Source: Candidatus Woesearchaeota archaeon
Lineage (GTDB): Archaea; Nanobdellota; Nanobdellia; Woesearchaeales; JAGVZT01
DNA length: 47,707 nt
Assembly: GCA_018302335.1 (NCBI GenBank)
Contig: JAGVZT010000024.1
Coordinates: 1 to 47,707, forward strand
Direction: 5' to 3'
Below the pieces are notes generated by a model, which saw only the letters and a list, made by a program, of their open reading frames with translations, made no database searches and was not told where the DNA came from. Position 1 is the stretch's first letter, and the number at the start of each line of letters is the position of its first letter. Positions 1 through 47,707 of the stretch are shown here, piece by piece. The translations under genes and the position numbers were made by a program.

Positions 1-71
1 TCGGTCGCACTGCGGAGAATATCCGGCATCCCGGCGAGACAACGCGGAAAGCGCGCGGCATTGCGGCCGGG
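1..71 (+). repeat. intergenic palindromic element copy 1 (may start outside window)
   Basis: tcggtcgcactgcggagaatatccggcatcccggcgagacaacgcggaaagcgcgcggcattgcggccggg. Confidence 0.85.
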
Positions 72-85
72 AAATCGTGTTGGCC

Positions 86-478
86 CTATTTCGTGCGCGC
101 GGAGTCCTTCGCGCGCTTGAAGCTCTCCGGGAGGTCGATGATGTACTTCCCCTCCTCCAGGCGGTAGATGAGGGGCTGCTTCTTGAAGAGGTTCACCAGG
201 TCGAGCTCGTAGCTGCCGGGATGGTGGACCCGGATAGATTCGAGGTCGAGCACGACAGGCTCCTCGGCCCTCTCCTCCTTCAGCCCGATGAGCTCGCGCA
301 CGTCCTTTTCTATCTGGACTTTCTGGTCGGTGGAGAGCTTTGCGGTGAGCTTCTTGCCTTCTTCGAGCTTGGCCTTGCTGATGAAGAAGAAGAGCTTTGC
401 CCCGCAGGCGCAGCCCTGCAGCACCGCCTTGGAACCGTCTCCATACATCTGTCCGCAACGGACGCACTGGTGGGGCAT
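86..478 (-). CDS. Zn-ribbon protein, DUF2072-like archaeal family
   Basis: 130 aa ORF with CxxC pairs (CVRCGQ, CACGAK); directly followed by DUF2073-like and Era-like GTPase genes, a recurrent archaeal neighbourhood. Confidence 0.75.
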   Translation of the reverse strand: MPHQCVRCGQMYGDGSKAVLQGCACGAKLFFFISKAKLEEGKKLTAKLSTDQKVQIEKDVRELIGLKEERAEEPVVLDLESIRVHHPGSYELDLVNLFKKQPLIYRLEEGKYIIDLPESFKRAKDSARTK

Positions 479-479
479 G

Positions 480-842
480 TTACTTCAGGTACAGCTGTAT
501 CTTGTCCGGGTCTTTTTTGATCTCCTTCACGATGGTCGCAGGGCCGATGATGGTGAAACCCTGCCGGTCGCCAAGCAGGAAGGTCACGACTCGCTCCTTG
601 AGCTTCCGGAAGAGGTCCGCGCTCTTTCCCCGCGGATACACCACCGCGAGTTCGATTCCCTTGAAGGTGCTGCTGATCTCCTCCATGGTGCGCTTGATGA
701 GCTCCGCCTCCTCCTTCCGGTGGAGCCTGCCCTCGAGCAGGACAATCTTCTCTTCCTTCACGATGCCCACAAGCATCGAAAGCCGCTCCTCGGTGCCGAG
801 CGACTCAATCTCCCCATAGGGCACGAATTGGAGGGTCAGCAT
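480..842 (-). CDS. DUF2073-like protein (GTPase-associated)
   Basis: 120 aa ORF MLTLQFVPYGEIESLGTEERL..., tightly linked to the GTPase gene. Confidence 0.7.
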   Translation of the reverse strand: MLTLQFVPYGEIESLGTEERLSMLVGIVKEEKIVLLEGRLHRKEEAELIKRTMEEISSTFKGIELAVVYPRGKSADLFRKLKERVVTFLLGDRQGFTIIGPATIVKEIKKDPDKIQLYLK

Positions 843-845
843 GGT

Positions 846-1478
846 TCATCCGGAGAGCTTGAACAGCGAATCGTAGAACGCCTCCATCCCCTGGCCGAAC
901 TTGGCGCTGATGCCCACGACGGGGTATTGGGGGAAGGCGTGCTCTATCTTCTTCATGTCCGACTTCTTGAGGTCGGTCTTGTTCGCGACGATGAGCACCG
1001 GGATGTCGCGCGCCGCGAGATTCCCGATGATGGTGATGTTCACCTGGGAGAACGGGTCCCTGGTGGCGTCGAGGACAATCATGACCGCATCCATCTCGTC
1101 CAGCCACTTGATGGCGTCAATCACACCCTTCGTGGCCTCCCTGGCGCGCTGCTTCGCCTCCTCCTCGGGCAGCCCTTCCTTGACGAACTCCTCGTAATCT
1201 ATCTTGGTGGCGATGCCTGGCGTGTCCACAAGGTTGAATACCAGCGTCTTCCCGTTGGACACCACCTTGACTTCCTCCTTGATCTGGATCTCCCGCGTCT
1301 CGTGGGCGATGTGGCTCACGCTGCCCATCTCCTCGCCCAGCCAGTCCTTGCAGATGCGATTGGCGAGGGTGGTCTTGCCGCCGTTCGGCGGGCCGTAGAG
1401 GCCCAGCTTGAAGTTCTTCTTCCTGCTGAAGAAGCTCCCGAACATCCGCTGGATGAGTTTCTGGAAGAAAGGTATCAT
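846..1478 (-). CDS. Era/Der-like GTPase
   Basis: P-loop GPPNGGKTT, DTPG, NKTD motifs. Start at 1478 (MIPFF) preferred because a TATA-like box (ggtataaatat, minus strand, about 1507-1517) lies just upstream; ATG at 1505 is an alternative. Confidence 0.8.
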   Translation of the reverse strand: MIPFFQKLIQRMFGSFFSRKKNFKLGLYGPPNGGKTTLANRICKDWLGEEMGSVSHIAHETREIQIKEEVKVVSNGKTLVFNLVDTPGIATKIDYEEFVKEGLPEEEAKQRAREATKGVIDAIKWLDEMDAVMIVLDATRDPFSQVNITIIGNLAARDIPVLIVANKTDLKKSDMKKIEHAFPQYPVVGISAKFGQGMEAFYDSLFKLSG

Positions 1479-1553
1479 GTCCCCCGTGGAGGCTGCCGCG
1501 CGCATGATATTTATACCTTTCGGTGAGGGAGCGCCGTGCAAAAGCGTGCGAAT

Positions 1554-1623
1554 CCCGGCCGCGATGCCGCCAAAGTCCCGCTCTGTCTCGCAGACATCAC
1601 GGAAGTTCTCAGCAGTTCGACCG
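1554..1623 (-). repeat. intergenic palindromic element copy 2
   Basis: Reverse complement CGGTCGAACTGCTGAGAACTTCCGTGATGTCTGCGAGACAGAGCGGGACTTTGGCGGCATCGCGGCCGGG. Confidence 0.85.
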
Positions 1624-1627
1624 CTCC

Positions 1628-2698
1628 TCATCTCCTCTTGTCGGCAAGCAGACGCTTCCGCTTCTCGCCGCCTCTCGCGGCCCTGACCAACCAGTCCGCC
1701 CGCACCAGTCCCGCGCCGAAGACATCGCGATACGCGTCGCTGCCGCTCCAGGGAAGGCGCTCGCAGTGGTCGCCGAGAAGCTCTTCGAGGGACGGCGTCC
1801 CGAGGGCGAGGGCGAGCGAGCCCGCGACATGCGGAGCGGCCATGCTGGTGCCGCTGAAGCTCTCATACCCGCCTGGGACACTGCTGGTTATCCCCACTCC
1901 CGGCGCCGATATGTCGTTGGTGCGCCAGATGTTGCTGAAATCCGCGTGCCTGCAGTCCCGGTCCACCGCCGCGACGGCGATGACGCTGTCTCCGAACGCG
2001 GCAGGGTAGTCCGCGCCCCGGCCGTCGTTGCCCGCTGCGGCGACGATATGCATGCCAGCCTCGTGGCAGCGCCTGCACATGGCCTCAAAGGCGCGACTCG
2101 CCTGAGAGGAGCCCAGGCTCAGGTTCGCGATATCAGCGCCTGCCTGCAGGGCCCACTCCAGCCCGGCGATGACGTCCGCCTCGCTCCCGGAGCCGTTGTC
2201 CCCGAGGACTTTCACCGCATAGAGGGTGCAGCCCGGGGCGACTCCGGTGGATTCTCCGGCGACGATGCCCGCGACGTGCGTCCCGTGGCCGTTCCGGTCC
2301 GTGGGCGGCCTATCGGGAGAGATGACGTTGTAGCCGAGCAGCTCCCCGAAGCGCAAGGCGAGTTCCGGGTGGTCGACGCTCACCCCCGTGTCGATGATGG
2401 CAACGCAGGCATGCTCTCCTCTCGAGAGCTGATGGGCCTCATGCGCACCGATACGGGCAAGGTTCCAGAGTGCTGATGGTGAGCGTGTGGTGGGATACGC
2501 GCGGACGAGGTGCGACAGGTCGACCGAACTGACCGAGGGCTGGCCGGCCAGCGCCTTCATGTCGCCCTTCTCGCACCTCACCGCGAGGTAGGGTATCTCC
2601 TCGTACACGTGCAGCAGGTCCGAGAAGGGAAGGAGCGCGTCGAGCGCATCCTCCAGATGCCGATAGCCGACAATGAGGTCCACGCTGTCACGAGGCAC
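1628..2698 (-). CDS. subtilisin-like serine protease (S8 family)
   Basis: Catalytic triad motifs DTGVSVDHPE, GHGTHVAGI, SGTSMAAPHVAG. Confidence 0.93.
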   Translation of the reverse strand: MPRDSVDLIVGYRHLEDALDALLPFSDLLHVYEEIPYLAVRCEKGDMKALAGQPSVSSVDLSHLVRAYPTTRSPSALWNLARIGAHEAHQLSRGEHACVAIIDTGVSVDHPELALRFGELLGYNVISPDRPPTDRNGHGTHVAGIVAGESTGVAPGCTLYAVKVLGDNGSGSEADVIAGLEWALQAGADIANLSLGSSQASRAFEAMCRRCHEAGMHIVAAAGNDGRGADYPAAFGDSVIAVAAVDRDCRHADFSNIWRTNDISAPGVGITSSVPGGYESFSGTSMAAPHVAGSLALALGTPSLEELLGDHCERLPWSGSDAYRDVFGAGLVRADWLVRAARGGEKRKRLLADKRR

Positions 2699-2762
2699 GC
2701 ATTCCGGCAGGAAGCTGGGTTCTTATTCTCTTGGGAGGAGAATCCGGAAGAAACCTGCTGCG

Positions 2763-3308
2763 CTACACAAGCCTTTCAATCTCTTCGTAGAGCTTCTCCA
2801 GTTCGCGCTCCATGGGAGAAAGCTGCCGGAGCGCCCCGATGAGTTCCATGTAGCGCGTCATGACATCGGCGGCGAGCTGGTCGCGGTCCGCGCTCTGCGG
2901 CAGGTTCCGGAGGCCTGTCCGCATCTCCACAAGCTGGTCGTTCACGATGGCGAAGCCCTGGGTAAGGTTCTCCACCAGCACGTCCTCGTTGCGGATGAGG
3001 AGGATGTCGTGCCCGGCCTGCGCCACCTCCTTGAGCTCGACGAGTATCTTCTCGCTCTCCTTCTGCAGCTTGTCCACGGTGCCGTAGAGCTTGGCGACGA
3101 GCTTCCCGAGGATGGTGCGGAACTCGGCATTTCCGGGATCCCTGGAAATGATCTCGCTCAGGTGCACGAGGCCGTCCGCCGGCCCCTTGCCGACGAGGTC
3201 GTTCCGTATCGCGATGAGGGCGCGAATCAGCTCGCTGGTGCGGCGCTCCACGTCCTTGATGTCCTTGTTCTTGACGCCGTCCTTGCCTATAAGGTCCTTG
3301 ATGCCCAT
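2763..3308 (-). CDS. hypothetical coiled-coil protein
   Basis: Internal ATG at 3308 in the long ORF gives a 181 aa acidic/helical protein MGIKDLIGKDGVKNKD...; slight overlap with the alaX-like gene. Confidence 0.65.
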   Translation of the reverse strand: MGIKDLIGKDGVKNKDIKDVERRTSELIRALIAIRNDLVGKGPADGLVHLSEIISRDPGNAEFRTILGKLVAKLYGTVDKLQKESEKILVELKEVAQAGHDILLIRNEDVLVENLTQGFAIVNDQLVEMRTGLRNLPQSADRDQLAADVMTRYMELIGALRQLSPMERELEKLYEEIERLV

Positions 3309-4483
3309 GCGAGCGCCTCTCTCAGCCGGGGGATGACCTCGGCCGTGCGGGATGCGGGGCAGCCGCCCATCGCAGAGCCGTCCCTGCCGCCGCCCTTGCC
3401 CCCCAAGGGGCCGAGGATGCCGAGGAGCATCCTCGGCGCGTCGATATTTAAATCCTTCGCCATGAGCAGGACCTGGCAGTTGTCCCCCTTCCGGTTGAGG
3501 AAGCATACCGTCACACCTGGTGCGAGCAGGGAATCGGCGCGCTCCACCAGCTGCTTCTGTTCTACGTCCTGCAGCTCTGCCCACACCAGGGTCATGCTGC
3601 CTATGGCCTCCTTGGTCACGGAACCCGCCTGCAGGCTCAGTGCGCGGACCCTTTCCGTGAGCCTTTCCAGCTCGGAGAGCATGGCATCTATGCGGCCAGC
3701 GAGCTGCGCCACCGGAATCCCGAGGCGTGCGGAAGCGTTGCGCGCCTCTCCGGCAGCGAGGAGCATCTCCGCGGTCGCATCGGCCGCGAAATCTATCCTC
3801 CAGGAGTCGCCCTCCTGGCCGAAGCCGAGGACATAGATGCTGCGCACCTCTCCGGTCGAGCGGCAGTGCGTCCCCATGCATGCCGAGAGGTCGAAATCCG
3901 CGACTTCCACGATGCGCAGCCGTTCCGCGGTGACGCGCTGCTCGTTGATACGGACCTGCGCTCTGCGAGGGAAGCGGCCGAACTCCTCGCGGGACATCTC
4001 GTGATGCGTGATGGCGCGGTCTTCCCAGATGATGGTGTTTGCGAGACGCTCGGCCGCAAGGACATCGCCCCATCCGAGCGAGTCTGCCCTGACGTAGAGC
4101 GAGGAGCGCTCCGGACCAAGGGATATCTTGACCAGCGAGAGTGACTTCGCGAGGGTGTTCTGCAGGGAACGGAAGAGGATGTGCTCCGCGGTGTGCATCC
4201 GGACAAGGCGCTGCCTGCGGTCCCGGGAGACGGAGAGATGCAGGGTCATTCCGGCCGCGATGGCGCCACGTTCAGTACGCAGTCTGTGCCAGATGGCATC
4301 GCCCTCCTTCCATACCTCGGTGACTTCGGCAGCGAAGCTTGCGCCTTCCACCCTCCCGAGGTCATGGGGCTGGCCTCCACCGCCAGGATAAAAATTCGTC
4401 CGCTCGAACCGCGCGGCATCCCCTTTGACCTCGGCGACGCGCGTGTCCAGCTCGTACAGGTCCGGCTCCTGCCAGGGCTCCAT
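3287..4483 (-). CDS. alanyl-tRNA editing protein (AlaX-like, with C-terminal DHHA1-like domain)
   Basis: ERTNFYPGGGGQPHDLG, HTAEHIL, CMGTHC editing motifs; GGKGGGRDGSAMGG DHHA1 motif; start MEPWQEP at 4483 just downstream of TATA-like cataaaag. Confidence 0.88.
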   Translation of the reverse strand: MEPWQEPDLYELDTRVAEVKGDAARFERTNFYPGGGGQPHDLGRVEGASFAAEVTEVWKEGDAIWHRLRTERGAIAAGMTLHLSVSRDRRQRLVRMHTAEHILFRSLQNTLAKSLSLVKISLGPERSSLYVRADSLGWGDVLAAERLANTIIWEDRAITHHEMSREEFGRFPRRAQVRINEQRVTAERLRIVEVADFDLSACMGTHCRSTGEVRSIYVLGFGQEGDSWRIDFAADATAEMLLAAGEARNASARLGIPVAQLAGRIDAMLSELERLTERVRALSLQAGSVTKEAIGSMTLVWAELQDVEQKQLVERADSLLAPGVTVCFLNRKGDNCQVLLMAKDLNIDAPRMLLGILGPLGGKGGGRDGSAMGGCPASRTAEVIPRLREALAWASRTL

Positions 4484-4542
4484 GCGGTGCGCTGGCAGAG
4501 GACCTCTTTTATGCTTTGCGGCAACTCCAGGGAAACGGAACC

Positions 4543-4608
4543 AGGCCGAGATGCGGGGGATTTCCGGCATGCGAGACAGCCCGGAACTCGTACGGCACTG
4601 CGGCCGGC
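4543..4608 (+). repeat. intergenic palindromic element copy 3
   Basis: ggccgagatgcgggggatttccggcatgcgagacagcccggaactcgtacggcactgcggccgg. Confidence 0.85.
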
Positions 4609-4678
4609 GGGATTTCCACCAGGCCGCCCGGCCAAACATTTAAAAACCTCTGCGCCTTCGCCCGGACGAGGTGTTCCC

Positions 4679-5080
4679 ATGGCAGTGATAGGGTTCAATT
4701 TCAGCAAGATGCTCGCAGAGAAGAAGTCGGCGCCGAAGGGAGAGCTCAAGGTCCAGATCAATCTCGCCATCAAGGATGTCGAGGAGGCGAACTTCGGCCT
4801 CGGCAAGACCAAGGAGCAGGGCCTGAAGTACAGCTTCGAGTTCACCACCAAGTACGTGCCTAACTTCGGAAGCATCGTCCTCACGGGAGAGGTGCTCGAC
4901 CTTCAGGACGAGAAAACCGTGAAAGCCGTGCTGAAGGAGTGGAAGGATACCAAGAAGCTGGATGACAAGCTCGTCTCCGGGGTGTACAACAGCGCCCTGC
5001 AGCGCTGCTCTGTCCAGGCGCTCATCCTCAGCAAGGAGATGGGCCTTCCCTCCCCCATTCCGCTGCTCCGGAAAGCGTAA
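4679..5080 (+). CDS. conserved hypothetical protein
   Basis: ATG at 4679 (MAVIGFNFSKML...), 133 aa; TATA-like catttaaaaac about 4637. Confidence 0.7.
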   Translation: MAVIGFNFSKMLAEKKSAPKGELKVQINLAIKDVEEANFGLGKTKEQGLKYSFEFTTKYVPNFGSIVLTGEVLDLQDEKTVKAVLKEWKDTKKLDDKLVSGVYNSALQRCSVQALILSKEMGLPSPIPLLRKA

Positions 5081-5120
5081 GGTTTATTAGCAGCCAAGGC
5101 GCCGGCTTCTCGGAGGTACC

Positions 5121-7400
5121 ATGGCAGGCGAAATCAAGCTCAAGGTCGCTGAAGCGATACAGGACGATGTCAACAAGGGCATCGTCCGCATCGACTCCAA
5201 TCTCATGCACCAGGTCGCCGTGCGCCCGGGCGATATCGTGGAGATAGAGGGTGACCGACCCACTGTCTCTATTGTCGACCGCGCGTATCCGGGCGATATC
5301 GGGCTCAACATCATCCGCATGGACGGCATCACGCGCAGGAACGCCAAGACCGGCATCGGCGAACTGGTGAAGATACGCAAAAGCCAGGTCAAGGAGGCGA
5401 AGAAGGTGGTCATCGCCCCTGCCGGGAAGGGCATCATCGTCAAGGCCCCCCCGGGGATGTTCAAGCAGGGCCTCCTTGGCCGCGCCGTCATGAAGGGCGA
5501 CATCGTCTCCCTGGGAGGCACTCGCACGAGACGGAACACCATGGCCCGCTCCCCGCTCTTCGGGGACATCTTCAATATCATCAACGAGGACATGCTCGGC
5601 ATAGGTTTCTCCGACATCAAGTTCATCGTCGCGGACACCCAGCCGCGGGAGGGCGGGGTCATCATCTCCGAGCTCACGGAGGTGGTGTTCAACCCCGAGG
5701 CCATCGAGGTCACCCAGGACAAGATTCTCGAGGTGACCTACGAGGATGTCGGCGGCCTCGAGGACGAAATCCAAAAAGTGCGCGAGATGGTGGAACTCCC
5801 GCTGAAGCACCCGGAGATCTTCGAGCGGCTGGGCATCGAGCCTCCAAAGGGAGTGCTGCTCCACGGTCCGCCCGGCACGGGCAAGACCCTGCTCGCCAAG
5901 GCGGTCGCCAACGAGACGAACTCCCACTTCATCCTCATCAACGGGCCGGAGATCATGAGCAAATATTACGGAGAGTCGGAGGAAAACCTCAGGAAGCGCT
6001 TCGAGGAGGCGGAGAAGAGCGCCCCGAGCATCATCTTCATCGACGAGGTCGACGCCATCGCGTCCAAGAGGGAGGAGTCCCACGGCGAAGTGGAGCGGCG
6101 CGTCGTTGCGCAGCTTCTCGCCCTCATGGACGGCCTCAAGACCCGCGGCAAGGTGGTCGTCATCGCCGCGACCAACATCCCGAACAGCCTCGACCCTGCG
6201 CTCCGCAGGCCGGGACGCTTCGACCGTGAGCTGGAAATCGGCGTTCCCGACAAGGACGGCAGGCTCAACATCCTGAAGATCCACACGCGCAACATGCCCC
6301 TGGAGAAGAACATCAACCTCAAGGAAATCGCCGCCATCACCTACGGCTTCGTGGGCGCGGACCTCGCCGCGCTCTGCAAGGAGGCCGCGATGATTGTGCT
6401 GCGACGCATCCTCCCATCGCTGAAACTCAAGGAAGAGGAACCCATCCCAAAGGAGCTCTTGGAGAAGCTCTACGTCAAGAAGAAGGACTTCCGGGACGCC
6501 CTCAAAGTCGTGCGGCCGAGCGCCATGCGCGAGGTCCTCGTGGAGGTCCCAAATGTGAAGTGGGAGGACGTCGGCGGCCTCGAGGAGGCAAAGCAGGAAC
6601 TCAAGGAGGCCGTGGAATGGCCCCTCAAGTTTCCCCAGGCGTTCACCCGCCTCGGCGTGCGGCCTCCGAGAGGCGTCCTCATCTATGGCGCTCCCGGCAC
6701 AGGGAAGACCATGCTCGCCAAGGCGGTCGCGACCGAGAGCGAGGCGAACTTCATCCTGGTCAAGGGCCCCGAGCTCCTGTCCAAATGGGTGGGCGAGTCC
6801 GAGAAGGCAGTGCGCAAGATTTTTGACAAGGCGCGGCAGACCGCGCCGACCATCATCTTCTTCGACGAGGTGGACTCTCTCGCGCCGAAGCGGGGCCTCA
6901 GCTCCGATGCGCATGTCACCGAGCGCGTGGTGAACCAGATACTCACCGAGATGGACGGCCTCATCGAGCTCCAGGATGTCGTGGTCATCGCCGCCACGAA
7001 CAGGCCGGACATGATGGACACCGCGCTCCTGCGCCCGGGGAGATTCGACCGCATCGTGCACATCCCCATACCCGACCTCGCGAGCAGGAAGCTCATCTTC
7101 CAGGTCCACCTCAAGGGCATGCCCCTGGGCAAGGACGTCGACGGAAAGGAGCTCGCGAACAAGACGGACAACTTCGTGGGCGCGGACATCGAGGCGGTGT
7201 GCCGCGAAGCGGCCATGCTCGCCCTGCGCGAGAACATCAAGGCAGAGATCGTCACCATGAAGCACTTCGAGAAGGCACTCGAGAAGGTCCCCGCGTCCGC
7301 GACTCCGGACATAGAGGAGACCTACGCGCAGTTCAAGAACAAGTTCCGCGCGGCGCGGGCGAAGGAGATGCAGGAGGAGAAACCCTTCTACATGGGGTGA
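5121..7400 (+). CDS. CDC48/VCP-family AAA+ ATPase
   Basis: 759 aa, N domain plus two AAA modules ([34 protein letters not shown]), Walker [17 protein letters not shown]. Confidence 0.97.
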
Positions 7401-7404
7401 GCAC

Positions 7405-7740
7405 GTGTTCGGCTTCGGGGGCAGGCGTGATGTGGTGCAGGATCTCCATCGCCTGTGGGACACCTATCGCGAGATTGTGAGCAAGCAGCACCATGTGCGC
7501 TCGGAGCTGGAGAAGGTGTATGTGCTTGAGCGGCGAGAGGCAGAACTCAAGGCGCACCTCGCCCGCATCCGGAGCATCGCGGACATGCAGACCGCGACCA
7601 ACGAAGCAAGGCGCATCCTGCAGGAAGAATACCACTTTGTTGCCCTCATAGAGCAGCACGCCCTGCGGTCCCGGCAGCGCATCGACGAGCAGCTCTCGCT
7701 CATCTCCCGGGTGAAGCGCGACCTCTCGCGGCACCGGTAA
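7405..7740 (+). CDS. hypothetical helical protein
   Basis: 111 aa ORF, GTG start, tightly packed between cdc48-like and Nif3-like genes. Confidence 0.6.
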   Translation: MFGFGGRRDVVQDLHRLWDTYREIVSKQHHVRSELEKVYVLERREAELKAHLARIRSIADMQTATNEARRILQEEYHFVALIEQHALRSRQRIDEQLSLISRVKRDLSRHR

Positions 7741-7741
7741 G

Positions 7742-8491
7742 ATGGCTGCGGATATCGCGTCCTATCTCGACCGGGAATTGCGGACCTCGTCATTCGAGGA
7801 CAGCAGCGTCAATGGCCTGCAGGTGGAATCCAGCGCTGTCGTCAAGCGCGTCGGATTCGCAGTCGACGCGTGTCTCGCGAGCATCTCGGCCGCTGCGGAG
7901 GCAAGGTGTCAGCTCCTCATCGTGCACCACGGCCTCTTCTGGAAGCCAGGCATGGCATCCTTGCGCGGAGTGGCGTACCGGAGAGTCCGCGCGCTGATGC
8001 GGAGCGATATCGCGCTCTACGCGTCGCACCTTCCCCTTGATGCGCATCCGCGCTATGGCAACAACGCAGCGCTCGCGAGGCTCCTCGGGCTGCGGGACCT
8101 GAAGCCGTTCGGCCGCCATGGCAATGCGTCCATCGGGGTACAGGGCATGGTGCGACCGGCCACCCTGCGTGACATCGCGAAGCGGCTGGACGCCGCGCTC
8201 AGCACGCGCAGCAGAATTTTCCCGGCCGCAATACCCGGCGTCAAGCGGATTGGTGTCATTTCCGGCTCCGGAGCCTCGTTCGTGGAGGAAGCGGCCGAGG
8301 AAGGGCTCGACCTGCTCGTCACCGGAGAGTTCAAGCACGGCGCGTTCCATGCCGCGAAGGAAGCAGGGGTCTCGGTCATCGCCGCTGGCCATTACGCGAC
8401 GGAGACGCTGGGAGTGAAGGCGCTCATGCCCGTCCTCACCCGGAAGTTTGGCGTGAAGACGGTCTTCCTCGACGCGCCGACGGGGCTCTAG
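7742..8491 (+). CDS. Nif3-like dinuclear metal centre hexameric protein
   Basis: LLIVHHGLFW, YASHLPLDAHPRYGNN, GEFKHG, AGHYATE motifs. Confidence 0.9.
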   Translation: MAADIASYLDRELRTSSFEDSSVNGLQVESSAVVKRVGFAVDACLASISAAAEARCQLLIVHHGLFWKPGMASLRGVAYRRVRALMRSDIALYASHLPLDAHPRYGNNAALARLLGLRDLKPFGRHGNASIGVQGMVRPATLRDIAKRLDAALSTRSRIFPAAIPGVKRIGVISGSGASFVEEAAEEGLDLLVTGEFKHGAFHAAKEAGVSVIAAGHYATETLGVKALMPVLTRKFGVKTVFLDAPTGL

Positions 8492-8542
8492 ACCGTCCCG
8501 GGATGGTTGGTTTTAAGAATAATCCCTCGCTCCTCGGCTGAC

Positions 8543-9655
8543 ATGCAGCTCCTCGACGAGCGCGGCACGCGCTTCCACGCCTCGGGCGGAAAAGTCGACT
8601 CGAAGCAGGCGGTGTTCTACAATCCTGCGATGCTGCACAACAGGGACATCAGCGTGCTGGTACTGAAGGCACTCATCGGACTGAAGCGCATCAGGACGCC
8701 GATGAGGATTTCGCTGCCCTTGGAGGCAAGCGGGATCAGGGGCATCCGGCTTTGGAAAGAATTCCCCGACAGCATCACTTCCCTGCGGATGAACGACGGC
8801 AGTCCGGCAGCGGCAGATGCAATGAAGAAGAATCTCGTGCTGAACGGCATCACGGACGCCCGCGTCACGGTACACAACGAGGAGGCATCGCGATTCCTCC
8901 TGGACAACCCTGCCGGATACGTCGACGTGGACCCTTTCGGCTTTCCGGGGCCTTTCCTCGACGCGGCGCTGCGCTCCATCTCGCGGGATGGCATCCTCGC
9001 CGTCACCGCGACGGACACGGCCGCGCTGTGCGGCACCGCGCCAGGCGCCTGCCTGCGGAAATACTGGAGTGTGCCCATGCGGAACTGGCTGATGCACGAG
9101 GCGGGGCTGCGGATACTCTCGCGGAAGGTTCAGCTCGTCGCGAGCCAGCACGACCGCGGCGCGTTCCCACTCTATTCCTACGCGGAGCGGCACTACATGC
9201 GTGCGTATTTCAGCGTGAGGAAGGGCCGCTCGCATGCGGACCGTGCCCTCGCCCGCCACGGCTCGCTCTTCTCCTGTCCGAAGTGCCTGCGCTTCCTCGC
9301 ATCCGGGGAGCCGGACACGAGGTCCTGCCACGGAGCCATGCGGCGCGCGGGACCCATGGATATGGGCCCGCTCTGGGACCGCGAGCTGGCCGAGCGCGTC
9401 TCCTCAATCAACGGATGGAAGGACCTCGACCGCCTTGTCGGAGTTGTCGCTGAGGAGAGCGCAGTCAATGCGGTCGGATTCCACGACCTGCATGCGCTGG
9501 TGAAGGCGCACGGCCTGAAGGTCATCCCGCGGAGCAGCGCAGTGCTCTCTGCGCTCAGGAAGGCCGGACATGAGGCCAGCCAGACGCACTTCACCGGGAA
9601 GGGTATCCGCACCACTGCACCGCTGGAAGAGGTGCTTCAGGCGCTGCGGGCCTGA
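8543..9655 (+). CDS. trm1: tRNA (guanine26-N2)-dimethyltransferase
   Basis: FYNPAMLHNRDISV, YVDVDPFGFPGPFLDAAL, VTATDTAALCGT motifs; start at 8543 after a TATA-like ggttttaagaat. Confidence 0.92.
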   Translation: MQLLDERGTRFHASGGKVDSKQAVFYNPAMLHNRDISVLVLKALIGLKRIRTPMRISLPLEASGIRGIRLWKEFPDSITSLRMNDGSPAAADAMKKNLVLNGITDARVTVHNEEASRFLLDNPAGYVDVDPFGFPGPFLDAALRSISRDGILAVTATDTAALCGTAPGACLRKYWSVPMRNWLMHEAGLRILSRKVQLVASQHDRGAFPLYSYAERHYMRAYFSVRKGRSHADRALARHGSLFSCPKCLRFLASGEPDTRSCHGAMRRAGPMDMGPLWDRELAERVSSINGWKDLDRLVGVVAEESAVNAVGFHDLHALVKAHGLKVIPRSSAVLSALRKAGHEASQTHFTGKGIRTTAPLEEVLQALRA

Positions 9656-10134
9656 ATCGTTAGCCTGGTCTGGATGGCCTGTACGATGCTCTCCACATCC
9701 TCTGAGGCATCGATGACCAGCGCCTCGGAGGACTCCTCCAGGGCATCAAATTGGCTCTGGAGCATCTCCGGCCGAAAATAATGCCCGGGCCTGCTGCGCA
9801 GCCTGTCGTAGAGGATGCCATACTCGCACCGGAGGTGGACGAAGGTGACATGCTTCCCGCCGAGTATCTCACGGTAGCTCCGCTTCAGGGCGGAGCACGC
9901 CATGATGAGCGATTGACCCCGTGCGAACTCCTCATCGATGATGCCGCGGAGCGCCCGGAGCCATGGCAGCCTGTCCTCGTCGGTCAGAGGAATCCCGCTT
10001 GCCATCTTTCTGATATTGGCCACAGGGTGGTACAGGTCCCCATCATGAAATGGCAGGCCGCTCGCTTTGGAGAGGGCTTGCCCCACGGTGGTCTTACCGG
10101 AGCCCGCGACCCCCATGAGGATGATGGCCCGCAC
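9637..10134 (-). CDS. gntK: gluconokinase-like kinase
   Basis: MRAIILMGVAGSGKTTVG, HDGDLYHP, MASGIPLTDEDRLPWL, ACSALKRSYREIL. Confidence 0.9.
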   Translation of the reverse strand: MRAIILMGVAGSGKTTVGQALSKASGLPFHDGDLYHPVANIRKMASGIPLTDEDRLPWLRALRGIIDEEFARGQSLIMACSALKRSYREILGGKHVTFVHLRCEYGILYDRLRSRPGHYFRPEMLQSQFDALEESSEALVIDASEDVESIVQAIQTRLTIQARSA

Positions 10135-10138
10135 GCGC

Positions 10139-10414
10139 CTACCCTATCGCGCGCCGGACATCGTCCACAGAAACGGACTCAACTCCCGTTATGGCCCCTA
10201 TCTTCTTCTCAAGAGGGTCGGTGGCACCCTTGGCCTCATCCATGACAAAAAATACCTTCAAGGCCTTGAGGCCGAAGGCGATGGGCTCAATCTCGCATTT
10301 CCCCACGACCCCGCCGTACGCAGCGACCTCCTTCTCGGCCGCCTTCTGGAGAGCTGCAAGGTTGGTAGAGGGGGATTCCGGCATGACACGCAAGGTGACG
10401 ACGACGCGCGCCAT
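10139..10414 (-). CDS. translation elongation factor EF-1 beta
   Basis: MARVVVTLRVMPESP...; IEPIAFGLKALKV typical of archaeal EF-1 beta. Confidence 0.88.
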   Translation of the reverse strand: MARVVVTLRVMPESPSTNLAALQKAAEKEVAAYGGVVGKCEIEPIAFGLKALKVFFVMDEAKGATDPLEKKIGAITGVESVSVDDVRRAIG

Positions 10415-10581
10415 CAGTTCGGCCCCATGAAGCCGCACGCAGGGCAGGAGTAGCTCACCGCGTTCTCCCTGCAGGGCCCACAGCGCATGATGTCGTAGTT
10501 CTGGCACTGGGGGCACTTGAATACCGTTGTCGCAGTGGTGTTCGTGACTCTCTTGTGGCAGGAAATGCAGCTGCTGGCCAT
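10414..10581 (-). CDS. small zinc-finger protein (two CxxC pairs)
   Basis: MASSCISCHKRV...FKCPQCQNYDIMRCGPCRENAVSYSCPACGFMGPN; TGATG overlap with the EF-1 beta start. Confidence 0.85.
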   Translation of the reverse strand: MASSCISCHKRVTNTTATTVFKCPQCQNYDIMRCGPCRENAVSYSCPACGFMGPN

Positions 10582-10675
10582 GTCCACCCGGGAACGCTGC
10601 CTCTTTAAAAAGCTTTGCGGCCGGCCCGGCGAGCTTCGCAAAGGCTTATATAGCGAGAAACCGCGAGAAGCATCC

Positions 10676-10801
10676 ATGGCTCGCGGCAGGAAAGCCGAGA
10701 CGGAGACCCAACTGGTGGTCATCATCCTCTTCATCATCGCGGCCATTGTGCTGTTCTTCATCTTCACCAAGAGCATCCTCCCAAAGCTGGTGCTGGAATG
10801 A
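10676..10801 (+). CDS. small single-TM protein, class III-signal-like N-terminus
   Basis: MARGRKAETETQLVVIILFIIAAIVLFFIF; TATA-like cttatatag about 10644; first gene of + operon; ATGA overlap with the next gene. Confidence 0.75.
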   Translation: MARGRKAETETQLVVIILFIIAAIVLFFIFTKSILPKLVLE

Positions 10802-11484
10802 GCAAGAGAGGGTATGAGCTGGTTTCCAGCGCGTTCGGCGGAGTCATCCTCGCCATCATTGTGGGAGTGGTGATTCTCATGCTGGTCGGGGTGATGATAC
10901 GGGTCTTCGGCGGCGCAGCCTCGGCGGAGAGCTGCCGGAGAAGCATCGCGTTCACGGACACCACCCACCGAAACATCCTGCTCGCGGACAAATTCTATCT
11001 GGAGTGCGACCCGGTGTATCGCACGGTCTCCCTGCCGGAGCAGGTCGCCACCGCACCGGAGGTCGCGAAGAAGGAGCTTGCGGACAACATGGTGAGCTGC
11101 TGGAACGTCGTTTCCCAGGGTGAGTTCAATCCCTTCGGGAGGCAGATTCCCCAGATTCCCAACTCAAAGACCTGCCTCATCTGCTCGGTGGTCAGCTTTG
11201 ACAAGGTGTTCCAGGAGAACCTCCCAGGCGTGACCGGGATGCATACCTTTCTCCAGACCAGCTACGTCACCGTGGACGGAAAGGACATGCTTTACAAGGA
11301 TGCCCTGCCTGACGGCTGGAACGACATCCAGGTCGTGAGCGATGTGATAGACACCACGGAGTCCTACGCGATTTACTGGGCGAAGACCTTCAACTCGTTA
11401 GGCCTCGCGTCGTCAGCTCCCACCCGGGTGTACCTGAGTCAATACCGCAGGCTTCTCAGCGTATGTGATACCGTGGTGAACTGA
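10798..11484 (+). CDS. membrane-anchored pilin-like/surface protein
   Basis: MSKRGYELVSSAFGGVILAIIVGVVILMLVGV N-terminus, conserved Cys in ectodomain; overlaps the next gene. Confidence 0.75.
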   Translation: MSKRGYELVSSAFGGVILAIIVGVVILMLVGVMIRVFGGAASAESCRRSIAFTDTTHRNILLADKFYLECDPVYRTVSLPEQVATAPEVAKKELADNMVSCWNVVSQGEFNPFGRQIPQIPNSKTCLICSVVSFDKVFQENLPGVTGMHTFLQTSYVTVDGKDMLYKDALPDGWNDIQVVSDVIDTTESYAIYWAKTFNSLGLASSAPTRVYLSQYRRLLSVCDTVVN

Positions 11485-12431
11485 TGCGGCGCGGATCCTG
11501 GGCAAGTACGACTGTTCTGGGGAGCTTCGTGCTCGCGCTCCTGGTGCTCACGGTACTCGGTTTTGTGGTGACAAACATCCTCAGCGGAGGCGGCGAGGGG
11601 GTGGACAAGCAGGCCTGCAGCCAGAGCGTCCGGATGAGCAGCCAACTGAAGATTGGCGTAGGAACGGACCTGCAGAAATGGCTTGTGAACCGCTACGGCA
11701 GCACGGCGAGGCTGGAGTGCGCCACTGAGTACCTGAGCGTGAAGGAAACGGAACCGGAGGCGCTGCAGGCGACCATCGCTGATTCCATGGTGGACTGCTG
11801 GCAGATGTTCGGCGAGGGCAACCTTGAGCTGTTCGACACCAAGGACGCGAGCTTCTGCGCGGTGTGCTCGCGGCTGGAGTTCGAGCAGCCTACGGCCCTG
11901 CCGGGATTCACGCGATACCTGATGGCCCACAATCCCCCCGGAAAGGACGTCTCCTACTTTGAGTACTTCAAAGGCGTCGGCAGGAGATGCGGAGGAAGGA
12001 TGCTCTCAGACGAGGATAGTCAGTCCCTCTACGAGCAGAGCGGGCTTGACCAGCTAGACACCATCAATACCGCGAATCCCCTTGCGGTCATCTACTACAC
12101 CCGGAAGAACGCGTATCCGGATGGATTCCTCGGCCTCAACTCCGGTGAGGTGGAGACATCCTTCTACGGCACCGCAGCCGGAGTGACGCTGGCCTTCGCA
12201 GGACTTGCCCTTTGCGCGACGGTCGCGGGCTGCTCCGTCGGCGGACCGATGATAGGCATCGCGCTAGTCGGTGCGGGTATCACAGGAGGGGCCCTCGGCT
12301 ACGGCATGGGCGCCGCGTGTACCTCCGACTATGACGCCTACATCGTGCTCTGGGACTACTCCAAGCTCGCCGACCTGGACTGCACCTATCTGGAAAGCGA
12401 ATCTACCCCACTCGTCATCAAGGAGGTCTGA
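11484..12431 (+). CDS. membrane-anchored pilin-like/surface protein
   Basis: MRRGSWASTTVLGSFVLALLVLTVLGFVV N-terminus; ectodomain resembles the preceding protein (DCWQMFGEGNLELFD...CAVCSRLEF vs SCWNVVSQGEFNPFG...CLICSVVSF). Confidence 0.75.
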   Translation: MRRGSWASTTVLGSFVLALLVLTVLGFVVTNILSGGGEGVDKQACSQSVRMSSQLKIGVGTDLQKWLVNRYGSTARLECATEYLSVKETEPEALQATIADSMVDCWQMFGEGNLELFDTKDASFCAVCSRLEFEQPTALPGFTRYLMAHNPPGKDVSYFEYFKGVGRRCGGRMLSDEDSQSLYEQSGLDQLDTINTANPLAVIYYTRKNAYPDGFLGLNSGEVETSFYGTAAGVTLAFAGLALCATVAGCSVGGPMIGIALVGAGITGGALGYGMGAACTSDYDAYIVLWDYSKLADLDCTYLESESTPLVIKEV

Positions 12432-12473
12432 ATGATTGCTTCCGTGTGCGCATCGCGGACCACAAACAGAAAG

Positions 12474-12540
12474 CGGCCACAAGACGTAGAATATCCGGCA
12501 TGCCGGCGGGACAACGCGAGACGGCATCCCGGCCGGGAGG
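12474..12540 (+). repeat. intergenic palindromic element copy 4
   Basis: gcggccacaagacgtagaatatccggcatgccggcgggacaacgcgagacggcatcccggccgggag. Confidence 0.8.
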
Positions 12541-12601
12541 CACAGGATATCCGCATGGTCGGGGAGGAAACTATTTATACGGAAGTTCCCGGGGAGAGCG
12601 C

Positions 12602-12754
12602 ATGAGGCGCGGCACCATCCAATGGGACACCATCGTTATCTGGGTCCTGCTGCTGCTCGGGCTGCTCATCCTCCTTGCAGTCATCGCAGTTTCCAGGGAG
12701 AAGATGCTCGCCCTGGTGCAGAAAATCGCCGAGGCGCTGAGGTTCGGGGCATGA
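12602..12754 (+). CDS. very small single-TM pilin-like protein
   Basis: MRRGTIQWDTIVIWVLLLLGLLILLAVIAVSREKM...; TATA-like ctatttatacgg upstream; ATGA overlap with the next gene. Confidence 0.75.
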   Translation: MRRGTIQWDTIVIWVLLLLGLLILLAVIAVSREKMLALVQKIAEALRFGA

Positions 12755-13965
12755 GACGAGGCAGCATCGCCGTAGAGCAGTTCGTCGCGGTGGGCATCGC
12801 CCTCACCGTCATCGTCGTCATCCTGCTCGGAGCGGCGACGAAAATCTGGCCTGGCTTCATGCAGTTCCTTGGCGTCGCAGGCCTGGACAACGAGACCGGG
12901 ACTGGCTCACTCATCGCGCGGGCGTGGACGGACTTCGACGAGAGCGGACAGCTCCAGTTCCACTTGGTAGAGGGCTCAGGTATCACCAGGGCGCGGGCGC
13001 AGGACACCTTTGGTGTCTACGAACTGTTCGACGCGGACCCGTTTGTCCAGCCCCTGTGCCAGCTGGAGCAGCTGCAGACCATGTCACCTCGGATGTTTCC
13101 CCAGGGCGCTGGCGGTGGCACGTTCGACATTGACTGGACCCTCACCCAGAGCCCGGGAGCCTTCGGCACGCGCTGGCTGTGCATCCGGGTCTACGATGAC
13201 AACGCTGCCGACCTCCAGAATCCGCCGTTGCTGGTGCGCATCAACTCCTGGCAGTTCCTGCTCAACACGTATCTGAACACCCCCATGTTCCTGCTGAACA
13301 GTCCATTTATTTCCGCCCCTCAGGGCTCAGCAATCCGCTGGTCCCTGGCAATGCATCGGAATCCCCCGGGGGCGTTCTGGGACAACTATCCGAGCGACCA
13401 GAGCTTGCTGCTCAGCGACGCGGAGTGGCGGGAGGTCCATGATTTCCTCGGACTGGCCACCTCGGGCATCCCAAACACCATCCCCGATATCCCGGCACTG
13501 ACGAGCGGGACGTTCAAGGATTTTCTCAACAAGCTCCCTTGCGCGTCCCCCGACCTGAACTCGGGTGCCACTGGAGTGAAGAAGCGCGCGCTTCAGACCG
13601 TGGTCACCGCACTCTTCGGCGACATCCAGGATTTTGAGTCCGCCAGTGGACGGCCTGCCACGCCCGGCCAGCCGGTTCCCCGCCTGCGTGACGGGACGGG
13701 CCCGCGGGGATGGCAGTCCGGCGCCTATGCCAACCAGCTCTACCCCGTGGAGATAGGCGTCTGGTATCCGGAGATGGCAGTGGGAGGGAACCTTGCCTGG
13801 AACCCCGAGGCCATGGTAAGAGCTAGGACCAACGCTTGGATAGGGGATGACGCGTTTTACGGCAAGCCGTACAGCGCACAGATGGATTTTCCGGGCACGG
13901 GATGTCTTGCCGGCAAGACGATGACTATCTACCTGCGCGCCTGCACTGCCTGCGGAGGAGGATGA
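12751..13965 (+). CDS. membrane-anchored large pilin-like/surface protein
   Basis: MRRGSIAVEQFVAVGIALTVIVVILLGAA N-terminus (Glu at +5 after G); C-terminus CxxCGGG. Confidence 0.75.
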   Translation: MRRGSIAVEQFVAVGIALTVIVVILLGAATKIWPGFMQFLGVAGLDNETGTGSLIARAWTDFDESGQLQFHLVEGSGITRARAQDTFGVYELFDADPFVQPLCQLEQLQTMSPRMFPQGAGGGTFDIDWTLTQSPGAFGTRWLCIRVYDDNAADLQNPPLLVRINSWQFLLNTYLNTPMFLLNSPFISAPQGSAIRWSLAMHRNPPGAFWDNYPSDQSLLLSDAEWREVHDFLGLATSGIPNTIPDIPALTSGTFKDFLNKLPCASPDLNSGATGVKKRALQTVVTALFGDIQDFESASGRPATPGQPVPRLRDGTGPRGWQSGAYANQLYPVEIGVWYPEMAVGGNLAWNPEAMVRARTNAWIGDDAFYGKPYSAQMDFPGTGCLAGKTMTIYLRACTACGGG

Positions 13966-13967
13966 CC

Positions 13968-14240
13968 ATGAACAAGAGAGGAGCGGAGCTCACCCTGAAC
14001 ACCATCATCATCGCGGCGCTGGTGCTGCTGCTGCTGGTTGTCCTCGTCATGATTATCGTCGGCTTCTTCGGAGACACGGTGCCGCAGTTCGGCAACTTCG
14101 TGACGTGCCAGGGCCGCGGGGGACAGTGCTACCAACAATGCCAGGTGGGGGAGCAGAAACTCTGGCGCTTCGGCGGCTGCGGCGGCGAGGACTATCTGGG
14201 AGCGGACTACTGCTGCATCCCGCCCGAGAACCCTGCGTGA
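13968..14240 (+). CDS. small single-TM Cys-rich protein
   Basis: MNKRGAELTLNTIIIAALVLLLLVVLVMIIVGFF followed by a Cys-rich tail. Confidence 0.75.
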   Translation: MNKRGAELTLNTIIIAALVLLLLVVLVMIIVGFFGDTVPQFGNFVTCQGRGGQCYQQCQVGEQKLWRFGGCGGEDYLGADYCCIPPENPA

Positions 14241-14244
14241 GAGC

Positions 14245-15165
14245 ATGAACAAGAGAGGAGAGAAGGAGAGCCTGCGCACCATCATCTATCTGATAGCAGC
14301 AGGCATCATCATCGTCTTCCTCCTCGGGCTGATGGGGCGCTGGTTCTGGGGCATCTTCCGCCAGGAGCTGCCGCAGACCGAAGCCTATGTCCTGAAGAAC
14401 TTCGAGCGTCTGGCGGATGAGTCGCAGAGCATGCTGGACTATGGTGACTACAATGAAGTCAGGGTGCTGCCCTTCACCCTGAAGGCCGTCGGGGATGATG
14501 CGTTTTTTGCTCTGGTGGGCATCAATCCGGACTTGCCTGCGACCGAGGCGACGGGCTGCGACAGTGGCCGCTACGATGTTCCCTCGGCGTGCAGGAACAA
14601 GAACTGCCTCTGCCTCTGCACCAAGCAGGACTGCACCGACGCGAAACGCTGCATAACCTTCGAGGGGATTCGCGTGGCGAGCATCGACTCATCAACCTAC
14701 AGCTGGGGCCTCCCGCTGGACGTCCCGGACCCGCTGGGACTCCAGCAGCTGGAGCAGCTCGCGCTTCCCATCCAGTGCGACGGCGCCGGAGGTCCCAACA
14801 GCGGAGCCGACCGGGAGCAGATGAATCTCTATGTTGAGGAGTCGTATCTGAACGGCCAGCGCTATCTCATCATCTCCGAAGAGAACGACGGCACCCGGAG
14901 ACGGGAGTCGGTCATCCGCGGCACTCCCAATCCTGTGTGCACTCCTGCTGGGACCACGGGAACCGCCATGCAGAGCTGCGCATCGCTCAACTGCTGCGAC
15001 GACTGCCGCATGCAGGGGGTGCGCGCGGCGACGCCCCGCTGCTGCAATCCCGCAGGGAAAACGGGGGCCAACATGCAGAGCTGCGCGTCGCTCAACTGCT
15101 GCGACAGCTGCCGCGCAGTAGGCGGGGGACCAGGACCTCGCCCTCCGCAGTGCTATGTTCCCTAG
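14245..15165 (+). CDS. single-TM surface protein with Cys-rich C-terminal tandem repeat
   Basis: MNKRGEKESLRTIIYLIAAGIIIVFLLGLM; two 35-aa units with AMQSCASLNCCDDC/NMQSCASLNCCDSC. Confidence 0.78.
   Translation: MNKRGEKESLRTIIYLIAAGIIIVFLLGLMGRWFWGIFRQELPQTEAYVLKNFERLADESQSMLDYGDYNEVRVLPFTLKAVGDDAFFALVGINPDLPATEATGCDSGRYDVPSACRNKNCLCLCTKQDCTDAKRCITFEGIRVASIDSSTYSWGLPLDVPDPLGLQQLEQLALPIQCDGAGGPNSGADREQMNLYVEESYLNGQRYLIISEENDGTRRRESVIRGTPNPVCTPAGTTGTAMQSCASLNCCDDCRMQGVRAATPRCCNPAGKTGANMQSCASLNCCDSCRAVGGGPGPRPPQCYVP
14938..15145 (+). repeat. 105-bp (35-codon) tandem duplication within CDS 14245-15165
   Basis: CTPAGTTGTAMQSCASLNCCDDC.../CNPAGKTGANMQSCASLNCCDSC...; unit starts at 14938 and 15043. 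Confidence 0.85.
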
Positions 15166-16550
15166 ATAGGTACGGGTCCAGGGGGTGGAGGCGGTGGCAC
15201 GGCAGGCGGCGGGACGTAGATGATGGTAAAACCATCGGAATCCCCGGCACTCACGTGGCCCGCGTAGTCTACAGCGGTCACCGTGGCACGGTAATTGCCC
15301 GGAGACAGGCCATCGAAGGTCTCGCCTGTCCCGCCGGTGCTGCTCGCCGGGCCCGGATTGATGTCGACGCGATAGTACCTGACGTCCTCAGCGGGATTAC
15401 GGTCCCAGGTCACTTCCACCGTCCCGTCGTCGACCTGCTCTGCACGGACCCCTGTCACCGCCGGGGGAGGAACCTTGTCCACGAGGCGGACCGCGAAGCG
15501 GTACTTCACCGAGCGGATGTCGATGCCGCCGTCACCGATGGGCAACTCGGTGCTGCTCGTAGCGCAGAATTCGTAGGTGCCGACGCCAAACAGCGGAGTG
15601 AGGAGCGGCAAGGTGAAGCGATGGGTGCAGTTGCCGTACACGAGCGTCACGCCCTGGTCTTCGAGCGCTTCATAGCTCGGCATGTCGCGCAGCGGCCTCG
15701 CGCAGTGACTCACTCCCAACTCGTCCTCCTGGCAGAGCGCGAGCTCGCGGACAAAGGCCTGCAGCAACTCGTATTCCCCTATGTCGTAGTCCACTTCCGC
15801 AGCCCACGAAGGGTCAGCCGCATAGGAATGGGGCGGGAGCTCCAGCCGAGGGCCCGGTGGGCCACCCGGGCCGCCTCCCCCGCCGCCTGGCTGCACCGTG
15901 ATGCTGCCCGGGTCCGGGGGTGGGTCCGTGAAGGTAACTGCGCTACCGGGGTTGTAGCCGACGGAGTCCGCGGCGCAGCGTCCCGAGGACGCCATCCCCT
16001 CGGGACTCAGCACGGGAGGGATGTCCAGGCAGGCGTACTGCCAGGGGTCCAACCGACGCCCGTCCTTGAGGATTTCCAGGTGAAGATGGCATGCGGTGGA
16101 CATCCCTTTGGTGCCGACATGGGCTATGACCTCGCCGTGGCCGACTGCCGCGGTCTGCACTCCCTCGAAGGGCCGGAGCGCGAAGTCCTCCATGTGTAAG
16201 TAGCGCGACACCCACCCGCTGCCGTGGTCAATCTCCACCACGGACGCTCCGGACCATCCGGGCCGGGTCTCCCAGAAGGTTGCGACACCTGGCGCGATGG
16301 CGCGGATGGGGTCACCACAGCGGCCGTTCCATATGTCCATCCCGCCATGGCTCTGGTAGTCAGGCGCGCGGAAGCACCACGTCACCACGAATCCGGCGCT
16401 CACTTCGACCGGGCAGGGGAAACTCTGGGAGGAGGTTGCCATCCCGGTCAGCGCGGTCAGTGGAGCAGCATAGGAATCCATCGCGCTGAACGCCCCCATG
16501 GCGGCCGAGAGCCACATGAGTACCGCGATGACAAGGATTGTGCGGCTCAT
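15162..16550 (-). CDS. secreted M23/LytM-like peptidase-domain protein with FN3-like C-terminal region
   Basis: Signal-like N-terminus; HGGMDIWNGRCGDPIRAIAPGVA...HLHLEILKDGR (M23 HxxxD and HxH); FN3-like PPPAVTGVRAEQVDDGTVEVTWDRNPAEDVRYYRVD. Confidence 0.85.
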   Translation of the reverse strand: MSRTILVIAVLMWLSAAMGAFSAMDSYAAPLTALTGMATSSQSFPCPVEVSAGFVVTWCFRAPDYQSHGGMDIWNGRCGDPIRAIAPGVATFWETRPGWSGASVVEIDHGSGWVSRYLHMEDFALRPFEGVQTAAVGHGEVIAHVGTKGMSTACHLHLEILKDGRRLDPWQYACLDIPPVLSPEGMASSGRCAADSVGYNPGSAVTFTDPPPDPGSITVQPGGGGGGPGGPPGPRLELPPHSYAADPSWAAEVDYDIGEYELLQAFVRELALCQEDELGVSHCARPLRDMPSYEALEDQGVTLVYGNCTHRFTLPLLTPLFGVGTYEFCATSSTELPIGDGGIDIRSVKYRFAVRLVDKVPPPAVTGVRAEQVDDGTVEVTWDRNPAEDVRYYRVDINPGPASSTGGTGETFDGLSPGNYRATVTAVDYAGHVSAGDSDGFTIIYVPPPAVPPPPPPGPVPI

Positions 16551-17488
16551 CTTCGCCTCCGCAGCGCGAACGCTGCGATGCCCACCAGAAGGAGTACCTC
16601 CGCGATGATAGGCCAGGGAAGAGAATGCTTCTGCTGTGGCTCAGCGTCTGGTTCTTCCGCCCTAGGGATATGATAATAGGGTGAGAACGGCTGGCAGGGA
16701 GCCTGGCAGCAGTCCGTCATCTCCTCGGCGAAGAGCACCTTGCCCAGGCAGACCTCTTCTCCGAGTGCGCAGGGGTTCCCGCCGAGGGCGCGGCAGCGCT
16801 CTTTAGGAGGTATGAGACAGTGTCCCTGGACACAGCACTTGGCGCCGGAATCGTCCGCGTACTGGAATGGCCTGGGGACGAAGCCGCCTTCCTCGCTGCA
16901 CATGATATCTGGAGGGCATATCTCCCCGCGCAGGTCCTTCCCGCACAGGGTGCGGTTCAGCGTGGTCGTCCGAGTGAGGCAAGTCCTGCAGTCCGCGCAG
17001 TCCGACTCAGCTCCCTGGCAGTCCGGGTCGCACACCCCGTCAGGGCGGAGGTCGCAGTAGTCATCGGCTGCCCCGCTCGCGCAGTCCGCGCAGGTGAGCG
17101 CATTCTCCAGGAGGACGCATCGTTCCCCCGAGCAGGGCTCGCATTGCCGGTCGTTGTCGCAGAAGGATATCGGAAGCGAGAGGAGCCGCTGATTCCCCCG
17201 GTAGATATCCACCTGCCTGATCTCCGGCGAGAACGGCACCCAGTTCAGCACGTTGGGATACGCGACCTCTGCTGCGAACGTTCTTCCCCCAGCGTCGATG
17301 AGCCACCAGCTGTAGTCGCTCTGTCCCTGGGGCAGCGGTTTGAACGAGGGAGCATAGTATGCAGTGTCCTCCATGACCCGCAGGCTGAGATTGGAGCCAT
17401 CCGCGTTGAAGCTCAGGGTGAGGAATGGCGACGGCTCGAACGCGAGCGCCAGCGGGAGCGCGACGAGGAGGGCGAGCAGCAGCTTCAT
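16547..17488 (-). CDS. secreted/membrane Cys-rich protein with C-terminal TM
   Basis: MKLLLALLVALPLALAF signal peptide; many CxxC; C-terminal WPIIAEVLLLVGIAAFALRRRR anchor. Confidence 0.75.
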   Translation of the reverse strand: MKLLLALLVALPLALAFEPSPFLTLSFNADGSNLSLRVMEDTAYYAPSFKPLPQGQSDYSWWLIDAGGRTFAAEVAYPNVLNWVPFSPEIRQVDIYRGNQRLLSLPISFCDNDRQCEPCSGERCVLLENALTCADCASGAADDYCDLRPDGVCDPDCQGAESDCADCRTCLTRTTTLNRTLCGKDLRGEICPPDIMCSEEGGFVPRPFQYADDSGAKCCVQGHCLIPPKERCRALGGNPCALGEEVCLGKVLFAEEMTDCCQAPCQPFSPYYHIPRAEEPDAEPQQKHSLPWPIIAEVLLLVGIAAFALRRRR

Positions 17489-18165
17489 GAGATAGCACCT
17501 CCTATTGGAGGGGAAGAGCCAGAGGACCCAGCAGCGTCCGGCTCGCCGGCGCTTCCCGGGGGACAGTCCCCGCTATAAGATGTCGGGGACATGCCGGCCC
17601 AGTCGAGCTCGCGGACGCATAATCCGGCAGAGGGCCAGCCCGGGATGAGGGTAACGCCGCTGGTGGAAAGGTCCTGCGCGAGGAAATTTGACGCTGTCGC
17701 ATACACCAGGAGGTCGCCGCCCTCGACCGCGTAGGTGAAGCCCGGTTTCGGGAACCCGGCGTCATCGAACGCTCCATCGAGCGCCTCATCGAGCCGGCTC
17801 GCGAGACCGTAGCGGTAGTCCGGAGCGCAGCTGGTGTCACCGCTCTGGCTGCCGACGAGCCAGAGGGGGGTGCCGTTGAGCGTGATGCCGCACGGAGAAT
17901 CCTCAAGGGTCTGCGAGGTGAAGCCGCCGTTCCACGCGAGGAGCAGCGACGCGCGCTCCGCGGCATACTCCCCCGCGAAATCTAGGAAGAGGCGGAACTC
18001 CTCAAGGTCGTGGTAGGAATGGTAGAGCCCGAACTCCCTGTCGCCGAGCTGCCGGTTCTGGGAGACACGGTTTTCCTTCAGCACGAGGAAAACAAACAGC
18101 GCGCTGAGCGTGATGGTCGCGATGAGCACCACGAGCCAGTTGAACACCACTCCCTTCCGGTTCAT
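17485..18165 (-). CDS. membrane-anchored pilin-like protein
   Basis: MNRKGVVFNWLVVLIATITLSALFVFLVLKENR; ATGA overlaps on both sides. Confidence 0.75.
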   Translation of the reverse strand: MNRKGVVFNWLVVLIATITLSALFVFLVLKENRVSQNRQLGDREFGLYHSYHDLEEFRLFLDFAGEYAAERASLLLAWNGGFTSQTLEDSPCGITLNGTPLWLVGSQSGDTSCAPDYRYGLASRLDEALDGAFDDAGFPKPGFTYAVEGGDLLVYATASNFLAQDLSTSGVTLIPGWPSAGLCVRELDWAGMSPTSYSGDCPPGSAGEPDAAGSSGSSPPIGGAIS

Positions 18166-18737
18166 TGCTGACGCTCCGTGCACATCTGTATAGCCACATT
18201 CGCGACCTGGTCCCCGCGGTCGGGGTCGTACAGCAGCGGGATTTTGATGGAGGCGCTCTGGAACTGCAACGGTCCAGTGTATATAGCGGCCTGGCCGCGC
18301 TGGCCACCCCTACTCCCGCAACTCTGCAGTGGATTACCCCGATTGAGGGCAATACGGCCATAGCGGGCGGTAATCTGCACCGCCCATGGCAGGTCGTCAG
18401 GATTCTCCTCAGGGTCCGATGCAACGAGATAGCCGTCCATCATACTCTCGATGGCTGCGCGGAGCTCCTGCTGGCGCGGCTCGTACTCATTCCGGGCGAT
18501 GACCTCGCCAACGCTGAGGCTGGAGCCGTCGGAGAACTGAACCGGAGCGCGCATCAGCGCCAAGAGGAGGAGCCTGCCCTCTATGGTGGTGTCCACCTCG
18601 CCCTGGACAGTGTACTCGCTCGGGCCGGAGCAGCCCCTGCTTATCGAGAAGAGCAGCACGAAGAGCACGAAGACAAAGATGTAGAAGAGGTAGGAGAAGA
18701 CGTCAACCAGCGCCGTGGGGACCTGGCCTCTGTCCAT
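18162..18737 (-). CDS. membrane-anchored pilin-like protein
   Basis: MDRGQVPTALVDVFSYLFYIFVFVLFVLLFSIS. Confidence 0.75.
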   Translation of the reverse strand: MDRGQVPTALVDVFSYLFYIFVFVLFVLLFSISRGCSGPSEYTVQGEVDTTIEGRLLLLALMRAPVQFSDGSSLSVGEVIARNEYEPRQQELRAAIESMMDGYLVASDPEENPDDLPWAVQITARYGRIALNRGNPLQSCGSRGGQRGQAAIYTGPLQFQSASIKIPLLYDPDRGDQVANVAIQMCTERQQ

Positions 18738-18738
18738 G

Positions 18739-19242
18739 TCAGTTTGGCATGATGGCGAGCACGTCCATCACTGCCGGAATCACCTCGCCGTTGTCGCGAT
18801 AGAGCACGGGCCTGCGCATCTGCCGCCCTCCTGCGCCGCCGGGACCCTGCCTATTGAGTCTCGGGAGCCAGGCGCGTATCCCCGGCTCGTTGAAGGTCGC
18901 CTCCTTGAGCGGCGTGCCGTCAAGCTCGGTGAGCGAGATTTTCATCGCAAGGAAGTCATTCCGCTCACCGTACCGGATGCAGGAGTCTAGCTGCAGGGTG
19001 TTGACTTTCCTGCTGTCCACCACTCCCGGATATGCGCGCTGGAGCCGGTCATCGTAGTAGGCGAGACACGCCGGCGAATACAGCAGCCTGTTGGCCTGCA
19101 GCTCCATCTCGGTCGCACGGACATCCGTGCGGAAGCTCATGTAATACCGCACGAGGAAGAGGATGGAGAGGATGACAAAGATGGCGAAGAAGAACTGCGG
19201 TATCTTCATCAGGACGAAGAAGGCGATGTTCCCGCGCTTCAT
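18739..19242 (-). CDS. membrane-anchored pilin-like protein
   Basis: MKRGNIAFFVLMKIPQFFFAIFVILSILFLVRYYMSFRTD; start overlaps stop of the next upstream gene (TGATG). Confidence 0.75.
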   Translation of the reverse strand: MKRGNIAFFVLMKIPQFFFAIFVILSILFLVRYYMSFRTDVRATEMELQANRLLYSPACLAYYDDRLQRAYPGVVDSRKVNTLQLDSCIRYGERNDFLAMKISLTELDGTPLKEATFNEPGIRAWLPRLNRQGPGGAGGRQMRRPVLYRDNGEVIPAVMDVLAIMPN

Positions 19243-20267
19243 CCCGGCACCCCCAGCGAGGCGCAGGTGCCCTGGAAGCCCTGCTCGTAGGTCCGGACGC
19301 CTTCCACATAGGCCTGCACCGCCGCGGTGACCTCGGGGGTGTGATACGGCGCAGGGCTGGACAGCGCTGCCGAGCATCCCCACCCGTTATAGCCACGCAG
19401 CCCGATGTCATAACCGGTATACATGACATCCTTCATGATGCTGCCGCTGCAGCCATCACTGTCACAGAGGCAAGCAGACCAGGAGTCGGTCGGCCTCTTG
19501 CGGCAGCAGTACCTCCGACCGGCGCCGCTGGCGCATCCCGGGGAGATGAGGCACTTGTTGCGGAAGATTTGGATGCCGCATTCGACGTTGTCCGTCCACG
19601 ACGCGAGCGGTTCGAGCACCCTGCCGTCCATCAGGGAGCGCTCGTCGCAGGCAGTGTTCGTCACCTGGAACACCCCGACGCCGCCGTCTCCGCTCAGAGC
19701 GTCGATACTCAGCCCGCTCTCCTTCTGGGCAAGGGCAAGCATGAGGTCTCCCGGAACATTGTAGAGCGGCGCGACCATGCAGATGTACTGCATGACCCCG
19801 GTGACATTGGCAGGGAGGAGCACAGGCCTTCCTGCGCCGCTGAACGCCGGATTCGCGTTGGGGTCGTCAGTCACGATGACCTTGCGGGCGCGCTCGATGA
19901 ACACCACGTCATCGGGGTGCGTAAGCTCTTCTTCCGCCGGACCCTCTCCGGCATCGGCGAACCAGTACTCCTTGCTCAGGGTATCACGCTCCTCGCGGAC
20001 CTTGACGCGGTTCTCCTCGAACGCGACGATGAAATCCGAGGCGTCGCCGTCGTACACGTACTTCACGCTGTCCGGAGAGGCGTAGACCGTGTCGAGGAGC
20101 AGCGCGAATTCCCGCGCGAGGTAGTTCTTCTCCAGGATGGTGCTCGTCCGCACCTCGTGGACCAGCATGAGCATGGTGGTGAAGAGCAGCGCGATGAGCC
20201 CAAGCTCGATGATCCAGGAGAGAGTGTCCTCCTCCGCCCCGCGCTTGTCCTTCAGAAGGCTCCTCAC
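19239..20267 (-). CDS. membrane-anchored lytic transglycosylase-like (SLT fold) protein
   Basis: GTG start at 20267 (MRSLLKDKRGAEEDTLSWIIELGLIALLF); SLT-like ALAQKESGLSIDALSGDGGVGVFQV, NVECGIQIF, RGYNGWG; TATA-like catttaaaag about 20290-20299 (minus strand). Confidence 0.85.
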   Translation of the reverse strand: MRSLLKDKRGAEEDTLSWIIELGLIALLFTTMLMLVHEVRTSTILEKNYLAREFALLLDTVYASPDSVKYVYDGDASDFIVAFEENRVKVREERDTLSKEYWFADAGEGPAEEELTHPDDVVFIERARKVIVTDDPNANPAFSGAGRPVLLPANVTGVMQYICMVAPLYNVPGDLMLALAQKESGLSIDALSGDGGVGVFQVTNTACDERSLMDGRVLEPLASWTDNVECGIQIFRNKCLISPGCASGAGRRYCCRKRPTDSWSACLCDSDGCSGSIMKDVMYTGYDIGLRGYNGWGCSAALSSPAPYHTPEVTAAVQAYVEGVRTYEQGFQGTCASLGVPG

Positions 20268-20335
20268 TGCGGCTCTCTCGGGCGCTGCGCCTTTTAAATG
20301 CTTTGCCCCGGAGCATAGCGGAAATCGAGAACAGG

Positions 20336-20407
20336 CTCGGCCTCGCTGGAAGGAATCATCGGAATCACTGCGAGACAACGCGGAAAGCACACGGCCATGC
20401 GGCCGAT
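20336..20407 (+). repeat. intergenic palindromic element copy 5
   Basis: ctcggcctcgctggaaggaatcatcggaatcactgcgagacaacgcggaaagcacacggccatgcggccg. Confidence 0.85.
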
Positions 20408-20471
20408 GGGGATTTTCTGCCAGGCCACGGCCAGGCAAACATTTTTATAACTCCCGGCCTTCTGGCGTGAC

Positions 20472-21452
20472 GTGCACATCCCCTACGACCGCATTCTCGA
20501 GACCATCACCGAGAAGACCGCCATGGAACGGGAGCAGCTGGAGCAGCGCATCGAGGCGAAGCTCAAGCAGCTCTCGGGGCTCATCAGCAGGGAGGGCGCC
20601 GCGCATATCGTCGCGAACGAGCTCGGCGTCAAGCTCGTGGACCAGGTCAGCGGCAAGCTCAAGATAGGGAACATCCTCGGTGGGATGCGTGACGTCGAGA
20701 CCGAGGGGAAAGTCCTCCGCGTCTTCGAGACGCGCACCTTCCAGTCCGAGCGCGGCGGGGGCCAGGTCGCCTCCTTTGTCATCGGCGACGAGAGCGGCAG
20801 CGTCCGCGTGGTGCTCTGGAATGACCAGGCAGTCCGCATCAAGGAACTGGCGCCGGGCATGGCCGCGCGCATCGTCGGAGGCTACACCCGTGACCGCAAC
20901 GAGCAGGTCGAGGTGCACCTCAACGACCGGAGCAAGCTCATCATCAACCCCGAAGGGGCGCAGGTGGACGCAAGGCCGCTGTACGAGCGGAAGAAGATTC
21001 GCGACCTCACCGAGCACGACCAGCAGGCGGAAATCCTCGCCACCATCTACCAGGTGTACGAGCCCAGGTTCTTCGAGACCTGCCCGCAGTGCGGCAGGCG
21101 GGTGCGGCAGCAGGACGCGGGATTCCAGTGCGAGACGCACGGTGCGGTGCAGCCAGAGTACTCCTATGTCATCAACCTCTTCCTTGATGACGGTTCTGGC
21201 ACCATGCGCCTGGTGTGCTTCCGGGAGCAGGCCCTGCGCATCCTCGGCAAGGCCCACGAGGAGTTCCTCTCCTACCGCACCGCGCCGGAGAGCTTCGACC
21301 AGGTGAAGAACGACCTCGTCGGGCAGATTGTCAAGGTCGTCGGCCGCATCACCAGGAACGAGCTCTTCGACAGGTTGGAGATGGTGGCCCAGCTCGTCTA
21401 TCCCAATCCGGACCCGAAAGAGGAGCTCGAGCGTCTGGAGCGCATGCAGTAG
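20472..21452 (+). CDS. RPA-like OB-fold single-stranded DNA-binding protein
   Basis: VASFVIGDESGSVRVVLWND OB-fold; zinc motif CPQCGRRVRQQDAGFQCETHG; TATA-like atttttataac upstream. Confidence 0.9.
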   Translation: MHIPYDRILETITEKTAMEREQLEQRIEAKLKQLSGLISREGAAHIVANELGVKLVDQVSGKLKIGNILGGMRDVETEGKVLRVFETRTFQSERGGGQVASFVIGDESGSVRVVLWNDQAVRIKELAPGMAARIVGGYTRDRNEQVEVHLNDRSKLIINPEGAQVDARPLYERKKIRDLTEHDQQAEILATIYQVYEPRFFETCPQCGRRVRQQDAGFQCETHGAVQPEYSYVINLFLDDGSGTMRLVCFREQALRILGKAHEEFLSYRTAPESFDQVKNDLVGQIVKVVGRITRNELFDRLEMVAQLVYPNPDPKEELERLERMQ

Positions 21453-21453
21453 G

Positions 21454-21888
21454 ATGCTCTTCCTGACGCACCTGCTGTTCACCGCGCTTCTCCTCGTCCT
21501 TTTCCGTGGGGTTTCCCCGGCCGGAAGTGGGACACTCTTCGCGGTGACTGCGCTGCTTGCGACACTGCTGCCCGACCTGGACAGCGCGGGCAGCATCCTC
21601 GGCAGGCACGCCCCCTGGGTGCAGCCCCTCCTGCGACATCGGGGAGTGCTGCACACCCCGCTCGCTGCTGCCGTGCTGTGGCTGGCAGCACGGCCCTTCA
21701 CGACGCTTGCGGACGCGCTCCTGCTGGGATACGTTTCGCATCTCCTCATGGACGCCTGCTCCAAGGAAGGCATCCTCGCGCTCTTCCCGCTCTCCAGGAG
21801 AAGGCTTACCGGACCCATACGGGTGGGAAGCGCCATGGAATTCCTCCTGGGACTGGGGCTCGCGGCAGCGGTTCTGCTCCTGCTGTAG
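21454..21888 (+). CDS. YdjM-like membrane metal-dependent hydrolase
   Basis: ATLLPDLDSAGSI, RHRGVLHTPL, GYVSHLLMDA. Confidence 0.85.
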   Translation: MLFLTHLLFTALLLVLFRGVSPAGSGTLFAVTALLATLLPDLDSAGSILGRHAPWVQPLLRHRGVLHTPLAAAVLWLAARPFTTLADALLLGYVSHLLMDACSKEGILALFPLSRRRLTGPIRVGSAMEFLLGLGLAAAVLLLL

Positions 21889-22004
21889 GCACTGGACACT
21901 GGACAACCAGGCGTGGGGCTTTAAAACCTCATTTTCCGAGGGGTACTCATGCGAAAGTCTTCCGGAATTCGGGAGATAACGTTTATTAACGGAGGTGGAG
22001 TATC

Positions 22005-23021
22005 ATGGCAGGGGTGAGCGTCATGGTTGAGAAGCAAGTCACGAAAGAGCAAGTCACCGTCACCAAGCGCAAGGAAGAGAAGGAACAGAAGGTTGGAGAG
22101 CTCACCGACCTTCCGGGCATCGGGGACTCCACTGCGGACAAGCTCCGCGAGGCAGGATACCACAGCATCCTTGCTGTCGCGGCAGCGACGCCATCCGAGC
22201 TCAGCGAGGCAGGCGGCCTGGGAGAGACCGTCGCGAGAAAGGTCATCTCGGCGGCGCGCTCTGCGCTGGACATGGGCTTCCAGTCCGGGGACGAGCTGCT
22301 GGAGAAGCGCAAGCTCATCCGCAAGCTCTCCTCGGGAAGCCTGAGCCTGAACACGCTGCTCGGCGGGGGGTTCGAATCCGGCGCAATCACCGAGGCATTC
22401 GGGGAGTACGGCTCCGGAAAGACCCAGATGGGACTCATCCTCGCCGTCAACAATTTCGTCGCGGACCCGGAGAGCTACACCATCTTCATTGACACGGAGA
22501 ACACCTTCCGGCCGGAGCGCATCGTCCAGCTCGCCAAGGGCGTCGGGGCCGACCCTGACCTGGTGCTCAAGCGCATCAAGGTGGCCCGCGCGTTCAATTC
22601 CGACCACCAGGTGCTCCTCGCGGAGCGCGTCGAGGACCTCATCGCGAACGACGGCCTCAAGGTCAGCCTGGTGGTGGTGGACTCCCTGACCGCGCACTTC
22701 CGCGCGGAGTTCATCGGCAGGGGCACCCTTGCGGAGAGGCAGCAGAAGCTCAACAGGCACATGCACACCCTCATGAAGCTGGCGTCCATGCACAACCTCT
22801 GCGTCTACGTCACCAACCAGGTGATGGTCAGGCCGGATGTCTTCTTCGGCGACCCGACCGAGGCAATCGGCGGCCACATCGTGGCGCACGCCTCGACATT
22901 CCGGATGTATTTCCGCAGGGGGAAGAAGGGGAGCCGCGTCGCGAAGCTCGTGGATTCGCCCAACCTTCCGGAGGGAGAGGCGTGCTTCTTCGTCACGGAG
23001 GCGGGCCTCAAGGACGTCTGA
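22005..23021 (+). CDS. radA: DNA repair and recombination protein RadA
   Basis: HhH LTDLPGIGDSTADKLREAG, Walker A GEYGSGKTQ, VTNQVMVRPDVFFGDPTEAIGGHIVAHAST. Confidence 0.97.
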   Translation: MAGVSVMVEKQVTKEQVTVTKRKEEKEQKVGELTDLPGIGDSTADKLREAGYHSILAVAAATPSELSEAGGLGETVARKVISAARSALDMGFQSGDELLEKRKLIRKLSSGSLSLNTLLGGGFESGAITEAFGEYGSGKTQMGLILAVNNFVADPESYTIFIDTENTFRPERIVQLAKGVGADPDLVLKRIKVARAFNSDHQVLLAERVEDLIANDGLKVSLVVVDSLTAHFRAEFIGRGTLAERQQKLNRHMHTLMKLASMHNLCVYVTNQVMVRPDVFFGDPTEAIGGHIVAHASTFRMYFRRGKKGSRVAKLVDSPNLPEGEACFFVTEAGLKDV

Positions 23022-23051
23022 GGCGGCCCCGCAGAAATTGTTCAGAAGCGG

Positions 23052-23112
23052 CTCGGCCGCAGTGCTGGGAATATCCGGGATTCCGGCAAGACAGCCCGGA
23101 ACCCCTGCGGCT
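23052..23112 (+). repeat. intergenic palindromic element copy 6 (right arm truncated)
   Basis: ctcggccgcagtgctgggaatatccgggattccggcaagacagcccggaacccctgcggctt. Confidence 0.8.
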
Positions 23113-23147
23113 TATTAAGAAACACTTGGGTCTAAAGGCAGAGCAAG

Positions 23148-23900
23148 ATGACACAACAAACACTCTCTCAAGGAGATACAATTGTAGTCACGCAATCCAA
23201 AGAGCAATTGATAGAAACCGTAAGAACACAAAAAAAGAAAAGAGTAGTCCGGAATGGAACAGCACGAACTGACCTTCTGCTTTCCGCCCATATAGGTAAT
23301 AACGAGATCATCTTCCCAAAAATTCTCGCCCTGCACGTCCCAAAAGGGGGAATAATTGCTGATGTCACCTATGGCAAAGGCGTCTTCTGGAAACGCGTTT
23401 CGAAGAGTGATTATGAAGTTAGAGCAACGGATATTCAGCGCGGTGTAGACTGCCGTAATCTTCCTTATGAAACTGAATCCATCAGTTGTGTTGTGCTTGA
23501 TCCTCCATATATGGAAGGCCTCTTCAGAACGAATGAATCATATCTTGCAGGTGGGGGAACACATAAATCCTTTAGAGACGCTTATTCTAATGGTGCTAAG
23601 ACGACTGACGGCCCAAAATACCATCAGGCTGTTCTGGATTTATACTTCAAGGCAGGAAAAGAGGCTTTTCGGGTACTTAAAAGGGCAGGAATCTTCATCG
23701 TCAAATGTCAAGATGAAGTAAGCGCTAACAAACAGAATCTAACGCATGTGCAACTAATCAATCAGTATGAGTCGATGGGCTTCTACTCGAAAGACCTCTT
23801 CGTTGTCGTGCGATCAAACAAGCCCGTTGCTACACGAGTTACGAAGCAGATCCACGCCCGAAAGAATCATTCATACTTCCTTGTCTTCGTAAAGAAGTGA
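23148..23900 (+). CDS. site-specific DNA methyltransferase-like protein
   Basis: [12 protein letters not shown] (motif I) and [10 protein letters not shown] (DPPY motif IV); low-GC gene. Confidence 0.82.
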
Positions 23901-23903
23901 TAT

Positions 23904-24515
23904 TTACTTTCTTGCCGCTATTTTATTGAGCAGATGAGTTACATCAAGAGTGAAGGGAAGTTGCACGGGCCAGGTAATTCTCATTGATGAGGCGAGTAGA
24001 CGTTCCAAGGCATATTCAGAATAGCCTTTGTATTTCGATCTGGGAAGGTCACTGTTGAGTGCATACGCGAAAATCCACTTCTTTTTGAACATGAAAAGAT
24101 TCACAGCAAGTATGTCAAATTCCCCCACCTTGAGACAGGTTGTCTTAAGCCGCTCACCATTTTCGAATGTGACTTCACGGCTATCGCTCCCATCGCATTG
24201 GAAAGTTGCATACAAGATGCCATCTTTTTCTTTGAGGGTATTTGTTTGGAGTGACTTTACCTCTATGCTAATCTCCTTCCCCTTGTAGGTTATAACGAGA
24301 TCACTTTTTTTTGATCGGTCGTGATCATCAAATTTATGTGGGTTACTTACACCCGGAATCTTTGCGATTGCCTTCCTAAGATGGTACTCCCCTACATAAC
24401 CAAAAAACATACCTCTTAAACTGGGGTTGTCTTTAACCAATTGTGAGATTACTTTAGGCGTGACCTCCCATTCCTGAAAGATACTCCGTTGAGCGTTTTC
24501 TTGAACTGATTTCAA
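23904..24515 (-). CDS. putative restriction endonuclease (PD-(D/E)xK-like)
   Basis: SDLVITYKGKEISIEVKS resembles D-x(n)-E-x-K core; convergent with the methyltransferase, 3-bp gap; low GC. Confidence 0.65.
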   Translation of the reverse strand: MKSVQENAQRSIFQEWEVTPKVISQLVKDNPSLRGMFFGYVGEYHLRKAIAKIPGVSNPHKFDDHDRSKKSDLVITYKGKEISIEVKSLQTNTLKEKDGILYATFQCDGSDSREVTFENGERLKTTCLKVGEFDILAVNLFMFKKKWIFAYALNSDLPRSKYKGYSEYALERLLASSMRITWPVQLPFTLDVTHLLNKIAARK

Positions 24516-24726
24516 ACGAATTCGTGGTTTCCATCGAATGCACGCTTAAAAATATACCCTTTTGCAGGGTTCCAGTGAAAGAGTCGGCGAGTTTTGAGCG
24601 TTTTCTCCCCGACAACCGGAGAAATGCCTGGCAGGTGACTGGAAATCTGAGATTGACGTCGGGAAACGGCGAGAGACTTTCACCGGAGCCCTTTTACAGG
24701 CCCAGTAGAAAGTACAGGGAGTAGGG

Positions 24727-24798
24727 TCGGCCGCAATACGGAGCATATTCGGGATTCTAGCGAAACCATCCGGTGAACGTGCGACATCGCGGCCGGTA
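24727..24798 (+). repeat. intergenic palindromic element copy 7
   Basis: tcggccgcaatacggagcatattcgggattctagcgaaaccatccggtgaacgtgcgacatcgcggccgg. Confidence 0.8.
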
Positions 24799-24960
24799 TG
24801 GAACGATTATCGGAGCGGAGGATGAATGTTTATATATAGGGACGTATCCCGCTTGAACGCCGGCGCAGCCGGCAGAGAGGTACACAGACATGTGGCAAGG
24901 AAATGACAGACGAGCGCAGAACGTGGCTTCGCCCCGGTACACGAGGGCGAGGAACTTGAA

Positions 24961-25209
24961 GTGACCATCCAGGCGGTCGGCGCCAAGGGCGACGGCATAG
25001 CCAAGAAGGATGGCTTCGTGATTTTTGTCCCGAAGACAAAGGCGGGAGAGAAAGTCCGCATCAAGGTCACCAAGGTGCTCAGCAAGGTAGGCTTCGGCGA
25101 GGTCGTCGGCGGCAGCAAGGCCGCTCCGGCCGAGAAACCAAAGGAGGCCGCTCCCGAGGAGGAGTACTTCGAGGGCCACGAGGACTCTGAGGATTTCGGC
25201 GAGCAATAG
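24961..25209 (+). CDS. TRAM-domain protein (true 5' end likely upstream in another frame)
   Basis: VTIQAVGAKGDGIAKKDGFVIFVPKTKAGEKVRIKVTKVLSKVGFGEV. Confidence 0.85.
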   Translation: MTIQAVGAKGDGIAKKDGFVIFVPKTKAGEKVRIKVTKVLSKVGFGEVVGGSKAAPAEKPKEAAPEEEYFEGHEDSEDFGEQ

Positions 25210-25752
25210 ATGCGTGCGTTTCTCGCAGTCGAGCCCTCGGGAGAGGCGCTCGGCGAGTTGCAACGGGCAGTCGGCGCTCTGCACGCGCCAGGGCTCCGTC
25301 CGGTGCGTGAGCTGCACCTGACCCTGCGGTTCTTCGGGGACATCCCTGAAGCCAAAGCAGCCGAGATGAAGAGCGCTCTGCGCGATGTTCCGGGTTTCGG
25401 GGCGCGGCTGGAGGGCGCGGGCGCATTCCCGGACTGGCGGCGGCCCCGGGTCATCTGGGCGGGCGTTGGCCCGAAGGAAAGCTGGGATGCCCTGCACCGC
25501 GAGGTGGACCTGCGGCTGCAGGACCTGGGCTTCCGCTCGGAGCCCTTCACCCCACATATCACGCTGGCTCGCGTGAAAGAGGGTTTCATCCCTGAGTCGG
25601 ATGTGACGCTCAACGGAATGCTTCTCAAGGCTGCCTTCCCCGTCCGCGAGTTGTTGCTGAAGCGGAGCGTGCTCGGCCCCGATGGGCAGGTGCACACCCT
25701 ACTGTGGACAGCACCTCTGACTACCGAGGGCCATCCCGCTCGGTCGAGATGA
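25210..25752 (+). CDS. thpR: RNA 2',3'-cyclic phosphodiesterase
   Basis: Two HxTxx motifs: LHLTLRFFGD and PHITLARVKEG. Confidence 0.92.
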   Translation: MRAFLAVEPSGEALGELQRAVGALHAPGLRPVRELHLTLRFFGDIPEAKAAEMKSALRDVPGFGARLEGAGAFPDWRRPRVIWAGVGPKESWDALHREVDLRLQDLGFRSEPFTPHITLARVKEGFIPESDVTLNGMLLKAAFPVRELLLKRSVLGPDGQVHTLLWTAPLTTEGHPARSR

Positions 25753-25863
25753 CGTGCAGTTCCCGGATTGCCACAGAGTATCACCTGCGGCCACACCTGT
25801 CCTCGACTTTCGGAGCACGTCTGACGCAAGATATATAAAGCGCCCGGGACCCCTGCCGCCGAC

Positions 25864-26463
25864 ATGACCAAGGAGCAGTTCCTCATCCCGACGGAACAGT
25901 ACCTCAAGTCAGGCATCCACATCGGGACCAAGTTCCGCACCAGGTACATGTCCAAGTTCATCTACAAGACTCGTCCGGACGGCCTCTCGGTGCTCAATCT
26001 CCAGCAGACCGACGAGCGCCTCCGGCTCGCGGCCAATCTCCTCGGCCAGTACGCCCCGGAAGACATCCTGGTGGTGTGCAGGCGTGAGAACGGCTGGAAA
26101 CCCGCGAAGCTCTTCGCGAAGCACACCGGTGCCAGGGTCTTCGCAGGCCGCTACCCCCCGGGCATCCTCACCAACCCTGACCTCGAAGAGTTCCTGAATG
26201 TCAAGGTGGTGCTCGTCACCGACTGCTGGGTGGACCGCAACGCGGTGAACGACGCGATGAAGATGGGTATTCCCATCATCGGGCTGTGCGACACCAACAA
26301 CCAGAGCAACAATCTGGACTTCGTGGTGCCGTGCAACAACAAGGGGAAGAAGAGCCTGGGTCTCGTCTTCTGGGTGCTCGCCAACGAGTACCTGAGGAAG
26401 CGGGGCATCCTCAAGGGTGAAGAGACCATCAGCGCGACAGTGGACGACTTCACTCCCGTTTAG
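25864..26463 (+). CDS. rps2: 30S ribosomal protein S2
   Basis: YLKSGIHIGTK, GRYPPGILTNP, IPIIGLCDTNN; TATA-like agatatataaag upstream. Confidence 0.97.
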   Translation: MTKEQFLIPTEQYLKSGIHIGTKFRTRYMSKFIYKTRPDGLSVLNLQQTDERLRLAANLLGQYAPEDILVVCRRENGWKPAKLFAKHTGARVFAGRYPPGILTNPDLEEFLNVKVVLVTDCWVDRNAVNDAMKMGIPIIGLCDTNNQSNNLDFVVPCNNKGKKSLGLVFWVLANEYLRKRGILKGEETISATVDDFTPV

Positions 26464-27136
26464 CCACGATTCCTTCGGCCGCAATGTCATACGAGACATC
26501 GCCCTGCCTCTCCGGATGCCGCCTGAGGACTGCGCGTCTTCCTCTCCCGTCCTTCTGGAGTTCCACCTGGCACTTGCATCTCTGGCCGAGCATCGCCCCG
26601 CCGATGATGCCTACTCCTCCGTATTCGACGCGCTGGAAGACCTGATTGGTGAGGAGCACCATGGTCTCGGTCTCCTTGGCGACCGCGCTCAGGACATCCA
26701 GCTGGCCGCGCAGCAGGGCGTTGGCGTCCTTCGCTCCTGAGGGCCTTGCGCGCCGGTAATGCGCCCCGATGGTGTCCACGACGATGAGACCGATGCGGGC
26801 GCTCCTCGCCAGCGCGGCGGCGCTTGCGACACTCGAACACTGCGCGTCGAGGTCTGCCGGCTGCATCAGGAGAATCCGGGAGAGCACTTCGCTGAACTGC
26901 TTTTCCCGGAAGGCATAGCCTGCGAGCTCTGCGAGACGCTCCGGAGAGAAGTTCCGCTCGGTGTCGATGTACACTGCCTTCGAGTTCTCGGAGAGAACCT
27001 GCAGTACCGCGAGGAAGGCGCAGGTGCTCTTTCCCGCGCCCGCAGGACCGTAGAGCATGGTGAGCACCCCCGGCGGATAGCTGCCCAGCAGGCCGTCGAG
27101 CACCGCGGAGCCTGTGGGAAGCGGCGAGGAGCGCAT
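26450..27136 (-). CDS. radB: DNA repair and recombination protein RadB
   Basis: Walker A YGPAGAGKST, YIDTERNFSPERL, LTNQVFQ; short RecA-core-only paralogue. Confidence 0.9.
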   Translation of the reverse strand: MRSSPLPTGSAVLDGLLGSYPPGVLTMLYGPAGAGKSTCAFLAVLQVLSENSKAVYIDTERNFSPERLAELAGYAFREKQFSEVLSRILLMQPADLDAQCSSVASAAALARSARIGLIVVDTIGAHYRRARPSGAKDANALLRGQLDVLSAVAKETETMVLLTNQVFQRVEYGGVGIIGGAMLGQRCKCQVELQKDGRGRRAVLRRHPERQGDVSYDIAAEGIVAKRE

Positions 27137-27203
27137 GACGCCGCGAATGCACGCAGCCTATATATCCTTTGCCGCGGGCGTTGTGGAAAACGTGTGGAGA
27201 CAG

Positions 27204-27270
27204 CCGGCCACGCTGCTGAGAATTATCACAATCACGGCGAGGCAACGCGGAAAGCGCGTGGCTGCCGATG
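27204..27270 (+). repeat. intergenic palindromic element copy 8
   Basis: cggccacgctgctgagaattatcacaatcacggcgaggcaacgcggaaagcgcgtggctgccgatg. Confidence 0.75.
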
Positions 27271-27328
27271 GAGACGTTCTGGAGCTGCCGCGGGACAAGC
27301 CTTTTAAGGCGCGAGCAACCCCTGGGGA

Positions 27329-27610
27329 CGAGAGCGGGTATCCGACTTCCGGCGAAAGCCGAGGAAAGTCCACCCATCCATGAAAGGCCACTCGCGAGAG
27401 TCCCGGAGACGGGAGGCAACCACTCAGAAACGGCACGGCCGCGCGGCAAGATGATGGCGGGTCCCCGCGAGGGGAGCAAGCGCCTGATGTTCCGCGCGGA
27501 ATCGGTGAAACGGTGAGCCCTGGCTGATGCAAGCCGCAAGGCGCTCAGTTGAATGTCGGAACGGACCGTCCGCAAGGGGTCCGACAGAAGGTGGCTTATG
27601 CCCGCTCTCG
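27329..27610 (+). ncRNA. rnpB: RNase P RNA
   Basis: Hallmark gaggaaagtcc and acagaaggtggcttatg; perfect P1 helix CGAGAGCGGG (27329-27338)/CCCGCTCTCG (27601-27610); TATA-like cttttaagg upstream. Confidence 0.95.
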
Positions 27611-27637
27611 CCTTCTCTCCAGGCAGCCGCTAGTCCC

Positions 27638-27710
27638 CTCGGCCGCGATGCCGCACGAGTACCGCGCTGTCTCGCAGGCATACCGGATAGTTTCCAGGAT
27701 TGCGGCCGGA
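27638..27710 (-). repeat. intergenic palindromic element copy 9
   Basis: Reverse complement CCGGCCGCAATCCTGGAAACTATCCGGTATGCCTGCGAGACAGCGCGGTACTCGTGCGGCATCGCGGCCGAGG. Confidence 0.85.
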
Positions 27711-27775
27711 AGGCAGGGATGTTCCTCAGAGCCGACGGCGACAGTTTTATATAGCGTGCGGCTTCCCGTCCGGGC

Positions 27776-27940
27776 ATGGGGAAGCAGGACAAAATCCACA
27801 TGCCCAGCTCGCAGGGCGGGCTCGTGCGCTACTTCGAGGATTACAAGAGCAAGCTGGAGATAAGCCCGCAGACCGTCATCATCGCCTGCGCAGCCATCAT
27901 CATCCTGGTCACCCTACTCCACCAGTTCTATCCCGTGTGA
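27776..27940 (+). CDS. preprotein translocase subunit Sec61beta
   Basis: MGKQDKIHMPSSQGGLVRYFEDYKSKLEISPQTVIIACAAIIILVTLLHQFYPV; TATA-like ttttatatag upstream; ORF absent from the supplied track because of its length. Confidence 0.93.
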   Translation: MGKQDKIHMPSSQGGLVRYFEDYKSKLEISPQTVIIACAAIIILVTLLHQFYPV

Positions 27941-27945
27941 GCGCG

Positions 27946-28314
27946 ATGTTCCCCGCCGGTCTTCCTGGAGGCATGAACCCCAAGCAGATGAAGAAGGTCA
28001 TGCAATCCATGGGCATCAAGCAGGAGGAGCTGGACGCAGAGGAGGTCGTCATCCGGCTCGCCGACCGGGAGATTGTCATCCATGAGCCCCAGGTGTCGAG
28101 GGTCACCATGATGGGCCAGGTCACCTACCAGGTGGCGGGCAGCACCGAAGAGCGGAGCCGCTCCGACCTCGATGCCGATATCCCCGACGAGGATGTGGAG
28201 ACGGTGCTCAGCCAGGCGCATGTCTCCGAGCAGGAGGCCAAGGACGCTCTCCGCCGTTCCGGAGGCGACATCGCCCAGGCGATTCTCGACCTCACCCGTG
28301 GGCGACAGTCTTAA
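27946..28314 (+). CDS. nac: nascent polypeptide-associated complex protein (archaeal NAC)
   Basis: GMNPKQMKKVMQSMGIKQEELDAEEVVIRL; C-terminal UBA-like region. Confidence 0.93.
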   Translation: MFPAGLPGGMNPKQMKKVMQSMGIKQEELDAEEVVIRLADREIVIHEPQVSRVTMMGQVTYQVAGSTEERSRSDLDADIPDEDVETVLSQAHVSEQEAKDALRRSGGDIAQAILDLTRGRQS

Positions 28315-28340
28315 AAACCGCGGCGTCCTTTGCAGTGCCG

Positions 28341-28832
28341 ATGGAAGAGTTCCAGGCGGCGCGGGAGAAGGCGCTGCACAACCTCCGCATCGCGGACCAC
28401 ATGACCAGCGTCACGTATCCGCTGCTGAAGGACAACAAGCTCCTCATCGCCGCGATGGAGAACCTGTTCCTCTCGGTGAGCGGAGCGATGTCCGCCATCC
28501 TCCTGCACGACCGGACCTTCAAGAGGGTCCCTCCGTTCGCGGACACCTTCGAGGTGAAGTTCACGGTCTTCAGGACGAAGTGCATGACGCATCACGGCAT
28601 CGGTGCCGACAGCGCACGGCTCATCCAGGAGCTGCGCGAGATCCTGGTGCAGAGAAAGAAGAGTCCCATCGAGTTCTCCAGACGGGACACGTTCGTCATC
28701 TGCTCCGACGACTATCGCATCCGGACCCTCACGCACAGGGATGTGAAGGATTTTGTGGCAAGGGCAAAGGTATTTATACACACGATGGTTAAACTTACAG
28801 GGCAGCATGAGGGAATCTTTGGAGGAAGCTGA
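28341..28832 (+). CDS. hypothetical protein
   Basis: MEEFQAAREKALHNLRIADHMTSVTYPLLKDNK...; overlaps the next CDS. Confidence 0.65.
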   Translation: MEEFQAAREKALHNLRIADHMTSVTYPLLKDNKLLIAAMENLFLSVSGAMSAILLHDRTFKRVPPFADTFEVKFTVFRTKCMTHHGIGADSARLIQELREILVQRKKSPIEFSRRDTFVICSDDYRIRTLTHRDVKDFVARAKVFIHTMVKLTGQHEGIFGGS

Positions 28833-29331
28833 GCGTGAGCTCAAGCGTGTGGACCATCTCATCTACGTCAGCCTGAAGTATACGCGCACAGTAGATGTCC
28901 TCAAGAGCACCGTCCAGCGCATCATCGATTCCTACGATTCAGCGATACGTTCCATGCTCAAGTACTTGGAGGAACAAGGCAGGATAAGCAGCATCCCGAA
29001 AAGTCCAGGGCTCCGCGCGAGAATCCTCCGCGAGCAGTTCGCAGAGGAGCCGGTCTTCCAGGATTTTCTGGTGCACTACGGGCTGATGCGCGAGATTCTG
29101 CGCGCGGAGTTCGACCGGAGGGAGGAGTTCCGCAGGCATGTCACCATGATTTCGAAGCTCAAGAGCAGCCTGGTCGAGGTGACCATCGATTCCATCACCC
29201 TCGACTACAAGAAGGTCCGCGCCTTCGTACGCCTGGCTGAAGAGTTCATGCGCAACGAGGGGAAGGGCGATGTCGCAGAGATGCTCCGGCGCGTCGAGGT
29301 GGAGCTGGAGTTCGACAAGAGGTACTACTGA
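28807..29331 (+). CDS. hypothetical helical protein
   Basis: ATG 28807 (MRESLEEAERELKRVDHLIYVSLKYTRTVDVLK); TATA-like gtatttataca about 28770 within the upstream CDS. Confidence 0.65.
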   Translation: MRESLEEAERELKRVDHLIYVSLKYTRTVDVLKSTVQRIIDSYDSAIRSMLKYLEEQGRISSIPKSPGLRARILREQFAEEPVFQDFLVHYGLMREILRAEFDRREEFRRHVTMISKLKSSLVEVTIDSITLDYKKVRAFVRLAEEFMRNEGKGDVAEMLRRVEVELEFDKRYY

Positions 29332-30116
29332 TGACGAAGATACTCGGGGTCGTTTCTGGCAAGGGTGGAGTCGGCAAGACCACGACCGCCATCAATCTGG
29401 GCACAGCCTTCTCTGCCATGGGGCGTGATGTCATCGTGCTCGACGCGAATCTCACCACGCCTAATGTGAGCGTGCACCTCGGCGCCCCCATCGTGCCGGT
29501 GACCCTGAACGATGCCCTTCGGGGGAACAAGCACATCACCGAGGCCATCTACCAGCACCCCTCCGGCATCAAGATCATCCCCTCCAGCATCTCGGTGGAG
29601 GAACTCAAGTTCCTGAACGCGGACAAGCTCGCCTCGACGCTCGTCGACCTCATCGGCAAGACCGAGTACATCATCATGGACGCCTCAGCGGGACTGAGCG
29701 AGGACACCCTCGCCGTCATGAAGGCCGCCGATGAGGTCATCGTGGTGACGAATCCCGAGCTGCCCGCGGTGACCGACGCCCTGAAGACCATCAAGATTGC
29801 CGAACGCATGGGTACCAAGGTCCTCGGCGTCGTGGTGAACAAGTACCGCAATGACGAGTTCGAGCTGGACATCCGCACCATCGAGACCATCCTCGAGTAC
29901 CCCGTGCTGGGAATCGTCCCGGAAGACAAGGCGGCGCGCTCCGCCCTCGCCTTGAAGATGCCGCTGGTGTATGCGCACCGCAACTCTCCCGCTGCGAGAG
30001 GATTCAGGCAGGTCGCCGCGCGCCTCCTCGGGGAAAGGTACGAGGAGATGGAGGAACGCAGGGAAGAGGAAAGCCTCCTGAATTACGTCCTGCGGCGCCT
30101 GGGGCTGAGGAAATAG
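29331..30116 (+). CDS. minD: MinD/ParA-family ATPase
   Basis: Deviant Walker A SGKGGVGKTT; IIMDASAGL; VVNKY. Confidence 0.9.
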   Translation: MTKILGVVSGKGGVGKTTTAINLGTAFSAMGRDVIVLDANLTTPNVSVHLGAPIVPVTLNDALRGNKHITEAIYQHPSGIKIIPSSISVEELKFLNADKLASTLVDLIGKTEYIIMDASAGLSEDTLAVMKAADEVIVVTNPELPAVTDALKTIKIAERMGTKVLGVVVNKYRNDEFELDIRTIETILEYPVLGIVPEDKAARSALALKMPLVYAHRNSPAARGFRQVAARLLGERYEEMEERREEESLLNYVLRRLGLRK

Positions 30117-30117
30117 G

Positions 30118-30597
30118 ATGCCAAAGAAAGTCGTGACCCTGGAAGCGAAGGAGAGGGTGTATGACCCCGCAAAGTACACCTCCTATGTCAAGCAGAGCAG
30201 CCGCATCCTCTACTGGCTGGCGCTGCTCCTCATGGTGGTGCTCAACTTCCTGACCTTCCTGCTCCTGGCTCCGCTCGCAGTGTTCCTGGACAGCATCCAG
30301 CGGCACGCTCTCGTGGGCGTCATCGGGCTGCTCTTCGGGCTTGTTTTCAACTTCCTGGTGCAGGACATCGAGCATCTGGAGCCGAAGCACCATTATTTCG
30401 CCGCGCTGCTCATCCCGCTCGTCGCGGCAGTCAACCTCTTCATCATGACCTTCCTCGTCAACGCCCTGAGGGGCATCTGGGAGCTTCCCCTCACGGGCGG
30501 AGCGGTCAGCGAGAGTCTCGCCTACGCCATTATGTTCATCATTCCCTATCTGGCCACCCTTCTCCGGGGGAAGAAGACGACGTCCAGAACCCAGTAG
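30118..30597 (+). CDS. multi-pass membrane protein, hypothetical
   Basis: 159 aa with about 4 hydrophobic segments, directly downstream of minD-like gene. Confidence 0.7.
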   Translation: MPKKVVTLEAKERVYDPAKYTSYVKQSSRILYWLALLLMVVLNFLTFLLLAPLAVFLDSIQRHALVGVIGLLFGLVFNFLVQDIEHLEPKHHYFAALLIPLVAAVNLFIMTFLVNALRGIWELPLTGGAVSESLAYAIMFIIPYLATLLRGKKTTSRTQ

Positions 30598-30602
30598 GAA
30601 CT

Positions 30603-30684
30603 TCCCGGCCGCAATGCTATAGAATACCCGCAGATGCCGGGAGGTTTCGCCGGGATGGCGGACATCCTCCGCAATGCGGCCACG
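30603..30684 (-). repeat. intergenic palindromic element copy 10
   Basis: Reverse complement GTGGCCGCATTGCGGAGGATGTCCGCCATCCCGGCGAAACCTCCCGGCATCTGCGGGTATTCTATAGCATTGCGGCCGGG. Confidence 0.8.
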
Positions 30685-30780
30685 CTCACTCCGGCCCCGT
30701 CTGCGCGGAGGCGGCTTTGCCTAATGAGGCCCGCCTGCCAAAGACTGCATAGATGGGATTATAAACTTAGGATGGATACT

Positions 30781-31368
30781 ATGATGGTGCGCAAGCCATC
30801 AAGTACTGCATTCAAAAAGGAGTTGTCACCAGAACAACGTGAAGAACTACTCAGAGCATTGAAAGCCCGTTTTGAGAAAAACATGAACCGCCATAAAGGT
30901 CTTGAATGGGCTCCATTAAAAGCAAAGCTGGAAGCTGATACTCAAAAATTGGGGTCACTTAGTGAAATGGAAAGAACTGGTGGTGAACCGGATGTTGTTG
31001 GTCATGATAAAAAAGAGGGAGAATTCATTTTTTATGATTGTTCAGCGGAAAGTCCTAAAGGCCGCAGAAGTGTTTGTTACGACCGTGAGGGGCAAGAGGC
31101 AAGGAAAACGTTTAAACCAAAAGATAACGCGGTGGATATGGCGGCTGCCATGGGCATTGAGCTTTTAACGGAAGAACAATATCGAGAGTTGCAGAAACTA
31201 GGAAATTTCGATACGAAGACGTCGAGCTGGGTGAAAACACCCTCTGATATGAGAAAACTCGGAGGCGCCCTCTTTGCTGATCGCCGCTACGGCAATGTCT
31301 TCGTGTATCACAACAGTGCGCCCTCTTACTACGGCTCTAGGGCGTTCCGCGGCTCGCTAAGGGTGTAA
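30781..31368 (+). CDS. DUF4256-like protein
   Basis: LSPEQREELLRALKARFEKNMNRHKGLEW...VCYDREGQEARKTFKPKDNAVDMAAAMGIELLTEEQYRELQ; low GC; ATG 30772 also possible. Confidence 0.72.
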   Translation: MMVRKPSSTAFKKELSPEQREELLRALKARFEKNMNRHKGLEWAPLKAKLEADTQKLGSLSEMERTGGEPDVVGHDKKEGEFIFYDCSAESPKGRRSVCYDREGQEARKTFKPKDNAVDMAAAMGIELLTEEQYRELQKLGNFDTKTSSWVKTPSDMRKLGGALFADRRYGNVFVYHNSAPSYYGSRAFRGSLRV

Positions 31369-31410
31369 ACACTCCTGGTCGAGCGAAGCGAGGCCCGGAG
31401 TAGTTTACGG
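31367..31410 (+). terminator. imperfect hairpin after DUF4256-like gene
   Basis: aaacactcctgg...cccggagtagttt partly complementary arms around gagcgaagcgag. Confidence 0.4.
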
Positions 31411-31534
31411 ATTTCTAAGGCAAAGCCCGCCGAGGCACAACCTTTAAAAAGGGGTTGGCCTTCCCCGTGCCGAGGCGCAGTGCGCCAAGCCCGAGTTCGT
31501 GGAACGCAGCTTCGGCTGATAGGGCTGATTCATC

Positions 31535-32032
31535 ATGGTAAAAGACACGAAGATCGAGGAGCCTAGCTTCAGGTACATCGTCCGGGTGGCGAACACCGAC
31601 CTTGACGGCAAGAAGAGCCTCCGGCTGGCGCTCCTGAAAATCAAGGGCGTCGGATTCGCGTACAGCAACATGGCATGCACTCTTGCGGCGGTGGACCGCA
31701 ACGCGCGCGTAGGCGACCTCACGGAAGACGAGGTGAGCAGGATAGACCAGGTGGTGCGCAATCCTGCCAGCTATGGTGCCCCTTCCTGGCTGTTCAACCG
31801 CAGGCGGGACCCGGAGACTGGAGAGGACCTGCACGCCCTCGGACCTGAGCTCGCGCTCGCCAAGGATACCGATGTGAAGAACCTGAAGATGACGCGCTCT
31901 TTCCGCGGCCTGCGCCACCAGTGGGGCCTGCCCCTCCGGGGACAGCGCACACGCTCCAATTTCCGGCCGAACAAGGGCAAGGGTTCGCTCGGAGTGAAGA
32001 GGCGCAAGGGCTCCAAGGCGGGCCGCGTGTAG
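31535..32032 (+). CDS. rps13: 30S ribosomal protein S13
   Basis: IVRVANTDLDGKKSLRLALLKIKGVG; RGLRHQWGLPLRGQRT. Confidence 0.97.
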   Translation: MVKDTKIEEPSFRYIVRVANTDLDGKKSLRLALLKIKGVGFAYSNMACTLAAVDRNARVGDLTEDEVSRIDQVVRNPASYGAPSWLFNRRRDPETGEDLHALGPELALAKDTDVKNLKMTRSFRGLRHQWGLPLRGQRTRSNFRPNKGKGSLGVKRRKGSKAGRV

Positions 32033-32041
32033 AGGTGCACC

Positions 32042-32590
32042 ATGGGCGATCCAAAACTCCCAAAGAAAAAGTACAGGACCCCGAGCCATCCCTGGCAGAA
32101 GGGGCGTATCGAGCAGGAAAAGGAACTTCTCAAGGAGTATGGCCTGAAGAACAAGCGGGAGATTTGGAAAATCACTTCACGGCTCAAGAACTTCCACGAG
32201 AAGGCCAAGACTCTCATCGCCAGCAGGTCCACCCAGGCTGAGAAGGAGCGCATCCAGATGATGCGCAAGCTGGCCTCATACGGGATTGTGGAGGAGTCCG
32301 CGGCGCTGGATAACGTGCTGGGCCTCACGGTCCGCGAGTTCATGGACCGGAGGCTCCAGACCCTGCTGGTGAAGCTCGGGATGGCCAACTCCATGAAGCA
32401 GGCCAGGCACTTCATCGTGCACCGCCACATCATGGTCGGGGAACATGTGGTCACGTCCCCGAGCTATCTTGTCACCAAGTCCGAGGGTGCGCTCATCCGC
32501 TTCAACCCTAAGTCAGAGCTGGCGAAACCCGACCACCCGGTCCGGGGTGTCGCCGCCGCCGTCCCTGAGCCTGCAGAGGGAGAGCAATGA
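32042..32590 (+). CDS. rps4: 30S ribosomal protein S4
   Basis: [36 protein letters not shown]4 domain [28 protein letters not shown]. Confidence 0.97.
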
Positions 32591-32988
32591 ACAAGGAGAA
32601 GTCCATCAGGTGGGGCATCGCGCACATCCTCGCGTCCTACAACAACACCATCATCCATCTCACGGACATAAGCGGGTCGGAGACCATCGCGCGCGTCTCC
32701 GGCGGAATGGTCGTGAAGTCCGACCGGATGGAAAGCTCCCCCACCGCTGCGATGATGGCCGCAAAGAAGGCCGCTGAAACGGCATTCGAGAAGGGCATCA
32801 ACGGCGTCCATGTGCGGATTCGCGCTCCTGGTGGCCACCAGGGCCCGCACAACCCGGGACCTGGCGCCCAGGCGGCCATCCGGGCGCTGTCCAGGATGGG
32901 CCTGAAGATAGGCACCATCGAAGACGTCACGCCAATCGCCCATGACGGCTGCCGCAAGAAGGGCGGCAAGAGAGGTCGGCGCGTATGA
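32587..32988 (+). CDS. rps11: 30S ribosomal protein S11
   Basis: [45 protein letters not shown]. Confidence 0.97.
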
Positions 32989-33803
32989 AAGCCAAACTGC
33001 TCAATCAGAAGGGAAACAAGCTCTCGTTCGTGCTCGAGGAAGCATCCCCCGCGTTCGTCAATGCGCTCCGCAGGACTGCCTCGGAAGATGTGCCCACCAT
33101 GGCCATCGAGATGGTCGAATTCAGGAAAAACAGCTCTGCCCTCTATGATGAGACTGTTGCGCACCGCATGGGCCTTCTTCCCCTGAAGACCGACCTCAAG
33201 TCCTACAACCTTCCCGAGCGCTGCCAGTGCGGGGGGGAGGGATGCGCCCGATGCCAGGTCAAGCTCACCCTCACCGCAAAGGGCCAGAAGAGCGGCGCGG
33301 TGGTGCGCGCCGAGGACATCAAGACCAAGGACCCTGCCATCGTCCCCGCGTTCCCAAAGACACCCGTGGTGAAGCTCTTCGAGGGGCAGGAGATTGAAGC
33401 GGAGATGACCGCGGTGCTCGGCACCGGCAAGGTGCACACCAAATGGGCTCCGGGTCACGTCTACTTCAGGCAGCTGCCTACCGTCACCATCAGCAAGAAA
33501 GGAGAGGGCATGCTGGAATGCGAGCGCCTCTGCCCCACCCAGGTGTTCGAATCAAAGAACGGAAAGCTCATGGTCCGGCAGAACGGCGAGCAGGACTGCA
33601 TCCTCTGCGGCGCGTGCGTCGACGCCAGCGAGGGCGAGGTCAAAGTCCTCACCAACAAGGAGAACTATGTCGTGTACGTGGAGAGCTGGGGACAGCTCCC
33701 TCCAGAGGACATCATAGAGCAGAGCATCGCAATCCTCGATGAGAAGGCGGATGACCTCATCGCTACGCTGAAAGGGAGGGTGAAGCAAAAGGCAAAGGCG
33801 TGA
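32985..33803 (+). CDS. rpoD: DNA-directed RNA polymerase subunit D with Fe-S cluster insertion
   Basis: [55 protein letters not shown]...CILCGAC. Confidence 0.96.
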
Positions 33804-33842
33804 ACCCCGCACTTCACACGCCCGCCGGGCGCGTCGAGGTGG

Positions 33843-33861
33843 GTGGGACCAACGGTCCCAC
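33843..33861 (+). other. perfect 8-bp hairpin GTGGGACC-AAC-GGTCCCAC between rpoD and tRNA-Leu
   Basis: Read directly from sequence. Confidence 0.7.
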
Positions 33862-33891
33862 ACGGCGAACATGTCAACTGGGTTTGCAGTT

Positions 33892-33975
33892 GCGGGGGTG
33901 CCGGAGTGGCCAAACGGGCAAGGTTGAGGGCCTTGTGGCTTAGTGCCTGCGCGTGTTCGAACCACGTCCCCCGCA
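33892..33975 (+). tRNA. tRNA-Leu (anticodon GAG)
   Basis: Acceptor GCGGGGG/CCCCCGC, anticodon stem CAAGG-uuGAGgg-CCUUG, long variable arm, T-loop GTTCGAACC. Confidence 0.93.
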
Positions 33976-33991
33976 TCACGGTTGATGAAAG

Positions 33992-34354
33992 ATGAAACGA
34001 ACAGGACCGACAAATCAGCATCTGGAGGGCCTTATCGTACGCCTGAAGAGAGCGGCAGCCGAGAAGAAGGTGCCCCTCTGGAAGAGGCTCGCGCTCGACC
34101 TTGAGCGCCCCACGCGCACGAGACGGGAGGTGAACCTCTCCAATATCACGAGGCACACCTCCGAGGGCGAGGCTATCGTCATCCCGGGGAAGGTGCTCGG
34201 GAGCGGGCAGCTCGGCCACAAGCTCACCATCGCCTCGTGGCGCATCTCTCACCAGGCTCTGGAGAAGCTCCGCGCAGCCAAGGGAGAGTACCTCACCATC
34301 GAACAGCTCCTCGACAAGAACCCCTCGGGAAAGAACCTCAGGATCATCGGGTGA
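33992..34354 (+). CDS. rpl18e: 50S ribosomal protein L18e
   Basis: MKRTGPTNQHLEGLIVRLKRAAAEKKVPLWKRLALDLERPTRTRREVNLS. Confidence 0.95.
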   Translation: MKRTGPTNQHLEGLIVRLKRAAAEKKVPLWKRLALDLERPTRTRREVNLSNITRHTSEGEAIVIPGKVLGSGQLGHKLTIASWRISHQALEKLRAAKGEYLTIEQLLDKNPSGKNLRIIG

Positions 34355-34359
34355 CACAC

Positions 34360-34779
34360 ATGACCGTAATCAACGCAAAGAACCTCATCCTCGGGCGCCT
34401 TGCGAGCAGCGTGGCGAAGCGGGCCCTCCTCGGGGAGAGCATCGAGCTGGTCAACTGCGAGCAGGCTGTGATCACCGGGAACAAGAAGTGGCTCATCGCA
34501 CGTTACCGCCAGCGGCGGGAGCGCGGCACCCCCACGCAGGGGCCATTCTTCCCACGGCAGCCGGAGCGATTCGTGAAGCGGACCATCCGCGGCATGCTTC
34601 CTTACAAGAAGGAGCTCGGCCGCGCCGCGCTCGGCAGGGTCACCTGCCATGTGGGCATCCCCCCGTTCCTGGAGGGGAAGCAGCTCGAGACCATCCAGGA
34701 GGCTGGTATTGAACGTCTGAGCACGACAAAGATTGTCAGCGTGAAAGTCATCTGCCATTCCATGGGGGCAAGCCAATGA
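34360..34779 (+). CDS. rpl13: 50S ribosomal protein L13
   Basis: VINAKNLILGRLASSVAKRAL; RTIRGMLPYKKELGRAAL. Confidence 0.95.
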   Translation: MTVINAKNLILGRLASSVAKRALLGESIELVNCEQAVITGNKKWLIARYRQRRERGTPTQGPFFPRQPERFVKRTIRGMLPYKKELGRAALGRVTCHVGIPPFLEGKQLETIQEAGIERLSTTKIVSVKVICHSMGASQ

Positions 34780-35174
34780 AGACCATTCACACATCGGGAA
34801 AGCGGAAAGAAGCTGTCGCGCGCGCCACCCTCACCAAGGGCTCGGGGAAGGTTCGCATCAACAAGGCGCTCCTTGAGACCATCAGCCCCCCGGCCGCACG
34901 CCTCAAGATAGAGGAGCCGCTCCTGCTCGCGGAAGGCATCGGCGAGATAGACCTGCAAGTGTCCGTCCGCGGCGGCGGCGTGTCCAGCCAGGTGGAAGCC
35001 GCGCGTCTTGCCATCGCGAAAGCCCTTGTCGAATTCAGCAAGGACAAGGAACTCGAGGGCAGGCTGCTCTCCTACAACAGGCAGCTCCTGGTCGCGGACG
35101 TCCGGCGGAAAGAGGCATCGAAGCCGAACAGGCACGGCCAGGCCCGCGCCAAGCGGCAGAAGTCCTACAGGTAG
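34776..35174 (+). CDS. rps9: 30S ribosomal protein S9
   Basis: TSGKRKEAVARATL; C-terminal GQARAKRQKSYR. Confidence 0.96.
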   Translation: MKTIHTSGKRKEAVARATLTKGSGKVRINKALLETISPPAARLKIEEPLLLAEGIGEIDLQVSVRGGGVSSQVEAARLAIAKALVEFSKDKELEGRLLSYNRQLLVADVRRKEASKPNRHGQARAKRQKSYR

Positions 35175-35245
35175 AAACTCTACATTGGAATTGTTCCATT
35201 CCGCATCCGCTATGCATAAATATACCGTGATGCCCAACTGACGTG

Positions 35246-35617
35246 ATGGGGAAGCGTGTGGTGTACGTCGCGCACCCCGTGGGGGGCGACGTCGAGGGAA
35301 ATATCCGGGCGCTGCGCAGTGTCCTGCGGGAGCTGCGCCTTACCCGGAAGGACATCATCCCCGTCGCTCCGTATCTTGCCTGCCTCCAGTATCTCCACGA
35401 CAACAACCCCGCGGAGCGCTCGCTGGGGATGGAAGAGAACAGACTGTACTTCGAGCGAGGGCTCATCGACGAGGTGCTGCTCGCCGGAGAGACTATCTCT
35501 CCCGGCATGCGGGAGGAGATCGCCCTCGCCCTGCATCTCGGAATCCCCGTGAGCTGCCTCCGGGAGGAGCTTGAGCCGAGGCTCCGCCAGGTCCTTCAGG
35601 AGCTGGGCGCCGCGTAG
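35246..35617 (+). CDS. nucleoside 2-deoxyribosyltransferase-like / DUF4406-like protein
   Basis: VVYVAHPVGGDVEGNIRALRSVLREL...; GMEENRLYFERGLIDEVLLAGETISPGMREEIALALHLGIPV; GTG 35243 also possible. Confidence 0.6.
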   Translation: MGKRVVYVAHPVGGDVEGNIRALRSVLRELRLTRKDIIPVAPYLACLQYLHDNNPAERSLGMEENRLYFERGLIDEVLLAGETISPGMREEIALALHLGIPVSCLREELEPRLRQVLQELGAA

Positions 35618-35629
35618 ATTCGCAATCCC

Positions 35630-35700
35630 CCCGGCCGTAATGCGGAAGATATCCGCGATGCCTGCGAGACAGGCCGCGTCTCGTGCGGCCTCACGGCCGG
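35630..35700 (+). repeat. intergenic palindromic element copy 11
   Basis: ccggccgtaatgcggaagatatccgcgatgcctgcgagacaggccgcgtctcgtgcggcctcacggccgg. Confidence 0.85.
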
Positions 35701-35756
35701 ATGAATTCCGGCGGGCCTGGGCAAACTATTTTAAAGTCGTCAGGGCTCATCCCGTC

Positions 35757-36335
35757 ATGGAGTTCGAGCCTGAGAAGGGCCATCTCATCGCGCGCTGCAT
35801 CGTGGAGATTCTCGGCAAGCCGGAGCAGCACGTCAAGGACACCATAGAGCTTGTGGTGAAGGAGATGAAGGGGCGCCGGAAGATACAGGTGCTCGAAAGC
35901 AAGGTCGAGACGCCGACCAGAGTGGAGGGCCTCTGGGCCTCGTTCGCCGAGGTCGAGGTCCTCTTCGCGGGCTTCGAGGAACTCGCCACGTTCTGCTTCG
36001 ATTTCATGCCCAGCAGCGTGGAAGTGCTGGAGCCGGGCAACATCGGTCTTGAGGCGCCTGAGCTGAGCGGGCTGCTGAATGACCTGCTCGCCGGCCTGCA
36101 CAATCTCGACATGAAGGTCAAGACCCTCCACGCGGAGAAGCTGGTGCTGGAGCAGAACGCCGAGGCCCTCCTCAAGAACCTCGTGCTGGTCTCCCTGCAC
36201 AAGTCTCCCGCAGACCTCAAGTCCCTTTCCGGGATGGTGGGCGTGAAGGAGCTCCAGCTCGCCCCATTCCTCTCGAGATTCCTCGAACAGGGCATCATCG
36301 CCCAGGACACCTCGGGGAGGTACAAGCAGAGATGA
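35757..36335 (+). CDS. hypothetical protein linked to scpB
   Basis: MEFEPEKGHLIARCIVEILGKPEQHVKDTIELVVKEM; ATGA overlap with scpB; TATA-like ctattttaaag upstream. Confidence 0.65.
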   Translation: MEFEPEKGHLIARCIVEILGKPEQHVKDTIELVVKEMKGRRKIQVLESKVETPTRVEGLWASFAEVEVLFAGFEELATFCFDFMPSSVEVLEPGNIGLEAPELSGLLNDLLAGLHNLDMKVKTLHAEKLVLEQNAEALLKNLVLVSLHKSPADLKSLSGMVGVKELQLAPFLSRFLEQGIIAQDTSGRYKQR

Positions 36336-36907
36336 GCGACCTCCGGAAGGACGTCGAAGCCGTGCTGTTCGCGGTTGGCAAGAAGATACCTGTCGCGGAC
36401 ATCGCGCGCATCGTGAAGGCTCCGGACGCAGAGGTGCTGCGCTGTCTCGCCGAGCTCCAGCAGGAGTATACTGAGCGGGAGTCCCCCATGCTCATCATCA
36501 GCGAGGGAGATTCCTGGAAAATGACGGTGCGCGAGAGATACATGCCCCTGGTGCGTGCCATCATCCCGGAGACCGAGCTTCCGAAGAGCGTGCTGGAGAC
36601 CCTCGCGGTCATCGCCTGGAAGGCGCCCGTGCTACAGTCGGTGGTGGTGGAGATGCGCTCCACCAAGGCGTACGAGCACGTGAGCCAGCTGGAGTCCCTG
36701 GGATTTGTCGCCCGGGAGAGGAGCGGACGGTCTTTCCGGCTCACCCTCACCCAGAAGTTCCTCGACTACTTCGACCTCACGGGTGTCGAGCAGATACAGC
36801 AGAAGTTCCAGGAGTTCGGGGACGTGGTGAAGCTGGTGGAGATGCTCGCCAGGAAGAAGCCGGAGGATGAGCATGCTCCTTCTGAGATGCCCGAAGTGCC
36901 ACAATAA
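36332..36907 (+). CDS. scpB: segregation and condensation protein B
   Basis: VEAVLFAVGKKIPVADIARIV; VLETLAVIAWKAPVLQSVVVEMR; LGFVARERSGRSFRLTLTQKFLDYFDL. Confidence 0.88.
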   Translation: MSDLRKDVEAVLFAVGKKIPVADIARIVKAPDAEVLRCLAELQQEYTERESPMLIISEGDSWKMTVRERYMPLVRAIIPETELPKSVLETLAVIAWKAPVLQSVVVEMRSTKAYEHVSQLESLGFVARERSGRSFRLTLTQKFLDYFDLTGVEQIQQKFQEFGDVVKLVEMLARKKPEDEHAPSEMPEVPQ

Positions 36908-37010
36908 GATGAAGTACCAGTCTTCCGGCAGCATAGCCGGGAAGAGGAAGCGGTGCGTCTACTGCGGCCACAGCTTTCTCGTCTCCAAGTGGTTTCTCGG
37001 GCCGGCGTGA
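36873..37010 (+). CDS. small zinc-ribbon protein (45 aa)
   Basis: MLLLRCPKCHNKMKYQSSGSIAGKRKRCVYCGHSFLVSKWFLGPA; overlaps scpB 3' end; below the ORF-track length cutoff. Confidence 0.7.
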   Translation: MLLLRCPKCHNKMKYQSSGSIAGKRKRCVYCGHSFLVSKWFLGPA

Positions 37011-37022
37011 CCTGCAGGACAT

Positions 37023-37089
37023 TCCCGGCCGCGATGGCGTACGAGTTCCGCATTGCCTCGCAAGCCGGAAATTCTCCCCAGTACGGCCA
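37023..37089 (-). repeat. intergenic palindromic element copy 12
   Basis: Reverse complement ATGGCCGTACTGGGGAGAATTTCCGGCTTGCGAGGCAATGCGGAACTCGTACGCCATCGCGGCCGGG. Confidence 0.85.
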
Positions 37090-37181
37090 TCGACTCCCGT
37101 GACTTTTTCTGCGGAGCCGGGGGAAGGTATTTAAATCGCCAAGTGCTCCGATGAACAGCAAAAACGCCTTTTTTTCCATCC

Positions 37182-39629
<2,448 letters not shown>

Positions 39630-40478
39630 AATGCCCGCCCTGGGTGACGATGACATGGTCGAGCACCTCGATGCCCAGCAGTTCCCCCGCCTTGACCAGG
39701 GTCCTGGTGATTGCCGCATCCTCGTCGCTCGGCGTGGGGTCCCCTGAGGGGTGGTTGTGTGCCAGCACCACCGCCGCTGCGCTTTCCTGGAAGGCCACCT
39801 TGAAGATTTCCCTGGGATGGACCAGGGAAGCGTTCAGGCTGCCGATGGTGATGACGCGCTTGCAGAGCAGCCCGTTCCTGGCGTCGAGATAGAGCCCGAG
39901 GAAGTGCTCCCGCGTCTGGAGTCCGAGTTCCGGCCGGAGCAGCTCAGCGACGTCCTTGGCGCTCCTGATGCGCCTGCGCTCCTGGTGCACCGAGGCCCGG
40001 CGGCCAAGCTCGAAGGCCGCGATGATGGAGCAGGCCTTGGCGTCGCTCACCCCGCGGAAGCGGCACAGCTCCCCCACCGAGGCCATCGCCAGTCGTGACG
40101 GAGGCATCTCTGCAAGGATTCCCGAGGCAAGTTCAGCCACCCGCTGCCCTCTCGTGCCGGTCCCGAGCAGGATACTCAGAAGCTCAATTGCGCTCAGGGA
40201 GCCCGCTCCCCGCGCGATGAGGCGCTCTCTCGGACGCTCATCCTCCCCGTGGTTGTTTTCCACTGACACCATGCTCGGCAGCGGATTAAAATGGATTGCG
40301 CATTCGGAACCGGATGTTTTCCGGCTTTTCTTCACCTTTTTTGAGTAGTTTCTAATGGAAAGTTTTATAAGCGGGAAATTTCCCCCCCATCCACAAAAAT
40401 CGCAGGTTGGGGGCAAAACGTTCGGACCTGCCATGCAGGCGAGGACGTGCCTGACTGCGGGACATGGGGGCATAGCGA

Positions 40479-40613
40479 ATGCTGGAAGACATGGACAAAC
40501 GGGTGCTCAGCACCCTGAAACGGAAGAAGCGTTCGTTCGAGGCGCTCCTCAGCAAGCGCCAGCTTGACGACACTGATCTCGTCGAGCTGGATGAAATCTT
40601 CCTTGCCGAATGA
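40479..40613 (+). CDS. small charged protein, 44 aa
   Basis: MLEDMDKRVLSTLKRKKRSFEALLSKRQLDDTDLVELDEIFLAE; TATA-like gttttataagc about 110 bp upstream. Confidence 0.45.
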   Translation: MLEDMDKRVLSTLKRKKRSFEALLSKRQLDDTDLVELDEIFLAE

Positions 40614-40649
40614 GCGCGGCGACACGGATTGCGCCCGGTGCAGCCTGAG

Positions 40650-40719
40650 GAAGCGATGCGGTGGCGCTGCCCCGTCATTCCGGCCGGACAGACCGGAACT
40701 CCTGCGGGCTTCCGGCCGA
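40650..40719 (+). repeat. intergenic palindromic element copy 13 (divergent)
   Basis: gaagcgatgcggtggcgctgccccgtcattccggccggacagaccggaactcctgcgggcttccggccga. Confidence 0.65.
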
Positions 40720-40788
40720 TGTTCTGAGCACATTCTGCACAACGCGACGCCGAAAGCTTTTTAGCCCCTGCCCCAGCCCGTTCCGCCC

Positions 40789-41043
40789 ATGGACTACGAC
40801 CTCGAGCTCGACCGGGTATGCTCGGAGGTGGAGCGGCAGGGGGCGAAGCTCGTCTGCATCCAATTGCCCGATGGCCTCAAGCCCCGGGCGGGGGAGATTG
40901 ACCGCTCCATCCGGCAGCGCACCGGAGCGAGGGTCATCATCTGGGCAGGCTCGTGCTTCGGGGCATGCGACGTCCCCGTGGAGCTCGAACGCATCGGGGT
41001 GGACCTCCTGGTGCAGTTCGGCCACAGCGAGTGGAGGTTCTGA
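40789..41043 (+). CDS. Dph2-like N-terminal domain only (truncated diphthamide synthase-like ORF)
   Basis: AKLVCIQLPDGLKPRAGEIDRSIRQRTGARVIIWAGSCFGACDVPVELERIGVDLLVQFGHSEWRF then stop. Confidence 0.75.
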   Translation: MDYDLELDRVCSEVERQGAKLVCIQLPDGLKPRAGEIDRSIRQRTGARVIIWAGSCFGACDVPVELERIGVDLLVQFGHSEWRF

Positions 41044-41435
41044 TGCTTTCTGCGGCAGTGGCCCTCCTCGGGCTCCCTGCGGGGTTCCTGCTGGCACGCC
41101 TGGCCAGGGAAGAGGTGGTCATGGCACGCCCCTACCTCCGCGTCCTGCGCATCGTGCTCGCTGCAGGGGCACTCTGGGCAGGGATGCCGCCTGGCTTCCT
41201 CGCGCTTCGCATCCTCGCGGCAGTCCTGGCGCTCGCCCTGCTGGAATGGAGACTTTTCCCGTATTCTTATTTGGCGTGGGGTTTCCTGCTGGGCATCGGA
41301 GATTCTGCCGCGCTCTCCTCGCTGGTCTTCCTGTTCGGCCTGGTCGAGGTCTCTGTCAGGCGTGCTGATGGAGCCTCGCTGGGATGGAAGGACGCGCTCT
41401 TCCTGCCGGGATTCGCTCTTGGACTCCTCCTCTGA
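41043..41435 (+). CDS. multi-pass membrane protein, hypothetical
   Basis: 130 aa, hydrophobic; start overlaps the Dph2-like stop (TGATG). Confidence 0.65.
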   Translation: MLSAAVALLGLPAGFLLARLAREEVVMARPYLRVLRIVLAAGALWAGMPPGFLALRILAAVLALALLEWRLFPYSYLAWGFLLGIGDSAALSSLVFLFGLVEVSVRRADGASLGWKDALFLPGFALGLLL

Positions 41436-41461
41436 CCCCGAAGAAAGCCCCCTATGAAGCT

Positions 41462-41526
41462 CCCGGCCGCAGTGCCCTAAGGGTTCCGGATTGTCGTGCA
41501 GGAACGGAGATTCTCCCGGTGCGTGG
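41462..41526 (-). repeat. intergenic palindromic element copy 14
   Basis: Reverse complement ACGCACCGGGAGAATCTCCGTTCCTGCACGACAATCCGGAACCCTTAGGGCACTGCGGCCGGG. Confidence 0.75.
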
Positions 41527-41776
41527 CGGAGAGTGCCCCTGACTGCCTTCGTCGGAAGTGCCATCTGCTTTGCGGATAATACGCTATTTTCATAAAAATA
41601 CTTTATATTTTTGTGATTTATCCCCCTTCTGATGCAGGCAAAACGTAAGATAGAGGAGGATTGTAGCAAAAAGCATTATAAAGGACGATTGAACCCCGTG
41701 CGGGCGGGGGGGATGTGCAGGTTTCCCAGGCACTACCACAGGACTGCGATAGACAGAAAGACTGGAGGCAACGACT

Positions 41777-42799
41777 ATGACGAGACCAGGACAGTCCCCG
41801 GATTACCGGGGGAATGAGGGCGACGAGACAACGCGGGAGGTCATCAGGTACGGCAAGATAGGGTGCGCTGCGGTCGGAGGAATCGCGGGCATCGTCGCCC
41901 TGTTCAGCTCCTTCTACACCGTGGGGAGCAGCGAGGTCGGCATCGAGACGCGCCTGGGGGTATATGACCAAACCACCGGTCCGGGGCTGCACTTCAAGGT
42001 GCCGTTCCTGGAGGGCGTGCGGGTCATGTCCACCCAGGAGATTCAGCGCACCGAGGTTGGCTTCCGCACCCTCGAGGAGCCTGGCGCGGATGGAACAGGG
42101 GGAGAGTACAGAACCGCGGACAGCGATGAGGAGATGGAGCACGAGGCGAAGATGCTCACCGCGGACGAGAACATCGTCATGGTCTCCGCGAGCGGGCAGT
42201 ACCGCGTCGTAGACCCCAAGGACTGGATGTTCAATGCGGCAAACCCAAAGGACCTGGTGCAGAACGCCATGGAGTCCGCGGTGCGGCAGGTGGTCGGCAA
42301 CCACAGCATCGACGAGGTCCTCACCACGGGCAAGGAAGCCATGCAGAGCGAGATTGCGAGCATCTGGCAGGCCCTGCTCAACGAGTACGACATCGGCGTC
42401 GATGTCGCGAACGTCCAGCTCCAGAATCCCCAGGCTCCCTCGGACGTCTCCCAGGCGTTCACTGACGTGCAGAACGCAGAGCAGGAGCGCGAGCAGCGCA
42501 TCAACGAGGGGCAGGGCTACCTCAACGAACGGCGTTCAGCGGCTGAAGGCCAGAGACGCACCCTGCTGGAGGACGCCGAGGGGTACAAGTCCCAACGCAT
42601 CAACACCGCGACGGGAGATGTCGCGTGGTTCAGCGCGCTGCTCGAGGAGTACGAGCGCTCGCCTGAGGTCACCCGAGAGAGACTGTACATCGAGACCATG
42701 AAGGAGATCTACCCTCAGCTGAGGATTTTCATCATGGATGAGGGGTCCGACAACGGCTTGCTGCAGTTCCTGGACCTCACACGGGAGGAATCACCATGA
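41777..42799 (+). CDS. hflK: SPFH/Band-7 protein, HflK-like
   Basis: TM segment then SSFYTVGSSEVGIETRLGVYDQTTGPGLHFKVPFLEGV; SD-like ggagg upstream. Confidence 0.82.
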   Translation: MTRPGQSPDYRGNEGDETTREVIRYGKIGCAAVGGIAGIVALFSSFYTVGSSEVGIETRLGVYDQTTGPGLHFKVPFLEGVRVMSTQEIQRTEVGFRTLEEPGADGTGGEYRTADSDEEMEHEAKMLTADENIVMVSASGQYRVVDPKDWMFNAANPKDLVQNAMESAVRQVVGNHSIDEVLTTGKEAMQSEIASIWQALLNEYDIGVDVANVQLQNPQAPSDVSQAFTDVQNAEQEREQRINEGQGYLNERRSAAEGQRRTLLEDAEGYKSQRINTATGDVAWFSALLEEYERSPEVTRERLYIETMKEIYPQLRIFIMDEGSDNGLLQFLDLTREESP

Positions 42800-43890
42800 A
42801 AACCGGAAAAATCATCGTGGGAGCGACGGCGGGAATCGCCGCCCTCATCGGCCTGAGTGGCTTCTATACCGTCGACGAGAGGCACCAGGCCATCGTGAGC
42901 CAGTTCGGAGTGCCGGTGACCATCGTGGTCGGCTCTGACGTCGCGGGCCAGGCTGACCCGGAGCGGATTGCGGATGTCAGCGTGGCAGTTCGGCAGTACG
43001 AGGAGAGCCATGGGCTGCCGTTAGACTCCATCGAGGTGGTGGGCGGGCCGGGCATCCTGAGCACCGGACTGCGGTACCACACCCCGCTGCTGCAGGGGGT
43101 GCGGACCTTCGACGACCGCAAGCTGATTTACAGCTCGGAGCCCGAAGCGGTGGGCACGAGGGACAAGCGCCAGCTGGTAGTGGATACCTACGCGACCTGG
43201 CGCATTGAGGACCCGCTGCTGTTCAGCCTCACGGTGCAGGACGTCAACGGCGGGATGCGTGCGCTGGACGACATCATCTACTCGGCGCTCCGTGTGGAGA
43301 TGGGGAAGTACAACCTCCACGAAGTCGTCCGAACGAACAACAACACGGTGTACAGCATCGAGGGAGAGCTGAAGCTGCCCACGGTCACCTACGGAAGGGA
43401 GAGCATCTTCAACGACGTGGTGAACAGGGTCAACAACGGCCTCACCACCCCCGACGGACAGAGCATCACCGGCGCGAACAACTACGGCATCGAAGTGGTG
43501 GATGTGCGCATCATCCTGAGCGAGCTGCCCGAGTCGAACGAGCAGGCAGTCTACCAGAGGATGATATCCGAGAGGGGCCGCATCGCGAGCCTCTACCGGA
43601 GCCAGGGAGAGGCAGAGAAGGCTGCGCTCACCGCCAAGGCCAACCGCGAGTACACCCAGATAACCTCAGGGGCGTATGCCCTCGCAGAGGAGACTCGCGG
43701 AGAAGGAGACGCTGAAGCTGCGCGGATTTACGCCGATGCCTACGGAGAGAACCCAGAGTTCTTCCGGTTCATCCGGACGCTGGAGGCGTACAAGGAGGCC
43801 TTCGCCAACGGGAACACCACGGTGGTGATGCCGTCCGACACGGAGTTCAACCAGTTCCTCCTGGGCTTCCCCGAGGGTCAGAGCGAGTAG
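42796..43890 (+). CDS. hflC: SPFH/Band-7 protein, HflC-like
   Basis: GFYTVDERHQAIVSQFGVPV; YATWRIEDPLLF; MISERGRIASLYRSQGEAEKAALTAKANREYTQI; ATGA overlap with hflK-like gene. Confidence 0.85.
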   Translation: MKTGKIIVGATAGIAALIGLSGFYTVDERHQAIVSQFGVPVTIVVGSDVAGQADPERIADVSVAVRQYEESHGLPLDSIEVVGGPGILSTGLRYHTPLLQGVRTFDDRKLIYSSEPEAVGTRDKRQLVVDTYATWRIEDPLLFSLTVQDVNGGMRALDDIIYSALRVEMGKYNLHEVVRTNNNTVYSIEGELKLPTVTYGRESIFNDVVNRVNNGLTTPDGQSITGANNYGIEVVDVRIILSELPESNEQAVYQRMISERGRIASLYRSQGEAEKAALTAKANREYTQITSGAYALAEETRGEGDAEAARIYADAYGENPEFFRFIRTLEAYKEAFANGNTTVVMPSDTEFNQFLLGFPEGQSE

Positions 43891-45050
43891 AGCAGCACAG
43901 GCAGGAGGAGGCAGCCGAGGAGCATCCTCCTCTTGACCCCTGCTTTCACGCAGAGCACCCCAAGCGCGCTCGCGGCGAGCAGCAGCGGAAGGCCCTGCCA
44001 GCCGCAGAGCGCTCCCACGAGGGCGGAGACCAGTGCGAGCACCGCCAGAGACATCCCTCTCCGCGGGATGCGCTCCAGCACAGGAAGCGCTCTCCGCGCG
44101 AAGAGCAGCACCGCGAGCGATGCGAGGGCAGCGGAGAGGAGCATCCAGCCGAGCAGCGACGAGTCCGGCTGCACCATCGCTCCCGCTGCGATGACCGCAC
44201 CGTCTCGCGCCTTGCCAAGCGAGACCAGGGAGAGCACGCTCACTCCCAGGCTCATCGTCGCGACGGCTCCTACGAGAGCGATGCTCGCCGTCGAAGAAAA
44301 ACGGGAGAGAGCGAGGGAGAGCGCAGCCGCCTGGCTCCTTCCCACTCCAGGGAGAAGCGCGAGCACGAGCGAGGAGAGCGTCGCTCCGGAGAGGATGCGG
44401 CCCCACTCCGACAGGCTCAGAGAGATGATGGAACGGCTCTGCTGCCTCGGCAGCCCCTCGGCGCCCTGGAGCAGGAGAGAGGCGCAGCCGAAGAGCCCGC
44501 TCATCAGAGGGAAGACCGGCTCCTTCAGGCCGGGCTGGGTGAAGGCGATGATGCCGAGGCATCCCGCGAGAAGGAATATGCTTACGTTGCGGATGGTGCC
44601 TCGCACGTCGCGGCCGTCCAGGAGCTTCGCGCAGAGGGCCAGGAGAATCCATCCTTTGTAGGGCGAGATGCGCGCCATGAGCAGCGGCAGCGCGACGAGC
44701 AGCACGCGCGAGGCAAGCGCGGCGAGGAGCAGGCCGGCAACAGAGCCCTGGAGCCAGAGCCGCACCGCCTCGAGAGCGAAGCCCCGCTCGGCGAGCTTCT
44801 GCGCGGGAAACGCGCTCACTGCCCCCTCTTCGTCGACTGCGAGCAGCATGCTCGGGATGATGTCCGCGCAGCTCTGGCTCACCGCAAGGGAGAGGAGGAA
44901 GACCGCGACGCCAGGCGAGAGCCCGGTCTCCGCGAGGAGGGCCTGTTGGCTCACGGCGAGCGCAGCGAAAAGGTTCGCGTGCAGCCCGGGCACGAGACCG
45001 GTGAGCAGGCCGAGGGCGGTGCCGGCGAGCGCGGCGAGCAGGAGGGCCAT
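43878..45050 (-). CDS. TctA/DUF112-like multi-pass membrane protein
   Basis: GTALGLLTGLVPGLHANLFAAL; LLPGVGRSQAAALSLALSR; about 10 TM segments. Confidence 0.75.
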   Translation of the reverse strand: MALLLAALAGTALGLLTGLVPGLHANLFAALAVSQQALLAETGLSPGVAVFLLSLAVSQSCADIIPSMLLAVDEEGAVSAFPAQKLAERGFALEAVRLWLQGSVAGLLLAALASRVLLVALPLLMARISPYKGWILLALCAKLLDGRDVRGTIRNVSIFLLAGCLGIIAFTQPGLKEPVFPLMSGLFGCASLLLQGAEGLPRQQSRSIISLSLSEWGRILSGATLSSLVLALLPGVGRSQAAALSLALSRFSSTASIALVGAVATMSLGVSVLSLVSLGKARDGAVIAAGAMVQPDSSLLGWMLLSAALASLAVLLFARRALPVLERIPRRGMSLAVLALVSALVGALCGWQGLPLLLAASALGVLCVKAGVKRRMLLGCLLLPVLLYSL

Positions 45051-45127
45051 GCACGCGCGTCGCCTGTGGGGAATTTAACCGTATCCCGACTTTTTCCGGA
45101 GGATTTCCGGTCTCGCGGAACATCCGG

Positions 45128-45466
45128 CTAGGGAAGAAGCGTGATGCGGTCAGCGATGAGCTGCTGCCTGCCGCGCCAGAGCTGGCTGCGCCCTTCGACC
45201 TTCACGCGAATCCCGGGACGCAGGCTGAGATTACGCTCGACGAAAGCGGTGATGTCCAGCAGCTCCTCGGTCCGCACCGTGAGACGCTGGCTTCCGTTCA
45301 TCTCCGATACCCTCTCGACTCCTCCCTCTGCGCGGAAAGCGTCCGCGTCGCAGGACACCGCCTTCCGGGGAATCTCCTCCGGTGCTGCGAGCAGGATGAC
45401 AACCCCGAGGAGGAAGGCGCCGAGCGCCGGAAGAAGAGAGCGCTGCTCCTGGGTGAAGAATCGCAT
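45128..45466 (-). CDS. membrane-anchored hypothetical (possible OB-like) protein
   Basis: MRFFTQEQRSLLPALGAFLLGVVILLAAPEE... start at 45466. Confidence 0.6.
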   Translation of the reverse strand: MRFFTQEQRSLLPALGAFLLGVVILLAAPEEIPRKAVSCDADAFRAEGGVERVSEMNGSQRLTVRTEELLDITAFVERNLSLRPGIRVKVEGRSQLWRGRQQLIADRITLLP

Positions 45467-45518
45467 GATAAGCAGAGCGAGCACTCCTTAAAGAGCGTGC
45501 GTGCCGAAAATCCGGAAA

Positions 45519-45827
45519 CTATACGAACTCGAGACGCTTCGCGCGGAAGCCTTCGCCGATGATCTGCGCCTTCTTGCAGGTCGAGCACCGGTACCGCAGG
45601 TCCACCTTCTTCGATGCCTTCTTGCCGGTCATCTTGAAGCTGCTCACTGCGGGCTTCGAATACCTTCCGCGGTTCCCATGGCCCCTGGCCTGGCCCCGGA
45701 GCCGGGCGCGGTGCTTGCTTCCGTAGGTGAGGCTGCTCGCGTTGCGCTTCTTGTTCAGCTCCACCTTGTGAGGGGTGTGCTTCTTGCACTTCGGGCAGAA
45801 GCGGTTCATGGTCTTGGGAAACTTCAT
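45519..45827 (-). CDS. rpl44e: 50S ribosomal protein L44e
   Basis: MKFPKTMNRFCPKCKKHTPHKVEL; KVDLRYRCSTCKKAQII. Confidence 0.96.
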   Translation of the reverse strand: MKFPKTMNRFCPKCKKHTPHKVELNKKRNASSLTYGSKHRARLRGQARGHGNRGRYSKPAVSSFKMTGKKASKKVDLRYRCSTCKKAQIIGEGFRAKRLEFV

Positions 45828-45887
45828 GGCAGCCGGGAGCGGATTGCCCTTTTTAAAGGTTACTCAGGGCGTCGGGGAAAGAGTACG

Positions 45888-45959
45888 CTCGGCCGCATGG
45901 GGGAGAATGTCCGCCTTTCCGCCCAGACAGCGCGAAACCCATGCGGCATTCCGGCCGAG
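45888..45959 (+). repeat. intergenic palindromic element copy 15
   Basis: ctcggccgcatgggggagaatgtccgcctttccgcccagacagcgcgaaacccatgcggcattccggccgag. Confidence 0.85.
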
Positions 45960-45994
45960 GTATGGGAGGTTTTCTGCAAAGCGGCCGGCCGCGC

Positions 45995-46588
45995 CTACTG
46001 GAGCGCCTGGGCGCGACCCTTGCGCACCAGAAGCTCCCCTATCTCCCTGGGAAGATTGGCCATCTCGCCCGGCTCGAATGGTCCGTAAATCTCGAGGGCC
46101 GTGCCCAGGAACTTCGGGACATGCGCCTGGAACTGCACCATCAGGGCATCGGCTTCCGGTCCGGGAGGCGCCTGCTCGGCAGGAGGAGCCGTCAGCTTAC
46201 CAGGCTCCTCTCCCTTCAGCAGCCGGGCGAGAACCTCCTTGCGGGTGTGCTTCAGAAGGTCCCGGACCTGCTCGAACAGCTCCCGCTCCGGGGGGAGCAT
46301 CGTGTCCATAGACGGCTCAGAGCCCCTTGCAGCGGCGGCGGCGAGCTGGAGCAGCTTGGTCTCCCGGCGCTCGTAGATGTCCCGCACGAGACGATGGACG
46401 TTCTGGAGCTGCTTCGCGGTCTTCTCTCGCTCTGGGCTCTCCATGAGCTTGTTCTTCTCCTGGAGGTACTGCACGAGCTCGACGTAGAACTTCTCCGGGA
46501 GCTGCTGGAGGTTGTCCTTGCCCTCGTTCCTGGAGAGGTCGAAGAGCGTCTCGTAGGTGATGTTGACGGTGACGCTCCCCATGCGCAT
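45995..46588 (-). CDS. archaeal GINS complex subunit-like protein (Gins51/15 type)
   Basis: ITYETLFDLSRNEGKDNLQQLPEKFYVELVQYLQE...IYERRETKLLQLA; TATA-like cttataaga upstream. Confidence 0.75.
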   Translation of the reverse strand: MRMGSVTVNITYETLFDLSRNEGKDNLQQLPEKFYVELVQYLQEKNKLMESPEREKTAKQLQNVHRLVRDIYERRETKLLQLAAAAARGSEPSMDTMLPPERELFEQVRDLLKHTRKEVLARLLKGEEPGKLTAPPAEQAPPGPEADALMVQFQAHVPKFLGTALEIYGPFEPGEMANLPREIGELLVRKGRAQALQ

Positions 46589-46648
46589 CAGGTCGGATGC
46601 GCTTCTTATAAGCTTTTGCGCAGGATTCGCGGACAGCGTCGAGGAGAC

Positions 46649-46690
46649 AGCCGCATGGGGACGATTTCCGGCACGCCGGCGAGACTGTCC
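46649..46690 (+). repeat. intergenic palindromic element copy 16 (partial)
   Basis: agccgcatggggacgatttccggcacgccggcgagactgtcc. Confidence 0.6.
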
Positions 46691-46739
46691 AGGCGACCTG
46701 GGCGAGGGCTTTTTAAAAGAGAGCAGCTTCCCTGATGGG

Positions 46740-47707
46740 ATGATTTCCGTGCAGCGCGAGCACCTGCGCTTCGCATCGAGCCCTGAAGGGGCGAAGGGGC
46801 TGTACTACAACTACTTCGAGTTCGACCTTCTCCGGGAGGAGCTTGAGCGCATCGCTCCCTTCCGCGTCGAGGGAGGGGCGCTGCTCTTCGAAGGCGACGA
46901 GAACCGGGTGACCCGGAGGGCGCACCAGCTCCTCGACTGGAAGCTCGCGTCGCTCAGGAGCAGGATAAGCCGGAATCCCACCCTTTATGTGGACCAGGCG
47001 TCCGGGATACCTCTCATCGGCAGCCTCAGTTTTGGTCTGATTGACCGCAACTCCACCTGCGTCGAGGTGCGGCCGAACACGGGGTGCAATCTCCGGTGTG
47101 TGTATTGCTCCGTGGGAGAGGGGCTGAATACCTTCAACAAGGGGGAGTATCTAGTGGATGCTGATTATCTTGTCGAGGGGCTTGCGGAGCTCATCAGCTT
47201 CAAGGGGTGCGCTGTCGACGTGCACATCGGCTCCCAGGGCGAGCCGACCCTGTATGCGCGTCTGGAGGAGCTGCTCCGCAAGATACGCTCCCTGGACGTC
47301 AGGACCATCTCCCTGGTGAGCAACGGGGTGCTGCTCAGCCCGGAGCGCGTGGCAGCCCTGGCGGATGCCGGCCTGGACCGGCTGGACCTCTCCCTGAACG
47401 CCCTGACCCCAGAGAAGGCGAAGGAGGTGGCGGGCTGCCGCTATGACCTTGAGCATGTGAAGCGCGTGGCAGAGGCCACGAAGAGCAGAATGGAGCTGCT
47501 CATCGCGCCGGTGTGGATTCCGGGGCTCAACGACGCGGAAATGGGGCCGCTCATCGAGTTCGCAAAGTCACTCGGCGCAAGGATAGGAATCCAGAACTAT
47601 CTTCCGTACCGTTTCGGCCGCAATCCCACGAAGCCGATGCCCATGGACAGCTTCCTGGAGCAGCTCAGGGAGCTGGAAAAGAAGCATGCGTGCAAGCTGC
47701 TCCTTGG
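46740..47707 (+). CDS. radical SAM protein, partial (runs off window end)
   Basis: ATG 46740; open to window end; CNLRCVYCSVGEG motif; IGSQGEPTLYARLEELL; TATA-like ctttttaaaag upstream. Confidence 0.88.
   Translation, partial: MISVQREHLRFASSPEGAKGLYYNYFEFDLLREELERIAPFRVEGGALLFEGDENRVTRRAHQLLDWKLASLRSRISRNPTLYVDQASGIPLIGSLSFGLIDRNSTCVEVRPNTGCNLRCVYCSVGEGLNTFNKGEYLVDADYLVEGLAELISFKGCAVDVHIGSQGEPTLYARLEELLRKIRSLDVRTISLVSNGVLLSPERVAALADAGLDRLDLSLNALTPEKAKEVAGCRYDLEHVKRVAEATKSRMELLIAPVWIPGLNDAEMGPLIEFAKSLGARIGIQNYLPYRFGRNPTKPMPMDSFLEQLRELEKKHACKLLL

Follow-up and report, generated by a model that had tools for sequence, protein, structure and literature searches.

A conserved gene cluster of Woesearchaeales and their relatives encodes a candidate type IV filament-related surface apparatus with murein hydrolase domains

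Archaeal type IV pili, the archaellum and Aap-type filaments, for which a census is available (PMC4858521), share with the gene cluster described here a secretion ATPase, a putatively TadC-like platform, candidate prepilin-peptidase-type N-termini and many small single-TM subunits. The subunits of the cluster match no known pilin family, and it differs from these filaments further in its platform (a putative fused double TadC that escapes Pfam T2SSF), in the murein hydrolases fused to its subunits and in three 5-TM partner proteins. The bacterial Tad/Flp pilus resembles it in that CpaF is among the closest solved ATPases and in the two TadC-like platform halves, but the subunit set is different: Pfam scans of the cluster proteins revealed neither an Flp pilin nor TadE/F, a secretin or TadZ, and identity with the Tad pilus was rejected because its defining parts (Flp-type pilin, TadE/F and secretin) are missing from the cluster. 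With the type II secretion system (T2SS) and its minor pseudopilins GspH-K the cluster has in common consecutive minor subunits, a large last one and a GspE-type ATPase, but the enzymes are fused to subunits, a secretin is neither expected nor found, and there is no fold match. A delivery part with interchangeable C-terminal wall enzymes is found in evolved VgrG proteins of the T6SS and in phage tail lysozymes, whereas the cluster uses TM-anchored single-TM subunits. Sheath, tube, baseplate and VgrG genes were not seen among the scanned cluster proteins of the window and its relatives, barring a lone VgrG3-like C-terminal domain, and a T6SS or other contractile injection identity was rejected because sheath, tube and baseplate are missing from the loci.

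Secreted archaeal peptidoglycan hydrolases kill bacteria and are carried by archaea that have no murein, with many in Nanoarchaeota, according to a study (PMC12352652) whose consulted passages deal with modular soluble enzymes and mention neither a machine nor a gene cluster. Large lytic transglycosylase proteins of Woesearchaeota and Pacearchaeota were proposed to bind or degrade bacterial walls (PMC8204110, PMC9723730); these isolated enzymes hinted at bacterial partners without the machinery. Both reports concern single protein families, with no link to a pilus-like locus and no swapping between hydrolase classes. No description of the cluster or machine was found in openly licensed papers (preprints lay outside the search). 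Here, we analysed a stretch of 47,707 nucleotides (called the window for simplicity) from a genome placed in the order Woesearchaeales. It contains the subunit genes of a defined candidate machine, whose order is conserved, whose ATPase and putative platform were identified, and whose predicted enzymes would act on bacterial murein. The explanation that we favour, and hold to be reasonably probable, is a dedicated type-IV-filament-related surface apparatus of Nanoarchaeota that displays murein hydrolases against bacteria.

A sequence-only reading of this DNA had described thirteen consecutive genes at positions 10676-20267. All of them were present and tightly packed, with the strand split as described: seven genes lie on the plus strand (10676-15165) and six on the minus strand (15162-20267), and the ATGA/TGATG overlaps amount to 1-4 bp at most junctions, the exception being a gap of 170 bp between g3 and g4. 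Eleven of the proteins begin, as had been noted, with a basic stretch ending in G followed by a single TM (MARG, MSKRG, MRRG three times, MNKRG twice, MNRKG, MDRG, MKRG and KDKRG). On the plus strand, g1 (10676-10801, 41 aa, MARG) is a single-TM mini-subunit whose position is occupied in relatives by small N-terminal-TM proteins of 34-43 aa. It is followed by g2 (10798-11484, 228 aa, MSKRG) and g3 (11484-12431, 315 aa, MRRG), two members of one family with four invariant Cys, which both consist of a TM and a Cys ectodomain, with an additional Gly-rich hydrophobic hairpin in g3; no Pfam or NCBIfam family was matched by g2. A further single-TM mini-subunit, g4 (12602-12754, 50 aa, MRRG), corresponds to a protein of about 50 aa in most relatives. 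With its TM and large ectodomain, g5 (12751-13965, 404 aa, MRRG) fills a slot that is hypervariable across relatives (about 200 to 1139 aa), and Pfam scans of the hypervariable members gave no credible match. The last two plus-strand proteins are g6 (13968-14240, 90 aa, MNKRG), with a TM and a six-Cys knot-like domain present in one to five copies in relatives, and g7 (14245-15165, 306 aa, MNKRG), with a TM and a Cys-rich ectodomain.

The minus-strand genes start with g13 (19239-20267, 342 aa, GTG start, KDKRG), which comprises a long helix, a beta-sheet domain and an SLT domain, followed by the single-TM subunits g12 (18739-19242, 167 aa, MKRG, YPGxxD..K motif) and g11 (18162-18737, 191 aa, MDRG) and by g10 (17485-18165, 226 aa, MNRKG), a carrier domain. 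The two remaining genes are of the kind that had been claimed: g9 (16547-17488, 313 aa) is Cys-rich with a signal peptide and a C-terminal TM, and g8 (15162-16550, 462 aa) is a Sec-type secreted M23 peptidase with an fn3-like region. In relatives, g10 and g8 are the N- and C-terminal halves of a single fused protein, g8 aligning downstream of a g10-like N-terminus in the proteins of loci L043, L049 and L136, and g9 is homologous to the protein next after the fused one. Downstream of the cluster and outside the machine, an RPA/OB-fold gene (20472-21452, plus strand) serves as a conserved syntenic landmark.

RPA loci were retrieved blind to the cluster, and 51 of them had enough flank. The cluster, scored as at least three of four core families, was found at 48 of these 51 loci, and the order g13, g12, g11, fused protein is kept on one strand at 47, indicating that the convergent two-operon layout, although present in the window as described, is a local derived inversion and not the norm. 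The synteny thus extends beyond this assembly, across the order Woesearchaeales and as far as the class, and a g12 profile matched 286 of the 377 genomes of the phylum. Full-length iterative profiles drifted onto the shared TM segment, which inflated the family counts, and were discarded; the counts rest on ectodomain-only profiles, and the final tally includes named loci only, with duplicate genomes removed. Neither a gene-for-gene match of the subunits to a described pilus nor, outside the enzymatic domains, any match of the cluster proteins to a Pfam or NCBIfam family was found. A match of the first kind, or a synteny limited to this assembly, would have spoken against the sequence-only reading, which both outcomes therefore support.

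The [K/R]G signal seen in the eleven window genes broadens in the wider family to [KR] followed by G or A, and also S. G or A follows the KK/KR motif in 208 of 288 family members (72%) versus 4 of 22 multi-TM control proteins (18%; Fisher p about 7e-7). Together with the fixed order of ectodomain families at 47 of 51 loci, this enrichment places the cluster beyond chance. A strict FlaFind-type rule (applied by eye) is fitted by two of the eleven window signals, those of g10 and g11, and the hydrophobic segments begin several residues past the G, which counts against the reading that we favour. AlphaFold predicted the N-terminal domain of g13 as a long helix (residues 11-63) and seven strands (pLDDT about 84-98), and g10 as two helices (3-34 and 40-78) followed by a small sheet; the SLT part of g13 was poorly modelled because only the window row of the alignment carries SLT. 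Foldseek returned no significant match for the g13 model against the PDB or for the g10 model against the PDB and viral sets, which likewise counts against the favoured reading. The models depict helix-plus-sheet subunits, whose homology to pilins is at most putative.

The lytic-transglycosylase-like enzyme of the sequence-only reading corresponds to the SLT domain of g13 (PF01464, 23.0 bits versus a Pfam cut-off of 21.3), which contains a KESGLS...GGVGVFQV motif with a catalytic-type Glu and GxxGxxQ. The M23 domain of g8 (PF01551, 7.2e-17 in Pfam) contains HGGMD, YLHM and CHLHLE, with the HxxxD and HxH zinc ligands. The catalytic motifs of both domains are intact and both are predicted enzymes. 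In relatives, the g13 slot carries Amidase_3 (9 of 52, best 4e-19) or no enzyme domain, while the 81 relatives of the fused protein, g8 and g10 include 13 with SLT (best 1e-29), seven with M15 / six with VanY, three each with Amidase_2 (best 1.5e-28), M23 (best 5e-26) and NlpC/P60, some with phage-type lysozymes, and one that matches a VgrG3-like C-terminal domain (2.4e-32). This swapping concerns the C-terminal domains of the two slots. When about 86 SLT places in 80 genomes were matched by hand, 12 lay within about 4 kb of a cluster g12 or g13, versus about 0.7-1 expected (binomial p 1e-9 to 1e-11). No hydrolase was recognised in many g13 and fused relatives, which counts against the favoured reading and indicates that enzymatic activity is not obligatory.

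The g13 relatives of this kind (forms of 130-160 aa) also speak for a type-IV-like adhesive or DNA-uptake pilus directed at an archaeal or bacterial host, with hydrolases that mainly bind walls and are in many cases inactive, as do the adhesin-like hypervariability of the g5 slot and some Amidase_3-like tails that have no usual His residues in the alignment. We regard such a pilus as rather unlikely, since the catalytic motifs are intact in g8, g13 and several relatives, and repeated swaps of unrelated folds with murein as the sole common substrate are poorly explained by binding alone. A T2SS-like machine, whose pseudopilins would push out separately secreted hydrolases or exoproteins as public digestive enzymes, would fit the run of four subunits, the last of them large, which resembles the order GspH-I-J-K, and the free, Sec-type secreted g8 of this genome. 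In most relatives, however, the enzyme forms part of a TM-anchored subunit by fusion, indicating that it is displayed and not released, and the fold searches matched neither GspK nor another pseudopilin; this reading therefore appears improbable.

A scan of the window for an ATPase found none there, and neither a pilus ATPase nor a TadC-like platform is encoded in it, as had been stated; the orthologues of this genome sit on other contigs (ATPase on C1, platform on C47, 50% identity). Both the ATPase and the prepilin peptidase were found elsewhere in the genome, the latter as a PF01478 match (C70:49100-49447, E 4.7e-12), and PF01478 is present in 76 of the 80 relatives' genomes, this one included. 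The ATPase scores over the Pfam cut-off for T2SSE, and its closest solved structures are archaeal GspE (2oap, 5e-28), CpaF (3e-22) and FlaI. The platform is a conserved protein of 711-760 aa with two repeats of 2TM-loop-2TM, no Pfam T2SSF match and modest similarity to TadC (hhalign E 5e-5, probability 68%). ATPase, platform, cluster and RPA gene form a single run in two class relatives (G127 and G141), and in G183, G345, G259 and G155 the platform shares its strand with g12 and lies within about 4-9 kb of it, so that genomes linking platform and cluster span four families in all. Two observations count against the favoured reading: ATPase and platform are unlinked to the cluster in most Woesearchaeales, including this genome, and the linked class relatives L151 and L152 have short g13 and fused proteins that may carry no hydrolase. 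With an ATPase and platform beside the cluster or on other contigs, the context points to a variant form of the type IV filament superfamily; of the proposal of an undescribed machine, the absence of a described match held, but kin exist.

Three small conserved 5-TM proteins accompany the ATPase and platform, in some genomes together with a HerA-like ATPase (DUF87, 1.5e-7). These proteins and the Gly-rich hydrophobic hairpin of one subunit family would be consistent with an envelope complex that is no filament but resembles a conjugation system or T4SS, with a channel made of the ATPase and the 5-TM proteins and a structural role for the single-TM proteins. Such a complex has little probability in our view, as an ATPase of the GspE/CpaF/FlaI group with a TadC-like partner is a filament pairing and HerA is inconsistently present.

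FtsW/RodA was found in none of the 80 relatives and PBP transpeptidase was absent from 78 (present in 2), with positive bacterial controls, which makes murein of the archaeon itself an improbable target. Lytic transglycosylases and M23 proteins clear the wall for bacterial secretion systems (VirB1, FlgJ), but a comparable cutting of the archaeon's own wall or S-layer-linked polymer to let an appendage through was judged very unlikely, because these genes are missing from all or nearly all of the 80 genomes and the M15/VanY, Amidase_2/3 and lysozyme-type domains require murein-type bonds. The earlier suggestion of an action on partner-cell walls is strengthened by this absence and by the hydrolase domain swaps.

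For the type-IV-filament-related apparatus that we favour, we infer processing, assembly, location, bacterial target and purpose. What we observed is the set of genes and its conservation, the swapping of domains, an ATPase and a platform that are present and in some genomes linked to the cluster, and the absence of murein synthesis genes. After insertion into the membrane, the K/R-[G/A] single-TM subunits would be trimmed by the prepilin peptidase and put together by the CpaF/GspE-like ATPase and the fused double-TadC-like platform, all three encoded elsewhere, and the three small 5-TM proteins would have accessory roles. The proteins g13, g12, g11 and g10 may assemble into a tip- or base-like complex on which murein hydrolases are displayed; in this genome these would be the lytic transglycosylase of g13 and the M23 peptidase of g8, which is secreted (the split form of g10 and g8). 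Upon contact with a bacterium, the enzymes would open or grip its peptidoglycan, and the archaeon could attach, feed or deliver something; the machine thus probably helps tiny archaea to breach or grip bacterial partners or prey. More tentatively, it may be a class-wide, contact-dependent, type-IV-filament-like machine against bacteria for predation or epibiosis, whose tip complex joins an unchanging carrier to a murein-cutting warhead that can be exchanged; made from pilin-like parts, it would match T6SS VgrG or phage tail lysozymes in function. The locus bears on the host range and feeding mode of Woesearchaeota and their kin: if the reading is true, it points to bacteria as the partners or prey of many archaea in a large group, the cluster may provide subunits that orphan nanoarchaeal secretion ATPases have lacked, and its genes are markers for cross-domain contact.

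Both gene sets of the window are preceded by a putative promoter element. A TATA-like sequence (ggcttatatagcg, 10640-10660, plus strand, box at about 10645-10652) lies approximately 25-30 bp before g1, and a second TATA-like element (20291-20300, minus strand) about 25-30 bp upstream of g13, which starts with GTG. A box at this distance from the first gene is the arrangement of leaderless archaeal transcripts.

Thirteen genes (g1 to g13, numbered along the window) occupy positions 10676-20267, with g1-g7 on the plus and g8-g13 on the minus strand, and adjacent genes mostly overlap by 1-4 bp. In eleven of the thirteen proteins, the N-terminus is a basic run that ends in G, after which comes a single transmembrane (TM) segment. 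Pfam and NCBIfam scans returned no family for the cluster proteins other than two minus-strand products: g8, a secreted M23 peptidase (Pfam, 7.2e-17) with complete zinc-ligand motifs (HGGMD, YLHM and CHLHLE), and g13, whose lytic-transglycosylase (SLT) domain scores slightly above Pfam's cut-off and shows the catalytic-Glu pattern KESG...GVGVFQ. The product of g9, on the same strand, is Cys-rich with a C-terminal TM segment. TATA-like boxes located ~25-30 bp upstream of g1 and of g13 would fit two leaderless transcripts.

Loci of relatives were collected independently of the cluster by using the neighboring RPA/OB-fold gene (RPA; 20472-21452, plus strand) as bait, and the RPA relatives with organism names were nearly all Candidatus Woesearchaeota. 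Four core families were followed: g13, g12, g11 and g10/fused, the last including a single protein of relatives in which a g10-like N-terminal carrier is joined to a C-terminal part. RPA was preceded by at least 4.5 kb of sequence in 51 named loci, of which 48 contained at least three core families and 47 had the order g13>g12>g11>fused on the same strand as RPA; with duplicates kept, the former count was 63 of all 66 loci. In our estimate, the locus almost certainly represents a functional unit that has been conserved. The convergent two-operon layout highlighted in the sequence-only reading is present in the window, but it is derived, since the core half is inverted just there and in one relative (L126), and relatives carry it on one strand (47/51). 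The commonest complete order is g1, g2, g3, g4, g5, g6 (1-5 copies), g7, g13, g12, g11, fused protein and RPA. Here, g2 and g3 form a single family sharing four invariant Cys, and the g5 slot holds proteins of ~200 to 1139 aa among which no homology was recognizable across relatives. A g12 profile search matched 286 of 377 genomes of the phylum, some outside the Woesearchaeales. One contig with a woesearchaeal RPA and cluster (L066) is labeled Candidatus Aminicenantes bacterium, probably a binning error of that assembly.

The enzyme domains are exchanged between relatives. In 9 of 52 g13 relatives Amidase_3 (best 4.4e-19) replaces the window's SLT, and many end after the first domain. A Pfam scan of 81 relatives of the g10/g8 group, with overlapping domain categories, detected SLT in 13 (best 1.1e-29), M15 in 7, VanY in 6, Amidase_2, M23 and NlpC/P60 in 3 each, phage-type lysozymes in a few, and one VgrG3-like lysozyme domain (2.4e-32). 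Rare non-murein enzymes, namely Exo_endo_phos (1.3e-20), DUF218 and Metallophos, occur in a few fused proteins, suggestive of a carrier able to display effectors of other kinds. By alignment, g10 corresponds to the N-terminal end of the fused protein, and g8 to the region behind the g10-like N-terminus in L043, L049 and L136; the window therefore encodes the fused protein as two separate pieces. SLT follows the carrier domain immediately in L086 and L097. Across 80 related genomes, 12 of ~86 SLT places, matched by hand to g12/g13 positions, lie within ~4 kb of these genes, with ~1 expected (p 1e-9 to 1e-11).

With bacterial controls positive, FtsW/RodA was detected in none of the 80 related genomes and PBP transpeptidase in just 2. 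To our knowledge, bacterial murein is the sole substrate shared by these unrelated enzyme folds. This shared substrate, together with the missing synthesis genes, points to another cell as the most likely target.

G or A follows the KK/KR motif in 208 of 288 family members from the named loci, and S in 34 further, as compared to G/A in 4 of 22 multi-TM control proteins; the shared N-terminus is therefore specific. Checked by eye against the strict class III rule, g10 and g11 alone conform in the window. The own genome's second SLT protein (contig C66, L157:8410-10194) also carries an N-terminal RRG and TM signal (MVRRGQLSIMLILGVVLL...), and its N-terminus resembles that of the KKGQITFFLILG proteins encoded upstream of the L139 and L140 clusters. 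The AlphaFold model of g13, based on an alignment of 52 homologues, has a long, slightly broken helix (residues 11-63) and then seven strands up to residue 133 (pLDDT ~84-98), and that of g10 has helices 3-34 and 40-78 and then a small sheet into which a helix is inserted. Both predicted folds seem to follow the overall layout seen in type IV pilins; Foldseek searches with the two models gave no significant match, and the subunits were for this reason not classified as such.

Neither an ATPase nor a platform gene (for a multi-TM protein, probably a fused double TadC) was found in the window, as had been read from the sequence alone. In two class relatives of different families (G127/L151 and G141/L152), a T2SSE-type ATPase (761-770 aa) and the multi-TM protein (707-727 aa) directly precede the cluster on the same strand, and the run ends with RPA. 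Coordinate comparison placed g12 and the platform ~4-9 kb apart on one strand in G183, G345, G259 and G155, extending the linkage to four families altogether. The closest solved structures to the ATPase are archaeal GspE (5e-28), CpaF (3e-22) and FlaI; the platform, built of two 2TM-loop-2TM repeats, gave a weak but sensible TadC profile match (E 4.8e-5, probability 68%) and was found in 78/80 relatives and 369/377 phylum genomes. In most Woesearchaeales, ATPase and platform make up a separate module together with three 5-TM proteins and two small soluble ones. In the own genome, the ATPase lies on C1, the platform (50% identity) on C47 and an A24 prepilin peptidase, present in 76/80 relatives, on C70. 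The three 5-TM and two small soluble companions were seen at L058 (own C1), L164, L167, L170 and L173, sometimes joined by a HerA-like ATPase; the conserved small 5-TM proteins carry a DVVLPFLLIF motif, and those examined had no good family match. Close to the distal end of the extended locus, G005 (L149:4765-5796) and G061 (L150:7493-8557) encode a diverged second peptidase of the A24 type (343-354 aa as called). In G005 and G065 (L166, L169), a diverged second platform (~30% identity) adjoins the conserved ATPase, accompanied by other short KG-type single-TM proteins, possibly a paralogous system.

With moderate confidence in the full mechanism, we propose that the cluster encodes a dedicated apparatus, related to type IV filaments, for the display of murein hydrolases, in which conserved subunits would bear exchangeable enzymes and a dedicated ATPase and platform would provide the power. 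The likeness to type IV filament machinery lies in the ATPase and probably also in platform and signal. The subunits would be processed and assembled, with a presumed tip location and a bacterial target, and the apparatus may serve attachment, feeding, killing or delivery. Exchangeable murein hydrolases on such machinery are a novel combination, and the system is real, widely conserved and, as far as we know, undescribed. Lytic transglycosylases of Woesearchaeota and Pacearchaeota were recorded as single families and read as hinting at bacteria as hosts or prey (PMC8204110, PMC9723730). Bacteria-killing archaeal murein hydrolases, with Nanoarchaeota as prominent carriers, have been demonstrated (PMC12352652), and an archaeal pilus census lists ATPases of nanoarchaea for which no cognate pilins could be identified (PMC4858521). 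As searched, the text of these four papers, drawn from openly licensed, non-preprint literature, contained no description of the locus.

Own contig C9 (L057:6392-12206) carries a type IV pilus locus of ordinary appearance, distinct from the cluster, with several small pilin-like proteins, one T2SSE ATPase and two T2SSF proteins. Upstream of the cluster, L139, L140 and L142 encode giant Cys-rich secreted proteins (1872, 3346 and 2466 aa), candidate adhesins of the apparatus; the two that were scanned contain CarboxypepD_reg and bacterial Ig-like domains.
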